Assembly: GCA_905235575.1 (NCBI GenBank)
Contig: CAJOLZ010000015.1
Location: forward strand, 1-64,000
Length of the DNA: 64,000 nucleotides
Direction: 5' to 3'
Origin: an uncultured Bacteroidaceae bacterium
Lineage (GTDB): Bacteria; Bacteroidota; Bacteroidia; Bacteroidales; Bacteroidaceae
Shown: one piece after another, positions 1 to 64,000 of the stretch
How positions within the stretch are numbered: position 1 is the first letter of the stretch
How the letters are laid out: each line of letters begins with the position of its first letter
The notes under the pieces: model-generated
The model's database searches: none
What the model saw: the letters and a program-made list of their open reading frames with translations, nothing else
What the model was told of the DNA's origin: nothing
Translations under genes and position numbers: made by a program

Positions 1-363
1 TTCTCCGTCCTCAATGCCTACGAATACGAGTACGGCATGACCGCCCGCTACACTACGCCCGAACTCGGCAAGAAAGTCGGTGCCATGACTCTCGCGGCTG
101 ATGCCACGATGTACAGCCGTCGTGGCTACGGCAACAGCCTCCTGAACACCGACGACTTCGTGCTGAACGCCTCCATCAGCCAGCCTCTTCTCAAGGGAAA
201 ACTCATCCTATGCGTGGAAGCTTTCGACCTCTTGCACCAACTCTCGGCCACCCAATACGAGGTGAACGCGCTGGGCCGCACCGAGACGTGGTATCGGACG
301 CTGCCCCGCTATGTGATGTTCCACGTCGTCTATCACTGGAATCGAAACCCGAAGCGCAATTAA
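1..363 (+). CDS. C-terminal part of an outer-membrane beta-barrel / TonB-dependent receptor-like protein (truncated by window start)
   Basis: Frame is open from base 1 and ends ...YRTLPRYVMFHVVYHWNRNPKRN*, typical of the last strands of Bacteroidetes outer-membrane receptors. Confidence 0.6.
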   Translation, partial: FSVLNAYEYEYGMTARYTTPELGKKVGAMTLAADATMYSRRGYGNSLLNTDDFVLNASISQPLLKGKLILCVEAFDLLHQLSATQYEVNALGRTETWYRTLPRYVMFHVVYHWNRNPKRN

Positions 364-420
364 TAATACTGTTTATGATAACAGTTTTTGATAGATTCTG
401 ATAGGAAGGATACTTTAAAT

Positions 421-455
421 CCCCGTGCGTCGTGATGATGCGCGGGGTTCTTTTT
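421..455 (+). terminator. Rho-independent terminator-like hairpin
   Basis: CCCCGTGCGTC..GATGCGCGGGG followed by TTCTTTTT. Confidence 0.65.
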
Positions 456-514
456 AACCATGTATCTGTTAAGAGGATTCTTATTCAACAATATTTTCTG
501 TTAATTACACACTA

Positions 515-552
515 ATTTTTTTGGTTATATCTGAAAAACACCTTATCTTTGC
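515..552 (+). promoter_or_regulatory. Bacteroidetes-type promoter upstream of blaI-like gene
   Basis: TTTG-like -33 and TATCTTTG -7 (consensus TAnnTTTG). Confidence 0.5.
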
Positions 553-602
553 ACTATAATCGGTAGAAAATCATGTTGAAGAATCATAAAAATAGTAGTA
601 TT

Positions 603-965
603 ATGGAGAAACTTACAAGCAAAGAAGAAGAAGTGATGGAACTGATTTGGTCGCTTGGCCAGTGTGCGCCGAAGGATGTTTCATCGCTCTATCCCGAACC
701 GCAGCCCAGCGCAAATGCCATTGCCCAAGTGTTTCAGGCACTGGAGAAGAAAGGATACCTGGCACACGAACCGAAAGGGCGCGGCTTTGTCTATCGCCCT
801 ATCGTGTCCAAACAGACATACGGCCGGGGGCGGTTGTCGAGCGTCGTCAATCGTTTTTTCAGTGACTCGTACATGAGCGTAGTATCGACACTAATACAGG
901 AAGAAAAGGTAACCGAGGCAGATTTGCTTCAATATCTTGCCGACTTGAAACGTAAGGAGGGTTGA
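603..965 (+). CDS. BlaI/MecI/CopY-family transcriptional regulator
   Basis: MEKLTSKEEEVMELIWSLGQCAPKDV...NAIAQVFQALEKKGYLAHE; directly followed by an M56 peptidase. Confidence 0.85.
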   Translation: MEKLTSKEEEVMELIWSLGQCAPKDVSSLYPEPQPSANAIAQVFQALEKKGYLAHEPKGRGFVYRPIVSKQTYGRGRLSSVVNRFFSDSYMSVVSTLIQEEKVTEADLLQYLADLKRKEG

Positions 966-968
966 CGC

Positions 969-2390
969 ATGGTTGCATTCTTTGTCTATGCCATCCGTTG
1001 GGCGGTCACGCTGACATTGCTCTATTCGGTCTACAGGCTCCTGCTCCGACGCGAGACGTTTCATCGTCTGAACCGTGCCGTTCTGCTGACCATCCTCGTA
1101 ACGAGTCCCTTGCTTCCGCTCATGCCACTGCATACCGACAGGCCGACGGCTATGGATGCGGCGCTTACCAGAATTGAGGGACCGCTGGTTAGCCTGTCAA
1201 CCGAGGCGGGCATTGACGGGAACGTGCTCGCTGCCCAAGAGCAGGAAGGGGCAACGTCGGGCCTCTGGGTGCGCTATTGTACTTACATATACATAATAGG
1301 TATAGCCGTCGCACTCACTGTTTACTTGTTTCGTTTGCTGTCGCTGATGCGTGTCATACGTCGCAGTCGGCGCATATCTCATCCGACAATCCCAAAGGAT
1401 GTTCATCTGATGCTGGATATGAGAATCACGCAACCCAGCAGTTGGATGCATTGGATTTTCATCGGACCTATCGACCTGAAGCAGAACGCTGAGACGGTGC
1501 TCCGCCACGAACTGGCACACGTGAAGATGGGACATTCGTGGGACGTGATACTCTGTGACCTCACCTGCCGCCTGCTGTGGTGCCTGCCCTTCGCCTGGAT
1601 GTTGCGTCAAGATTTGGTGGATGTGCACGAGTTTCAGGCTGACGAGGCCGTGTTGCAAGGGGGTGTGATGCTGGATGAATACGAACATCTGCTGGTACGC
1701 AAGGCAGTACAGACACAATCCCTGCCCATCGTGAACACGCTGCGCCGCGGGGCTGTGAAGAAACGATTTGCCATGTTGCACAGTGCCCGTTCGTCACAAT
1801 GCTCACGACTGAAACTATTCTGTCTCGCCCCAGCCCTCGCCGCCTGCCTGTGGGTGTCGGCCAAGGCCGAGGTATATGCAACCTATCTCGACGGAAAACT
1901 TGTTACGCTGAAAGAACTTAAGGCGCTTGATTCCAGTACCATCGATCACATCGATGTGATTCAAAGTCAAAAGAAGGTGTTTGTAGAGACTGTCTCCGAG
2001 CCGCTCGACATCGCAGACCAAATGCCCCAGTACCCTGGTGGCAGCGCGGCCTTCAGTCAATACATGGCCCACCATGTGCGCTATCCGAAGGTTGCTGCTG
2101 AGAACGGTGTAGAAGGAACCGTCAGGGTGCAGTTCATCGTCGAGGCAGATGGGCGCATCACGAACGTGCATGCCTTTAACGTACCTTCGGGAGAGGCCGA
2201 TGCGGTGGTCAACGCATACGGCGCTTCGGATAAACGCCCGTCGCAGGAGGAAGATGACGAGGGGCATCGTGCCCTGCGCGAGGCCGCAGAAGAACTCTTC
2301 CTTGGAATGCCGCCTTTCGAGCCTGGCCGACAGTGGGGAAAGCCCGTACGAGTCAGGATGACAAGGTCCGTCAACTACAGCCTTAGATAA
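969..2390 (+). CDS. M56 (BlaR1-type) membrane metallopeptidase with C-terminal TonB-like domain
   Basis: HELAHVKMGHSWD zinc-peptidase motif, N-terminal TM helices, C-terminal PQYPGGSAAFSQYMAHHVRYPKVAAENGVEGTVRVQFIVEADG (TonB_C). Confidence 0.85.
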   Translation: MVAFFVYAIRWAVTLTLLYSVYRLLLRRETFHRLNRAVLLTILVTSPLLPLMPLHTDRPTAMDAALTRIEGPLVSLSTEAGIDGNVLAAQEQEGATSGLWVRYCTYIYIIGIAVALTVYLFRLLSLMRVIRRSRRISHPTIPKDVHLMLDMRITQPSSWMHWIFIGPIDLKQNAETVLRHELAHVKMGHSWDVILCDLTCRLLWCLPFAWMLRQDLVDVHEFQADEAVLQGGVMLDEYEHLLVRKAVQTQSLPIVNTLRRGAVKKRFAMLHSARSSQCSRLKLFCLAPALAACLWVSAKAEVYATYLDGKLVTLKELKALDSSTIDHIDVIQSQKKVFVETVSEPLDIADQMPQYPGGSAAFSQYMAHHVRYPKVAAENGVEGTVRVQFIVEADGRITNVHAFNVPSGEADAVVNAYGASDKRPSQEEDDEGHRALREAAEELFLGMPPFEPGRQWGKPVRVRMTRSVNYSLR

Positions 2391-2485
2391 AATAACATCC
2401 ATATATTGACGCAATTACATAATCCGCCAGAATGGTGGACAGCCCTTATTATGCCCTCATAATAACCCCCAAACATCAAACAACC

Positions 2486-3301
2486 ATGCAAAAGACCTTA
2501 GTAACCATGATGGCCCTCGCGCTGACAATAGCAGCGCAGGCCGAGAAAATTGACTCGACCCAGTTCGTCGCCTTCCACAATTACTCCATTCAGACCCAGG
2601 ACGACGAGGGACAGGACGTCACGGACTCGCTACGGCTGGCTCTGCTGGTGGGCACACGTGCCACGTATTGCACCACCGTACTTTCCTTCAACAAGGACGG
2701 CCGAGCAAGCCATGAAATGGAGAATACGTTCATCATGCACCACCAGAATGTGCTGACCGATGTAGAGAGATCGGAGGTCATTGCCGTCGAGCCAATCTAT
2801 CCTCATCGCTACGAAACCCATGACCCGTTAGAAAAGATTGACTGGACGCTGACCGACGACACGCTGACCATCAGCGGATTGCTCTGTCTTCGGGCCACGG
2901 GCTCGCTCTACGGCAAACAGTGGACTGCGTGGTACTGTGAGGAAATCCCCTCATCGGCAGGCCCATGGAAACTGCGCGGACTGCCAGGACTAATTATCAA
3001 AGCCGAAGACAGCGAGGGCATCCACTGCTTCACGCTCTATGAAACAAAGAACGAGGTGCACGACATCAACATGATTGGTAATCCTGAGTACCTGAAACTG
3101 AGCCGCAAGAAGCTGATGGCGTTCAAGAAGAAGACGTTGGGTAATCCACGCTATGCGAAGGAGCCCACCTACTATGTGCCAAAGGACGCCGATCATGTGG
3201 TCAATGTAAACCTAAACGGAACGATGTACTTCGTTGGCTTCAATTCCCGAATGATGACTCCTCAGAAAAGCCATGTATATCAACCGATAGAACTGAAATG
3301 A
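2486..3301 (+). CDS. GLPGLI family protein (paralog 1)
   Basis: Signal peptide; SSAGPWKLRGLPGLIIKAED signature. Confidence 0.85.
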   Translation: MQKTLVTMMALALTIAAQAEKIDSTQFVAFHNYSIQTQDDEGQDVTDSLRLALLVGTRATYCTTVLSFNKDGRASHEMENTFIMHHQNVLTDVERSEVIAVEPIYPHRYETHDPLEKIDWTLTDDTLTISGLLCLRATGSLYGKQWTAWYCEEIPSSAGPWKLRGLPGLIIKAEDSEGIHCFTLYETKNEVHDINMIGNPEYLKLSRKKLMAFKKKTLGNPRYAKEPTYYVPKDADHVVNVNLNGTMYFVGFNSRMMTPQKSHVYQPIELK

Positions 3302-4182
3302 AAAAGATTATTGTAACCATGATGGCCTTTGCGCTGACGATAGCAGCACAGGGGCAGAAGGACACGATTGGCGTGTCACAGTTCACGGCGATTTATCGCT
3401 ATGAGTGTAAAACTACTGATGCCGACGGACAGTCGGTGACGGACTCGATGTACATCGCCGTGCAGACCTCGGGCGGCATCACAAAGAGTTTCCCTTACGA
3501 AGAGTATGACAGGCAGAAGAAGGGTGGGGCGCGCATCGCCGACGGCTATTTGGCTGCCCAGATGCACATGGGTACCATCTTCACAAACTACCCGGAAGGC
3601 AGAATCACTTCGCAGGAGATGCTCTATCCGTATCGCTACATGACGGATGAGCCACTTGAAAAGCAGAATTGGGAACTGACGAATGCTGAGGACAGCATCT
3701 GTGGCTATGCTTGTCAGTCGGCCACGGCCAAGTATCACGGTCTGAAGTGGAATGTCTTCTATACGGAGGATGTGCCCGCTAGCATCGGCCCTTGGAAGTT
3801 GGGAGGATTGCCCGGTCTCATCACGAAGGCCACCGATGCAAAGGACATACATACCTTTACACTTTGTGGTTTTCACCAGGAGGACACACCAATAATATTC
3901 ACCCAGTACGTTACTTGGGTTCTCCCTGACGGCAGGGGCAAGTTCGCAGCCCAGCGAGTAGATTATCAGAAGATGAAAGCCTCTAAATTCCTCGCATATA
4001 AGAAGAAGGTGCTGGGTAACTCCCGCTACTTGAAAGAACCCACCTACTATGCACCCGACCCCATGAAAGCATTCGGGTATGTGGAGAATAGTTTTAACCC
4101 GGCAGGCGATAATGTACGCAGTGTCGCCGGCGTAGTCATCGTCTCTAATCCCCGACAGTATCAACCGATAGAACTGAAATGA
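3298..4182 (+). CDS. GLPGLI family protein (paralog 2)
   Basis: ASIGPWKLGGLPGLITKATD signature; ATGA overlap with previous gene. Confidence 0.85.
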   Translation: MKKIIVTMMAFALTIAAQGQKDTIGVSQFTAIYRYECKTTDADGQSVTDSMYIAVQTSGGITKSFPYEEYDRQKKGGARIADGYLAAQMHMGTIFTNYPEGRITSQEMLYPYRYMTDEPLEKQNWELTNAEDSICGYACQSATAKYHGLKWNVFYTEDVPASIGPWKLGGLPGLITKATDAKDIHTFTLCGFHQEDTPIIFTQYVTWVLPDGRGKFAAQRVDYQKMKASKFLAYKKKVLGNSRYLKEPTYYAPDPMKAFGYVENSFNPAGDNVRSVAGVVIVSNPRQYQPIELK

Positions 4183-5021
4183 AAAAGATTTTAGTGACCA
4201 TGATGGCCTTTGCGCTGACGATAGCAGCACAGGGGCAAGCTGAAAACATCGACACGGCACAGTTTGTGGCGGTGTACGACTATGAGTGTAGGACGCAGAA
4301 CGACGAGGGACAGGACATCACCGACAGGATGCAACTGGCAGTGCAGGTGGGACGGACTGTCGTGAAGTCGATGCCACGCTCTGCCTATCCTGTGTATGAC
4401 GGCGATTCAAAGCCCGATGTGGCAGCAGGATTCCAAGAGGCTCTGATGCACATGCCGACGGTGTGGACAGGCTACCCGGAAGGGCAGACCACTGTGCGCG
4501 AGTTTATCTTCCCGCACAACTATGAGGGCAGTGAACCGACACCCGACATCGCGTGGATGCTCACCGACGATACGCTGACCGTCAGCGGCTACCTCTGTCA
4601 GCAGGCCACGGCGATGTGCCGGGGCTTGGAGTGGCGCGTGTGGTACACCGATGAGATTCCTTCGTCGGCAGGGCCATGGCGGTTGCGCGGTCTGCCTGGG
4701 CTGATTATCAAGGCCGAAAGCGAGGCGCATACGTTCTGCCTTGCAGAGTTGAGAAATGAGGCAACGCCCATTACAGTCCCTGAGCAAAGGCCCGATATTC
4801 ACCGGATGAAATACACCAAACTGCTGAGGCACAAAAACGAGATTTATGGCAACCGCCAATATGCCAAGAATCCCATGTACTATGTGCCCGACCTCATGGG
4901 CAGTATCACGGACATGACCGTACTCAACCAAAACGGCCAGCAACTTGCCCTTGCCAATGGAGGCCACCCGCTACTGACGAAGGCGCATGTGTTTCAACCT
5001 CTGGAACTGACGGAGCAGTGA
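4179..5021 (+). CDS. GLPGLI family protein (paralog 3)
   Basis: SSAGPWRLRGLPGLIIKAES signature; ATGA overlap with previous gene. Confidence 0.85.
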   Translation: MKKILVTMMAFALTIAAQGQAENIDTAQFVAVYDYECRTQNDEGQDITDRMQLAVQVGRTVVKSMPRSAYPVYDGDSKPDVAAGFQEALMHMPTVWTGYPEGQTTVREFIFPHNYEGSEPTPDIAWMLTDDTLTVSGYLCQQATAMCRGLEWRVWYTDEIPSSAGPWRLRGLPGLIIKAESEAHTFCLAELRNEATPITVPEQRPDIHRMKYTKLLRHKNEIYGNRQYAKNPMYYVPDLMGSITDMTVLNQNGQQLALANGGHPLLTKAHVFQPLELTEQ

Positions 5022-5096
5022 GAGCAGAACCAAGTTTGCTTGGATTCTGCCGAATCGCGATGGAAGAAGAACGAGGTTCAACTGAAGTAAAGAACT

Positions 5097-7688
5097 ATGC
5101 AACGACTCCTATACATTATATTATATATGGTGCTGGCAGCGTCAGCATCGGCTCAGGTGAAGGTGACAGGGCGAGTGATAGACCTGCAGAACAAGCCCGT
5201 GAGCGACGTGATTGTGAAACTAGTGAGCAACAGCAAGACACTGGCGTTCACCAGCACGAATGCGAAGGGCGAGTATGCGCTGGAATTGAATAATGCGCCA
5301 AGTGGAGAGGTGACGCTGCAGTTCAGCCATATCAGTTATGGGAAGGAGTCGGAACGTTTGACGATGAAGGAGCGGGTGACCAAGTTGGACATGCTACTGA
5401 CTCCGAAAAGCATCAGTTTGAAAGAAGTGAAGGTGAAGCCAAATCCGCTGCGGCAACGGGGCGACACGCTGACGCACAACCTCGCGTCGTTCCTCGGCAA
5501 AGGCGACGTGACGCTGGAGGATGGACTGAAGCGGCTGCCGGGCGTGGACGTATCCAAGGCGGGCGCCATCAGCTACATGGGTAAACCCATCTCGCAGTTC
5601 AACATCGAGGGGCTGGACTTGCTCGGCGGCAAGTACAACCTGGCCACGCGGAACATCCCGGCGGACTATGTGGCGCAGGTGGAGATTGTGCGCAACCACC
5701 ATGCACGGAAGGTGGAGAAGGACGTGCCGAGCAACGAGGTGTCGATGAACATCAAACTCTCGAACAAGGCGAAGTTCAAGCCGTTCGGACAGGAAGAGGT
5801 GGGTGCCGGATATATGGAGGACGGGAACGATGGGCTGCAAGCCTTGCTCGGCGTGACGGGCATGATGTTCACCGATAAGTTCCAGACCATCTGCTCTCTG
5901 AAGGGTGGCAACTACAAGAACTTTGCACAGGCCGACATGTATGACCACTTCGGCGGCTCGGAGGTGACGACACCTGCCACAAGTCTGTTCGGCGGCTTTG
6001 ATGGCGGTGCACCTCCACAAGGCGAATATCTCTACCAACGCAACGGCATGGCGACACTCAATGGCATCCAAAAGATTGATTCGGTCACGACCGTGAAGGT
6101 GAACGCCGACTACAGTTACCACCGCGCCACGCACGATATCAGCCAGAGTAGCACGTATCTGGCAGGTGATGGCAGTTACACGACCGTGGGCGAAGAGACC
6201 TCTCCGCTCTCGAAGGTGCATCTACCCAAACTGACGGTGAATTATCTGAAGAATGCCGACCGCGTGTATCTGGCTGAGACGTTTGTGCTGAAAGGAAAGT
6301 TTGAGCAGAACGAAGGCAATGTGGTGGCAAACGGGAAAGAGATTGAGCAACACCGGCGCACTTCATCGTTTGGAGTAGAAAACAGTTTTTATTGGTCGGA
6401 CAGAACCCCCAAAGGCACCCTCCGATATGTCAGTGTACCCATATCGTTCAAGCGAACACCAACATTGAGGCTGAACTTCCATCAGAGCGGCAAAGGCTAT
6501 GTTCAGACGGCACAATCTTCAACGCTTGCGATGAATGTTCATTCGTCCTTCACAATCCCCGTCGGCAGGGTCTTCCAGCTGAGACTTCCTGTTAAACTTG
6601 ATGCCCAATATGACGATGTAAGCACCTGCCGCGAGGCTACTGGCGATGTAAATGAGGTACGTGGCTGGTCTTTCACCCCAACTCTGAATCCCGGTTTTGA
6701 GATTCATTCGCGCAATCGTCGCTTCTACCTCAGTGCTGGACTCGGTGCCGCCTTGAAAGGGCTTTATTATAATAAGACGAACTACACAAAGCCTGTACTC
6801 AATCCTTCGATAGGCATCAACTACACTTTCTCTGCCAACAGCAAGTTGCAGTTCTCGACGGGCTACAAGACCTCGATTGGCGACATGATGACGCTGCTGA
6901 CGGAGCCGATGCAGGTGGATTACCGCTCGGTGCGCACCTCGTCGGGCATTATCGGCGAGTCGAACTCGTGGGAGACATCGGGCGACTGGAAGTGGCAACT
7001 GCCCATGCAGTACTTCACGCTGAGCCTCACCGCCAGCCACAGCGAGGACAAGCGCAACACGCTCTACTCTCAGAGTGTCAGCGGCATAGACATCAACAGT
7101 AGTGCCCTGCAACGCGACACCTATTCACGCTCCAGCCACTTTTCCATTGCCACCACGAAGAACATCCCGAACATCTTCAGCAAATTTGGCGCAAATGCCG
7201 CGTATGGTTTCGGCGACAGCGAGCAGGCCATCACCTCCTTGGAAGGGGTTGCGAACATCATCAAGGTGCGCTCGAACAACTACAACCTCCACGGCAATGC
7301 CTCCGTCACCCCCATCCAGTGGCTCGAACTGCGCTACGACATCCGCTACGGTTGGTCGCGCTCCCGCTACTCCGACAAGAGTAATACCATGACCTCGCTC
7401 ACTCACAGCGGAGCCATCCACGTATTTCCCATCGCCACCCTCGACCTCTCCTTAGACTATGACCATGTGCGCCGCCAGATTACTACCAACACGTACAAGC
7501 GCATGTCCCTTTTCAATGCCTCCGCACAGTATAAGTGGAAGCAGTGTGTCCTCCGATTGGAACTCACCAACCTCTTGAACCAGCGCCACTACGCCTACAC
7601 GGTCTTCGACGGCATCAACACCTACACCTATGACTACGGCCTTTGCGGTCGCACTGCGATGCTCCGCATCATGTTGCATCGGTCCTAA
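5097..7688 (+). CDS. TonB-dependent receptor / outer-membrane beta-barrel with carboxypeptidase-like regulatory domain
   Basis: QVKVTGRVIDLQNKPVSDVIVKL N-terminal regulatory domain, plug-like segment, C-terminal barrel. Confidence 0.8.
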   Translation: MQRLLYIILYMVLAASASAQVKVTGRVIDLQNKPVSDVIVKLVSNSKTLAFTSTNAKGEYALELNNAPSGEVTLQFSHISYGKESERLTMKERVTKLDMLLTPKSISLKEVKVKPNPLRQRGDTLTHNLASFLGKGDVTLEDGLKRLPGVDVSKAGAISYMGKPISQFNIEGLDLLGGKYNLATRNIPADYVAQVEIVRNHHARKVEKDVPSNEVSMNIKLSNKAKFKPFGQEEVGAGYMEDGNDGLQALLGVTGMMFTDKFQTICSLKGGNYKNFAQADMYDHFGGSEVTTPATSLFGGFDGGAPPQGEYLYQRNGMATLNGIQKIDSVTTVKVNADYSYHRATHDISQSSTYLAGDGSYTTVGEETSPLSKVHLPKLTVNYLKNADRVYLAETFVLKGKFEQNEGNVVANGKEIEQHRRTSSFGVENSFYWSDRTPKGTLRYVSVPISFKRTPTLRLNFHQSGKGYVQTAQSSTLAMNVHSSFTIPVGRVFQLRLPVKLDAQYDDVSTCREATGDVNEVRGWSFTPTLNPGFEIHSRNRRFYLSAGLGAALKGLYYNKTNYTKPVLNPSIGINYTFSANSKLQFSTGYKTSIGDMMTLLTEPMQVDYRSVRTSSGIIGESNSWETSGDWKWQLPMQYFTLSLTASHSEDKRNTLYSQSVSGIDINSSALQRDTYSRSSHFSIATTKNIPNIFSKFGANAAYGFGDSEQAITSLEGVANIIKVRSNNYNLHGNASVTPIQWLELRYDIRYGWSRSRYSDKSNTMTSLTHSGAIHVFPIATLDLSLDYDHVRRQITTNTYKRMSLFNASAQYKWKQCVLRLELTNLLNQRHYAYTVFDGINTYTYDYGLCGRTAMLRIMLHRS

Positions 7689-7727
7689 AAGCACAGTGCT
7701 TTCCGCTTTGGTCTTCTCAGAATAAAA

Positions 7728-7756
7728 AAAGAGGCATCCGCGAGGGATGCCTCTTT
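7728..7756. terminator. Bidirectional intrinsic terminator between convergent genes
   Basis: AAAGAGGCATCC-GCGA-GGGATGCCTCTTT with flanking A/T tracts. Confidence 0.8.
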
Positions 7757-7777
7757 AGAACTCAGTCGGTTGTGTGT

Positions 7778-8671
7778 CTACTTAACGATGTCGAGGAGTT
7801 CGACGGTGAAGATGAGACACGAGAAGGGCGGAATCTTGCCTTGGTCACGCTCGGCGTAGCCCAGTTCCTGAGGCACATAGACTTCCCATTTGCTGCCAAC
7901 GGGCATTAGAGTGAGGGCCTCCACCCATCCCTTTATCACTTGGTTGACGGGGAACGTGGCTGGGCGGTTGCGCTGGTAGCTGCTGTCGAAGACTGTTCCG
8001 TCAATCAGCCGTCCTTCGTAGTTCACGCTCACGTTGTCTTCGGGCTTGGGTATTGCTCCCGTACCCTTCACGAGCACTTTGTACTGCAGTCCGCTCTTGG
8101 TCGTTACCACGCTGTCACGCTTGGCGTTCTTGCGCAGGAACTCCTCTCCGGCCCTTTTGTTTTCGCCATACTTGCGCTCGTTGTTGACCTTTGTGTAATA
8201 TTCCAACTGCTTTTTCACCAGCATCTGTGTGCTGTCCAGACTGATGGACTGCGGCGTGTTGCGCACGCTGTTTTGGAATCCGAGCATGAAGAGCGACTTG
8301 TTCAGGAGATTGACCGAGTCGTTCACCTGCTTGTTGGCGTTGGGCAGAATCTGAGTTTCCAACTGCTGTCGAATCTCCACGCCTGCCAGCCGTGCTTTGG
8401 CACGCTTGTCCGATGCGGTGAGTTCGGTGTATTGGAACCCGCGTATGAAATCCTCGATGTAGACCGTGTCGATGCCCATGCGCTGTACCAGATACTCGCG
8501 CAGTCCGTTGGCATTGGCCAGTCCGAAGTAGTAGCTGAAGGTGTCGATGCTTACGGTGTCCACCACCTCGGCCGGCTCCTGAACTTTCTTCTTCGACGTC
8601 TTTTTCTCGGCCTGAACGGGGAGGCAGAGCAATGCGAGCAACAGGGGCAGGATAGTCCTTATCGCTTTCAT
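7778..8671 (-). CDS. FKBP-type peptidyl-prolyl isomerase (paralog)
   Basis: [82 protein letters not shown]. Confidence 0.9.
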
Positions 8672-8677
8672 CTTGTA

Positions 8678-9559
8678 TTACTCTTCAATCGAGAGCAGGT
8701 CGATGGTGAAGATGAGGCACGAGTAGGGAGGAATGCGGCCAGTGTCGCGGCTTCCGTATGCCTGTTCCTGAGGAATGTATACAATCCACTTGGAGCCTAC
8801 GGGCATGTGGGTGAGGACATTCACCCATCCGGGAATCACCTGACTGGTGCGGAATGTGGCGGGCTGTTCGCGCTCGTAGCTGCTGTCGAAGATGGTGTCG
8901 TTGATGAGCTTACCCTCGTAGTGAACCTTCACGCGGCTCTCCTCGGTGGGAATAGCGCCCTTACCCTCGGTAATCACTTCGTAGTATACACCGTTGTCGA
9001 GTGCCTTCACGCCTTCCTTCTGGGCAATGTTAGCCATGAATTCTTCGCAGGCCTTCTTGTTCTCGGCGTATGCTTCTGCAGTGACGCGCTCCTTGATTTC
9101 AGTCATCTTAGTCTCCGCAATCTGCGCAGCAGAGTCAAGCGCCATCAGTGTATTCTTGTTGGTAGTACCTGCAATGAAACCAGCTATGAAGTTGCTCTGG
9201 CTTATGGTCTGTGTGCTATCCTCACCAAAGAGTTTGTAGTTGATAGTCTTGATCATCTGCTGAGTTATCTGCTGGCCAATCTGGTAACCGCCGTAGTATG
9301 CAGCTTTCTTCTTGTTTTCGCCCGACTTCACAGCATCGTTGATACCAGCTACAATCTCGTCGATGTAAGAGGTGTCGACACCCATGGCCTGGGTCAGATA
9401 TTCCTTCAGACCTTGTGTCTGAGCCACACCTATGGCATAGCTGAAGGTGTCGAGCTCGCTTTTCAGATTAGCTTTGGGAGTCCCGTTTCCGCAGGAACTC
9501 ACGGATGTAGCCACGATGGCAGTCATGATGGCTACAAAGATAATTCCAAACTTTTTCAT
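8678..9559 (-). CDS. FKBP-type peptidyl-prolyl isomerase, lipoprotein-like signal (paralog)
   Basis: VKVHYEGKLINDTIFDSSYEREQPATFRTSQVIPGWVNVLTHMPVGSKWIVYIPQEQAYGSRDTG; VATSVSSCGNG lipobox-like. Confidence 0.9.
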   Translation of the reverse strand: MKKFGIIFVAIMTAIVATSVSSCGNGTPKANLKSELDTFSYAIGVAQTQGLKEYLTQAMGVDTSYIDEIVAGINDAVKSGENKKKAAYYGGYQIGQQITQQMIKTINYKLFGEDSTQTISQSNFIAGFIAGTTNKNTLMALDSAAQIAETKMTEIKERVTAEAYAENKKACEEFMANIAQKEGVKALDNGVYYEVITEGKGAIPTEESRVKVHYEGKLINDTIFDSSYEREQPATFRTSQVIPGWVNVLTHMPVGSKWIVYIPQEQAYGSRDTGRIPPYSCLIFTIDLLSIEE

Positions 9560-9606
9560 TGTCTTTCTGTTTTGTTATTTAAGTTTTTGATTACGTGTTT
9601 CTGTCT

Positions 9607-10191
9607 TCAAAGCACTTTTATCAGTTCCACGTCGAAAATGAGTGTGCTGTAGGGAGGGATGCTTGAGCCGGCTCCGCGCTCGCCGTATGCCAGCAGATAA
9701 GGAATGAAGAAGCGATATTTGGCTCCCTCTTTCATGAGTTGCACGCCTTCGGTCCATCCGGCAATCACCTGGTTCAGCCCGAAGTCGGCAGGCTCGCCGC
9801 GCTGGTAGCTGCTGTCGAATACGGAGCCGTCGAGCAGACGTCCCTCGTAGTGGCAACGTACCGTGTCGGTGGCCTTCGGGCTGCGGCCAGTGCCCTCGGT
9901 GAGCACTTCGTATTGCAGTCCGCTCTTGGTCTGCGTCACTCCCTCGCGCTTGGCATTTCCTTCGAGGAACACCTTGCCCTCGGCAATGGCCTGCTGAGCC
10001 TCTTCCTTCTGCTTCTTCTGAAAGTATTCGTTGAGCATCTGCTGTGCTTCGCGGCTGGTCATTGCCGTGGCCTTGCCCTCTATGATGTCGGTGATGCTCT
10101 GCGTGAAGTCTTCAATACGGAAGCCTTCGATGTGCATGTTCTTAATCTGTTGCCCAATTCCGAGCCCCAGAGCGTAGCTTATTTTATCCAT
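9607..10191 (-). CDS. FKBP-type peptidyl-prolyl isomerase (paralog, no signal peptide)
   Basis: [81 protein letters not shown]. Confidence 0.9.
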   Translation of the reverse strand: MDKISYALGLGIGQQIKNMHIEGFRIEDFTQSITDIIEGKATAMTSREAQQMLNEYFQKKQKEEAQQAIAEGKVFLEGNAKREGVTQTKSGLQYEVLTEGTGRSPKATDTVRCHYEGRLLDGSVFDSSYQRGEPADFGLNQVIAGWTEGVQLMKEGAKYRFFIPYLLAYGERGAGSSIPPYSTLIFDVELIKVL

Positions 10192-10304
10192 AATGTGTAC
10201 TATACGTCTTTCGCAGCGCAAAAATACGACAATTTATTCATCTAACGGACAAAGGTTGCGTTTTTTTTAGTATTTTTGCAGATAAATCATCAAAAAGCAA
10301 AGGT

Positions 10305-11000
10305 ATGAAAGTGGTTGTACTGACGGGTGCAGGTATGAGTGCCGAAAGTGGCATCAGTACGTTTCGCGATAGCGGAGGCCTGTGGGAACAGTATCAGGTG
10401 GAGGACGTTGCCACGCCTGAGGGATGGGCACGTAATCCGCAGTTGGTCACGGACTTCTACAACGAACGCCGACGTCAGCTCTTCGACGTGAAGCCTTGTC
10501 TGGGTCACGAACTTGTGGCACGACTGGAGGAGAAATACGATGTGGCCGTTGTTACGCAGAATGTCGACAATCTCCACGAACGTGCCGGCAGCAGTCAGGT
10601 GATTCATCTTCACGGCGAACTGATGAAGGTGACGAGCAGTCTGCAGCCCAATAATCCGCGATACATTCAGACACTCTCGCCCGATCATCTCGATGTGAAG
10701 ATTGGTGATAAGGCTGCTGACGGAAGCCAACTCCGCCCTTTCATCGTATGGTTTGGTGAGCCTGTGCCTCAGATAGAGCGTGCTGCAACCCTCTGCGAGC
10801 AGGCCGACGTGCTCATCGTCATCGGCACCAGTCTGAATGTCTATCCTGCTGCAGGCCTCACGCTCTATGCTCCACCTCAGGCACGCATCTATCTCATCGA
10901 CCCCAAGCCTGTGAAGTGGAACAGTTCGCGTCCTTTCGAACACATCATGCTGGGAGCCTCCGAAGGAATGAAACAACTGATGAGCCGCGACAGTCTTTGA
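10305..11000 (+). CDS. Sir2-family NAD-dependent protein deacylase
   Basis: VLTGAGMSAESGISTFRDSGGLWEQY, TQNVDNLHERAGSSQVIHLHGEL, VVWFGEPVP-type motifs. Confidence 0.92.
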   Translation: MKVVVLTGAGMSAESGISTFRDSGGLWEQYQVEDVATPEGWARNPQLVTDFYNERRRQLFDVKPCLGHELVARLEEKYDVAVVTQNVDNLHERAGSSQVIHLHGELMKVTSSLQPNNPRYIQTLSPDHLDVKIGDKAADGSQLRPFIVWFGEPVPQIERAATLCEQADVLIVIGTSLNVYPAAGLTLYAPPQARIYLIDPKPVKWNSSRPFEHIMLGASEGMKQLMSRDSL

Positions 11001-11024
11001 TTAAACAAAAAAAATCTCAATGCC

Positions 11025-12683
11025 ATGGAGAATGAAGTGAAACTGCGCTGTAAGAACAATGGGAAGATTATCTCGCTTCCTTTTGGCGCAAATCTATACG
11101 AAGCTTATCGTCACTCGGGCCTCAATATGGACTTTGGTCCTGTGTGCGCTCTTGTCAACAACCGTGCCGAGGGCATGAACTATCGGTTCTACAACAACAA
11201 GGATGTGGAATTCGTGGACCTTCGTTCTACGAATGGAATGCGTGTCTATACCCGCACTCTCTTTTTTGTCCTTGTGAAGGCAGTGGAAGACCTCTACCCA
11301 GATTCTCAGTTGTTTATCGGTGTGCCTGTAAGCCGGGGCTACTACTGTGGATTGCTTCTCGGTCGTCCTGTGGAGGCTGAGGACGTGGCACGTATCAAGG
11401 CCCGAATGAAAGAGATTATCGAGGCCGACATGCGCATCCACTATATCCAGTGCCCCACAGAGGAGGCCATTGAGCTATTCAGCAAACGTGGCATGAAGAG
11501 TAAAGTGCTCTTGCTGCAAACCTTGGGAAGTCTCTATACGAACTACTATAAACTGGACGAGACAATCGATTACTTCTTCGGTTGTCTGCTTACGCACACC
11601 GGTCAGCTTTACCTCTTCGACCTCATCCCGTTCTACGACGGCCTGCTGTTGCGCATCCCCAGTGAGAAGCAGCCCGACCAACTGGAACCCATGCAGGAGC
11701 AGATGAAGATGCTGGATGTGATACGCGAGCATCATCGTTGGCAGAACATTCTTGGTGTGCGCACCGTTGGCGAGTTCAATGCGGCTGTTCAGGCTGGTTA
11801 TGCCATCGACCTCATCAATGTGAGTGAGGCTCTGCAGGAGAAGAAGCTCTCCGATATTGTCGACGATATTATACGGCATCATTCGCGCATCGTGCTGATT
11901 GCCGGTCCCAGCAGCAGTGGAAAGACCACCACAGCCAAGCGTGTGGCCGTGTTGCTGATGGCGTGCGGCATAAGACCACGCATCCTGGGTACCGACGACT
12001 ACTTCGTAAACCGTGTGGACACACCGAGGGACGAGAACGGCGAATACGATTTTGAGTGCGTTGAGGCTGTGGATACGGCATTTTTCAATCAGCAGATGAA
12101 TCAGTTGTTGCGTGGCGAGGAGGTGGAACTGCCGCGCTACGACTTCATGTCGGGTAAGCGAGTCTTCGAGGGGCGTCGCCTGCGCATCGGTCCCGACGAT
12201 GTCATCATACTCGAGGGCAACCATGCGCTCAACCCCATTTTTACCAGCCAAATTCCTGAAGAACAGAAGTATCGCATCTATGTGTCGGCGCTCACCACCG
12301 TGCAGCTTGATGACCATAATCACGTGCCCACCGTCGACATTCGTCTGCTGCGTCGCATCATTCGTGACCACAGGTCGCGTGGATTCAGCGCAATCGACAC
12401 CATCAGGCGTTGTCCCAGTGTGAAAGCTGGCGAGGAGAAGTGGATATTCCCATATCAGGAGACGGCCAATGCCACCTTTAACAGTGCTTTGCTCTACGAG
12501 TTGGGTGTCATCCGCACGCAGGTACTTCCCATATTGGAGCAGGTGAACGAATGCGCACCCGAGTATACCGAGGCACGCCGTCTGCGCAAAATGATCAGTT
12601 ATTTCTTGCCTGTGCCCGACGAACAGGTGCCTCCCACCTCGCTGCTGCGCGAGTTTGCCGGAGGCAGTTCATTCCGATACTGA
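11025..12683 (+). CDS. Nucleoside (uridine) kinase with N-terminal TGS-like domain
   Basis: IVLIAGPSSSGKTTTAKRVAVLL P-loop; DYFVNRVDTPRDENGEYDFE; EGNHALNP. Confidence 0.88.
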   Translation: MENEVKLRCKNNGKIISLPFGANLYEAYRHSGLNMDFGPVCALVNNRAEGMNYRFYNNKDVEFVDLRSTNGMRVYTRTLFFVLVKAVEDLYPDSQLFIGVPVSRGYYCGLLLGRPVEAEDVARIKARMKEIIEADMRIHYIQCPTEEAIELFSKRGMKSKVLLLQTLGSLYTNYYKLDETIDYFFGCLLTHTGQLYLFDLIPFYDGLLLRIPSEKQPDQLEPMQEQMKMLDVIREHHRWQNILGVRTVGEFNAAVQAGYAIDLINVSEALQEKKLSDIVDDIIRHHSRIVLIAGPSSSGKTTTAKRVAVLLMACGIRPRILGTDDYFVNRVDTPRDENGEYDFECVEAVDTAFFNQQMNQLLRGEEVELPRYDFMSGKRVFEGRRLRIGPDDVIILEGNHALNPIFTSQIPEEQKYRIYVSALTTVQLDDHNHVPTVDIRLLRRIIRDHRSRGFSAIDTIRRCPSVKAGEEKWIFPYQETANATFNSALLYELGVIRTQVLPILEQVNECAPEYTEARRLRKMISYFLPVPDEQVPPTSLLREFAGGSSFRY

Positions 12684-12685
12684 AG

Positions 12686-13099
12686 ATGACACACCCCGAG
12701 TCGGAATCTGCATTGAAACAGCGAGGCGTACGGCCCACGGCCATGCGCATTCTGGTGTACGAGGAGTTGGAGCGTGCTGCGCGGCCGCTTTCGCTGCGTG
12801 AGTTGGAGGAACGTATGGTGACTGCCGAGCGCAGTACCATCTTCCGCACGCTCACCCTATTCCTTCAGCACCACCTTATACACAGCATCGAGGACGGAAG
12901 CGGTGCTCAGAAATACGAGATTTGTCGGGGAGAAGGAGAGTGCACCCTCGACGACCAGCACATCCATTTCTATTGCGAGCGCTGCCATCGTACGTTTTGT
13001 CTCCGCCAGACACACATCCCTCCCGTGGAACTTCCCGAAGGTTTCCGTCCCGTTTCTGTCAATTACATGATTCACGGTCTCTGTCCCGACTGCCGTTGA
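12686..13099 (+). CDS. Fur-family transcriptional regulator
   Basis: ERSTIFRTLTLFLQHHLIHSIEDGSGAQKYE...HIHFYCERCHRTFCL...MIHGLCPDCR. Confidence 0.88.
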   Translation: MTHPESESALKQRGVRPTAMRILVYEELERAARPLSLRELEERMVTAERSTIFRTLTLFLQHHLIHSIEDGSGAQKYEICRGEGECTLDDQHIHFYCERCHRTFCLRQTHIPPVELPEGFRPVSVNYMIHGLCPDCR

Positions 13100-13274
13100 C
13101 ATCTCCGCGTGTGCGTATAATATAATTATGGTACGTTTTCAGCGCCCACAAAGGGTGAAGTGTCAAAAAGTAGGGTGAAAAGCGATATTTCCTCACCGGA
13201 GTTTTGATATTTTCGACAGAATGATGTAATTTTGTCGCGGAAATAGCACAATCACATAAAAAAAGAAACAATTT

Positions 13275-14174
13275 ATGAAGAAAATCAGAGTGGCCATAGT
13301 TGGATATGGCAACATAGGGCGCTATACGCTGCAGGCTTTGGAGGCCGCGCCCGACATGGAAGTGGCCGGTATCGTGCGTCGTTCCGGAGCCGAGAACCGT
13401 CCGGCCGAGCTGGCTGACTATCAAGTGGTGAAGAGCATCGACGAACTGAACGACGTTGACGTGGCCGTGCTGGCTACCCCCACCCGCAGTGTGGAGAAGT
13501 TTGCGCTCGAGATACTTGCCAAGGGCATCAACACGGTGGACAGTTTCGATATTCACACGAAGATTGTCGACCTGCGTCGTTCGCTCGATGCAGCTGCCAA
13601 GCGTTCCGGTGCCGTGGCTGTCATCAGCGCTGGATGGGATCCCGGATCGGACAGTGTCGTACGAACCCTTCTGGAGGGCCTGGCTCCCAAGGGCGTATCC
13701 TACACCAACTTCGGCCCCGGTCGCAGCATGGGTCACAGTGTGGCCGTGAAAGCCATTCCGGGCGTGCGTGATGCACTCAGTGTGACCATACCTCTGGGCA
13801 CAGGCATACATCGTCGCATGGTCTATGTAGAGTTGGAGGACGGTGCCGACTTCAAGCAAGTGGAAGCAGCCATCAAGGCCGACCCCTATTTCGTGAACGA
13901 CGAGACGCACGTGAACCAGGTGGACAGCGTGGACAGCGTGAACGACGTGGGACACGGCGTGAATATGGTTCGCAAGGGCGTGAGTGGCCAGACCCACAAC
14001 CAGCTCTTTGAGTTCAACATGAAGATCAACAACCCTGCCCTCACGGCACAGATATTGGTGAATGTGGCGCGCGCCAGCCTGAAGCAGCAGCCCGGAGCCT
14101 ATACGATGATTGAGATTCCCGTCATCGACTATCTCCCCGGCGACCGCGAAGAGCTCATCCGCCATCTGGTATAA
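13275..14174 (+). CDS. ddh: meso-diaminopimelate dehydrogenase
   Basis: [66 protein letters not shown]. Confidence 0.9.
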
Positions 14175-14200
14175 CCCATCTTGCATGGAACGATGAAAAA

Positions 14201-14280
14201 CGCAGCGTGGTGCGACGGCCGTCGCACCACGCTGTGTTTGCTGTCGCACCACGTTGCGTTTCACGTCGCACTGTGGTGCG
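14201..14280. repeat. 22-bp-phased dyad array, locus A (4 units)
   Basis: CGCAGCGTGGTGCG-ACGGCCGT-CGCACCACGCTGTG-TTTGCTGT-CGCACCACGTTGCG-TTTCACGT-CGCACTGTGGTGCG. Confidence 0.9.
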
Positions 14281-14293
14281 TCTTCTGTTTCTT

Positions 14294-14926
14294 CTAATCT
14301 TTGACGTGAATCAGTGTAAGTCCGTCGCGCAGCGGAAGTATCACTTTCTCCACCCTCGTATCGGCAGCCACCGTGTCGTTGAAATCCATTATGCCGTGTG
14401 TCTGTGCGTCGCTCTCGCGCGGATTTCCCTCGGCGGCACGCCCATACCAGAGCGTGTTGTCGGCCACGATGAACGCGCCGCGCCTCATGCGTGGAAGCAG
14501 CATCCGGTAGTATTCGGTGTAGTGTCGTTTGTCGGCATCGATGAAAGCCATGTCCCAGGTGATGTCCATCTGCGGCACCATCTGGAGCGCGTCTCCGATG
14601 TGCAGATGAATCCGATTGGCATAGGGGCTGTTGCCAATCCATTTTCGCAGGAAATCCTCCTGTTCGTCGAAAATCTCGAAAGTGTGCAGTTCGGCTCCCT
14701 CGTCCATGCCTTCGGCCATGCATAGGGCACTGTATCCGCTGAAGGTCCCTATCTCGATGATGCGCTGTGGACGTATCATTCTGACGAGCATCTTCAGCAG
14801 ACGCCCCTGCAGGTGGCCACTGGCCATCTGTCCGTAGTAGGTCTTGAGTTGGGTGTCTCGCCAGAGGGCATGCAGGTAGTCACCCTCGGGGTCGATGTGG
14901 CTCAGGATATAATCCTCGGTGTTCAC
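14294..14926 (-). CDS. O-methyltransferase (class I SAM-dependent, family 3)
   Basis: RIIEIGTFSGYSALCMAEGM...DMAFIDADKRHYTEYYRMLLPRMRRGAFIVADNTLW. Confidence 0.92.
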   Translation of the reverse strand: MNTEDYILSHIDPEGDYLHALWRDTQLKTYYGQMASGHLQGRLLKMLVRMIRPQRIIEIGTFSGYSALCMAEGMDEGAELHTFEIFDEQEDFLRKWIGNSPYANRIHLHIGDALQMVPQMDITWDMAFIDADKRHYTEYYRMLLPRMRRGAFIVADNTLWYGRAAEGNPRESDAQTHGIMDFNDTVAADTRVEKVILPLRDGLTLIHVKD

Positions 14927-15396
14927 TCCTCTTCCGGCTCCGAGGGCTTGGTCTCACCCTTGGCCTCGGCGCGGTTGATGCGATCGATGAGCGCCTCGAT
15001 GGCCAGGCGGTAGCTGTCGAGTCCGAAGCCGCCGATGAATCCCAGACAGCCCGGGCTGATGATGCTCTTGCGGCGGAAATCCTCGCGTTTGTTCACGTTG
15101 CTGATGTGCACCTCCACCGTGGGTGTGGTGACGCTCTTCAGGGCGTCCAGTATGGCCACGCTTGTGTGCGTATATGCTCCGGCGTTCAGCACGATGCCGT
15201 CGCGGTCGAAGCCCACTTCCTGGATTTTGTTGATAATTTCGCCCTCAAGGTTGCTCTGGTAGTAATCGATGCGCACGCCCGGGAAGCGGCCACGCAGTTC
15301 CTTCAGATAGTCTTTCCACTCGCGATTTCCGTAAACCTCCGGCTCGCGTACGCCCAAAAGATTAAGATTTGGGCCGTTGATAATCTGTATTCTCAT
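14923..15396 (-). CDS. aroQ: Type II 3-dehydroquinate dehydratase
   Basis: MRIQIINGPNLNLLGVREPEVYG; LNAGAYTHTSVAILDAL; VEVHISNVNKREDFRRKSI. Confidence 0.95.
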   Translation of the reverse strand: MRIQIINGPNLNLLGVREPEVYGNREWKDYLKELRGRFPGVRIDYYQSNLEGEIINKIQEVGFDRDGIVLNAGAYTHTSVAILDALKSVTTPTVEVHISNVNKREDFRRKSIISPGCLGFIGGFGLDSYRLAIEALIDRINRAEAKGETKPSEPEEE

Positions 15397-15451
15397 AGTT
15401 TTTTGTACTTTTGTCAAGCAAAGATAGCAAAAAGCGAGTGTCAAACAAAAA

Positions 15452-16399
15452 ATGAGGCACGAAAATTCCAATAAACTGTCAAATATAGGCTCAGTAGACC
15501 CCAAAATACTGCGTCGGTACAGGCAGTATCTGCAATTGGAGCGCTCCTATTCGCCCAATACGCTCGATGCGTACCAGAAAGACCTGCAGAAACTTCTCAA
15601 CTACTATGCCGACGAGGGTGTCGACTGGCGACACGTGACGCTCGACCAGCTGGACCGCTTCGCCGGCTCGCTTCACGACCTGGGCATCGGTCCACGCAGC
15701 GTGGCGCGCATACTGAGTGGTGTGCGCTCGTTCTATCGCTTCCTGCTGCTCGAAAAGGAAATCGATTCCGACCCCACCGAACTGCTCGAAAGTCCGCAAA
15801 TGGGACGCCACCTGCCGGAGGTGCTCAGTCTGCAGGAGATAGAGGACATACTCTCCGTCATAGACCAAAGCAAGCCCGAGGGCATACGCGACCGTGCCAT
15901 CATAGAGATGCTCTACGGTTGCGGCTTGCGCGTGAGCGAATTGTGCCAGTTGCAGATGAGCGCGCTCTTTCTGGAGGAGGGATACATTCGGGTGCATGGC
16001 AAGGGGCGTAAAGAACGCCTCGTGCCCATCGGAGAGCAGGCCATCCATGCGCTGCGCGAGTGGTTCGTGGCACGGCAGACCATCCAGGCAAAGCCCGGCG
16101 AAGAGGACTTCGTATTCATCTCCACCAGGCGCGGACGACGTCTGAGCCGCATCAGCCTCTTTGTCTTCATCAAAGAATATGCCCAGCGGGCAGGCATCAC
16201 CAAGGAAATCAGTCCGCACACCTTCCGTCACAGTTTCGCAACCCACCTGCTCGAAGGAGGGGCCAACCTGCGCGCCATACAAGCCATGCTGGGGCACGAA
16301 GGCATCGGAACCACCGAAATTTACATGCACATAGGTCAGCAGCACCTGCGCGAGGCCATCGTGGAACACCATCCGCGAAACAAACGTCCGCGGAAATGA
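15452..16399 (+). CDS. xerD: Tyrosine recombinase XerD (chromosome dimer resolution type)
   Basis: LYGCGLRVSELCQL, HTFRHSFATHLLEGGANLRAIQAMLGHEGIGTTEIYMHI. Confidence 0.9.
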   Translation: MRHENSNKLSNIGSVDPKILRRYRQYLQLERSYSPNTLDAYQKDLQKLLNYYADEGVDWRHVTLDQLDRFAGSLHDLGIGPRSVARILSGVRSFYRFLLLEKEIDSDPTELLESPQMGRHLPEVLSLQEIEDILSVIDQSKPEGIRDRAIIEMLYGCGLRVSELCQLQMSALFLEEGYIRVHGKGRKERLVPIGEQAIHALREWFVARQTIQAKPGEEDFVFISTRRGRRLSRISLFVFIKEYAQRAGITKEISPHTFRHSFATHLLEGGANLRAIQAMLGHEGIGTTEIYMHIGQQHLREAIVEHHPRNKRPRK

Positions 16400-16623
16400 T
16401 GCACACGCCTCCAGCACCTCGCAAACTGACATTTTTATCGTCAAAATGCTGATTCTGCTTTCTTTTTTTAAGGAAAAGGTGGGCGGAATGGATTTTTTTT
16501 GCTACATTTGCTGACAGATTTCAATGTTTTCGTGCAGTCGAGTGCGACGAACATGTTTGCATGAACTATGCGGAGGCAAGGAAAAGGTCGGGCGAAATTC
16601 AACAAAATAATCCATAAGACGAA

Positions 16624-17121
16624 ATGGAAAAGATAGACAATCTGGACAAAAAGATTCTGGAGATTATATCGTGCAATGCACGCGTCCCGTTCAAGGACGT
16701 GGCAGCCGAGTGTGGAGTGAGCCGTGCAGCCATACACCAGCGTGTGCAGCGATTGGTGGACATGGGTGTCATTGTCGGCTCTGGCTATCACGTGAATCCC
16801 GTGAGTCTGGGCTATGCCACATGCACCTATGTGGGTATTACGCTCGAAAAGGGCTCGATGTATAAACGTGTGGTGAGCGAATTCGAGAAGATTCCCGAAA
16901 TTGTGGAATGCCACTTCACCACCGGTCCTTACACAATGCTCATCAAACTCTATGCACGTGACAACGCACATCTGATGGAGCTGTTGAATGACCGTCTGCA
17001 GGAGATACCGGGCGTGGTGGCAACCGAGACGCTCATTTCGTTGCGGCAGAGCATCAAGAAGGAAGTACCTATCGGCCTGCAACATGCCGAGCAGGTTCCC
17101 TCAGGACTGGAAGAAGCATGA
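16624..17121 (+). CDS. Lrp/AsnC-family transcriptional regulator
   Basis: MEKIDNLDKKILEIISCNARVPFKDVAAECGVSRAAIHQRVQRLVDMGVI. Confidence 0.92.
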   Translation: MEKIDNLDKKILEIISCNARVPFKDVAAECGVSRAAIHQRVQRLVDMGVIVGSGYHVNPVSLGYATCTYVGITLEKGSMYKRVVSEFEKIPEIVECHFTTGPYTMLIKLYARDNAHLMELLNDRLQEIPGVVATETLISLRQSIKKEVPIGLQHAEQVPSGLEEA

Positions 17122-18902
17122 AGACGGAAGCATTCGACTGGCAGGGAAGACTCGCCGCGCTGCATGCATCGTATGCACCGGTAGCACAAAAACCGCTCAT
17201 AGGCATCACAGGCAATTTCGGCAGCAAAGGTTGCGAACTGGCCGAGGGATACTATCAGTCGGTGCTGCGTGCCGGAGGTGTGCCCGTGGTGATTCCGCCC
17301 TACGACGACCCATCGCCCCTCCAGTCACAGCTTGAGCGTCTGGACGGCATCCTGCTCTCGGGCGGTGCCGACCTCAATCCGCTCTTCATCGACGAGGAAC
17401 CGCTACCGGGGCTGCACAGCATCTGCCCCCAACGAGACGAAAGTGAATTGCACCTAATCCGTATGGCTGCCAACCGTCAGATACCGATGCTTGGCATCTG
17501 CCGTGGAATACAGATGCTGGCGGCGGCGCTCGATGGAAAAATATATCAAGACCTGAACAGCCAATACAAGGAGGCTCCGCTGGTGAAACACGACCAAGAC
17601 CTGCCGCGTGGTTATGCCTCTCATACGGTGAGAATCGAACCAGGCTCGCTTCTGAATCAGCTTATGCAGACAGAAAGACTGGCCGTCAACTCATTCCATC
17701 ACCAGGCTGTAAGTGAGCCCGGACCGCGTCTGCGTGCCGTGGCATGGGCTGATGATGGCGTAATAGAAGCCGTGGAGAGCTGCGAACACAAAAGCATACT
17801 GGGCGTGCAATGGCATCCCGAATGTTTTGTCGTGGACGGAAACGAGTGCATGATGCCACTCTTCCGTTGGCTGGTGGATGAAGCTCAAAACTATCGTCAG
17901 GCCCGCACCCTGCATGCCCACATGCTGACACTCGACAGTCACTGCGACACGCCGATGTTCTTCTACGACACTACACAGGAGAACGCTCAGATGTTCCGCA
18001 GTCGCAGCAGTCGTGTATTGGTGGACCTACACAAGATGACTGAGGGCGGTCTCGATGCCAGTATCATGGTGGCATATCTCCCACAGGGTGAACGTACAGA
18101 TGAAGGACATGCCCAAGCCACGGCAAAGGCTAACCGTCTGCTGACACAGATAGAGGAAATGGTGGCTGAAAACGCTGCATACGTTGGCATCGCCAGAACC
18201 TCCGAGGAACTATATCGCCTTAAAGCAGAAGGGAAGCGTGCCATCATGTTGGGCATCGAAAACGGTTATGCCGTAGGGCACGACCTGAAACTCGTGGAGC
18301 ATTTCCGTCGTCGTGGAGTGGTATACATGACGCTGTGTCATAACGGAGACAACGACATTTGCGACTCTGCACGCGGAAAGAACGAGCATGGCGGAATCAG
18401 CCCGTTCGGTGCTGAGGTAATCCGTGAAATGAATCGCACGGGAATGATGGTTGACTTGAGCCACGCTGGAGAAAAAAGTTTCTATGATGCACTCGAAGTG
18501 AGCCGGCTGCCCATCGTTTGCAGCCATAGCAGCAGCCGCGTGCTGTGTGACCATCCGCGCAATCTGACAGACGACCAGATGCGTGCACTTGCCAGCAAGG
18601 ACGGCGTTGCACAGGTGACGCTCTATGCCGGCTTCCTTCGGAAAAACGGTGAGGCCAGCATCGTGGACGCCGTGGCTCATCTGCGTCACATGGCAGATGT
18701 CATGGGAGTTGACCATGTAGGCATCGGTACCGACTTCGACGGAGATGGCGGAGTACCTGGTATCGCAGATGCATCCGAAGTCATCAACTTCACTCGAAGA
18801 CTTCTGCGCGAACACTTCAGTGCGGCTGACCTCCGCTTGATATGGGGCGAGAACTTCCTGCGTGTGATGCGACAAGTTCAAGCAGCCGCAGATAAATTGT
18901 AA
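17118..18902 (+). CDS. Fusion: C26 gamma-glutamyl hydrolase-like glutamine amidotransferase domain + M19 membrane dipeptidase domain
   Basis: N-term GISGNFGSKG.., LGICRGIQMLAAALDGKIYQDL, GVQWHPECF; C-term TLDSHCDTPMFF, MVDLSHAGEKSFYDAL, ICVCSHSSSRVLCDHPRNLTDDQ, DHVGIGTDFDGDGG. Confidence 0.88.
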   Translation: MKTEAFDWQGRLAALHASYAPVAQKPLIGITGNFGSKGCELAEGYYQSVLRAGGVPVVIPPYDDPSPLQSQLERLDGILLSGGADLNPLFIDEEPLPGLHSICPQRDESELHLIRMAANRQIPMLGICRGIQMLAAALDGKIYQDLNSQYKEAPLVKHDQDLPRGYASHTVRIEPGSLLNQLMQTERLAVNSFHHQAVSEPGPRLRAVAWADDGVIEAVESCEHKSILGVQWHPECFVVDGNECMMPLFRWLVDEAQNYRQARTLHAHMLTLDSHCDTPMFFYDTTQENAQMFRSRSSRVLVDLHKMTEGGLDASIMVAYLPQGERTDEGHAQATAKANRLLTQIEEMVAENAAYVGIARTSEELYRLKAEGKRAIMLGIENGYAVGHDLKLVEHFRRRGVVYMTLCHNGDNDICDSARGKNEHGGISPFGAEVIREMNRTGMMVDLSHAGEKSFYDALEVSRLPIVCSHSSSRVLCDHPRNLTDDQMRALASKDGVAQVTLYAGFLRKNGEASIVDAVAHLRHMADVMGVDHVGIGTDFDGDGGVPGIADASEVINFTRRLLREHFSAADLRLIWGENFLRVMRQVQAAADKL

Positions 18903-18961
18903 GCAAAATCTTCTCAGGATAAAAGAAAGAGGAAGGGTTATTTCAGTATAAACGAAGAATT

Positions 18962-19984
18962 ATGCAAAGACTAATTATGAAATCGCTGTGCATGACGGCA
19001 CTGGGAGCTATGTTGACACTTGGCAGTTGTGGAGGACACACAGAACGAAAGACACAGGCTGCCGACACGATTGCTTTGGCATCCTGTCCGTGCTTCGAGC
19101 CAGACTCGGCCCTGCTTTATATCAAGGAACAATGTGCTTTTGGCCCTCGTGTGGCGGGTTCGAAAGAGTCGCAGCAATGTGGTGACTACATTGTAGCACG
19201 CTTTCGCCAATATGGTGCCGAAGTGTCGGAGGACGTAAACGAAGTGACACTCTACGACGGCTCTAAGTTGACGGCACGGAATATCACTGCCAGCCTAAAC
19301 CCGTCGACCCCCGACCGTTTATTGTTTTGTGCTCACTGGGACTCGCGACCCTGGGCAGACAACGACCCTGAAACGTGGAAACAGAAACGTCCCGTGATGG
19401 GTGCAAACGATGGTGCCAGCGGTGTGGCAGTGCTGATGGAACTATGCCGTCTCATGCAGCAACAGCCCATTCCCGTAGGTGTCGATTTCGTGTGCTTTGA
19501 TGCCGAAGACTTGGGTGCACCGGAATGGGAGGAACTCGAGGACGAAAATGACAACAGTTGGTGTTTAGGTTCGAAGGTCTGGTCCGAGAAAGCCCGTGCC
19601 GAAGGTTATAAGGCTCGGTATGGCATTCTGCTTGACATGGTGGGTGGTCGCGGAAGCACTTTCTCTCGCGAGATGACAAGCCGCCGTTTTGCTGAGCCCG
19701 TAGTGGAAATGGTGTGGCGTTTGGCTCGTCAGTTGGGCTATGAGTACTATTTCCCCCTGCGTGATGGTGGCTATCTCATGGATGACCACGTGTATGTCAA
19801 CCATGTGGCACGCATACCGTGTATCGATATTGTGCCTTATTTCGAAGACGGCCCAAGCAGTTTCGGCCCCACATGGCACACGACTCACGATACTCCCGAG
19901 AACATCGACCCCAATGTCTTGAAGGCTGTGGGGCAGACGCTGACACAGATTCTATACAACGAAGCAGCTACGTATGACAATTGA
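18962..19984 (+). CDS. M28-family peptidase / glutaminyl-peptide cyclotransferase-like
   Basis: LLFCAHWDSRPWADND...GANDGASGVAVLMELCRLM...VDFVCFDAEDLG. Confidence 0.88.
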   Translation: MQRLIMKSLCMTALGAMLTLGSCGGHTERKTQAADTIALASCPCFEPDSALLYIKEQCAFGPRVAGSKESQQCGDYIVARFRQYGAEVSEDVNEVTLYDGSKLTARNITASLNPSTPDRLLFCAHWDSRPWADNDPETWKQKRPVMGANDGASGVAVLMELCRLMQQQPIPVGVDFVCFDAEDLGAPEWEELEDENDNSWCLGSKVWSEKARAEGYKARYGILLDMVGGRGSTFSREMTSRRFAEPVVEMVWRLARQLGYEYYFPLRDGGYLMDDHVYVNHVARIPCIDIVPYFEDGPSSFGPTWHTTHDTPENIDPNVLKAVGQTLTQILYNEAATYDN

Positions 19985-20402
19985 CGAATTACAAGAAGAA
20001 GTTATCGAAGAATTTTCCGACTTCGACGACTGGATGGACCGCTATCAGATGCTCATCGATCTCGGTTCTGAACAACCACCTCTCGACGAGAAGTACAAGA
20101 CGGAACAGAACCTGATTGATGGTTGTCAGAGTCGCGTGTGGCTGCAGGCAGACTTGACGCCCGATGGTTTTGTACATTATCAGGCCGAGAGCGATGCCCT
20201 TATCGTGAAAGGTCTGGTGGCGCTTTTGGTGCGTGTGCTCGACAATCACACACCGCAGGAGATTTTGGATGCCGATCTTTACTTTATCGAACGCATCGGG
20301 CTGAAGGAACATCTTTCTCCCACTCGCAGCAACGGATTGGCTGCCATGCTGAAGCAGATGAAGATGTACGCATTGGCCTTCAGAACAATTCAAGGAAAAT
20401 AA
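19974..20402 (+). CDS. SufE-family protein
   Basis: DWMDRYQMLIDLGSEQPPLDEKYKTEQNLIDGCQSRVWL. Confidence 0.92.
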   Translation: MTIDELQEEVIEEFSDFDDWMDRYQMLIDLGSEQPPLDEKYKTEQNLIDGCQSRVWLQADLTPDGFVHYQAESDALIVKGLVALLVRVLDNHTPQEILDADLYFIERIGLKEHLSPTRSNGLAAMLKQMKMYALAFRTIQGK

Positions 20403-20414
20403 ATCCCCAAACAC

Positions 20415-21410
20415 GTGAGGATAGGGAACACCGACTTGGGCTCTCGCCCTGTACTGCTGGCTCCGATGGAGGACGTCACCGACATCGGCTTTCGTCTGTT
20501 GTGCCGGCAGATGGGTGCGGCCATGGTTTATTCGGAGTTCGTTTCGAGTGATGCCCTCATCCGCATGGTCAACAAGAGCTTGGCTAAGTTGGTCGTGTGT
20601 GACGACGAACGTCCCGTGGCCATTCAGATATATGGGAAGGATGTCGGTGCCATGCGCGAGGCAGCTCAGATTGTCGTAGAGCAGGCCCGTCCTGACGTGC
20701 TCGACTTGAACTTCGGTTGCCCTGTCCGGAAAGTTGCGGGCAAAGGTGCTGGAGCCGGATTGTTGCAGAACATTCCGCAGATGCTGGCCATTACGCGTGC
20801 CGTGGTCGATGCCGTACCCGATACGCCTGTCACGGCAAAGACTCGTTTGGGGTGGAATCAGGAGGAGCGCATCATTGTCGATTTGGCCGAGCAGCTGCAG
20901 GATTGCGGCATACAGGCACTCACCATACATGGCCGCACACGCAGTCAGATGTATACGGGCGAAGCCGACTGGAGCCTCATTGGGGAGGTGAAGCAAAACC
21001 CTCGCATGCACATTCCCATCATCGGCAACGGCGATATCACCACCCCTGAGCGAGCTGCCGAATGTTTCGAACGATATGGCGTCGATGCCGTGATGGTGGG
21101 TCGTGCCACTTTCGGACGGCCCTGGATATTCAAGGAAATCACCAATTACCTGCAAGGCAAGCAGGAAACGCTCTCGCTTGACTGGAAGCTGGATATCCTG
21201 AAACAGCAGGTCCTCACCAGCGTGGAGCGCATCGACGAATACCGAGGCATCCTGCACGTACGTCGCCATCTGGCTGCCTCGCCGCTTTTCAAAGGCATCC
21301 CTAACTTCCGCGACACACGCATACGGATGCTTCGTGCCGAAACCATTGACGAACTTTTCGGCATTCTGGAGGATATCCGAACGCTTTTGAACGCACAGCA
21401 AACAGCATGA
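20415..21410 (+). CDS. tRNA-dihydrouridine synthase
   Basis: LLAPMEDVTDIGFRLLCRQMGA; LDLNFGCPVRKVAGKGAGAGLLQ; IHGRTRSQMYTGEADW; GTG start. Confidence 0.92.
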   Translation: MRIGNTDLGSRPVLLAPMEDVTDIGFRLLCRQMGAAMVYSEFVSSDALIRMVNKSLAKLVVCDDERPVAIQIYGKDVGAMREAAQIVVEQARPDVLDLNFGCPVRKVAGKGAGAGLLQNIPQMLAITRAVVDAVPDTPVTAKTRLGWNQEERIIVDLAEQLQDCGIQALTIHGRTRSQMYTGEADWSLIGEVKQNPRMHIPIIGNGDITTPERAAECFERYGVDAVMVGRATFGRPWIFKEITNYLQGKQETLSLDWKLDILKQQVLTSVERIDEYRGILHVRRHLAASPLFKGIPNFRDTRIRMLRAETIDELFGILEDIRTLLNAQQTA

Positions 21411-22642
21411 TACAGGAATATGAGATAATGGCCCCTGTGGGTTCGCCCGATTCGCTGGCCGCAGCCTTGCGTGCCGGTGCCGACAGCGTTTATTTTGGCA
21501 TCGAGCACCTGAACATGCGTGCCCATTCAGCTTCCACCTTCACGATAACAGATCTTCAGCGGATTGCCGAGGAATGTCGTCGTTGCGGGGTGAAGAGCTA
21601 TCTTACCGTGAACACCATCATATACGGCGAGGACCTCCCGATGATGCGTCAGATACTCGATGCGGCACGTCAGGCTGGCATTTCGGCCATCATTGCGTGC
21701 GACATCGCGGTGATGCAGTATTGCTGTCAGATTGGACTCGAGGTACATCTCTCTACGCAGCTCAACATCAGCAATATCGAGGCTCTCCGCTTCTACGCGC
21801 AGTTTGCCGACGTGGTGGTGCTGGCTCGCGAACTGAATCTTGAGCAGGTGGCCGACATACACCGACAGATAGTGGAGCAGCACATTTGCGGCCCCTCGGG
21901 CAGGCTCATACGCATCGAGATGTTCTGTCACGGAGCCCTCTGCATGGCTGTCAGCGGCAAGTGTTACCTCAGTCTGGACAATATGGGTCGCAGCGCCAAC
22001 CGCGGTGAGTGCATGCAGTTGTGCCGGCGCACCTACACCGTGCGCGACCGTGAGACCGGTACGGAACTCGACATAGACAACAAATACATCATGTCGCCGC
22101 GCGACCTGAAAACCATCCGCTTCATCGACCGCATGATGCAGGCCGGCGTGCGTGTGTTCAAAATCGAAGGTCGTGCGCGCGGTCCTGAGTATGTGGACAC
22201 CGTGGTGCGATGTTATCGCGAAGCCATCGAATCTGTCTGCGACGGGACCTTCTCCGAGGAGCGTAAGGACGAATGGGACAGCCGCTTGGCTCGCGTCTTC
22301 AACCGTGGTTTCTGGGACGGTTATTATCTGGGGCAGTCCCTGGGCGAATGGAGCAACGTGCACGGCTCGATGGCCACCGAGCGGAAGGTCTATGTGGGGC
22401 GCGGCGTGAAATACTACAACCGCCTGCAGGTGGCTGAGTTCAAAATCGAAGCCTCGACGCTCAGCGTGGGCGACCGCATCCTCATCACAGGCCCCACCAC
22501 CGGTGCGCTCGAAGCCACGGTCGGCGAAATCCGTTTCGACCTGCGCCCTGTGCAGACCGCCCTGCAAGGCCAGCACATCAGCATCCCGCTGCCCACGAAA
22601 ATTCGCCCCAGTGACAAACTTTTCAAACTCATTTCCAACTGA
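21407..22642 (+). CDS. U32-family peptidase / tRNA-rRNA hydroxylation protein-like
   Basis: EIMAPVGSPDSLAAALRAGADSVYFG; FCHGALCMAVSGKCYLS; NRGECMQLCRRTY. Confidence 0.9.
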   Translation: MIQEYEIMAPVGSPDSLAAALRAGADSVYFGIEHLNMRAHSASTFTITDLQRIAEECRRCGVKSYLTVNTIIYGEDLPMMRQILDAARQAGISAIIACDIAVMQYCCQIGLEVHLSTQLNISNIEALRFYAQFADVVVLARELNLEQVADIHRQIVEQHICGPSGRLIRIEMFCHGALCMAVSGKCYLSLDNMGRSANRGECMQLCRRTYTVRDRETGTELDIDNKYIMSPRDLKTIRFIDRMMQAGVRVFKIEGRARGPEYVDTVVRCYREAIESVCDGTFSEERKDEWDSRLARVFNRGFWDGYYLGQSLGEWSNVHGSMATERKVYVGRGVKYYNRLQVAEFKIEASTLSVGDRILITGPTTGALEATVGEIRFDLRPVQTALQGQHISIPLPTKIRPSDKLFKLISN

Positions 22643-22660
22643 TTATCTTTCCGAAACGAC

Positions 22661-23632
22661 ATGCCATCATTCAGCCTGCGCAGATTCGTCCTTGCCGTTA
22701 TTCTGACCATACTCCCCATCGGGATGACGGCGCAGAAGACCTATAAACTGAAGAAATGGCACGTCCCTGCTGCCCACTACAGCGGCATCACGCCGATGGG
22801 TGACGGGCGCTATGCCGTGGTCTCCGACGAGGAGTCGCAGGCTGGTTTCTACGTTTGGCGCGTGGAGATAGATACGCTGAAAGGCCGCGTGCGGAACGTC
22901 AGCGACGAGGGCTTCCGTGGCGTTGCCTTCGACATCGACCGCGATGCCGAGGGCGTGGCTTTCTGTCCGCCGTTGCAGACCGTTTTCGTGAGCGGCGAGG
23001 CCGACCAGCGCATACTGGAACACAGGATCGACGGCACGCTGACGGGGCGCGAACTGGCTGTCCCGACCGACTACGGCAAGAGCCGCATACAGGCGAATCG
23101 CGGATTCGAGGCGCTCGGATACGACAGCCTGCGCGCGAGTTTCTGGACCAGCCCCGAGTCGCCGCTGCAGGGCGAGAGTGGCTTACGGGTGCCGCTCCTG
23201 CGGTTCGGTACCGACTTGCGCCTGCAACAAACTGTTGATTACGAGCTGGATGCACCACAGGCTCGCAACCACGGACGCGACCACTACCACGGTGTTGTGG
23301 CCATCACGCCGATGGCCGACGGCACGTTGCTCATCCTGGAGCGCGAGGCTCGCATTGCGCGTCGTTACAGTGGAAGCCGATGCTGGTGCCGCCTCTATCA
23401 GTTCGACCCATCGACGGGTACCAAACGCCTGCGCTCGCAGTGGTGCACACGTCTCACACCCACCAATTCGCGTTTCTCGAACTACGAGGGCATGTGCCTC
23501 GGTCCCAAGCTGGCTGACGGACGGCAGACCGTGCTGCTCGTGGCCGATTCCCAGGGAGGATATGGCCGCGCGCTGTGGCATCTGCGCGACAAGCTGCGCC
23601 TGCTCATTCTGGAGCCCGAAGAGCAGGAATAA
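22661..23632 (+). CDS. Esterase-like activity of phytase family protein
   Basis: Signal peptide; YSGITPMGDGRYAVVSDE, NRGFEALGYDSL, SRFSNYEGMCLGPKLADGRQTVLLVADSQGG. Confidence 0.75.
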   Translation: MPSFSLRRFVLAVILTILPIGMTAQKTYKLKKWHVPAAHYSGITPMGDGRYAVVSDEESQAGFYVWRVEIDTLKGRVRNVSDEGFRGVAFDIDRDAEGVAFCPPLQTVFVSGEADQRILEHRIDGTLTGRELAVPTDYGKSRIQANRGFEALGYDSLRASFWTSPESPLQGESGLRVPLLRFGTDLRLQQTVDYELDAPQARNHGRDHYHGVVAITPMADGTLLILEREARIARRYSGSRCWCRLYQFDPSTGTKRLRSQWCTRLTPTNSRFSNYEGMCLGPKLADGRQTVLLVADSQGGYGRALWHLRDKLRLLILEPEEQE

Positions 23633-23633
23633 T

Positions 23634-23955
23634 CATTACAATTCTCGGTTCCTATTTCGTCTCGGAATTCATTTTCTACGCTTGCATCGTGTTTCGTCAC
23701 CTGACGCACCACGTTGCGATGGCTGTCGCACCACGGTGCGTTTTCCCGAAAACAGCGTTCCTTGCGGAATTTCATCGGTGGAACGAACTGGATGCAAAAT
23801 TTTCGATTACTGAGAATCAGACGCTTACATTTCCGCCGAATTGAGGTCTTCACCCCTGCGCAGCGAAGGTCACCCATTCTCATCGCTCTTCACGATGCTT
23901 TTCGACACCCCTCGCGATGCTCTTCAGTGAAGCAATCTTCCGATTATGTTACATC
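23634..23955 (+). repeat. Long (about 310 bp) dispersed non-coding element, copy 1, containing dyad array B (3 units, first degenerate)
   Basis: Array TGCATCGTGTTTCG-TCACCTGA-CGCACCACGTTGCG-ATGGCTGT-CGCACCACGGTGCG at 23683-23740, then blocks shared with 53630-53950 and 57731-58050. Confidence 0.75.
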
Positions 23956-24303
23956 TACGCTTCTCTATTGTGCGCTGGAATGTAATCGGCCGTATCATCC
24001 AAATTGGTGAGGGAAAAACTCGGTGCGCAGCGACTTTTATCTGCATCCACCGGGCGACGTAGTGGCCTGATAGTACCTCTATAATATATTCTATATGCCT
24101 GATAATTAAGACATAATGTCCACAAAAGAGACAGTTTGTCAGCCTAATCGGTTTAAGAAATCTTTCAAGTGTTATCGGTTTGTTAAAATCCGCTGACAGA
24201 AGGTCATATTGCGCCTTTCGGCCAGCTTTTTGTGAAATAGAGGGTGTACGGCAACGAGCCGTGAGAACGAAAATATAACAAACAAAAGAAAGGAGATACG
24301 ATT

Positions 24304-24744
24304 ATGTTACCAATGATGAAAAGAAACGCATCCTTCGGTTGGATGCCTGCAATCATGAGTGAGTTCTTCAACGAATTTCCCGCAGCCTGCGAGGTTCGCA
24401 GCAACAATCCCGCCATCAACGTCCAGGAGGACAAGGACGGATATCATCTGGACTTTGCAGTACCCGGCGTGACGAAGGACGAGGCCAGTGTAGAGCTGAC
24501 CAAAGAGGGTAACCTGCTGGTGAAAATCGAGAGCAAGAAACAAAGCGAGCAGAAGAGCAACGACGGCAAACAGTGGCTGCGCCGCGAGTTCAGCTACCAG
24601 AAGTACGACCAGCTCTTCACGCTGCCCGAGGACGTCGAGAGCGACGGCATCACAGCTTCCGTAGCCGACGGCATTCTCAGCATCCTGCTCCCCAAGAAGG
24701 CCGAGGAACCTCAGCCCGAAAGCCGCAGGATTGCCGTGAACTGA
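24304..24744 (+). CDS. Hsp20/alpha-crystallin family small heat-shock protein
   Basis: PAINVQEDKDGYHLDFAVPGVTKDEASVELTKEGNLLVKIE...WLRREFSYQKYDQLFTLPEDV...DGILSILLPK. Confidence 0.93.
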   Translation: MLPMMKRNASFGWMPAIMSEFFNEFPAACEVRSNNPAINVQEDKDGYHLDFAVPGVTKDEASVELTKEGNLLVKIESKKQSEQKSNDGKQWLRREFSYQKYDQLFTLPEDVESDGITASVADGILSILLPKKAEEPQPESRRIAVN

Positions 24745-24766
24745 AAAAGTTAATAACCACAAATGT

Positions 24767-24802
24767 AGAGAGGCCTGCCCCACAAACGGAGCAGGCCTCT
24801 CT
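24767..24802. terminator. Intrinsic terminator downstream of hsp20
   Basis: AGAGAGGCCTGC..GCAGGCCTCTCT perfect 12-bp stem, then TGTGTTTT. Confidence 0.75.
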
Positions 24803-24813
24803 GTGTTTTCGGC

Positions 24814-25025
24814 GTGAGAGCTTTCGCAGTAAGGCACAAAAAAGAGGAAACGTACAATACGCTTCCTCCGTTTGGTAACCCGCTTGGGGCTCGCGCTCGG
24901 CTCCGTGAGCCGCTTTCAGAGCGTAGCGGTTGAAAGAACCCTTGGGTGAGAGCCTTTGCAGTAAGGCACAAAAAAGAGGAAACGTACAATACGCATCCTC
25001 CGTTTGGTAACCCGCTTGGGGCTCG
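24814..25025 (-). repeat. Duplicated (about 80 bp, offset 132 bp) tRNA-Lys 3' end plus its terminator
   Basis: 24814-24893 and 24946-25025 are near-identical (GTGAGAGC.TT.GCAGTAAGGCACAAAAAAGAGGAAACGTACAATACGC.TCCTCCGTTTGGTAACCCGCTTGGGGCTCG). Confidence 0.85.
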
Positions 25026-25080
25026 AACCCAAGACCCCCACATTAAAAGTGTGATGCTCTACCAACTGAGCTAGCGAGTC
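25005..25080 (-). tRNA. tRNA-Lys(TTT)
   Basis: Reverse complement folds as a cloverleaf: GACTCGC acceptor, GCTC/GAGC D stem, TCACA-CTTTTAA-TGTGG anticodon arm (TTT), TTGGG-TTCGAGC-CCCAA T arm, encoded CCA. Confidence 0.95.
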
Positions 25081-25116
25081 AGCCAAAATGCTAATGGTTC
25101 ATACGATTAGCGGGTG

Positions 25117-25147
25117 CAAAGGTACATACTTTTTCTGTTTCTGCAAA
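25117..25147 (-). promoter_or_regulatory. Promoter of tRNA-Lys
   Basis: TTTG-N19-TACCTTTG on minus strand upstream of the tRNA 5' end. Confidence 0.65.
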
Positions 25148-25220
25148 TTTTTGTGCCACTTTTTTTATTCAACGCTATTGCTGAAAGCCCCCATAGGCAC
25201 GGCACGCAGCGGCGAGATGC

Positions 25221-26291
25221 TCACTCTTTCAGAATGAATCGCCGGTAGTAGGAGATGCAGAGCGTGGTGAGCGGCAGGGCTATGATGAGGCCGATGAAGC
25301 CCAGGAGGCTGCCCCAGATGGAGAGGCTCAGCAGGATCATGGCCGGATTGAGACCCATCACGTGTCCCATGATGCGCGGGGTGAGAAACATATCTTGTAT
25401 GGTCTGTACTACCGCAAAGACAATCAGCGCCGTGAGCAGGATGAACCAGAAGTTCTGTCCCGTGTCGGCGGCTTTCAGCATGGCCAGCAGGATGGTGGGT
25501 ATGAAGCCGAGCAGCTGGAGATAGGGCACCAGATTGAGGAAACCGATGAAGAGTCCCAGACCGATGGCCATCGGGAAGTCGATGATGAGAAATCCGATGC
25601 TGAAGAGAATGCCCACACAGAGTGCCACCAGCGACTGGCCGCGGAAGTAGGAGTTCATGCCGTTCTTCACGTCTTCCATCACCATAGAGGCGAACTTGCG
25701 GTGGTCGCTCGGGATGAGCTTCAGCATACCATCGGAGAGTTTCTCGTAGTCGGAGAGGATGAAGAATGTGTAGAGTAGTACGATGAAGAAACTGAATATG
25801 CCGATGGCAAAGCTGATTGTGCCCGAGAGGATTCCCCACAGTTGCATGGCCAGCCCTTGTGCGGCATCCATGAAGTTGCTCTGCTGGATGAGTTGCAGGA
25901 GCGAGTTGCTGTCGATATGTTTTGACACGAAGTCCTGCACGCGTGCCGGTATGTCGCTCTCGCCCAGGCGTGTGCTCATGTATTCGCTCACCAGTGTGCT
26001 CATGCGCGAACATTCGTCCACGATGGGCGGAATCACCATTATCACCAGTCCTGTCAGGACGGCCAGCACGATGAGCAGTGCCGCCATGATGCTCAGGAAA
26101 CGGCTGCGCAGGTGGGCCTTGTATTGCAGAAAGCACACCAGGGGATATATCATGTAGGCCAGCAACCAGGCCACGAAGAAGGGTAGCAGCACCGTGCTCA
26201 GCCGGTTGATGAGCCAGATGACTGCCAGCACGATGGCCAGGATGACAAGACCGCGGATGAAGCGGTCGAAGGTGATTTCTTTCTCGAACAT
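25221..26291 (-). CDS. AI-2E family transporter (multi-pass membrane protein)
   Basis: FEKEITFDRFIRGLVILAIVLAVIWLINRLSTVLLPFFVAWLLAYMIYPLV; C-term PRIMGHVMGLNPAMILLSLSIWGSLLGFIGLIIALPLTTL. Confidence 0.88.
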   Translation of the reverse strand: MFEKEITFDRFIRGLVILAIVLAVIWLINRLSTVLLPFFVAWLLAYMIYPLVCFLQYKAHLRSRFLSIMAALLIVLAVLTGLVIMVIPPIVDECSRMSTLVSEYMSTRLGESDIPARVQDFVSKHIDSNSLLQLIQQSNFMDAAQGLAMQLWGILSGTISFAIGIFSFFIVLLYTFFILSDYEKLSDGMLKLIPSDHRKFASMVMEDVKNGMNSYFRGQSLVALCVGILFSIGFLIIDFPMAIGLGLFIGFLNLVPYLQLLGFIPTILLAMLKAADTGQNFWFILLTALIVFAVVQTIQDMFLTPRIMGHVMGLNPAMILLSLSIWGSLLGFIGLIIALPLTTLCISYYRRFILKE

Positions 26292-26463
26292 GCTTTTATT
26301 CTTTTTTATCGGAGGTATCTGTTCTCGGTCCGGCGATGCCGTTGCCCGAATCTGCATCTTTCGTCCTTCGGTGTCTGTTTCTTCCACAAAGTTACGACTT
26401 CTTTCGCTAATTCTCAAAGCTTTCCGCCCGATTTATTTCATCCCTTCCGTCAACGTGGCGAAA

Positions 26464-26543
26464 TGCACCGTGCTTTTCGGGCTGACGCACCACGTTGCGA
26501 CAGCTTGCGCACCACGCTGCGACGCCCGTCGCACCACGGTGCG
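26464..26543 (-). repeat. 22-bp-phased dyad array, locus C (4 units, first degenerate)
   Basis: TGCACCGTGCTTTT-CGGGCTGA-CGCACCACGTTGCG-ACAGCTTG-CGCACCACGCTGCG-ACGCCCGT-CGCACCACGGTGCG. Confidence 0.9.
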
Positions 26544-26649
26544 TTTTTGACACGAATCAGTCATCACGTGCCGAAGCAGTGGAAATCGTACTGAAATTTT
26601 GGTAGTTCGGCCACTTCTTCGTAATTTTGCCGAGAAAAGACGCACGTAG

Positions 26650-27360
26650 ATGGGAACACTCTATCTGGTACCGACGCCGGTGGGCAATCTGGAGGACATC
26701 ACCGCCCGCGCCCTGCGCATCCTGCGCGAGGCCGACCTCATTCTGGCCGAAGATACACGCACGAGTGGCAACCTCTTGAAACACTTCGATATACACAATG
26801 CCATGCTCTCGTATCACAAGTTCAACGAGCATCAGACCGTGGCGAGTGTGGTGGAGCGTCTGCGCGGCGGCGCAGTGGTGGCTGTGATCTCAGACGCCGG
26901 CACACCCGGCATCAGCGACCCCGGCTTTCTGGTGGCGCGCGAAGCCATACGTGCGGGCATCGAGGTGGTGACATTGCCGGGCGCCACAGCCTTCGTGCCG
27001 GCTCTGGTGAGCAGCGGTCTGCCATGCGACCGTTTCTGCTTCGAAGGCTTCCTGCCTCAGAAGAAAGGCCGTCAGACGCGGCTCGAGGCTCTGCGCGACG
27101 AGACACGTACGATGATTTTCTACGAGTCGCCCCACCGCGTGGTGAGAGCACTCATGCAATTCGCCGAGGTGTTCGGTCCCGACCGTCCTGTCAGCGTCTG
27201 CCGCGAGATAAGCAAAATCCACGAGGAGAGCGTGCGCGGCACGCTGGCCGAGGCATTGGCTCACTTTCAGGAAAACGAACCGCGCGGCGAATTTGTCATC
27301 GTCGTGGGCGGAAAAGAAGAGAATCGCAAAAGCGAACAGAATACAAAAGATAACCCGTAA
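26650..27360 (+). CDS. rsmI: 16S rRNA (cytidine-2'-O)-methyltransferase
   Basis: GTLYLVPTPVGNLEDITARALRILREADLILAEDTRTSGNLLKHF; SDAGTPGISDPGFLVAREA. Confidence 0.95.
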   Translation: MGTLYLVPTPVGNLEDITARALRILREADLILAEDTRTSGNLLKHFDIHNAMLSYHKFNEHQTVASVVERLRGGAVVAVISDAGTPGISDPGFLVAREAIRAGIEVVTLPGATAFVPALVSSGLPCDRFCFEGFLPQKKGRQTRLEALRDETRTMIFYESPHRVVRALMQFAEVFGPDRPVSVCREISKIHEESVRGTLAEALAHFQENEPRGEFVIVVGGKEENRKSEQNTKDNP

Positions 27361-27371
27361 ATATCAAACGT

Positions 27372-28226
27372 ATGAAGAAACTATTGATTGGAATCCTCGG
27401 CCTCGTGGCTCTGGAATCATGTCTGCCTTCGAGCAAGGCCGATCGTGAAGCTGCACAAATCGAGCGCGACTCGCTGCAGCGCATCATAGACGAGAAAGAC
27501 GTGGAACTGAACGACATCATGGGCACCATCAACGAGGTGCAGGAAGGAATACGCCGTATCAACGAGGCACAAGGACGCGTGACCATCGCCGACGGAAACC
27601 GTGAGAGTGCCAGCAGCAAGGAGGTGATTCGCGAAAACATGGAGTTCATTCAGGAAGCCATGCAACAAAACCGCGACATGATAGCCCAGTTGAAAGAGAA
27701 GCTGCGCGTGTCGAACCTCAATGCAGACAAACTGGTGAAAACTGTAGAAAACCTGCAGAAGCAGATTGACGACCAGGCACAGCAGATTCAGGAACTGCAG
27801 GCCGAGATAACTGAGAAAAACGAGCAACTGATGACGCAGGGCGTGCAAATAAATGCACAGGGCGAGCAGATTGCGACTCTGACACAGGACAACGCAGCTA
27901 AGGCTGCCACCGTGGCAGAGCAGGAAGCCGAGCTGAACAAGGCCTGGTTTGTCTTCGGAACCTCCAAAGAACTGAAGGACCAGAAAATCCTCACTAAGGG
28001 CGACGTGCTCAAGAACGGCGACTTCAACAAGGACTACTTCACGCCTGTCGACATCCGTTACGACAAGGACATCAAGTTCTACAGCAAGAGCGCAAAACTC
28101 CTCACCTCGCATCCCGCCGGTACTTACAAACTGGTAAAGGATGCCCAGGGACAGTACGAACTCCACATCACCGACCCGACCCGCTTCTGGAGCGTAAGCA
28201 AGTATCTGGTGGTTCAGGTGAAATAG
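27372..28226 (+). CDS. Coiled-coil lipoprotein-like protein (possibly Cbp1-like surface adhesin)
   Basis: MKKLLIGILGLVALESCLP lipobox-like N-terminus, long heptad-rich coiled coil, C-terminal globular domain; Cbp1 resemblance is from memory only. Confidence 0.5.
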   Translation: MKKLLIGILGLVALESCLPSSKADREAAQIERDSLQRIIDEKDVELNDIMGTINEVQEGIRRINEAQGRVTIADGNRESASSKEVIRENMEFIQEAMQQNRDMIAQLKEKLRVSNLNADKLVKTVENLQKQIDDQAQQIQELQAEITEKNEQLMTQGVQINAQGEQIATLTQDNAAKAATVAEQEAELNKAWFVFGTSKELKDQKILTKGDVLKNGDFNKDYFTPVDIRYDKDIKFYSKSAKLLTSHPAGTYKLVKDAQGQYELHITDPTRFWSVSKYLVVQVK

Positions 28227-28265
28227 TGCGACAGAGGCCGCAGACAAAGAGAAAAGAGATTAGAT

Positions 28266-29564
28266 TTGAGAGAATTTAAGGAAAAGCAAAACAGCGAAGT
28301 CATCACCGAGACGCAGGCCGAGACCGCAGTCTTGGTGGGACTCGTCACACCTCTCCAGAACGAGCGCAAGACAAAGGAATACCTCGACGAACTGGAGTTT
28401 CTGGCCACCACAGCCGGTGCCGTCACCGTGAAACGCTTCACACAGCGCATGAACGGACCCAGCAGCGTCACCTATCTGGGCAAAGGTAAACTCGACGAGA
28501 TACGCGAATACATCGTCCGTGAAGAAGATGCCGAACGCCCCGTCGGAATGGTCATCTTCGACGACGAACTCAGCGCCAAGCAACTGCGCAACATTGAGAA
28601 CGTGCTGAAAGTGAAGATACTGGACCGCACGACACTCATCCTCGATATCTTTGCCATGCGGGCACAGACCGCAAATGCCAAGACACAGGTGGAGCTGGCA
28701 CAATACCGATACATGCTCCCACGACTGCAGCGTCTGTGGACACACCTCGAACGTCAGGGCGGCGGCTCGGGCGGCGGAGGCGGCAAAGGCACGGTGGGAC
28801 TGCGTGGACCAGGTGAGACGCAGCTCGAAATGGACCGTCGTATCATCCTGAACAGAATGGGTCTGCTCAAGCAACGTCTGGCTGATATCGACCGTCAAAA
28901 GACCACGCAACGCAGCAACCGCGGCCGACTTATTCGTGTGGCGCTCGTGGGATACACCAACGTAGGAAAGAGCACGCTGATGAACTTACTGGCAAAAAGT
29001 GAGGTGTTCGCCGAGAACAAACTCTTCGCGACGCTCGACACCACCGTACGCAAAGTTATCATTGACAACCTGCCCTTCTTGCTGAGCGACACCGTAGGCT
29101 TCATCCGCAAACTCCCTACTGACCTCGTAGATTCCTTCAAAAGCACGCTCGACGAGGTACGCGAGGCTGACTTCCTTCTGCATGTGGTGGACATCAGCCA
29201 TCCCGACTTTGAAGAACAGATTAAGGTGGTGGAAAAGACGCTTGCCGACCTGGGCTGCGCCGACAAACCTTCCATGATTATCTTCAATAAGGTCGATGCC
29301 TACACGTGGACTGAAAAGGATGCCGACGACCTGACGCCTGCAACGCGTGAGAATGTGTCGCTCGACGATCTCATCCGCACATGGATGACCCGCCTGGGCT
29401 CCGATTGTCTGTTCATATCGGCACGCGAGAAGACAAACTTCGACACACTGCGTCAGGTGCTTTATAACAAGGTGCGCGAACTGCATGTGCAGAAATATCC
29501 CTACAACGATTTTCTCTTTGAGAAATACGACATCGAAACAACCGAGACAGAAGAAAACAATTAA
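28266..29564 (+). CDS. hflX: Ribosome-associated GTPase HflX
   Basis: TYLGKGKLDEIREYI; GPGETQLEMDRR; VALVGYTNVGKSTLMN; DTVGFIRKLPTDLVDSFKSTLDEVREADFLLHVVD. Confidence 0.95.
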   Translation: MREFKEKQNSEVITETQAETAVLVGLVTPLQNERKTKEYLDELEFLATTAGAVTVKRFTQRMNGPSSVTYLGKGKLDEIREYIVREEDAERPVGMVIFDDELSAKQLRNIENVLKVKILDRTTLILDIFAMRAQTANAKTQVELAQYRYMLPRLQRLWTHLERQGGGSGGGGGKGTVGLRGPGETQLEMDRRIILNRMGLLKQRLADIDRQKTTQRSNRGRLIRVALVGYTNVGKSTLMNLLAKSEVFAENKLFATLDTTVRKVIIDNLPFLLSDTVGFIRKLPTDLVDSFKSTLDEVREADFLLHVVDISHPDFEEQIKVVEKTLADLGCADKPSMIIFNKVDAYTWTEKDADDLTPATRENVSLDDLIRTWMTRLGSDCLFISAREKTNFDTLRQVLYNKVRELHVQKYPYNDFLFEKYDIETTETEENN

Positions 29565-29579
29565 ACTAATAAAACAGCA

Positions 29580-31217
29580 ATGACAGATTTCAAGTATGCT
29601 CCCATGTTTCAGATGGGAAAGGACGAGACAGAGTACTATCTCCTGACTAAGGAAGGTGTCTCGGTGAGTGAGTTCGAAGGCCACAAGATATTGAAAGTGA
29701 CACCCGAAGCGCTGACACGGATGGCCAATGCAGCCTTCCGCGACGTCAGTTTCCTCCTGCGCCGTTCCCACAACGAGCAGGTCGCCAAGATTCTCTCTGA
29801 CCCCGAAGCGAGCGATAACGACAAGTATGTGGCACTGACATTCCTGCGCAACGCCGAAGTCTCTGCCAAGGGAAAGCTTCCTCTCTGCCAAGACACCGGC
29901 ACGGCCATCATTCATGGCGAGAAGGGACAGCAGGTGTGGACTGGTTTCTGCGACGAAGAAGCACTCTCGCTCGGCGTCTTCAAAACCTACACCGAAGAGA
30001 ATCTCCGCTACAGCCAGAACGCTCCGCTCAATATGTATGACGAGGTAAACACAAAGTGCAACCTGCCGGCACAGATTGACATCGAGGCCACCGAAGGCAT
30101 GGAATATCGCTTCCTGATGGTGACAAAGGGTGGCGGCTCGGCCAACAAGACCTATCTCTATCAGGAGACGAAGGCGCGCATACAGAATCCCGGCACGCTC
30201 ATTCCGTTCCTCGTCGAAAAGATGAAGACACTGGGCACGGCTGCCTGTCCGCCCTACCACATCGCAATCGTCATCGGCGGAACCAGTGCCGAGAAGAACC
30301 TGCTGACGGTGAAACTGGCCAGCACGCACTATTACGATTCGCTGCCCACCACGGGTGACGAGACGGGACGTGCCTTCCGCGACATCGAACTCGAGAAGCA
30401 ACTCCTCGAAGAGGCCCACAACATCGGGCTGGGTGCACAGTTCGGCGGCAAGTACATGGCTCACGACGTGCGCGTGGTGCGTCTGCCGCGACATGGTGCC
30501 AGCTGCCCCATCGGACTGGGCGTCAGCTGCTCGGCCGACCGCAATATCAAGGCCAAGATTGACGAGAACGGCATCTGGATTGAGAAGATGGATGACAAGC
30601 CCTACGAGCTCATCCCCGAGGAACTCCGCAACGCCGGCGAGGGCGAGGTGGTGAAAATCGACCTCAACCAGCCCATGAGCGAGGTTTGCAAGATACTGAC
30701 CAAGTATCCCGTAAGCACCCGTCTGAGTCTGAACGGCACCATCATCGTGGGTCGAGACATCGCCCATGCCAAGATAAAAGCGCGTCTGGATGCCGGCGAA
30801 GGCATGCCGCAATATCTGAAAGACCATCCCATCTACTACGCAGGTCCTGCCAAGACCCCGGCCGGAATGGCGTGCGGCTCCATGGGACCCACAACAGCCG
30901 GGCGTATGGACCCCTATGTCGATGAGTTCCAAGACCACGGAGGTTCGCTCATCATGCTGGCCAAGGGCAATCGCTCGCAGGCTGTCACCGATGCCTGCCG
31001 CAAGCACGGAGGCTTCTACCTCGGCTCCATTGGCGGTCCGGCAGCCATCCTGGCACAGAACAATATCAAGAGCATCGAGTGTGTGGAATATCCCGAACTG
31101 GGCATGGAGGCCATTTGGAAAATCGAGGTCGAGGACTTCCCCGCCTTCATCCTCGTCGACGACAAGGGTAACGACTTCTTCAAGCAACTCAAGCCTTGCT
31201 GCCCCAAGAATAAATAA
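29580..31217 (+). CDS. Class I (Fe-S) fumarate hydratase
   Basis: [73 protein letters not shown]. Confidence 0.93.
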
Positions 31218-31245
31218 TGTATAAGCCACTCAATTTGGTAACATC

Positions 31246-31704
31246 ATGAGTGAAGAAACTTATGCAGTGGGCGTTGACCCCATCCAGCCAGCGCTCATCG
31301 TAACCGAGGAAATGAAGGCGACCCTTCGGAGTTCAGTCCGTTGGGCCAAATTCTTGCTGGTTGTTATGACCATCATGCTCGTTCTCCTTCTCTGCCTTGG
31401 CGTCGTTCTCATCATTTTTGCCAATAAATCGACTCTGCTCATCCTCCCCTATGCATCATCGGAGCTTTTCGTGCAGGGCATTATCGACGTCGTTCTCGTC
31501 CTCTTGCTGATATACCCCCTTGTCAAGGGTTATATCTTTTGCAAAAGCATCCGGAGGGCGTGTGACACAGACAGCGAGACTGAGCTTGCGCGCGGATTAT
31601 CCGCCATGCGCTTGTGGTTGCGTTTCTATGGCATCCTCACCATCATCGCTCTCGTCCTCTATCCGCTGCTCGCCATCGGATTCATTATCGCCAGGTCTGA
31701 CTGA
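31246..31704 (+). CDS. Small multi-pass membrane protein of unknown function
   Basis: Three to four hydrophobic segments; no recognised motif. Confidence 0.55.
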   Translation: MSEETYAVGVDPIQPALIVTEEMKATLRSSVRWAKFLLVVMTIMLVLLLCLGVVLIIFANKSTLLILPYASSELFVQGIIDVVLVLLLIYPLVKGYIFCKSIRRACDTDSETELARGLSAMRLWLRFYGILTIIALVLYPLLAIGFIIARSD

Positions 31705-31740
31705 ACAGTTTCGGAGGGCCTGACTGAGAAATGTTAAAAA

Positions 31741-31820
31741 CGCACCGTGGTGCGTTGGCCATCGCAACGTGCTGCGTCGGGCGTCGCACCGTGGTGCGTT
31801 TCCTGTCGGTCCACGGTGTT
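31741..31820 (+). repeat. 22-bp-phased dyad array, locus D (4 units, last degenerate)
   Basis: CGCACCGTGGTGCG-TTGGCCAT-CGCAACGTGCTGCG-TCGGGCGT-CGCACCGTGGTGCG-TTTCCTGT-CGGTCCACGGTGTT, preceded by AAAAA. Confidence 0.9.
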
Positions 31821-31827
31821 CGTGAGG

Positions 31828-31870
31828 AAAGCCCTGCTGCATCCTCGTCCGGAGGAGACAGCAGGGCTTT
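31828..31870. terminator. Bidirectional intrinsic terminator between convergent genes
   Basis: AAAGCCCTGCTG..CAGCAGGGCTTT perfect 12-bp stem. Confidence 0.7.
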
Positions 31871-31906
31871 GTCATGCCTGCGTGGCACGTGTGTGCTGCG
31901 GTTCGG

Positions 31907-34900
31907 TCAGTCTTGGCGTTTGGGCAGGTTGAATCCTGTAAGGAGCAGTCGCGGCTGGCCGGCATGGACATCCTCGTCGTGCCATTCGACGCTGACCGGC
32001 ATCTGCTCGCCCGGCATCAAGTGGAAATAATTCTGGCTGTAGAATACAGGCAGAATCTGGTTGCCATCGCCGTCCACCAGCGAGAGACGCAGCATGAGGG
32101 CGGGCTCGCTGCCGGTGTTGGTCACGAGATATTGTCCCGGAGCATCGCCTGCGGTGAGGCTCACCTGGGCCGTGGGTAGCGTGAAGAGGTCCTGCTGCGA
32201 CGGTGTGGTGGAGAGGACGTATACGTTTTTCGACGGCTGCGCTTCGCCAGCCTCGCTCTGGATGGAGAGGGAGAGGAAATAGGTGCCTTCGTAGCCCTCG
32301 GGAGCGCCAGCCCAGAAACAGTCGATGGTGGTGTCGGTGAGCGATTCCACGCGTGCAGTGCGCTGCCACAGAGGACTTCCGTGCAGGTCGTAGATGGTGG
32401 CTTCGATGGTGACGAGGCTGCTCGGTGCCGAGAGGTTGACCATCTGCACCATACCCGTGAGCGCGTTGTACTGGGCGTGAAGGGGTTCGCAGGCCTTACG
32501 CACGCCAAAGTAGGCGGCGGTGGGTGCCAGGTAGTAGTCGTAGGTCTGCCATACCATCGACGGCCAACACGGGTGGCTCATCCAGATGAGGAGTCCCTGG
32601 CGCTGCGTGTTCGAGGCCTCGTACATGGCGCGGTATCCGTCGTAGTTCTGCCATTGGGCTATCGCAGCGTAGGCCGAGACGCCGGGCTCTCGCAGGGGAC
32701 CGAAGCGGTTGAGCAGAATCTGATTGAAAGATGAACCGGCCTGCGCACCCTGCTGCGTGAAGTCGTGCTGCCCCCAGGCATCGCCCTGCGGCCACAGATG
32801 TTCTGTCGTCATCATGCGCCTGAGACTTTCGGCTTCGGGTATGTTGGGCATTCCCCGTTCGGTGTGTAGCTTGCCCGTCTGCTTCTCGAAATACTCCTCC
32901 ACCGGTCGTGCCTGATAGGGCCCGTGGCCGCTGACACCGTCGTCGGCAGAGCTCGGAATGTAGAGCGAACCCGGGAGCAACTGGCTGGTGATGCGCTTCA
33001 GCTGGGTGTTGATGGTCTCAGGAGGATAGCCCTCGTTGCGTCCGCAGAAGAGTGCGATGGATGCATGATGGCGGATGCGGCGGACATAGTCGGTGGCGTT
33101 TTGGAGGAACATGCGCTCGTCGTCCGGGTTAGGTCCGTCCACGGGATTGGCGAGCCAGAAGTCCTGCCACACCATCACACCGTAGCGGTCGCAGGCTTCG
33201 TAGAATTCCTCGTCGCCCGTCTGTCCCACCCAGTTCCGAATCATGTTGCAGTTCATCTCGCGGTGGTATCTGACGGCTGCGTCGTACTCTCTACCTCGAT
33301 AGTTGAGGTGATTCTCGGGGAAGCCCCAGTTGCCGCCAAGGGGTACGAGCCGCTGACCGTTGACATATATCTGCAACTGGCTCATTTCGTCCTTGTAGGT
33401 CACTTCACGAATGCCCGCCTTATAAGAGATGGCGACGCTGTCGGTCGACGCTGCCGATGTGTTCGGGAAGAAGGCAAAGCCGGCATCGTAAAGGAAGGGC
33501 TCGCCGTATCCCACAGGCCACCAGAGCTGCATTTCCTGCTGGCGGAGCTGTGCGAACTGGGCAGGATTGAAGGTGATTTCGCTTTCGGACTCAGGTTCTA
33601 TAAGTACGTTCTTCTCGAAACGAATGTCTCCGATGTGACCTTGCAGAAGTCCTGCCACCTGTTCTCTGGAATAGTTGTGCAGGACGACCCGCGGTGTCAT
33701 TGTGGCGCGACCGTCAGTGAGTGTCGTGGTCACTAAGGGGTCGGATACGGTGACGGCGCTGGTGGCGGTCAGATAGACGTCGTTCCAGATGCCGATGTCG
33801 CGGCCGGGGATGGTGGTAATCCAGTCCCATCCGATGGTGGCATGGAATGTGGGATTGTCCGCTCCCAGCACGCCGCCGTTGAAACTGGTGTTCAGTTGTG
33901 TCTTGGTTTTGCGTGCTCCCGGATGAGCTGTGCGCCGGATAATCACTTCGAGCTGGTTCTCACCCTTCTTGAGGTATTCCGAGATGTCGAACTGTCCGCG
34001 CTTGAAGGCTCCTTCGATGCGCCCCAGTCGCTCCCCGTTCAGCCATACGTCGGCTTTCCAATTGATGCCGTCGAAGTTGAGCAACACGTGTTTGTCTGCC
34101 ATCTCCTTGGGCACCGTGAACGTGCGGCGATAGCGGAAATCGCGGTTGAAGTATGTTTCGGAAATCATCGACAACTGGTCATCGAAGTTCGGGTCGGGCA
34201 GTGCACCGGCGTTGTAGTAGGACGAAAGGACCGTAGCCGGCACGGTGGCAACAATCTCGGGGCCGCAGGCTTCGGGGCGTTCTTTATTGTCTGTGGCTTG
34301 AGGTCTGAGGGGGCAGAGCGTCCATGCACCTCCGTTCAGATAGTATCTGTCTCCCTTCCATCCTGCTTCGGGTTGCGGTTGTGGTGAAACACCGCCGCGC
34401 CCCATCACTTCCATCTCAGAGATTGCTGCTGCTCCGTCGGTGGTTACGCGTACATATCGTGCCTTTTGGTTCATGTGAAGCACGGTTGCGCGCGTCGAGC
34501 AGGTCAGTTTTCCGACGGGTGTCCATTGCTGTGCGTCGTTCGAGATGTCGATGGAACATGTGCCGGAGGGCAGGGCTGGGTGGAGCTTCACGGATGTTAT
34601 GCTGGCTACGTCGCCGAGGTCAACATAGGCCCACTCAGGTCCGTCGGTGAGCCATGTGCTGCTGAAATGTTGCGAGGGCAGCAGCGTGTGCACGTCTTCT
34701 CCGTTCTTGCGCAACGTGATTTCCTTTATCGACCAATAGAGCGCATTGCCCTCTTGCAGCGTGAATTTCAGTTGGTTGAAAGTGCGAAGGCCCTCCAATG
34801 AGAATGCCTCTTTCAGTGTTCGTGCCGGTTTGCCTCCGTCTTCGGTCTGTTTGTTGGGGTCGCTGCTCACCTTGCCGCGATATGGTGTTCCCGGCAGTTC

Positions 34901-35413
34901 CTTGCCTTCCGACGTGGCGGTATGGCTCTTGCTGTTTCCCTGGCTTGTCTGGCATTTCAGCGTGTAGCCCTCGTTGGGTCGCAGGTCGTCATAGGCCACA
35001 TATCCCTCGAGCACCACCTCGTCGGCTTCCACGGTCATGCCTTTCCATTCGTATGCCAGCGTGGCCTGGGCCCCTTCCACCATGATGTTCGACCACTCGC
35101 TTTCGTTGGTGGCCAGTTCGCGCTCGGCTGTCGGGAGCGGTTTCCCGTTGCGCAGGACTATCAGGTGTGGAGGTTCTCCGGTGGATATCTCACCGTCGGT
35201 GAGGAGTTGTGCCGTCAGGTTCTTGTCGTGGGCCGAGGATTGATACACGGCGCGATGGAGCGCCAGGTTGCGTGACGATGTGTCGGCTTTCGGCGCGGGA
35301 CCGAAGTATTCCGAAGGTCGTCCGGGGTAGATGCCGATGCCGCGTGTCTGCTGAACCTGGGCGGAAGCGGCCGTGGCGAGCATTGTCAGGAAGAGGAAGG
35401 CGAAGCGTCTCAT
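31907..35413 (-). CDS. Large secreted glycoside hydrolase family 2-type protein with F5/8-type (discoidin-like) segment
   Basis: Signal MRRFAFLFLTMLATAASAQ; KADVWLNGERLGRIEGAFKRGQFDISEYLKKGENQLEVII; NWGFPENHLNYRGREYDAAVRYHREMNCNMIRNWVGQTGDEEFYEACDRYGVMVWQDFWLAN; ALFCGRNEGYPP. Confidence 0.85.
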   Translation of the reverse strand: MRRFAFLFLTMLATAASAQVQQTRGIGIYPGRPSEYFGPAPKADTSSRNLALHRAVYQSSAHDKNLTAQLLTDGEISTGEPPHLIVLRNGKPLPTAERELATNESEWSNIMVEGAQATLAYEWKGMTVEADEVVLEGYVAYDDLRPNEGYTLKCQTSQGNSKSHTATSEGKELPGTPYRGKVSSDPNKQTEDGGKPARTLKEAFSLEGLRTFNQLKFTLQEGNALYWSIKEITLRKNGEDVHTLLPSQHFSSTWLTDGPEWAYVDLGDVASITSVKLHPALPSGTCSIDISNDAQQWTPVGKLTCSTRATVLHMNQKARYVRVTTDGAAAISEMEVMGRGGVSPQPQPEAGWKGDRYYLNGGAWTLCPLRPQATDNKERPEACGPEIVATVPATVLSSYYNAGALPDPNFDDQLSMISETYFNRDFRYRRTFTVPKEMADKHVLLNFDGINWKADVWLNGERLGRIEGAFKRGQFDISEYLKKGENQLEVIIRRTAHPGARKTKTQLNTSFNGGVLGADNPTFHATIGWDWITTIPGRDIGIWNDVYLTATSAVTVSDPLVTTTLTDGRATMTPRVVLHNYSREQVAGLLQGHIGDIRFEKNVLIEPESESEITFNPAQFAQLRQQEMQLWWPVGYGEPFLYDAGFAFFPNTSAASTDSVAISYKAGIREVTYKDEMSQLQIYVNGQRLVPLGGNWGFPENHLNYRGREYDAAVRYHREMNCNMIRNWVGQTGDEEFYEACDRYGVMVWQDFWLANPVDGPNPDDERMFLQNATDYVRRIRHHASIALFCGRNEGYPPETINTQLKRITSQLLPGSLYIPSSADDGVSGHGPYQARPVEEYFEKQTGKLHTERGMPNIPEAESLRRMMTTEHLWPQGDAWGQHDFTQQGAQAGSSFNQILLNRFGPLREPGVSAYAAIAQWQNYDGYRAMYEASNTQRQGLLIWMSHPCWPSMVWQTYDYYLAPTAAYFGVRKACEPLHAQYNALTGMVQMVNLSAPSSLVTIEATIYDLHGSPLWQRTARVESLTDTTIDCFWAGAPEGYEGTYFLSLSIQSEAGEAQPSKNVYVLSTTPSQQDLFTLPTAQVSLTAGDAPGQYLVTNTGSEPALMLRLSLVDGDGNQILPVFYSQNYFHLMPGEQMPVSVEWHDEDVHAGQPRLLLTGFNLPKRQD

Positions 35414-35629
35414 GTGTTGAAAAATATGCTTACTTGGTGAATCGATGTTTATCGGCTGCCAGTCCGTGCCGCAGCCCGTCGGGAAAGTCCTCGCGAGGAG
35501 GGGCGAATGGCGCTTTGGCTTCGTGGCATGTGTGGCTTGTCTTGACGTCGGTTTCAATAGGTTTATTATGAGTGACTTATGTATCTGTCTGCGGCGATTA
35601 TGCCCAATGTTGTGCGATGTGCCGGAAAA

Positions 35630-35709
35630 CGCACCGTGGTCCGTCGGCTGTCGCACCGTGGTGCGCAGGCCTTCGCAACGTGGTGCGACGGGCGTCGCAC
35701 TGTGGTGCG
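35630..35709 (-). repeat. 22-bp-phased dyad array, locus E (4 units)
   Basis: CGCACCGTGGTCCG-TCGGCTGT-CGCACCGTGGTGCG-CAGGCCTT-CGCAACGTGGTGCG-ACGGGCGT-CGCACTGTGGTGCG flanked by GAAAA and TTTTG. Confidence 0.92.
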
Positions 35710-35737
35710 TTTTGTCTCACGTTGCAGCATTCGGCCT

Positions 35738-36562
35738 TCAGTTTTGGTCGGCTATCTCTGTCGCGGGCTGTGGGCGAGACGCTTTCTTCCGTCGCCAGTA
35801 GTGGTAGAGCAGGACGATGCCGATGACGTATAGCACGGCGATGAGTGTCCACAGGGCGGTGCCGCTCAGTCCCATCCATTCGGCATACGAGAAATCCTCG
35901 GCATCTTCGCCCAGCCGGAGCATCTCCTCCACCGAAAAGGAGTTGTTGGCAATGTGGATGATTGAGACCAGGACAATGTTGCGTGTGCAGTGGTAGATGA
36001 AACCCAGCATCAGTCCTGCGATGAAGGCGAAGAATATCTGTGCCGGATTGAGGTGTATGATGCCGAAGAGAAACGCACTGAAAACGATGGCCTTCCATGG
36101 GCGGATGCCGGCGCGGAGCATGGCGCCCTCTGCTCCCTCGCGGAAGATAAGTTCCTCAGCAATAGGCCCTATGATTCCCAGAAAGAGGGCACCGCCGCTG
36201 GTCTTCACCAGGGCATACATCTCCTGCTCCGATATGTTGGGCAGGTCGAGTTGCTCGTTCAGCAGGTCGGTGGCAATGATGCATACGATAGCTCCCACTA
36301 TCGCCAGACAGGCGTTGCTCCAATGGAAGGGCCGCGGATCGAATGTGCGGGGGATGCGCAACATCTTCTTCCACCACAGGAAGAGACAGGTGCTAATCAC
36401 CGAAAGGAGCATCGCCGCAATTGTTGCATAGTTCCTAAACTCATTGCTGGCGACACCCATCAGCACGAAAGGACCCATAATGATGATAGCCCAAAGGACT
36501 TGTGTGACGGGGTATAACAATGCCGCCAGAAACGATTTCAGATAGATATTCGATGTATTCAT
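35738..36562 (-). CDS. CPBP-family intramembrane glutamic endopeptidase (Abi/CAAX-like)
   Basis: PIAEELIFREGAEGAMLRAG; VFSAFLFGIIHLNPAQIFFAFIAGLMLGFIYHCTRNIVLVSIIHIANNS. Confidence 0.88.
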   Translation of the reverse strand: MNTSNIYLKSFLAALLYPVTQVLWAIIIMGPFVLMGVASNEFRNYATIAAMLLSVISTCLFLWWKKMLRIPRTFDPRPFHWSNACLAIVGAIVCIIATDLLNEQLDLPNISEQEMYALVKTSGGALFLGIIGPIAEELIFREGAEGAMLRAGIRPWKAIVFSAFLFGIIHLNPAQIFFAFIAGLMLGFIYHCTRNIVLVSIIHIANNSFSVEEMLRLGEDAEDFSYAEWMGLSGTALWTLIAVLYVIGIVLLYHYWRRKKASRPQPATEIADQN

Positions 36563-36584
36563 GGTTAGGTTATGTTTTATCTTT

Positions 36585-38036
36585 TCATTCGTCCATTTGA
36601 ACCGTGCGGTGCAATACAAACTGGAGCGCCTCGCGCATAATTTTCGCACCACTCAGATAGATGATGCCCAGATAGAGCGCGGCAGCCAACACGACCTTGC
36701 ATATCAGCAGGCACAGTATGTTCTCAATCGGTCTTGTGACCCACCATGTGAACGACATCACAGCCAGACTGATGACGAGGAATGGCAACACGTCGCGCAG
36801 CGCATCCCAAAGACTGAGACGTATAAGGCGCCAGGCAAAGAACTGCCATACGAAGAGCCATATGAGATTGAGACAGATGAAGTAGACGACCATCGCATAG
36901 ATACCGTAGGGAATCAGGACAATCAGTCCCAGAATGACAAGTGCGCTCAGGCAGACCGTGTTCCACAAGTTGATGCTGCTGCGCCCCTGGCTGATGGTCA
37001 TCTGGCTGTAGAGCGTAGCCAAAGGGAAAATGGCTCCGTAGATGCTCAGCATGGATAGCAGCATGGCGCTCTCTTCCCATTTCTGCCCAACTACCAACAA
37101 CAGGAACTCGCGGGCAATGAGACCCATACCTAACATACATGGGAAGGAGATGAACGAGACGAAGCGCAACATCTTTCGGAACACCTTGCGATAACGTGCG
37201 TTATCGTCAGTGACCCGCGACAAAACAGGTTGCGCCACGCCCGTCAGCATGCCATTGATGGTGTTGGCACACATGTCGTCCCACTTGCGCGCCGTGCCGT
37301 AGATGCCTGTCTGGTGCTCACCGTAGAACCTGCCGAGCAGCAGTCCGAGGATGTTGCTGCTAAGTGTGTTCACGATGTTTGTCAGCAGCAACTTGCAACC
37401 AAAACCGAACATCTTCCATGCCGGGCGTATGTCAATCTGGAATGAAGGTCGCCATGGCGAGTAGTACCAACTCAATATGGCCACAAAGAGAATGTAAAGC
37501 ACGTTCTGTGCAGCCAGACTCCAGTAGCCGCAGCCCGTCCATGCCATTGCAACCGATACACAGCCCGAAAGCACCACTGCAACAATGTTGACGATGCACA
37601 TCTCGCGGTTCATCAGATTCACGAAAAGGTAGGCGCGCTGCACGGTTCCCAGACTGCTGAAGAAGAATCCGAGGAAGAGAAAACGAGCCAGCCACGTCAA
37701 TTCCGGAATGTTGTAGAAACGGGCGATGAGTGGTGCGCAGAAGAAAAGAATGATGTAAAGCGAGGTGCCGATGGCTGCCTGTAGCCAAAAGACTGCATTA
37801 TAGTCGCGGTGTGTGCGCACTTTCAGATTGCACAGTGCCGCAATGAAACCACCTTCCTGTAAGACACTGCCCAAGGAGGCAAACACCATTAGCATGGTAA
37901 TCTTGCCATAGTCCGTGGTGTCGAGCCGACGCAGCAGAAGGATGCCTATCAGTGCGCCCAGCACTTGCACGGCGCCGTTGTTCAGCATGCCCCATGCGAA
38001 TCCACGGGCGGCCTTGTCTTTCAGTTCATGGTTCAC
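36585..38036 (-). CDS. Polysaccharide flippase / lipopolysaccharide biosynthesis protein (MATE-like, Wzx type)
   Basis: [44 protein letters not shown]; 12 or more TM segments. Confidence 0.85.
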
Positions 38037-40090
38037 GATATGATGCTTCCCGGTTTCACTTCGCCCATGGTGGTGGTCAGATTGAGGTCGCCATTCCAGT
38101 TCACGGCACTCAGTATCATGCCGCAGCTTTCCTCGCCCATCATCTGTCGCGGTGCCAGATTGGCGATGAAAAGTACGCGCTGGCCCACCAGTTGTTCTGG
38201 TTCATACCATTGTGCTATTCCGCTCAGGATGGTGCGCATCTTGCCGGTACCGTCGTCGATGGAGAATTTCAGCAGTTTCTTGCTCTTCTTCACTTTCTCG
38301 CAGGCCTTCACGATGCCTACGCGGATGTCCAGTTTCTCGAAGTCGTCGAAGGGAATGTCCGGCTTCACGGGTGCTGGTTCGTAGGCGGCTTCTTCGTTGG
38401 CCTTGATGGTGTCCTCCAGTTTCTTAATCTGGGCAGCCACTACGTCGTCTTCGATTTTCGTGAAGAGCAGTTCGGGCTTTGGCAGTTGTTTTCCAGACGG
38501 CAGCAGGGTGGTGCTTCCTAGGTCTTCCCAACTGAACGTGTCCATCGCAATCATCTGGCGCAGGCGCTGGCTGCTGAAGGGCAGGAAGGGCTCGAAGGCA
38601 ATGGCCAGGTTGGCGGTCAGCTGGAGCGAGATGTTGATGATGGTCTTTACGCGTTCGGGGTCAGTCTTGATGAGCTTCCACGGTTCGCAGTCGGCAATAT
38701 ATTTGTTTCCGATGCGTGCCAAGTTCATGGCTTCCTTCTGTGCTTCGCGGAACTTGAAGTTCTCTATCAGCGTCTCGAGACGGGACTTCACGTCGCGGAA
38801 TTCATCGAGCGTCTCGCGGTCGTAGTCGTTCAGTGCGCCGCATTCGGGCACACGTCCTTCGTAGTATTTCTGCGTCAGTTGCAGTGCGCGGTTCACGAAA
38901 TTGCCGTACACAGCCACCAGCTCGTTGTTGCAGCGAGCCTGATAGTCGGCCCACGTGAAGTCGTTGTCTTTCGTCTCGGGTGCGTTGGCCGTCAGCACAT
39001 AGCGCAGTTCGTCCTGACGATTGGGCATGTCGTCGAGATATTCGTTGAGCCATACGGCATAGTTCTTCGACGTGGATATTTTGTTGCCTTCCAGGTTGAG
39101 GAACTCGTTGGCCGGCACGTTGTCGGGCAGGATATATCCGCCGTGAGCCTTCAGCATGGCCGGGAAGACGATGCAGTGGAAGACGATGTTGTCCTTGCCG
39201 ATGAAGTGCACCAGACGTGTCTCGGGGTCTTTCCACCATGTCTCCCACGAGCCCAGTTCGGGGTGGGCGTCGCAGAGTTCTTTCGTGTTCGAGATGTATC
39301 CGATGGGCGCGTCGAACCATACGTAGAGCACTTTGCCCTTGGCCTCCTCGATGGGTACGGGGATGCCCCATTCCAGATCGCGTGTCACGGCGCGTGGCTT
39401 CAGCCCGTTGTCCAGCCAGCTTTTGCACTGTCCGTATACGTTCGACCGCCACTCCTGATGTTCCTGCAGAATCCACTTTTCGAGCCACTCCTGGTCCTTG
39501 TCGAGCGGCAGGTACCAATGCTTGGTGGCGCGTTTTACCAGCGGATTTCCCGTTTCGGCATTATAGGGGTTGATGAGTTCCTCGGGCGAGAGTGTCGCTC
39601 CGCATGCCTCGCACTGGTCGCCGTAGGCATCCTTGGCATGGCAGCGTGGACATTCGCCGCGTATGTTGCGGTCGCTCAGGAAGTGATCTGTCTGCTCGTC
39701 GTAGAACTGTTCTGTCACTTTATCTACGAACACCCCCTTGTCATAGAGCGTGCGGAAGAAGTCGCTCGCCAGCTTGTAGTGTGTGGGGCTGGTGGTGCGG
39801 CTGTATATGTCGAACGAGATGCCGAAGCGGCTGAACGAATCCTTGATGAGTTCGTGGTATCGGTCCACCACCTGCTGTGTGGTGATGCCCTCCTTTCGGG
39901 CGCGTATGGTCACGGGTACGCCATGTTCGTCCGAACCGCCGATGAACAGCACGGGGCGGCCCTTCAGGCGCAGGTAGCGTACGTAGATGTCGGCAGGCAC
40001 ATATACGCCGGCCAGATGACCGATATGCACAGGCCCGTTGGCATAGGGCAGGGCCGATGTCACAGTTGTTCTCTTGTATTGTTTTTCCAT
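38033..40090 (-). CDS. metG: Methionyl-tRNA synthetase with C-terminal EMAP/tRNA-binding domain
   Basis: [39 protein letters not shown] (KMSKS equivalent); [27 protein letters not shown]. Confidence 0.96.
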
Positions 40091-40119
40091 ATTTCTGATG
40101 AATGATTTATTTCTATTTG

Positions 40120-40212
40120 CAAAGGTACGAATAAGCGCGCAAAGCGCAAAGCGAAAAAGCAATTTTCGGTTTTGAGATTTCGAGTGAGCGTACGTCAGGA
40201 TGTAATTCAAGC
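40120..40212 (-). promoter_or_regulatory. metG promoter cassette
   Basis: Minus strand TTTG-CGCTTTGCGCGCTTATTCG-TACCTTTG; about 90 bp shared with the argS upstream region. Confidence 0.75.
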
Positions 40213-40287
40213 GAACGAATGGTGAGTGAAGTGCCAAAACTCGTTTTCAGACGCCTTTTCAGAGCGGCACTTTGATATGCCGAAAAA

Positions 40288-40367
40288 CGCACCACGCTGC
40301 GACGGGCGTCGCAACGTGGTGCGCAGGCCGTCGCACCGTGGTGCGTCAATCGATTTTCCACGGTGCG
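40288..40367 (+). repeat. 22-bp-phased dyad array, locus F (4 units, last degenerate)
   Basis: CGCACCACGCTGCG-ACGGGCGT-CGCAACGTGGTGCG-CAGGCCGT-CGCACCGTGGTGCG-TCAATCGA-TTTTCCACGGTGCG, flanked by AAAAA and TTTTTTT. Confidence 0.92.
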
Positions 40368-40411
40368 TTTTTTTATCCAGCGAATTTGTGGGGAGAAATT
40401 CAAGGCATTTT

Positions 40412-40442
40412 TTTGCGTTTTGCGCGCTTATTCGTACCTTTG
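40412..40442 (+). promoter_or_regulatory. Promoter cassette of Na/Pi cotransporter gene
   Basis: TTTG-CGTTTTGCGCGCTTATTCG-TACCTTTG. Confidence 0.75.
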
Positions 40443-40498
40443 CATACTGAAAGAGAAAAACCGAAAAGAAAAATAACGTTCACATAAACGCATTTTTT

Positions 40499-42217
40499 AT
40501 GTCCCTAATGATCATATTCAAGCTTCTGGGCTCGCTCGCCCTGCTTATGTTCGGTATGAAATCGATGAGCGAGGCTCTCCAGAAGATGGCAGGACCGCAG
40601 TTGCGCCACGTCCTGGGTTCCATGACCACCAACCGCTTCACAGGTGTCCTCACCGGCATGTTCGTCACGGCCGCCGTACAGTCGTCCACCGCCACCACGC
40701 TGATGACTGTCTCGTTCGTTAATGCCGGGCTGCTGACGCTGGCGCAAGCCATTTCGGTGATTATGGGCGCCCACATCGGTACCACCGTCACAGCTTGGAT
40801 TATGTCGCTGACCGACGTATTCAATGTGCAGAATCTTGTCTATCCGGCATTCTTCCTGGGTATCATACTCATATACATGAAGAGCCGCCGCATCGTGGGC
40901 GACTTCCTCTTCGGCGTGGCCTTCCTTTTCCTGGGTCTGGGCACACTCAAGGAGACAGGCTTCGCGCTGGTGGACGATCCCGCAATGAATGCTACCATCA
41001 GCGAGTTCTTCCAGCACTTCAACGAGACCAACTTCTGGAATTCGTTCTTCTTCCTCTTCATGGGAACCATCCTCACGCTGTGCGTGCAGTCGTCGGCCGC
41101 CATCATGGCCATCACCATGACGCTCTGTTCCACCGGCGTGCTCCACATAGACCAGGGCATCATGCTGGTGCTGGGCGAGAACATCGGCACCACCATCACC
41201 GCCAACATCGTGGCCATCGGCACCACCACACAGGCTCGTCGCGCGGCATTTGCCCACTTGAGCATCAATGTGATAGGTGTCACTTGGGCGCTCATCCTGC
41301 TGCAGCCCTTCGTAAATCTGGTCTGCTCCATCGTGGGATACGACCGCAACATCACGCCTGCCGATGCGGACTATGCCACCAATCTGGCCAAGGTATCTGT
41401 CGTGCTGGCCACGTTCCACTCCATGTTCAACGTCACCAACACGTGCGTCCAGATTTGGTTCATCCCGCAAATCGAGAAATTCGTATGCCGCGTAATCAAG
41501 CCCAAGGTTCAGGACGAGGAAGAGGACTTCCGCCTGCATTTCATCACATCGGGTATCATGAAGACGCCCGAACTCTCCGTCCTCGAGGCACACAAGGAGA
41601 TAGGCTCCTTTGCCCAGCGTATGCAGCGTATGTTCAGCATGGTTCGCGACCTGCTCACCGAGAAGGACGAGGTGAAATTCAACAAGCTATATAGCCGTAT
41701 CGAGAAGTACGAAGAAATATCGGACCGCATGGAACTTGAGATTGCCAACTATCTGGATCAGGTGGGCGATGCACATCTGAGCGACGATACCAAGGCAAAG
41801 ATACGTGCCATGTTGCGTGAAATTTCCGAACTGGAAAGCATCGGCGACGCATGCTACAACATGGCGCGAACCATCAGCCACAAGTATCATGGCAAGCAAG
41901 ACCACTTCAACGAAGCTCAGTATAAGCGCATACAGGAGATGATGGGACTCGGAGACCAGGCACTCTCACAGATGAACAGCCTCATCGGTGGCCGCAAGGA
42001 ACTCTTCGACATCAACCAGACGGTGAACATCGAAAACGAGATAAACAACTATCGAAACCAACTGAAGAGCCAGAACATCAGCGACATCAACAACCACGAA
42101 TACACCTACGCTGTGGGAACCATCTACATGGACCTCGTCAACGAATGCGAGAAGCTGGGTGACTATGTGGTGAACGTGGTGGAGGCTCGAATGGGGGCAC
42201 GCGTGAAGAGCAACTAG
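40499..42217 (+). CDS. Na/Pi cotransporter family protein with C-terminal PhoU-like domain
   Basis: LFGMKSMSEALQKMAGPQLRHVLGSMTTNRFTGVLTGMFVTAAVQSSTATTLMTVSFV; second QSSAAIM repeat; C-terminal helical PhoU-like region. Confidence 0.92.
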   Translation: MSLMIIFKLLGSLALLMFGMKSMSEALQKMAGPQLRHVLGSMTTNRFTGVLTGMFVTAAVQSSTATTLMTVSFVNAGLLTLAQAISVIMGAHIGTTVTAWIMSLTDVFNVQNLVYPAFFLGIILIYMKSRRIVGDFLFGVAFLFLGLGTLKETGFALVDDPAMNATISEFFQHFNETNFWNSFFFLFMGTILTLCVQSSAAIMAITMTLCSTGVLHIDQGIMLVLGENIGTTITANIVAIGTTTQARRAAFAHLSINVIGVTWALILLQPFVNLVCSIVGYDRNITPADADYATNLAKVSVVLATFHSMFNVTNTCVQIWFIPQIEKFVCRVIKPKVQDEEEDFRLHFITSGIMKTPELSVLEAHKEIGSFAQRMQRMFSMVRDLLTEKDEVKFNKLYSRIEKYEEISDRMELEIANYLDQVGDAHLSDDTKAKIRAMLREISELESIGDACYNMARTISHKYHGKQDHFNEAQYKRIQEMMGLGDQALSQMNSLIGGRKELFDINQTVNIENEINNYRNQLKSQNISDINNHEYTYAVGTIYMDLVNECEKLGDYVVNVVEARMGARVKSN

Positions 42218-42253
42218 TGACGACGCCTAATTATTTCATAAACATGATAAGGA

Positions 42254-42292
42254 AGAAGCCCTGGCACCCGAATTTCGGGAGCCAGGGCTTCT
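42254..42292. terminator. Bidirectional intrinsic terminator
   Basis: AGAAGCCCTGGC..GCCAGGGCTTCT perfect stem between convergent genes. Confidence 0.75.
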
Positions 42293-42295
42293 CGG

Positions 42296-43015
42296 TTATT
42301 TCACAGCCACGGCACGTACGCGTGGGTCGTGGAGCATGGGTAGGCGCGGATGCAGCATGAAGCAGAACTGAGACCTCTTTGGCGTGGCCACGATAAACTG
42401 GATGTCGCTCTTGCGATATTGGCTGCGCATGATGGGATACCAGCTCGCCGGGATGCGAATGGCCGATATGCAACCGCTTTCCACCACGCGGCTCAGACGT
42501 GTCACCACACTGTCTATCTGATGCTCGCTCAGTCTGCGCGGCGCCTTGGCCTCCAACGCCGTCACGGTGTAAATTTCGGCGCGATTCATCTGGTTCAGTG
42601 GCATCCAGTCGCGGCTCTCCACCATGATGCGCTCTATCCCCACTTCGTACTGGAAGAGCAGCGAGTCCAGTGCGTGTTTGAACGAGCCCTTATTCTCCTC
42701 CGAAAGATTCTCCGCTGCCAGCCAGAGCTGACTTTCCGGATGCTCCTTCATGAATGCAAAAAGGTCGCCAACCGTCTCGCTTTCCGTTTTGCTGTTGCAC
42801 AGTTCCAGACGTTTCTCGTCGTTGACGCGCACCTCCACGCGGACGCTCTGGTATTGGTCTTGCAGCCTTTCCCACTGCGCGGCACCCGTGCAGTGATATT
42901 TCCACACCATGTCGGGGCGGCTGCCCATGCGTGTGGAGTAGACATAAGTCATCCAACATGCTCCGCCGATGGCAGCCAGGAGCAGGAGAAACAAGAGTGG
43001 ACGCAGTTTTTTCAT
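42296..43015 (-). CDS. Membrane-anchored protein of unknown function
   Basis: Single N-terminal TM; ExbD/TolR-like layout is only a guess. Confidence 0.5.
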   Translation of the reverse strand: MKKLRPLLFLLLLAAIGGACWMTYVYSTRMGSRPDMVWKYHCTGAAQWERLQDQYQSVRVEVRVNDEKRLELCNSKTESETVGDLFAFMKEHPESQLWLAAENLSEENKGSFKHALDSLLFQYEVGIERIMVESRDWMPLNQMNRAEIYTVTALEAKAPRRLSEHQIDSVVTRLSRVVESGCISAIRIPASWYPIMRSQYRKSDIQFIVATPKRSQFCFMLHPRLPMLHDPRVRAVAVK

Positions 43016-43040
43016 CTCGTAGCAACATTTATTTTCGGTG

Positions 43041-43114
43041 CAAAGGTACGGATAAGCGGGCAAAGTGCAAAGCGAAACGTCACTTTTCGGTTTTTCATCT
43101 TCGGGCGAGCGCGC
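43041..43114 (-). promoter_or_regulatory. Promoter cassette upstream of 42296..43015
   Basis: Minus strand TTTG-CACTTTGCCCGCTTATCCG-TACCTTTG. Confidence 0.75.
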
Positions 43115-43131
43115 TTTTGTCCCTCTGAAAA

Positions 43132-43211
43132 CGCACCGTGGTGCGACGGCCGTCGCACCACGGTGCGCAGCCTGTCGCAGCACGCTGCGTCAGAGCGAAA
43201 AGCACGGTGCG
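43132..43211 (+). repeat. 22-bp-phased dyad array, locus G (4 units, last degenerate)
   Basis: CGCACCGTGGTGCG-ACGGCCGT-CGCACCACGGTGCG-CAGCCTGT-CGCAGCACGCTGCG-TCAGAGCG-AAAAGCACGGTGCG. Confidence 0.93.
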
Positions 43212-43326
43212 TCGTCATGCCCCTTCCGGAGCACCTCTCTACGAACGGATAAAATATGATGATTTCGCCTGAAATCCTTGCCTTTCTGAAAAAGTTTTTT
43301 TATTTTTGTATTCGAAATTCCACGGA

Positions 43327-44043
43327 ATGAACGGCCTACATATTATCACCCCCGTAAAAGACTCCATCGAATCGACGCTCGAGACGGTTCGGGCGGTCTT
43401 GTCCTCGCAAATCTCCGTTCCTTTCACCTATACCTTATATAATGATTTCAGTACGCCCGAGAATACGGCGCGCCTGCAGGAGGAATCGCAGCGGATGGGA
43501 TTCCGGCTGGTGAACCTGAGCGACCTCACCACACATCCCTCGCCCAACTATCTGTTGGTGCTGCGGCGCGAACGCCTCGAATGTATGGCCGAGGATGTCG
43601 GGTTGCTGATTGTGGAGAGTGACGTCACGGTGGCCGCTGACACCTTGCAGGGCCTGTGGGACGAGGCTGTGACACGCTCCGACGTGGGCATCGCAGCCGC
43701 GGTGACGGTGGACGCTCAGGGACAGATAAACTATCCCTACCAGCATCTGCAGGGGATGGAGAATCAGGTGATAGACAGCCGCAAGCATTGCTCGTTCTGT
43801 TGCTCGCTGCTCACGCCCGAATTGATGCGCAGAGTGGATTTCGACGAGCTCGACAGCACGAAGAATTGGTTCGACGTCACCATCTCGCACCGCGCCCTCG
43901 AGGCCGGTCTCCACAACTACGTCGCCACGACGTTGCCCGTGGTGCACAGACCTCACAGCAGCCGCCCGTGGAAGCAGCTCAAGTACAAGAATCCTTTGAA
44001 GTATTACTGGATAAAATGGACCCGCGGGTTCGACAAGATCTGA
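43327..44043 (+). CDS. Glycosyltransferase family 2-like protein
   Basis: MNGLHIITPVKDSIESTLETVRAVLSSQISVPFTYTLYNDFSTPENTARL...LLIVESDVTVAADTLQGL. Confidence 0.75.
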   Translation: MNGLHIITPVKDSIESTLETVRAVLSSQISVPFTYTLYNDFSTPENTARLQEESQRMGFRLVNLSDLTTHPSPNYLLVLRRERLECMAEDVGLLIVESDVTVAADTLQGLWDEAVTRSDVGIAAAVTVDAQGQINYPYQHLQGMENQVIDSRKHCSFCCSLLTPELMRRVDFDELDSTKNWFDVTISHRALEAGLHNYVATTLPVVHRPHSSRPWKQLKYKNPLKYYWIKWTRGFDKI

Positions 44044-44052
44044 GAGACGAAC

Positions 44053-44769
44053 ATGACCTACGAGTTGTTGCCCGAATATGCACAGTTGAAAGATTTTCTG
44101 CTGTCGTTGCCTCAAAAATTTGAGAACGGCGAGGGCGTACTCATCCATTCGGGTCGCAACCAGTTGCGTCGTTTCGAGGTGGACGGCATTTCGCTGGTCG
44201 TGAAATCGTACAGAAGACCCAATCTCGTCAACCGCTTCGTCTACGGACTGTTGCGTGCCAGCAAGGCCAAACGCTCGATTCAGCACGCTCAGACGCTCAT
44301 GAAACTCGGCATAGAAACGCCGCCTCCCGTGGGATATGTGAACATCCGTCGCTTCGGCCTCTTCGACCGCAGCTTTCTTGTAACCCGTACTTCCGCCTGC
44401 ACCCACCACTACGCAGAGATTATAAATGCGCCCGATGCATACGACGACGTGCTGCGTGTCGTGGCCTGGTCCACTGCGCGGATGCATGAGGCCCACCTGC
44501 GTCACCTCGACTACAGCCGCGGAAACATACTCTTCCGCCGTGATGACGAGGGCCGGGCACACGTCGAACTGATAGACCTGAACCGTATGCGAAAGGGAAA
44601 CGTCGGCATCGAAATGGGCTGCAAGAACTTCGAACGGCTGCCCGCCACGCCACACATGCACCGCATCATGGCCGAGGTCTATGCACGGGAGCGTGGCCTG
44701 GATGCTGAACGGTGCTACGACCTGATGCAGCAGGCGCGGCGCAGGGTCATTGACGGAGAAGAATATTGA
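44053..44769 (+). CDS. Lipopolysaccharide kinase InaA/Kdo-kinase-like protein
   Basis: FEVDGISLVVKSYRRPNLVNRFVYGLLRASKAKRSIQHAQTLMKLGIETPPPVGYVN; LDYSRGNILF; HVELIDLNRMR. Confidence 0.78.
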   Translation: MTYELLPEYAQLKDFLLSLPQKFENGEGVLIHSGRNQLRRFEVDGISLVVKSYRRPNLVNRFVYGLLRASKAKRSIQHAQTLMKLGIETPPPVGYVNIRRFGLFDRSFLVTRTSACTHHYAEIINAPDAYDDVLRVVAWSTARMHEAHLRHLDYSRGNILFRRDDEGRAHVELIDLNRMRKGNVGIEMGCKNFERLPATPHMHRIMAEVYARERGLDAERCYDLMQQARRRVIDGEEY

Positions 44770-44788
44770 AAACAATCCTGTAGTCGCG

Positions 44789-45670
44789 ATGTTTGATTGG
44801 TTGATTGACAAATGCAGGCGCAAGGCCAAAGGGAGCGGTCGTCTTGTGATGACGTTGCTCGTGAAAAACGAGGAAATGATGCTGGAGACTTGCCTGCACT
44901 TCCATCGTGCAATGGGTGTCGATGCCTTCGTCGTCACCGACAACAACTCAACCGACCGCACGCCGGAAATCATTGAGAAATACCGAAGTCTGGGGTGGAT
45001 TGAGCATGTCATCAACGAGACGGGCACAGATTACAGTCAGAAGAAGTGGGTAGACCGCATGGTTCGCATCGCACGTAAACAGATGCGTGCCGAATGGATT
45101 ATCAATGCCGATGCCGACGAAATGTGGTACAGCCCTTCGGGCGACCTGCACAACGAGTTGCGCCTCTGCGGTGGCAACATCGCCCATTGCCAAACGCGCA
45201 GCATGTATCCCGAGGAAGGTCTCCCCTTCTCGCAGTGGACATGGCGCGTAGAGTTCATCGAGCGACAGCAGGACTATGGGCTCTCGCCATACAGCATCTT
45301 CCAGCGTCAGCGTGGCAAGGTGGCTCACACTGCCCACGGATATCTCCACATATGTATGGGTAATCATAAAGTAAGGATGCTGATTCCGCGCAAAAGGGAA
45401 TGCGACATCCTCATTTATCACTATAACGTGAAGGGGCGTGAGGCTTTCATCCAGAAGATGGTCAATGGCGGAAAGCAGATGGAGCAGCATCGCCGCAAGT
45501 CGCATGCCATACACTGGCGTTATTTCTACGAAATCTATAAGAACGGGCAACTCAGTGAGGAATACGACCGCGTAGTTGGGTCGTCTATACGCGAAAAGCT
45601 GGTGCGTGACGGCTATCTTGTGGAGGATACGACGATGCGCGACTTCTACCAGAGGCTTAATTCCCAGTAG
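44789..45670 (+). CDS. Glycosyltransferase family 2 (GT92-like layout)
   Basis: LVMTLLVKNEEMMLETCLHFHRAMGVDAFVVTDNNSTDRTPEIIEKY; WIINADADEMWYSPSGDL. Confidence 0.82.
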   Translation: MFDWLIDKCRRKAKGSGRLVMTLLVKNEEMMLETCLHFHRAMGVDAFVVTDNNSTDRTPEIIEKYRSLGWIEHVINETGTDYSQKKWVDRMVRIARKQMRAEWIINADADEMWYSPSGDLHNELRLCGGNIAHCQTRSMYPEEGLPFSQWTWRVEFIERQQDYGLSPYSIFQRQRGKVAHTAHGYLHICMGNHKVRMLIPRKRECDILIYHYNVKGREAFIQKMVNGGKQMEQHRRKSHAIHWRYFYEIYKNGQLSEEYDRVVGSSIREKLVRDGYLVEDTTMRDFYQRLNSQ

Positions 45671-46568
45671 CCTTTCTCCGCTCCCACTCCTCTCGTGTGC
45701 GTTTCCATCGCTTGTGCGTCCACAACCACAGCTCGGGTGTCTCGCGAATCTGCTCTTCCAGCAGCTGCGCATAGCGGTCGGTTATCTCGTAGTCGGGCAT
45801 GGTGCGCGGTTCCCACGAAATAATCTTCAGACTACACCGGTAGTATCCGCGTCGGGGTCTCGTCACGTGGACGTACAATAGCATTGCGTCCACCTGCTTG
45901 CCAATCTCTTCGGTGCCGATGAAGAACGACGTGTCGTGGTTCAGAAAGTGCGTCCAGTGGTGCATGGCTTCCCATTTGGGACCTTGGTCGGCAATGAATC
46001 CAACGACAGCGTGTGTTCCCTGGCGACGCATCTCCACAATATGGCGCAGTGTGCTTTTCATGGGGAAGTTCGACCCACCGAAACGACTGCGCATCTCGAG
46101 GAAAAACTTGTCCGAAGCCTTGTTCTTCAGCGGATGATATATCTGACTGGCATGAACCCCGTCCTTCATCCACAGCGAGAACGACGCCAGCCACTCCCAG
46201 TTGCCATAGTGACCCAGGTAGGCAAAGACAAACTGTTTCCCGCGCCGAATCATCTCGTCCTGCATCTCACCGATACCCTCGAAAGTCACACGGCGCCGCA
46301 TCTCCTCGGGAGTCATGCTTATTTCGCGGATAGTTTCCACAATATAGTCGCACATCTGTCGATAGAAACGGCGTTCTATGCGCTTCCGTTCGCAGCTGCT
46401 TTTCTCGGGGAAACATTCCGCAAGCTGGCGGCTCACCACGCCACGACGATAGCGCACCACATGGTAGACCACCGGGTACATGAGGTCGGAAAGCACGTAC
46501 AGAACCCCCAGCGGCAGCCGCGAGAGTATGCGCATCAGACCGAAAAACAGACGTTGACGCAGATTCAT
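45657..46568 (-). CDS. Lipid A biosynthesis (LpxL/HtrB-type) acyltransferase
   Basis: FAYLGHYGNWEWLASFSLWM (HX4-5 type motif); FIADQGPKWEAMHHWTHFLNHDTSFFIGTEEIGKQ. Confidence 0.88.
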   Translation of the reverse strand: MNLRQRLFFGLMRILSRLPLGVLYVLSDLMYPVVYHVVRYRRGVVSRQLAECFPEKSSCERKRIERRFYRQMCDYIVETIREISMTPEEMRRRVTFEGIGEMQDEMIRRGKQFVFAYLGHYGNWEWLASFSLWMKDGVHASQIYHPLKNKASDKFFLEMRSRFGGSNFPMKSTLRHIVEMRRQGTHAVVGFIADQGPKWEAMHHWTHFLNHDTSFFIGTEEIGKQVDAMLLYVHVTRPRRGYYRCSLKIISWEPRTMPDYEITDRYAQLLEEQIRETPELWLWTHKRWKRTREEWERRKATGN

Positions 46569-46572
46569 ATTG

Positions 46573-46603
46573 CAAAGGTACAAATAAGCGAGCAAAGTGC
46601 AAA
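46573..46603 (-). promoter_or_regulatory. Promoter cassette upstream of LpxL-type gene
   Basis: Minus strand TTTG-CACTTTGCTCGCTTATTTG-TACCTTTG. Confidence 0.75.
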
Positions 46604-46645
46604 ATTTATTTTGTCTTTCACTCGCAATAAGCGTATCGCGGAAAA

Positions 46646-46724
46646 CGCACCACGTTGTTACGGTTGACGCACCACGTTGCGCAGGCCTTCGCAGCACGCT
46701 GCGACGGGCGTCCACCACGGTGCG
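46646..46724 (-). repeat. 22-bp-phased dyad array, locus H (4 units, one with 1-bp deletion)
   Basis: CGCACCACGTTGTT-ACGGTTGA-CGCACCACGTTGCG-CAGGCCTT-CGCAGCACGCTGCG-ACGGGCGT-CCACCACGGTGCG flanked by GAAAA and TTTTT. Confidence 0.9.
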
Positions 46725-46745
46725 TTTTTCGGAGCACTTGCGAAG

Positions 46746-47513
46746 CTACTGCGGCGGACGCTTCCCGATGAGTCGTTTGAAGAACCACTTCACATTGTGC
46801 CTCCTCTGTCGTGCACGTCGATTCTGAAGCACCATGAGCATGGCTCGTTCGTCGCTCTCGCCGCGTCCCTGGGCATAGATTGGCAGCAGTTCGGCCATGG
46901 GCTGCAGGGGGAGGCGTAGCTCGTCGAACGAAATCATGGCGCGGCGTAGTGTCGGTACGCGGCCCGTGTCGAGGCGGTTGATGTCCACCAGCGCAAAGTG
47001 CCACCCGTCCGACTCGTGATGGGGCAGTATGTTACCCGGGTTGCTGTCGATGAGGCGTATCTTGTGGGCGTGGAGGCGCAGGAGCCATTGCATGAATTCC
47101 TCTCCCAACTGGCGACGGGCGGCCTGGTCGGGAAGCTGTTCGGCTGTGACGTGGAGGGGTGCGTAGGGCAGGAAGGTGGAGACGAACCACGAGCGGTGGA
47201 CCAGACCGAAGCGGTGCTCCACGATGTATGCCACGGGCAGCGCGGTCTCGAATCCCTCGTTCAGCAGCATCTGTGCGTTCTCATAGGCACGCAGGGCTTT
47301 GTTCTTGCGGAAAAAAGTGTAAACCACGCGGTTGAGCCACACGGGCACCTTGTATTGCTTCACTACGAGAGGCTCTCCGTCTACGCTCGTCTTGCGTACG
47401 ATGTTGCGGCGGCAGCAGTAGGTGTGCTCCACGGGGAAACGGTCCTCGGGGATGTCGTTGACGAAGGCGCGGAAGCGTTCGTAGTCGGGATGGAGTATAA
47501 TCTTGAGACTCAT
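46746..47513 (-). CDS. Lipopolysaccharide kinase InaA/Kdo-kinase-like protein (second paralog)
   Basis: VDGEPLVVKQYKVPVWLNRVVYTFFRKNKALRAYENAQMLLNEGFETALPVAYIV; IRLIDSNPGNILPH; FALVDINRLDTGR. Confidence 0.78.
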   Translation of the reverse strand: MSLKIILHPDYERFRAFVNDIPEDRFPVEHTYCCRRNIVRKTSVDGEPLVVKQYKVPVWLNRVVYTFFRKNKALRAYENAQMLLNEGFETALPVAYIVEHRFGLVHRSWFVSTFLPYAPLHVTAEQLPDQAARRQLGEEFMQWLLRLHAHKIRLIDSNPGNILPHHESDGWHFALVDINRLDTGRVPTLRRAMISFDELRLPLQPMAELLPIYAQGRGESDERAMLMVLQNRRARQRRHNVKWFFKRLIGKRPPQ

Positions 47514-49291
47514 GGGTTGAAGTCGGAGGTTTGCAGTATGGATTGTGCCTTGCGGATGCGTTCGGGCGATGGCATCGGCAACTCGTTGATGGGCTCGCGG
47601 GCCGTGATGTCGTAGATGGATACGCCGGTGGAGTCGCCGAAGAGGATGCCGGCCGGGAAGTTGCAATAGACGAAGGGGTAGGTGTAGGAGGAACTGAGCA
47701 CGTTGCGGCTCCAGGGGAAGTCGGTGTGGGAGATACCCATCTGCGAGAGGAGCGTCGCGGCCAGATCGCTCTGGTTCATCAGCACGTCCATGCGTCGCGG
47801 TTCGCGTATGGCTCCGCCCAGCCAGAGCATGGGCGAGTGGAAGAACTCGGGATCCTCGTAGGTTTGCTCGTAGAGATAGCCGTGGTCGGGGATGAGGATG
47901 ACGAGCATGTTGTCCCACTGGGGCAGCGTTCGGAGCGAGTCAACGAGCATACCCAGACAGTGGTCGGTATAGGCAAAGGCGTTCAACCGCACGTCGTCCA
48001 GACGGTGGTAGGGCACCTCCCAGGGCTCGTGGCTCGACAGGGTTTGGTAGGCCATCATCCAGTGCGATGCCGTGTCGGTCTGGGCTATCAGCTGGTATGT
48101 TTTCATGGCCGACGTACTGTCGTTGGCTCCCCACTGGCCGTCGAGTTCATCGGGTGCGAAGGCCGTGTAGTCGTAGAGGTGTTCGAAGTGCATGTTTCGC
48201 AGATAGTCTCCCTTGCCCATGTTTGTCATCGACCCGCCGTAGAGGTAGCTGGTGGCGTAACCTTGCCCGGCGAGTGTGGCTGCCAGACTGGGCAGCGATG
48301 CATGCCATTCGGCGTGGCGCATCATGCTCACGGTGGGGTAGGGCAGCCATCCGCTGTAAGCCGAGACAGTGCCGCGGTCGGTGCGGAAACTGTTGCTGTA
48401 GTAGTTCTCCCAGAAGATGCCCTCGGGGATGAGGCGGCTCCAGTTGGGAGCGACATCGGGCAGACCTCCCAACTCGCGGACGAACTTGCCTGCGAAACTC
48501 TCAATGAGCACGACAAGCACATCGGGATGCTGTGTCGTGAGCAGCGTGTCGGTGATGTCTTCGGTCTCCTCGGGATAGAGCCCGCGGAAGGTCTCAGCAC
48601 GCTCATCTTCAGAAAGGAAACGGTATTTCTTCTCCATCGGGAACGATGCCGTGAAGGCATAGACGGGGTTGACCGCGGCGTGGTTCAGGAACAGACGGCG
48701 ACTGAAGTAGGCATCGCCGACGTGGGAAAGGAACAGGCCTACGGCAAGCAGAAAGGTCCAGATGATGGAGATGTTGCGGAACCAATAGCGTGTAAACGGC
48801 GAGGCCTCGATGCGCTTCGGCGTGAGCAGGATGCTGGGCACGATGATGAGTAGCATCAGCATTCCCACCATGGCAAAGCGCGAAACGAAGAACCACGTGC
48901 TGACGCTGTTGGCTGCACCTTCGGGCGAAGCTGCATAACTGAGCACCACAGCACTGAGCTTGAACTGCCAGAACTCATACATCACTACGTCGGCCATGAC
49001 GATGAGGCTGACGCAGAGCCCCATGACGATGTAGTAGGGGATGAGCACCGTGCGCAGCGGAAAGTTGGGATGGCGCGAGGCGTAGAGGGCCGTCAGCCAG
49101 GGAATGGTGAGCAAAGCCGCTGTCACAAACAAGTCGTGGGAAATCAGACCGGCACCGAGCGCATGAAACATTCCGCCCCACGAGATGGGCTCGATGGAAC
49201 TGTTGTATGCCATAAACACGATGCGCCCGATGGCAAACACAACAAGCATCAAGCAGAAAAGAGATTCAAGGAAATGAACGGAACGTTTCAT
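47510..49291 (-). CDS. LTA-synthase/sulfatase-family membrane phosphotransferase-like protein
   Basis: Five N-terminal TMs; HPDVLVVLIESFAGKFVRELGG; FWENYYSNSFRTDRGTVSAYSG; LVILIPDHGYLYEQ; HSPMLWLGG. Confidence 0.85.
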   Translation of the reverse strand: MKRSVHFLESLFCLMLVVFAIGRIVFMAYNSSIEPISWGGMFHALGAGLISHDLFVTAALLTIPWLTALYASRHPNFPLRTVLIPYYIVMGLCVSLIVMADVVMYEFWQFKLSAVVLSYAASPEGAANSVSTWFFVSRFAMVGMLMLLIIVPSILLTPKRIEASPFTRYWFRNISIIWTFLLAVGLFLSHVGDAYFSRRLFLNHAAVNPVYAFTASFPMEKKYRFLSEDERAETFRGLYPEETEDITDTLLTTQHPDVLVVLIESFAGKFVRELGGLPDVAPNWSRLIPEGIFWENYYSNSFRTDRGTVSAYSGWLPYPTVSMMRHAEWHASLPSLAATLAGQGYATSYLYGGSMTNMGKGDYLRNMHFEHLYDYTAFAPDELDGQWGANDSTSAMKTYQLIAQTDTASHWMMAYQTLSSHEPWEVPYHRLDDVRLNAFAYTDHCLGMLVDSLRTLPQWDNMLVILIPDHGYLYEQTYEDPEFFHSPMLWLGGAIREPRRMDVLMNQSDLAATLLSQMGISHTDFPWSRNVLSSSYTYPFVYCNFPAGILFGDSTGVSIYDITAREPINELPMPSPERIRKAQSILQTSDFNP

Positions 49292-51159
49292 AATTGCTGC
49301 ATGTCGTTTAACTTTCGGTACATGCCATTCAAGGCTATCAGTTCTTCGTGCGTGCCGCGCTCAACGATTCGTCCTTCGTGCAGCACACATATCTCGTCGG
49401 CATTCTTGATGGTACTCAGTCGATGTGCAATGGCAATGGTGGTGCGCGATTTCATCAACCGCTCCAAGGCTTCCTGTACAAGTCGCTCACTCTCGGTGTC
49501 GAGGGCGCTGGTGGCTTCGTCGAGAATCAGGATGGGTGGGTTCTTTAGTATGGCACGTGCAATGCTGATGCGCTGCCGTTGTCCGCCCGAGAGCTTGCAT
49601 CCGCGGTCGCCCACGTTGGTGTCGTATCCATGTTCACTCTCCATGATGAAGGCGTGTGCGTTGGCAATCTTTGCGGCCTCAATCACTCTCTCGCGCAGGT
49701 CGTTCTCTTCCTGAGGCGTGGTGGGCTGCGGCGCTCCGAAGGCGATGTTGTTGAATATCGTGTCGTTGAAGAGAATGGCTTCCTGATTTACATTACCGAT
49801 GAGGCTTCGCAGGGAACTGATGGAGAGCTGTCGCACGTCGACGCCATCGATGGTAATGCATCCGGAAGAGACATCATGATAGCGTGGGATGAGGTCGACC
49901 AACGTGCTCTTTCCCGAGCCTGACTGTCCTACGAGTGCCACTGTCTTTCCTTTCTTCACCTCGAGGTTTATGTCGTGCAGAACTTCGCGTCCTTCGGTAT
50001 AGGCAAATGCGACGTGCTCCAATCTGATGGCATCGCTGAGTGTCTGTGGGTCGGGCAGTTGAATGGGTGCTGCAGGTTCCTTTATCGGGTTCTCTGCAGA
50101 GAGAATCTTATTGATGCGCTCCATGCTTGCCAGTCCCTTTTGAATAGCATAACCGGCCTTTGAAAGGTCTTTCAGAGGCTGCAGGGTGGTGTAGAGGATT
50201 ACGAGGTAATAGATGAAGATGTTGGCGTCGATGCCTCCTTTTCCTGAGAAGATGAGCCATCCGCCGAACCACAGCACGATGACAATCATCACGGTACCCA
50301 GGAACTCGCTCACAGGATGTGCCGCACTCTGTCGAATGGCAACACGGCTGGCGATGTCGCGGTACTCGTTGTTTACCTTGACAAAGCGTGCCATCATCTT
50401 TTTCTCGGCGATGAAGGCCTTGATGATGCGCAGTCCGCCCAGCGTCTCTTCAATCTGGCTCATGCTGTCCGACAGGCGGCTCTGCATCAGCAACGAGCGT
50501 GCTTTCAGCTTCTTGCCTACCGAACCGATACCCCATGCCAGCAAGGGCACTACGAGTAGTGTGAAAAGTGTCAGTTGCCAGCTGATGAAGAACATTGTGC
50601 CCACATAGACAATGATGAAGATGGGGTTCTTGATGACCATGTCGAGCGAACTGTTGATGCTGGCGTCCACTTCGTTCACGTCGGTGGAGACGCGTGTCAG
50701 TATGTCGCCTTTGCGTTCTTCTGAGAAGAAGCTGAGTGGCAGACTGATAATCTTACGATATATGTCGGCGCGAATGTCGCGGATGATGCCAGTGCGCAGG
50801 GGCATCAGCATGGCCGAACCGCCGAAGTAAGTGGCAGTCTTCAGGAGGGTCAGGAAGGCGAGTATCAGTCCGAGCAGCAACAGTGTGGTGGCCGGTCCGT
50901 AGTGTTCTATCATCTCCTGCGAATAGTAGTACCCGTTGTTCTTGGCTACGTCTATCAGGTTGCTCAGTCCGCCAGTGCCCCAGGGTATGAAGTCGAAGTG
51001 TTCTGCATTCACCTTAAAGAGGATTTGCAGGATGGGCAGCAGGATGGTGAACGAGAATACGTTGAAGATGGCCGCCATGATATTCATCAGCAGCGTCCCG
51101 GCGATGTACTTCTTGTAGTTCATGAAGTACGGCCCCATGATATGGAAGAACTGTCTCAC
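49288..51159 (-). CDS. MsbA-type ABC transporter (fused permease and ATPase)
   Basis: GKTVALVGQSGSGKSTLVDLIPRYHDVSSGCITIDGVDVR; LSGGQRQRISIARAILKNPPILILDEATSALD; likely GTG start overlapping the upstream stop (GTGA). Confidence 0.92.
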   Translation of the reverse strand: MRQFFHIMGPYFMNYKKYIAGTLLMNIMAAIFNVFSFTILLPILQILFKVNAEHFDFIPWGTGGLSNLIDVAKNNGYYYSQEMIEHYGPATTLLLLGLILAFLTLLKTATYFGGSAMLMPLRTGIIRDIRADIYRKIISLPLSFFSEERKGDILTRVSTDVNEVDASINSSLDMVIKNPIFIIVYVGTMFFISWQLTLFTLLVVPLLAWGIGSVGKKLKARSLLMQSRLSDSMSQIEETLGGLRIIKAFIAEKKMMARFVKVNNEYRDIASRVAIRQSAAHPVSEFLGTVMIVIVLWFGGWLIFSGKGGIDANIFIYYLVILYTTLQPLKDLSKAGYAIQKGLASMERINKILSAENPIKEPAAPIQLPDPQTLSDAIRLEHVAFAYTEGREVLHDINLEVKKGKTVALVGQSGSGKSTLVDLIPRYHDVSSGCITIDGVDVRQLSISSLRSLIGNVNQEAILFNDTIFNNIAFGAPQPTTPQEENDLRERVIEAAKIANAHAFIMESEHGYDTNVGDRGCKLSGGQRQRISIARAILKNPPILILDEATSALDTESERLVQEALERLMKSRTTIAIAHRLSTIKNADEICVLHEGRIVERGTHEELIALNGMYRKLNDMQQL

Positions 51160-51566
51160 TTGCGTCCGAAGTCTGCGGGAATCTCTCCCCATTGTTCCGT
51201 GTCCCATTTCCTGACTGGCACGTTGGTGTTGTGTGTGCGCAGCCAGTTTTCGGCGCGGGCAACCAGGTCGAGTGCCTGTGCTGTCTGTTCGTCGCGCGTC
51301 AGGGTCGTCTTTGCTTTTTTATTTCTCACCCAGGCCATTCCGCTCACGCTGTCGCTGTAGATGGGCATCTTTATGCCGCGTTGTTCCATGAGTGCCAGTG
51401 CATGCACGATGGCCAGAAATTCACCGATGTTGTTGGTGCCTTGTATGGGACCGAAGCGGAATATCTCGCGACCGCTGGGCAGGTGCACGCCCCGATACTC
51501 CATCGGCCCGGGGTTGCCCGAGCAGGCAGCGTCCACGCAGAGACATTCTTTTACTTCGCTGTCCAT
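51156..51566 (-). CDS. Ribonuclease H-like protein
   Basis: CVDAACSGNPGPMEYRGVHL...NNIGEFLAIVHALALMEQRGIKMPIYSDSVSGMAWVRNKKAKTTL. Confidence 0.88.
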   Translation of the reverse strand: MDSEVKECLCVDAACSGNPGPMEYRGVHLPSGREIFRFGPIQGTNNIGEFLAIVHALALMEQRGIKMPIYSDSVSGMAWVRNKKAKTTLTRDEQTAQALDLVARAENWLRTHNTNVPVRKWDTEQWGEIPADFGRK

Positions 51567-51581
51567 AGGCTGTTTCGTAGG

Positions 51582-53381
51582 TTACATTCTTTCGGGCACT
51601 TCAATGCCGAGCAGTCTCATTCCGTTTCTGACCACTTGCGACACGGCGGCCGAGAGCGCCAGACGCACGGTGCGCTTGTCGGCATCCTCTTCGCGCAGTA
51701 CGCTGAAGTCGTGGTAGAACTGGTTGTATTCCTTCACCAGCTCGTAGCAGTAGTTTGCAATGCAGCTCGGGTTGTAGTCGCTGCCAGCCTGCCGTACGGC
51801 GTTTGCAAATCCTTGCAGGTGCTGGATGAGGCTTATCTCCTTGTCGCTGAGCTCGGCTGTCTGCGGCAGTGTCTCGGGAATCTCCATGCCTTGCTCGGCT
51901 GCCTTGCGCAGGATGCTGCGTATGCGGGCGTAGGTATATTGGATGAAGGGACCTGTGTTGCCGTTGAAGTCGATGCTTTCTTCGGGATTGAAGAGCATGT
52001 TCTTGCGGGCGTCGACTTTCAGGATGAAGTATTTCAGTGCGCCCATGCCTACGATGCGTGCAATTTCTGCCGCCTCGTCGTCGGTGATGCCTTCCAGTTT
52101 GTTCACCTTGTCGGCGCTCATCTGGCGTGCGTCGTCAATCATCGTCTGTATCAGGTCGTCAGCGTCCACCACTGTTCCCTCGCGGCTCTTCATCTTGCCG
52201 TTGGGCAGTTCCACCATGCCGTATGAGAAGTGCACGAGGTCCTTGCCCCACTTGAAGCCCAGCTTGTCGAGCAGGATGGAGAGCACTTGGAAGTGGTAGT
52301 TCTGCTCGTTGCCCACCACGTATATCATCTTGTCGATGGGGTAGTCCTGGAAGCGCAGTTTGGCGGTGCCAATGTCCTGTGTCATGTATACGCTGGTGCC
52401 GTCAGAGCGCAGCAGGAGCTTCTCATCGAGCCCTTCCTTGGTGAGGTCGGCCCACACGGAACCGTCGTCGCGGCGATAGAAGAGACCCTTCTCCAGTCCT
52501 TCCTCCACCTTCTCCTTGCCTTCCAGGTAAGTTTCGCTCTCGTAGTATATCTTGTCGAACGATACTCCCAGCGCGCGGTATGTCTCGTTGAATCCGGCGT
52601 ACACCCATTCGTTCATCCGCCGCCACAGGGCGCGCACTTCGGGGTCGTTCGCCTCCCAGCGCACCAGCATCTCGTGTGCCTCCTTTATCAGGGGTGCTTC
52701 CTGCTTGGCCTGTTCCTCGTCCATGCCGCCGTCCACGAGTTCTTTCACCTCCTGACGGTAGTGCTTGTCGAAGGCCACGTAGTAGTCGCCAATCAGGTGG
52801 TCGCCCTTCTTGCCGCTCGTTTCGGGTGTCTCGCCGTTGCCCCATTTCAGCCAGGCCAGCATGCTCTTGCAGATGTGTATGCCGCGGTCGTTCACGATGT
52901 TGGTTTTCACCACACGATTGCCGTTGGCCTCCATCACCTGTGCCAGCGCCCATCCCAGCAGATTGTTGCGCACGTGACCCAGATGGAGCGGCTTGTTCGT
53001 GTTGGGACTGCTGTATTCTATCATCACCAGCGGGCTCTCGTCCGTCACGGGAACGAAGCCGAAAGTCGGGTTCTGCTGTATCTCCTGAAGCAACTGTATC
53101 CACTGGGCTGCGCTGATGCTCAGGTTCAGGAATCCCTTCACCACGTTGTATCGGCTCACCACGTCGGGCACGCTCTCCAGCAGCCGCTTGCCTATGTCTT
53201 CGGCTGTCTCCTCGGGACGCTTGTGGCTAATGCGCAGAAACGGGAACACCACCAGCGTCAGTTCACCTTCGAATTCGGGGCGTGTCGCCTGCAACTGAAC
53301 GGCCTCAGCAGCCACCTCCTGGCCGTACAGGTCTTTGATGCCAGCCACCACGGCAGCCACTATCTTTTTGCTTATTTCCAT
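51582..53381 (-). CDS. argS: Arginyl-tRNA synthetase
   Basis: VMIEYSSPNTNKPLHLGHVRNNLLGWALAQVMEANGNRVVKTNIVNDRGIHI; YVVGNEQNYHFQVLSILLDKLGF; GKMKSREGTVVDADDL. Confidence 0.97.
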   Translation of the reverse strand: MEISKKIVAAVVAGIKDLYGQEVAAEAVQLQATRPEFEGELTLVVFPFLRISHKRPEETAEDIGKRLLESVPDVVSRYNVVKGFLNLSISAAQWIQLLQEIQQNPTFGFVPVTDESPLVMIEYSSPNTNKPLHLGHVRNNLLGWALAQVMEANGNRVVKTNIVNDRGIHICKSMLAWLKWGNGETPETSGKKGDHLIGDYYVAFDKHYRQEVKELVDGGMDEEQAKQEAPLIKEAHEMLVRWEANDPEVRALWRRMNEWVYAGFNETYRALGVSFDKIYYESETYLEGKEKVEEGLEKGLFYRRDDGSVWADLTKEGLDEKLLLRSDGTSVYMTQDIGTAKLRFQDYPIDKMIYVVGNEQNYHFQVLSILLDKLGFKWGKDLVHFSYGMVELPNGKMKSREGTVVDADDLIQTMIDDARQMSADKVNKLEGITDDEAAEIARIVGMGALKYFILKVDARKNMLFNPEESIDFNGNTGPFIQYTYARIRSILRKAAEQGMEIPETLPQTAELSDKEISLIQHLQGFANAVRQAGSDYNPSCIANYCYELVKEYNQFYHDFSVLREEDADKRTVRLALSAAVSQVVRNGMRLLGIEVPERM

Positions 53382-53414
53382 ATTCGCTATACCTTATATA
53401 TATTATTTTTCGCG

Positions 53415-53594
53415 TGCAAAGGTACGAATAAGCGAGCAAAGTGCAAAACGAAAAGGAAATTTTCAGTTTCGCACTTTCGAGCGGAAGTACGTTCGAACGC
53501 AGTTCAAAGGTGTGAATAAGCGAGCAAAGTGCAAAACGAAAAGGAAATTTTCAGTTTCGCACATTCGGGCGAGAGTACGTTCGAACGCAGTTCA
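53415..53594 (-). repeat. 88-bp tandem duplication of a promoter-containing cassette upstream of argS
   Basis: AATAAGCGAGCAAAGTGCAAAACGAAAAGGAAATTTTCAGTTTCGCAC.TTCG.GCG.(A/G)AGTACGTTCGAACGCAGTTCAA occurs at 53427 and 53515. Confidence 0.95.
53417..53447 (-). promoter_or_regulatory. argS promoter (proximal copy)
   Basis: Minus strand TTTG-CACTTTGCTCGCTTATTCG-TACCTTTG, 36 nt from start codon. Confidence 0.8.
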
Positions 53595-53629
53595 AGGGAA
53601 CGTTTCATCGGATGTGATAATTTGTGAAT

Positions 53630-53950
53630 AATACTTACACTTTTCTGAGCGCATTCTCTGGATGAATTGAATTTTCGCTTTCGCAGCATGTTTCGTCGGC
53701 TGTCGCACTGTGCTGCGACGGGCGACGCACCACGCTGCGTTTTTCTGCGGACCGCGTTTTCAGACCGAAATCAGGGCGGACGAAATAATTTTGCAGAATT
53801 TTCGATTGCTGATAATCAAGGGGTTGAGATTCCGTTGTTTCCTGCTGCGCATGCTGTTGCACCGAACATCATCCATTCTCATCGCTCCTCACACCCTTTT
53901 TGGGAGCCCCTTGCAGTCGGCCGTTTGTGCGAATCTTCCGATTTCCTTAC
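53630..53950 (+). repeat. Long (about 310 bp) dispersed non-coding element, copy 2, containing dyad array I (3 units)
   Basis: Array CGCAGCATGTTTCG-TCGGCTGT-CGCACTGTGCTGCG-ACGGGCGA-CGCACCACGCTGCG at 53682-53739, then shared blocks with copies 1 and 3. Confidence 0.75.
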
Positions 53951-54076
53951 GTATGGAATCCCTTTCTCGCTTCTGTATCGCAAGAAAAATGTCCCGTTCT
54001 CTTGCTTACTTCGTCTGAAACACCTAAATTTGTCTTGCACAGCATCGCGCAAACCGATAACTTAGCCCCGACTACC

Positions 54077-54344
54077 ATGGAACGACGCCAATTTCTGAAA
54101 ACCGCAGGGCGGCACGGTGTTCGTGGGCGAGTTCGGTGCGTTCAACCAGACGCCCCATGCCGCAGCACTCCTCTGGCTGAAGGACAATCTGTCGGTCTTC
54201 CGCCAACTGGGATGGGGATGGGCGCTGTGGAATCTGCGTGACTCGTTCGGTATCATGGGCAGTGGACGGCGCGACGTGGAGTATGAGAACTTCAACGGCC
54301 ACAAGCTGGACCGCCAGATGCTGAACATTCTGCAGGAGGGATGA
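54077..54344 (+). pseudogene. Internally deleted glycoside hydrolase family 5 (cellulase) remnant
   Basis: ATG GAACGACGCCAATTTCTGAAAACC (MERRQFLKTAG, Tat-like start) runs directly and out of frame into GGTVFVGEFGAFNQTPHAAALLWLKDNLSVFRQLGWGWALWNLRDSFGIMGSGR...HKLDRQMLNILQEG* (GH5 C-terminus). Confidence 0.85.
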
Positions 54345-54439
54345 CGCGGAACGGTCGCGGTGCGCAGACGTGAAGGCACAAAAAAAGAGGATATACCTTT
54401 GCTCGGCATGTCCTCTTCTGTTTTCGGTTTTATGGATGT

Positions 54440-56425
54440 TTATTCCTGCGGCGCTTCTTTGTCCTCGTTCTTCATCTGCTCGTCCACAGCCTTGATTTTC
54501 TCGGCCAGCAGGTTGAGCTCGTCGCGCAGCTTGTCCACTTTCTTCTTCATGGTGTCCACGAGCGAATTGCCCTTCTTGCTGCTCGAAGTGAGGAAGCCCA
54601 GGTTGTTTTCGTAGGTCTTCAACTCGTCGCGCATCTTTTCGTATGCACGCATCATGCGGTTGCGCTCTGCTGTCAGCCCGCCTGCTTCCTTCTCGAACTT
54701 CTGAGCCAGATTGCTTCGGAAGTTGTTCAGACGGCGCTTTGCCTGCTCGGCACCCAGCGAGTCGTAGAGTTTGTCGCATATCTCACGGTATTCCTTGTAG
54801 AGCTTGTCCTTGTCGCGGAAGGGCACGTGACCCACCTCGCCCCATTTCTGTTGCAGTGCGCGCACCTGTTGCAGCACATTCTCAGTGCCTTCCTGGGTGA
54901 GTGCTTTCAGCTGTTCAATGATGTCGCGCTTCTGTCCCAGATTGGCGTTTTCCTCTTCGCGCTGCCCTGCGGTAGCTGCTTGTTTGGCCTCGAAGAATTG
55001 GTCGCATGCGCTGACGAAGCGTTTCCACAGCGCTTCAGAGTATTTGCGGGGCACTGCGCCAATCTCTTTCCACTGCTTCTGCAGCTGTACAAGTGTGTCG
55101 CCCGTCCGTCGCCAGTCGGTGCTTTCGCGTAACGCTTCGGCTTTCTCCACCAGTTCCTTTTTGCGTGCCAGGTTGACATTCAACTCTTCTTTCAGTCGCT
55201 GGAAGAATTCAGATTTCTGTGCAAAGAACTGGTCGCATCCCTTGCGGAAACGCTCGAAGATCTGATTGTTCATCTTTTGCGGCGCATATCCGATGGTCTT
55301 CCATCGTGCCTGCAGGTCGATGATTTTCTGTGTGATGCTTTCCCAGTCGGCAAACGACTTCAGGCTGTCAGTGCCGATGGCCTCCAGTTCTTCGCATAGC
55401 GCTGTCTTGGCTGCGAGGTTCTCCTCTTCGCGCGCCTTGAGGTTCTCGAAGTGTGCCTGGTGGCGTTTGTTGATGACGGTGGAGGCTGCCTTAAAGCGGT
55501 CCCATATCTCGTCGCGCAGGTTCTTGGCCACAGGTCCGGTCTCCTTCCATTCCTGATGAAGACCCTGCAGTTGGTTGAAGGCTTGTATCACGTCGGGCAC
55601 ATCGGCCAGCGCCTCGGCTTGCTCACAGAGGCGTGTCTTTATTTCAAGGTTCTTGCGGAAGTCGTAGTCACGCAACTCGTGGCCCAGTTTCAGCAGGTCG
55701 TAGAATTTCTCCACGTAGAGCTGATAGTTCTTCCACAGTTCGGTTGCTCGTTCGGCGGGCACCGCTTTTATTTCTTTCCATTCGTTCTGCAGTGACTTGA
55801 ACTCGCTGAAGGCCTGATTGGCTTCTTCTGGTGTGGCTGCCAGTTGCTGTATGCGTTCCAGTATGGCCAGTTTGCGTTTCAGGTTGTCCTGTTTCTGTTG
55901 TTCGAGTGCTTCCTGCATGGCGGCGCGCCGTTCGCGTATGATTTGCATGGCGGCGCGGAACTCGGGCTCTGTGGGATCGATCTGAGGAATGAACTTGTCG
56001 GCCTCGCCACCGCTTTCGATGAAGGTGCGGAAGGCTTCTTGCATTTCTGCATTGTGATATTTGTAGAAGAGCACTTTCAGGTGGTCCACCTCGCTTTTCT
56101 CGCCGGCATCTTCGCCAGAGGCAATCTCCTTGATGCGCGCCACCACTTCTTCTTTGGTGAGTGTGGCAGGCGTCTCGGTCCCCTCTTCCTCTTCGCCTTC
56201 GTTTTCTGCTTCGGTCTCACCTTCGGCTTCTGGCACGGGTATGCTTTCCGTCTCAGGTTCGGGCGTGGGCTCGCTTTCGGCGGGCGTCTCGGCTGTGGGT
56301 TCTTCTACTTCGGGCGTGTCTTCAGGTGTGGTCTGTACGTCCTGAGGCACACTCTGTCCGGTCACTTCTTTCTCAGCAGACTGCTCAAGGGCAGTAGTCT
56401 CGTTAGTCTCTAAAGAGTCCATCAT
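54440..56425 (-). CDS. DUF349 domain-containing protein with acidic/proline-rich N-terminus
   Basis: Repeated units such as ...FRKGCDQFFAQKSEFFQRLKEELNVNLARKKELVEKAEAL and WKEIGAVPRKYSEALWKRFVSACDQFFE. Confidence 0.88.
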   Translation of the reverse strand: MMDSLETNETTALEQSAEKEVTGQSVPQDVQTTPEDTPEVEEPTAETPAESEPTPEPETESIPVPEAEGETEAENEGEEEEGTETPATLTKEEVVARIKEIASGEDAGEKSEVDHLKVLFYKYHNAEMQEAFRTFIESGGEADKFIPQIDPTEPEFRAAMQIIRERRAAMQEALEQQKQDNLKRKLAILERIQQLAATPEEANQAFSEFKSLQNEWKEIKAVPAERATELWKNYQLYVEKFYDLLKLGHELRDYDFRKNLEIKTRLCEQAEALADVPDVIQAFNQLQGLHQEWKETGPVAKNLRDEIWDRFKAASTVINKRHQAHFENLKAREEENLAAKTALCEELEAIGTDSLKSFADWESITQKIIDLQARWKTIGYAPQKMNNQIFERFRKGCDQFFAQKSEFFQRLKEELNVNLARKKELVEKAEALRESTDWRRTGDTLVQLQKQWKEIGAVPRKYSEALWKRFVSACDQFFEAKQAATAGQREEENANLGQKRDIIEQLKALTQEGTENVLQQVRALQQKWGEVGHVPFRDKDKLYKEYREICDKLYDSLGAEQAKRRLNNFRSNLAQKFEKEAGGLTAERNRMMRAYEKMRDELKTYENNLGFLTSSSKKGNSLVDTMKKKVDKLRDELNLLAEKIKAVDEQMKNEDKEAPQE

Positions 56426-56485
56426 AAATTTGTTTTAAGGATTCGTTTCGGTTAATTTCGCGAATATCAAGGCACAAATTAAAAC

Positions 56486-56524
56486 AAAAAAATCGTTGAA
56501 TCCTAACGAAACAACGATTTTTTT
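56486..56524 (-). terminator. Intrinsic terminator of corA-like gene
   Basis: AAAAAAATCGTTG..CAACGATTTTTTT. Confidence 0.75.
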
Positions 56525-56537
56525 ACCTTAAAGAGCG

Positions 56538-57464
56538 TTAAATCCATGTTTTTCGCTTGAAATACCACCAAAAGAGGACTGTTATGCCCACCGAAAGCAC
56601 CATGGCGAACGGAAAACCCCATATCCACTCTTCCATGCCGTTTTTCAGGTTCATGCCGAAGAGGCTGGCAACGAGTGTGGGGAACATGAGGATGATGCTG
56701 ATGCTGGTGAGCAGTCGCATCACGGAGTTCATGTTGTTGTTGATGATGTTGGCGTAGGTGTCCATCGTCGAGTCGAGGATGTTGGCATAGATGCCGGCCG
56801 ACTCGCGTGCCTGGCTCATCTCGATGTTCACGTCTTCGATGAGATCTTTGTCCAGTTCGTCCACGGGAAGTTTGAACTTCAGTTTCGAGAGCAGCGTCTC
56901 GTTGCCGCGGATGGAGGTGATGAAGTAGGTCAGACTGTCCTGCAGTTTCGAGAGGCGGATGAGGTCGGCGTTGTCGATGTTGTGGTCCAGGTTGGCTTTC
57001 GATTTCTCGATGAGCATGTTTATCTGTTTCAGTCGTTTCAGATACCATACCGAACTGCTCAGGAAGAGGCGGAAGACCATGTCCACCGAGTCGGTGAAGC
57101 CCACGTCGCGCTTCTGCTGGAACGAGACGAAATCAATCATCATGTTGGTCTCGAAGTTGCACACCGTGATGCATTTCTCCTTTTTCAGTATGATGCCCAG
57201 GGGAATGGTGGTATAGGGCGTGCGCGAGCGTACCTCTTTCACGTACGGGATACGCAAGATGATGAGCACCCACCCGTTGTCATATTCGTAGCGGGCGCGC
57301 TCGTCGGTATCGGCAATGTCGTTCAGGAAATAGTCGGGGATGCCCAGTGTCTGTTCCAAATAGTCGGAATCGTCTTGAGTGGGGCAAGTCACTTGAACCC
57401 AGCAGTTGGGTTCCCAATCACTGATGGTGCGCAGACCATTCGTAGTGTTCCAATAGGTTCGCAT
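56538..57464 (-). CDS. CorA-family magnesium transporter
   Basis: FPTLVASLFGMNLKNGMEEWIWGFPFAMVLSVGITVLFWWYF (GMN motif, two C-terminal TMs). Confidence 0.9.
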   Translation of the reverse strand: MRTYWNTTNGLRTISDWEPNCWVQVTCPTQDDSDYLEQTLGIPDYFLNDIADTDERARYEYDNGWVLIILRIPYVKEVRSRTPYTTIPLGIILKKEKCITVCNFETNMMIDFVSFQQKRDVGFTDSVDMVFRLFLSSSVWYLKRLKQINMLIEKSKANLDHNIDNADLIRLSKLQDSLTYFITSIRGNETLLSKLKFKLPVDELDKDLIEDVNIEMSQARESAGIYANILDSTMDTYANIINNNMNSVMRLLTSISIILMFPTLVASLFGMNLKNGMEEWIWGFPFAMVLSVGITVLFWWYFKRKTWI

Positions 57465-57604
57465 CGTTCTTCTCCTTTGTTAGTGGTTAGCACTGATGGG
57501 GCTGCCCCATGAGTGCTGCGATGCGTCTCATTGGGACTGCCTACAAATTTGTTTTCTCCGCCGGATAGTCGTCCATTTTCAGTTTTTATTTGTGATTTCG
57601 ACCG

Positions 57605-57636
57605 CAAAGGTACAAAGAAGCATGCGAAAAAACAAA
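57605..57636 (-). promoter_or_regulatory. corA-like promoter (non-cassette)
   Basis: TTTG-N20-TACCTTTG on minus strand, but spacer unrelated to the cassette family. Confidence 0.6.
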
Positions 57637-57730
57637 TTTATTTGATTGCAAATCAATTCTCGGGTCGACAAAACTCTCTCTGACATGATTCTGGGAAAGC
57701 GTTCTGCTCTGCATGATGGACACTGATGTT

Positions 57731-58050
57731 TTCCTTACACTTTTCTCGCCCTTTTTTCTCGCAGAAGACGAAAAAACGTGCTGCAGCGTGTTCCGTCGGA
57801 TGTCGCACTGTGCTGCGACGGCTGTCGCACCACGGTGCGTTTCCGCTCGAAGCGCAATTATGCACATAAAACTTGGGCGCGAAAGTCAATTCGCGAAAAA
57901 TAGGATTGCTGTGAATCAGGCACTTGAAAATTCGTCGCTGCGGAGCACGCACGCTGTCGCAACCTATGCCACCGATTCTCACGCTTGCTCACGTCGTTTT
58001 CCGAGACCCCTTGGGACATGCGTTGAGTGACATTCTTCCGAATTCGTGAC
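57731..58050 (+). repeat. Long (about 310 bp) dispersed non-coding element, copy 3, containing dyad array J (3 units)
   Basis: Array TGCAGCGTGTTCCG-TCGGATGT-CGCACTGTGCTGCG-ACGGCTGT-CGCACCACGGTGCG at 57782-57839, then shared blocks with copies 1 and 2. Confidence 0.75.
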
Positions 58051-58055
58051 ATTAC

Positions 58056-58083
58056 GAGCCGTTCTACGCATCTCGGACGGCTC
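58056..58083 (-). terminator. Terminator-like hairpin downstream of tsaE
   Basis: GAGCCGT..ACGGCTC. Confidence 0.45.
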
Positions 58084-58103
58084 TCTGTTTAGGCGACGTG
58101 TGT

Positions 58104-58511
58104 TCAGAACGAGAGCGAGCGGCTTCCGTCGGGTTCCTCTTGAATGGTGGCGCGTATGGCGTCGTCGGGCAGCAGTTCCTCCACCAATTCGGGCCATTCC
58201 ACCAGACACAGGTTTCCGCTCTGGAAATACTCCTCGCACCCCATGTCGAAGGCTTCGGAGAGACGGCGTATGCGATAGAAATCGAAGTGATATATGGGCT
58301 CTTGCGTGGCGTCGCGATACTCGTTCACGATGGCAAAGGTGGGCGAGGTGACCACGTCTTCCACGCCCAGCGCCTGACATAGGGCACGTATGAACGTAGT
58401 CTTTCCGGCGCCCATGGTGCCGTAGAAAGCCACCACGCGGCGTTCGTCGAGCGCCTGTGCGAATTGGGTGGCGGCCTGGGGGAGCGTGTCGAGGGTGAAG
58501 GATATTTTCAT
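58104..58511 (-). CDS. tsaE: tRNA threonylcarbamoyladenosine biosynthesis ATPase TsaE
   Basis: VVAFYGTMGAGKTTFIRALCQALGVEDVVTSPTFAIVNEYRD...IYHFDFYRI. Confidence 0.95.
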   Translation of the reverse strand: MKISFTLDTLPQAATQFAQALDERRVVAFYGTMGAGKTTFIRALCQALGVEDVVTSPTFAIVNEYRDATQEPIYHFDFYRIRRLSEAFDMGCEEYFQSGNLCLVEWPELVEELLPDDAIRATIQEEPDGSRSLSF

Positions 58512-58623
58512 CGGTTATTGCTTGTCGTTGTCGGTCGGTGGGCTGCAGTTTTTCGGGTCGTGATGTTTCTCTGACCGGTGTGCCATGAGGCCCGGCCTCT
58601 GGGTGTGCGGTTTGTGGCGCAGT

Positions 58624-60174
58624 CTATTCTCGTTTCTTGGCCTGCATCGTTATCAGTGGAATGAGCATCTCCTCCATGCTGATGCCTCCGTGCTGGAAGG
58701 TGTTCTTGTAGTAGCCTACGTAGTAGTTGTAGTTGTTGGGATAGGCGAAGAAGTCCTCGCCGAGTGCAAAGATGTAGGCCGTGCTCAGGTTGGGCGACGG
58801 CAGTCCGGCCTGGTGCGGCTCTTTGATTTCGAACACTTCGCGTGCGTTGTATCCCAGACTCTTGCCCAACTTGTAGCGCAGGTTGGTGTTGGTGTTACGG
58901 TCGCCCACCACTTTGACGGGGTTGTAGCATCTGATGCTTCCGTGGTCGGTGGTGAGCACCACCTTGTAGTCTGTCGTGGCAAGTGCGCGGAAGAGTTCGC
59001 TCACGGGCGAATGGCGGAACCAGCTGAGCGTGATGCTGCGGTAGGCGGCCTCGTTGCTGGCCAGCTCGCGTATCATGCGGCTTTCGGTGCGGGCGTGGCT
59101 GAGCATGTCGATGAAGTTGAGCACCACCACGTTGAGGTCGTACTTCTGGAGCGACGGCAGCTGTGCGAGCAGCTTCTCGGCTGCGGACGAATCGTTGATT
59201 TTATGGTACGAGAACGTGTTGCGCAGACGGTAGCGGTCGAACTGAGTCTTGATGAGCGGTGCCTCGTTCAGGTTCTTGCCCTCCTCCGAATCCTCGTCCA
59301 CCCACAGATCGGGGAACATGCGCTCGATGATGTTGGGCATCAGTCCGCTGAAGATGGCGTTGCGCGCATATTGCGTGGCGGTGGGCAGGATGCTGCAGTA
59401 TAGGTTCTCCTCGATGGCGAAGAGGTCGGCCAGCTCGGCATAGAGCGTCCGCCACTGGTCGTAGCGGAAGTTGTCGATGACGATGAGAAAGACCTTCTCG
59501 CCCTGCTTGAGGTGGGGGAAGATGTTGGTCTTGAAGATGTCGGGGCTCATGGTGGGACGCTCGTCGGGATGTGTCATCCACTGCATGTAGTTCTTCCGGA
59601 CGAACTTCCCGAACTGTGTGTTGGCCTCGGTGCGCTGCATGGCCAGCATCTCCTTCATGTTGCTGTCGGTGTCGGACAGCTGCAACTCCCAGTCGGTGAG
59701 CCTCTTGTAAACCTCGTTCCACTCCTCGATGGTATGTGCGTCGTTGATTTGCATCCCCAGCTTGCCGAAGTCCTGGCTGTATGCCGTCTGTGTCACCTCG
59801 GTGACAATCTCTCGCTGGTGAATGTTTTTCTTGAGCGTCAGCAGAATCTGTGTGGGGTTGACGGGCTTTATCAGGTAATCGGCAATTTTTGCACCGATGG
59901 CCTGCTCCATGATGTTCTCTTCCTCACTCTTGGTGACCATCACCACCGGTGTGGCAGGCGTCTGCTCCTTGATGCGGCTCAGTGTCTCCAGTCCGCTCAG
60001 GCCCGGCATGTTCTCGTCGAGCAGGATGAGGTCGAAGGTCTGTTCCATGCAACGGTCGATGGCATCATATCCGTTGGTTACGGTCTCCACTTCGTAGCCT
60101 TTCTTCTCGAGAAAGAGAATGTGCGCCTTCAGCAGTTCAATCTCATCATCCACCCAAAGCAGTCTGTATGTCAT
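58624..60174 (-). CDS. porX: PorX-type response regulator with PglZ/alkaline-phosphatase-like effector domain (T9SS regulator)
   Basis: RLLWVDDEIELLKAHILFLEKKGYEVETVTNG...LILLDENMPGLSGLETL receiver; VFLIVIDNFRYDQWRTLYAEL and ILPTATQYARNAIFSGLMPNII effector. Confidence 0.92.
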   Translation of the reverse strand: MTYRLLWVDDEIELLKAHILFLEKKGYEVETVTNGYDAIDRCMEQTFDLILLDENMPGLSGLETLSRIKEQTPATPVVMVTKSEEENIMEQAIGAKIADYLIKPVNPTQILLTLKKNIHQREIVTEVTQTAYSQDFGKLGMQINDAHTIEEWNEVYKRLTDWELQLSDTDSNMKEMLAMQRTEANTQFGKFVRKNYMQWMTHPDERPTMSPDIFKTNIFPHLKQGEKVFLIVIDNFRYDQWRTLYAELADLFAIEENLYCSILPTATQYARNAIFSGLMPNIIERMFPDLWVDEDSEEGKNLNEAPLIKTQFDRYRLRNTFSYHKINDSSAAEKLLAQLPSLQKYDLNVVVLNFIDMLSHARTESRMIRELASNEAAYRSITLSWFRHSPVSELFRALATTDYKVVLTTDHGSIRCYNPVKVVGDRNTNTNLRYKLGKSLGYNAREVFEIKEPHQAGLPSPNLSTAYIFALGEDFFAYPNNYNYYVGYYKNTFQHGGISMEEMLIPLITMQAKKRE

Positions 60175-60199
60175 AGGCTCGTCTGTTTACGTTGTTTTT

Positions 60200-63172
60200 T
60201 CAGAAACCGTACGGGAAATCATCTTCTTCCACTTCTTCCTCTATGAACTCCTCCTCCTTCTCTTTCTTTTGGGGCTGCTCGTCGTCCGGGTCGATGATTT
60301 CCAAATCGGTCGGTTCGTCAATCTGGAGGTCTTCGGGCACTTCAATCGGTGCAAACTTCTCGTCGTAGAAGTCCTTGTATTCATCGAAGCTGAAGTCGGT
60401 TCCTATGAGCTTGAGGTTCTCTTCGGAGATGAGCAATGTGCGTATGCCTTCGAGACGTCGGTTCATGTGCTCGTCGGCATATAGTTTCTGGGCGTAGGCG
60501 TGCACCTCGTCGTATGAGAGGAAGCCTCGTATGACCATCATGCTGAGACCGTCGTCGTCGGATATCTCAATTTCGAAGTTGCGCACCATGTAGTTTGAGA
60601 AGTTGTATCTTGCCACCTCGTAGAGGAGTTGGTCCTCGTCGAGGCTGTTGGTGGGATATGCCAGCACGAAGGCATATTCACCGTATCGTTCCTCGGACAA
60701 CTGCGGTGCTGTCTCGGTGGAATCGTTCTGAACACGGCGGTTACGTCGTCCCCAGATGCCCTGCGCATCGTATCGGTCGCTGCTGAGCAGACGTCCTTCG
60801 TCGAGACCTTTCACGATGGCGTTGGCCAGTTCGGTGATGTCTTCCTTGGGATATTTCTGTATCACTTCCTTGAGCGACACGAGGAACGAATCGCGCTCAC
60901 CCGAGTAAAGCTGGCTCATGGCACGGATAAAGAGCAATCGGGCACGGTTCTTACCCTGCGGGAAGTTCTGAGTGGAGTATTGATATACCTCCTCTACGGT
61001 GGGGTATGCAGTGGCGCGATAGAGTTCGTATGCCCACTGATAGAGCGAATCCTCGACATGACGGCCTTCGCGTGCAATCATGTTGTAGTTGGGGTTGGCC
61101 AGCAGGGTGGCATACTTGCTTTCGGGGTAATCCTCGATGAGTTTCTGGCGGAATAGCTCGGCTTCATCGTCTCGTTGCATGCGGCCATAGAGCAGGAACA
61201 GGTGATAGTAGATGTTGTCCAGGTCGTCGCGCTCGGGATAGTCAGCCAGCAGACGGCGCATGGTGCGTTCGGCCTGCGGGAAGTTCTCGAGGCTTTCCTG
61301 TTCCAGGATTCCGGCTTTGTAGAGTCCGTCGGAGAGTGCCTGATGGGACGCTGCCATCATCTCCTCGGTCATCGGAATCTGTTTCAAGTAGTATTCGCGA
61401 TAGTGCGGGTCGTTCTCGAGCGAATCTTTCCTCGCTTTTTCCTCAGCCGAGATAGGTTCGTCGCTGTCTTCGATGGCTTCACCGAGCAGGCTGTCATTGT
61501 TCATCTCGTCGTAGTTGAAGCCATCGGGCACTTCGAAGTTGGGCAGTGAGGTCTTGTTGCTAATGCGCCAGTTATCCTCATTCTTGCGTTGTCCCCATCG
61601 TTTTTGGAACTCCTGCAGACCTTGTGCTACGGCTGTTGGATTGTAGAAATACCAGTTGCCGCTCTGTTGTGTGCCGCCCATTGCCGGCTGGTTTCTGGCA
61701 ATCGTGTTAGCCGGCAGCATGTTGTTGTTCTGTGTATTTGTCGTTCTTTGTCCGGCTGTTGCGTTCTGTGCAGCTCGCTTCGCTTCCTCTTTTTCTCTCT
61801 TCTTCAGGGCTTCGATGACTTTGTCGATGGCTTCGAGACGGTCTGCTTCGTCCATGTGAGCCAGTGTCTGAAGGCTGTCCTGCAGTTTCACAGCACTCAG
61901 ATGAGGCTCCAGTTCGGTCAGTATCTTGCTGCGTCGTTCGCTTTCTTCGAATTCTTCGTGCTCTTTGTCCAGTATGCCGACGCACAGTTTGTAGGTGCGT
62001 GCCGCCTCGATGTAGTTCTCCATGTCCCAGTAGAGCTGGCTCAGACGCAGCAGGAGCACGGCTTTGTCGATGCCGTTGCGCTTGCTCTCCACAACACCTT
62101 TCTCATAGGCACTGATGCAGCTGGTGGTGTCCTGTACGTTCAGATAGATGTTTCCCATGGCGTAGTACACCTTGTCCAGATAGTCTTTGTTCTTGTCGCT
62201 CTTGGCCATTCGTTTCAGACGGGCAATCATCTGTTTGTAGTTGCTTTCCGACATCACTTCGGTCTGCATGATGCGTGCGTTGAAGGCCAGTTCGTAGGGC
62301 GGATTCTTCTTTATCACGCGACCATACGCTTTGTAAGCCTCCTGTTTGTTGCCCGTTCGCTGATAGAGCTGTCCTGTCAGGAAGTGGAGGCGTGCCTTCG
62401 GTAGCTTGCCTTTCGTGTATCTCACCGACTTTCTCAGGTTGGGGATGGCTTCCTCGTACTGCTGTGTAAGGATGTTGTACGCTGCCGTCGTCATGGCGCG
62501 TTCGCGTTCTGCACGCCGCGACAGGCTGTCGCGTTTCATTTTGTTCAGTATGTCTTCGGCATCGTACGCCCAGTCGAGGGCTACGTAGCATCGTGCCAGG
62601 GCGGCTTTGGCTATATTGGCTACTTCGGGCTGCGTGTTGTAGATGCGTATGATGTAGTTGTACGTCGAGGCTGCTTCGATGAATTCGCCGCGACGGAACT
62701 GTGCCTCGCCCATCAGCAGCCATGCTTTGTAGAGGTAGGGATTGAATTCCTTTCGTGCCAGATAAGCCTTCTCTTTCTCGGTGCGTCGCTTGTTGCTCTT
62801 GGTCGTCGGACGCTTCTTGATGCTGTGTACCTTGATGGCTTTCTCGCTTTTTGTGATGGCAGTCTCGAAGTTGCTCTTACCTATGTTGGCCGTAGATTTA
62901 TTGGTGCTGATGAACATCGGCAGCAGGCGCGTATAGTCGTCTTTATGACCGTTGTACTGCGCCTCGCTTCCTTCGTCGAATGCCGTCTTGCCGTTATACA
63001 TTGTGTTGAAGCGTGCCGTCAGCGAGTGATAGAAGCGTGTGCCCGATGTGTTTTTCTGTGTGGAGCACGAGGAAACGACCATGAGCAGCAGAACAAAGAG
63101 CATACGACAGAAGGCCGCTCCCATACGGGAACGGCGACATGCGTCGTTCATTTTGCTCCACTTCTTGGACAT
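60200..63172 (-). CDS. porW: PorW/SprE-type TPR lipoprotein of the type IX secretion system
   Basis: LLMVVSSCSTQKNTSGTRFYHSLTARFNTMYNGKTAFDEGSEAQYNGHKDDYTRLLPMF...; multiple TPR-like repeats. Confidence 0.88.
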   Translation of the reverse strand: MSKKWSKMNDACRRSRMGAAFCRMLFVLLLMVVSSCSTQKNTSGTRFYHSLTARFNTMYNGKTAFDEGSEAQYNGHKDDYTRLLPMFISTNKSTANIGKSNFETAITKSEKAIKVHSIKKRPTTKSNKRRTEKEKAYLARKEFNPYLYKAWLLMGEAQFRRGEFIEAASTYNYIIRIYNTQPEVANIAKAALARCYVALDWAYDAEDILNKMKRDSLSRRAERERAMTTAAYNILTQQYEEAIPNLRKSVRYTKGKLPKARLHFLTGQLYQRTGNKQEAYKAYGRVIKKNPPYELAFNARIMQTEVMSESNYKQMIARLKRMAKSDKNKDYLDKVYYAMGNIYLNVQDTTSCISAYEKGVVESKRNGIDKAVLLLRLSQLYWDMENYIEAARTYKLCVGILDKEHEEFEESERRSKILTELEPHLSAVKLQDSLQTLAHMDEADRLEAIDKVIEALKKREKEEAKRAAQNATAGQRTTNTQNNNMLPANTIARNQPAMGGTQQSGNWYFYNPTAVAQGLQEFQKRWGQRKNEDNWRISNKTSLPNFEVPDGFNYDEMNNDSLLGEAIEDSDEPISAEEKARKDSLENDPHYREYYLKQIPMTEEMMAASHQALSDGLYKAGILEQESLENFPQAERTMRRLLADYPERDDLDNIYYHLFLLYGRMQRDDEAELFRQKLIEDYPESKYATLLANPNYNMIAREGRHVEDSLYQWAYELYRATAYPTVEEVYQYSTQNFPQGKNRARLLFIRAMSQLYSGERDSFLVSLKEVIQKYPKEDITELANAIVKGLDEGRLLSSDRYDAQGIWGRRNRRVQNDSTETAPQLSEERYGEYAFVLAYPTNSLDEDQLLYEVARYNFSNYMVRNFEIEISDDDGLSMMVIRGFLSYDEVHAYAQKLYADEHMNRRLEGIRTLLISEENLKLIGTDFSFDEYKDFYDEKFAPIEVPEDLQIDEPTDLEIIDPDDEQPQKKEKEEEFIEEEVEEDDFPYGF

Positions 63173-63204
63173 TTTCACATTATAATAACGGGTGCGGGCG
63201 CAAA

Positions 63205-63597
63205 TTATTGCCTCCGTTCCCCTACAATCAGCAATACTTCGTCGCGAAGGCCCTCGGGCAGCGCCACCTCTCGCAGTTGCAGACTTCTCACCCAGCCTGC
63301 CACTTCGTCGCTCCGCATGGTGTAGAGCACTTGTCTGAATTCCTCCGTTTCGCTCTCCGTATATTCTTCGGCCGGACGGCTGCGGAAGCGGTCCAGTTCC
63401 TCGTCGTCGTAGTATTCTATCTCTCGGCTCAGGGCAGCCAGCAGACTTTCTTTCTCGCACACCTCATGCTGTCCGCAGCATTCCATGTCGGCCGGGTTCA
63501 GCGGTGGGGCCGGCTGTTCGGTGCTGTGGCGGCGTTGCACCAGGGCGGTAGCGATGCCCAGCACCAGTATTGAGGCGAAAATTATTGCGTAGAGCAT
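63205..63597 (-). CDS. Small membrane-anchored protein of unknown function
   Basis: N-terminal TM then MECCGQHEVCEKESLLAALSREIEYYDDEELDRF; overlaps the aroA-like gene end. Confidence 0.6.
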   Translation of the reverse strand: MLYAIIFASILVLGIATALVQRRHSTEQPAPPLNPADMECCGQHEVCEKESLLAALSREIEYYDDEELDRFRSRPAEEYTESETEEFRQVLYTMRSDEVAGWVRSLQLREVALPEGLRDEVLLIVGERRQ

Positions 63598-64000
63598 ACG
63601 TCGAAGCCGGCGGCCTTCAGGTGAGACCAGTATTGTGGATAGGATTTGCTGACCACCTCGGGATTGTTGATGCGCAGTGGCCCGAACACGAGGGCTGCCG
63701 GTGCAAATGCCATGGCCATGCGGTGGTCCTCATAGGTGTCGATGGCCGGGATTTCCTGCGGAGTGCATCGTTCGCCATTCCAGAAGAGCACACTGTCGTC
63801 TTGTTCGCCCACCACGTAGCCCAGTTTTCGCATCTCGGTCTGAAGCGCTGCCATGCGGTCGGTCTCCTTAATCTTCAGGCTCTGTAATCCGGTGAACCTG
63901 AAGGGGATGCCTGCCAAGGCGCAGCTCACCACAAGTGTCTGTGCCAGGTCGGGCTGGTGTGTGAAATTCAGCTCGATGCGTGCCGCGCGTTGCCCGTTTT
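63582..64000 (-). CDS. aroA: 3-phosphoshikimate 1-carboxyvinyltransferase (EPSP synthase), C-terminal part, continues past window
   Basis: FTGLQSLKIKETDRMAALQTEMRKLGYVV...YEDHRMAMAFAPAAL...PEVVSKSYPQYWSHL. Confidence 0.92.
   Translation of the reverse strand, partial: NGQRAARIELNFTHQPDLAQTLVVSCALAGIPFRFTGLQSLKIKETDRMAALQTEMRKLGYVVGEQDDSVLFWNGERCTPQEIPAIDTYEDHRMAMAFAPAALVFGPLRINNPEVVSKSYPQYWSHLKAAGFDVCSTQ

Follow-up and report, generated by a model that had tools for sequence, protein, structure and literature searches.

A dispersed intergenic DNA module with two end sites, a palindrome array and an IHF-type core in a rumen Bacteroidaceae genome

Introduction

Non-coding repeats in bacteria tend to be interpreted as the remains of decaying transposons or as RNA hairpins, and readings of both kinds had been offered for a stretch of "about 310 bp" at three loci in 64,000 nucleotides of an uncultured Bacteroidaceae genome (the window: positions 1 to 64,000 of contig CAJOLZ010000015.1). 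This sequence-only reading described an element built around a "3-unit array" that could be an ancient non-autonomous, MITE-like element or a structured RNA family, with the short arrays found elsewhere as possible minimal derivatives. Here we ask whether an extended element exists at these loci and, if so, whether it is best understood as a mobile element, an RNA or a DNA site.

Reality and copy number of the element

The element is real, genome-wide and larger than first described. Iterated profiles recovered approximately 76 near-full-length copies of a non-coding module of approximately 320 bp, located between genes, from the whole source genome (a rumen Bacteroidaceae MAG of 2.49 Mb). A blastn search of the genome, which had been suggested with the original description, found 54 places using a single copy as query, about 20 of which cover most of the element at 65–71% identity. 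The three window stretches share one orientation, are alignable over 320 bp and measure 319–321 bp, and all contain the previously named blocks in the order given. Their array was counted differently, comprising two good 14-bp palindromes and one degenerate unit at 22-bp spacing instead of three units. Profiles built from 71 copies outside the window contig, with the array omitted, matched the three window copies at E-values of 2e-44, 8e-43 and 2e-37 (columns 114–320) and about 1e-5 (columns 1–50), compared to best values of 0.26 (right part) and 0.09 (left part) among the controls, which were 10 first-order shuffles and the reversed sequence of the window. Identity outside the array is thus clearly better than in shuffled sequence, whereas an equal match to shuffled sequence would have spoken against an extended element.

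Table 1. Positions of the element, its parts, its neighbours and related repeats in the window. Column n of the family corresponds to window position 53630+n in copy 2.
Feature	Family columns	Window position	Strand	Remarks
Copy 1		23632..23952	+	321 bp, one 1-bp insertion; profile match
Copy 2		53631..53950	+	320 bp, no indel; profile match
Copy 3		57731/57732..58050	+	320 bp, no indel; profile match
Left-end site, consensus (GAAATA)ATCCTTACACTTTTCT	1-16	53631..53646 (copy 2)	+	conservation boundary
Left-end site, other copies		23632-23647 (copy 1); 57731-57746 (copy 3)	+	
Array of 14-bp palindromes CGCACCACGGTGCG, 22-bp period	72-112	53702..53742 (copy 2)	+	alignments
A/T tract GCAGAATTT, upstream of IHF-type site	163-171	53793..53801 (copy 2)	+	alignments
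IHF consensus WATCARNNNNTTR as AATCAAGGGGTTG		53814..53826 (copy 2)	+	67/74 copies exact at these columns
IHF consensus as AATCAGACGCTTA		23815..23827 (copy 1)	+	column position and sequence
IHF consensus as AATCAGGCACTTG		57914..57926 (copy 3)	+	column position and sequence
Right-arm blocks GCACCGAACATCATCCATTCTCATCGCTCCTCAC and TTTTTGGGAGCCCCTTG	228-283	53858..53913 (copy 2)	+	alignments; repeat family D8
Right-end site, consensus AATCTTCCGATTTCNTTAC(A)	302-320	53932..53950 (copy 2)	+	sharp right boundary
Right-end site, other copies		23934-23952 (copy 1); 58032-58050 (copy 3)	+	
Neighbours of copy 1: phytase-like gene (+), HSP20 gene (+)				phytase-like TAA stop overlaps left end of element; Pfam
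Neighbour of copy 2: argS		51585-53381	-	Pfam
Neighbour of copy 2: DUF349 gene		54443-56425	-	Pfam
Neighbour of copy 3: corA		56541-57464	-	Pfam
Neighbour of copy 3: tsaE		58107-58511	-	Pfam
Free-standing arrays, same 22-bp-spaced palindromes		14197-14284, 26460-26547, 31737-31824, 35604-35713, 40262-40371, 43128-43215, 46642-46729		
Separate intergenic repeat GCAAAGGTACGAATAAGCGAGCAAAGTGC		40117-40204, 43038-43125, 53414-53589, 46571-46604, 57603-57636		up to 88 bp

Architecture and IHF-type core

Conservation sets in about 6 bp before the left-end site, with background levels outside, and ends within one or two bases after the TTACA of the right-end site. The two end sites, about 312 bp apart, have similar motifs in direct orientation. 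Inside the element the degenerate unit precedes the palindrome array, and the A/T tract ahead of the core has AAA and TTT exchanged as blocks between copies. Columns 284–300 are unconserved in sequence and fixed in length.

Internally, conservation is highest at WATCARNNNNTTR, whose place is fixed (columns 184–196) within the conserved core segment TGANAATCAAGCGGTTA (columns 180–196). This consensus matches exactly in 67 of the 74 copies and with at most one mismatch in 73, compared to a background of 7 matches when 70 kb of the contig was scanned on both strands, the three window copies included. Both R positions are A or G, at about 1 bit each, and an A-tract (AAAATTT or AAAAAAT at columns 165–171) lies ahead of column 184, corresponding to the described IHF consensus and its usual upstream A-tract (PMC9820253, PMC9519438). 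Judged by its sequence the core is an IHF-type site, a term that names the site and not a proven protein. The genome has four matches to PF00216 (HU/IHF), at loci C3:34899, C2:247, C41:6967 and C41:7275, including one adjacent pair downstream of a rimO-like gene; no DNABII protein passed the NCBIfam cut-offs for IHF alpha or IHF beta, with IHF and HU models matching below their cut-offs, and the binder could therefore be an HU-like protein or something else. The locus L333 (1752–2738; G000:C41) encodes a 328-aa protein that begins with an HU/IHF-like domain, continues with a hydrophobic middle segment and ends in a LysM-like part; its gene adjoins a small IHF-like gene.

Distribution in congeners

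Twelve of 139 congeners, in addition to this genome, have profile matches at E 1e-6 or better. Long matches among them occur in G135, G112 and G126 only, the others matching mainly the array. The right-end pattern CTTCCGAWWTNNKKACA has 33 exact matches in this genome (reversed control pattern, 0), six in G112, four in G070, three in G135 and none in most congeners; one G070 match and the matches of G079, G126 and G158 fall in sequence that looks coding. A 46-bit right-arm pattern found nothing in 85,488 species genomes, a set from which the window's own species was possibly left out. G135 and G112, which are about 80% identical to this genome in genes such as argS, have the same architecture with other array units (GGAACACGTTCC in G135, CAACGCGTTGT in G112), and the exact IHF consensus is present in only 9 of 22 G135 copies and 8 of 14 G112 copies. 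In several G135 and G112 copies, including L171 and L149, the right arm resembles CCCAAAAACGGGCTTTTTTGCCCCATTTTGGGG with A/T tracts approximately 10 bp apart, and could be intrinsically bent, which is not so in the window's family. The right end of two G070 copies (C64, L222; C21, L218) and one G009 copy (L216) bears a 19-bp inverted repeat (GAACCTTCCGAAATCTTGA ... TCAAGGTTTCGGAAGGTTC, 12-nt loop) that is absent from the window's family.

Length and helical spacing

Copies of this family differ considerably in sequence and hardly at all in length. Mean pairwise identity is 0.59 across 74 copies and 0.62 across the best 27, among which 93 columns are near-random, and neutral copies with that many near-random columns would be expected to show many indels. 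In fact 57 of the 74 lack any indel relative to the 320-column consensus, and eight lack exactly 10 bp, in every case within columns 216–267. Between left end and core, 60 of 68 copies here, 13 of 19 in G135 and 6 of 11 in G112 measure 178 bp, a distance kept in two related species despite sequences that have diverged almost beyond recognition. Other values are mostly 188, 189 and 200 bp (+10, +11, +22), the few low ones being misplaced left anchors. Core to right end measures 134 or 124 bp here and 124 or 125 bp in G135 and G112, and in G070 the two end sites are 286 bp apart in both copies seen. Spacing in these elements changes in increments of roughly one or two helical turns. Phased A-tracts across the whole element gave a 10–11 bp spectrum not above the null in this genome, and we thus make no claim of intrinsic curvature for the element as a whole.

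Coding and RNA readings

No frame is open in all copies, as noted previously, and no 3-base periodicity of conservation was found in the element copies; a coding reading was dropped on these grounds. A structured non-coding RNA family, one of the two original proposals, would account for conserved non-coding blocks and for palindromic units able to form hairpins. The covariation analysis suggested for it gave 18 column pairs above the permutation maximum among 68 non-redundant copies, of which 17 are at a distance of 1–2 (relatedness being uncorrected and local pairs approximate). These are A/T tracts switching as blocks between TTT and AAA, for example at columns 42–45, 139–140 and 169–170. 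The sole long-range pair (272–295) is barely over the maximum and complementary in 65% of copies, and what is robust in this result is the lack of helices. Consistent with it, the RNAalifold covariation term is 0.03, Rfam reported only a tRNA in the window and no element match at gathering threshold, and the element occurs in either orientation relative to genes. The RNA reading is already largely refuted and we regard it as extremely improbable. The element is a double-stranded DNA module comprising two end sites, a palindrome array near the left one and, between them, an IHF-type site preceded by an A-tract.

Mobility versus maintenance

The other original proposal, an ancient MITE-like element, holds insofar as copies are dispersed, sharply bounded and mostly in non-orthologous places. 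It falters on the ends, which bear a direct-orientation motif in place of terminal inverted repeats, and on the flanks, where left/right identity is not above that of shuffled partners and no target site duplication is detectable. The copies are moreover nearly indel-free, recent duplicates are under purifying selection (below) and a PF01797 search of this genome (88% complete) found no Y1 transposase. A classical MITE therefore fits poorly. Mobilisation by IS200/605 or RAYT elements, suggested by TTAC at the ends, was rejected on the same PF01797 result. No gene-carrying extended copy was found among the matches (the transposase search covering Y1/PF01797), nor was there any plasmid or phage match; a single IMG/VR pattern match was not an element by profile.

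Purifying selection is evident from six recent pairs, in which conserved columns change at 0.22–0.33 times the rate of others (p 0.0001–0.001), the conserved set having been defined without the tested copies. Some positions are also retained between species. Among G135/G112 flanks, only the gene for a TolC-like 437-aa protein is accompanied by an element in all three species with side and strand preserved, and for 4 of 15 G112 copies there is a G135 copy next to the same genes, again with side and strand preserved. At one of these four loci (L162/L177) both flanks and many diagnostic bases are common and the array differs. Taken together, individual copies appear to be under constraint at their own sites, and the whole set has undergone turnover between species.

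A broader mobile reading takes the two direct end sites as recombination or transposition ends of a non-autonomous element, with the IHF site and phasing serving the excision or synapsis complex of a trans-acting transposase or recombinase. Dispersal between genes in both orientations, sharp boundaries, flanking same-orientation end sites (nearly identical in G070) and differing positions between species would all suit such an element, as would similarity between closest copies that can stop at the left end; IHF-bent short loops are also typical of recombination complexes. The lack of inverted-repeat, duplication, Y1 transposase, plasmid and phage signals argues against it, as do selection in recent pairs and the orthologous loci kept in G112 and G135. 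Even the closest pair reaches only 88% identity, so there is no sign of recent movement. We consider this reading possible but doubtful, and the elements may earlier have spread by transposition.

Similar pairs among the copies at C1:43727, C24:47182, C8:97, C11:42385, C33:242 and C7:398 share 97–219 bp of flank beyond the right end and nothing beyond the left, a pattern that would suit a breakpoint at the left end.

Genomic context

The 117 neighbouring genes are ordinary housekeeping genes without any gene-class association, and orientation relative to replication, judged by GC skew of the flanks, is only slightly biased (-0.013 +/- 0.005). An operator or promoter function, in which a dimeric global regulator occupies the array and is looped to promoters by the IHF-type bend, would be in keeping with an array and bend resembling enhancer/promoter looping, and with the position of 31 of 73 copies between divergent genes compared to 6 between convergent ones. 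That excess is modest against intergenic length in this window, however, distances to gene starts range from a few bp to several hundred, the neighbours are unrelated and no Bacteroidetes -33/-7 promoter motif occurs at a fixed place in the element. We consider such a function improbable. Elsewhere in the window (58627–60174, -) a response regulator with a PglZ domain has the domain make-up of PorX.

Comparison with known systems

E. coli BIME-1 elements number of the order of 70–100 copies per genome. They combine REPs with an IHF-interacting segment (RIB/RIP; PMC2817692) and, like the present elements, are dispersed intergenic units joining palindromes to an IHF-type segment. In BIME-1, which is shorter, two inverted REPs flank the IHF segment, whereas here the array is on the left side only, two same-orientation end sites delimit a fixed 320 bp, no Y1 transposase was found and the phylum differs. 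A cognate RAYT, a criterion for BIMEs and REPINs, had no match here (PF01797). As in REP/REPIN and RAYT systems, the palindromes are intergenic, species-specific and different in sequence between related species, and the free-standing arrays resemble tandem REPs; unlike REPs, the units have a 22-bp period and no GTAG head. Lambda attP and P1 parS are IHF-containing complexes, each a single functional site with a known cognate protein. They share with this element an IHF-type bend and flanking protein-binding sites at helically phased spacing, and differ from its approximately 76 dispersed copies with no known partner.

The BrickBuilt MITE of Porphyromonas gingivalis, an intergenic and species-restricted element with a 23-nt tandem array within leader and tail segments, is the nearest element described in the order, being likewise an intergenic Bacteroidales element with a short-period tandem array (PMC4596501). 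Its IS5-like terminal inverted repeats, variable unit number and length (1 to 23 units, 84–991 nt) and frequent truncation are all absent from the present family, and the parts of its description consulted mention neither an IHF site nor a palindrome (PMC4596501). No paper describing the present family was found in searches of an open-access library, which is not proof that none exists.

Proposed function

The best reading, which we hold with modest confidence, is that of a vertically retained nucleoprotein element bent by a DNABII protein, working, by analogy, like E. coli BIME-1 with a new architecture. We infer bound proteins and a biological role as follows. IHF bends DNA by up to about 160 degrees, and a DNABII (HU/IHF family) dimer would bend the core as sharply. 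Further dimers would cover the array on one helix face, since a 22-bp spacing is close to two turns. The left arm, carrying these dimers, would meet the right arm in a defined nucleoprotein complex or loop, for which helical phasing would be required. The two end sites would come together or bind a further protein. Because copies are kept, stand between unrelated genes and have no fixed promoter distance, we favour an architectural or topological role. In this view the elements, placed between transcription units, probably serve the architecture or topology of the chromosome, a role also proposed for BIME-1.

We further advance, as a rather unlikely extension, that they represent a previously undescribed class of looping element, in which a DNABII-bent loop of approximately 29–30 helical turns would be set by the two direct end sites, the recognition sequence of the array would change from one species to the next together with that of the free-standing arrays, and a DNA-binding protein and its approximately 76 to 150 sites would co-evolve as a chromosome-organising system in Bacteroidaceae. 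The preservation of helical-turn spacing in about 76 copies and across drifted species, around a site of architectural-protein type, makes dispersed DNA-bending or looping sites a concrete hypothesis to test in a family whose chromosome organisation is little known, and the copies provide a natural library of sequence variants for finding the bound proteins.

Free-standing arrays and other repeats

More than 75 short arrays occur elsewhere in the genome, made of the same palindrome units as the element. They do not look like truncated elements, contrary to the suggestion that they are minimal derivatives: profile matches are nearly all either near full length or array only, and no IHF consensus lies within 300 bp of any of the seven free-standing window arrays. 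These arrays often end in AAAACGCACC and GGTGCGTTTT and are found in divergent, convergent and codirectional gaps. They are probably REP-like and possibly act as terminators.

The separate GCAAAGGTACGAATAAGCGAGCAAAGTGC repeat is tandem at 53414–53589, upstream of argS, and pieces of 50–60 bp that resemble it, found in many element flanks, probably represent the same leader. An 80-bp direct duplication (24814–24893 and 24946–25025, 96% identical) overlaps the end of a tRNA gene (25008–25080, -) and looks like a partial duplication of the tRNA end.
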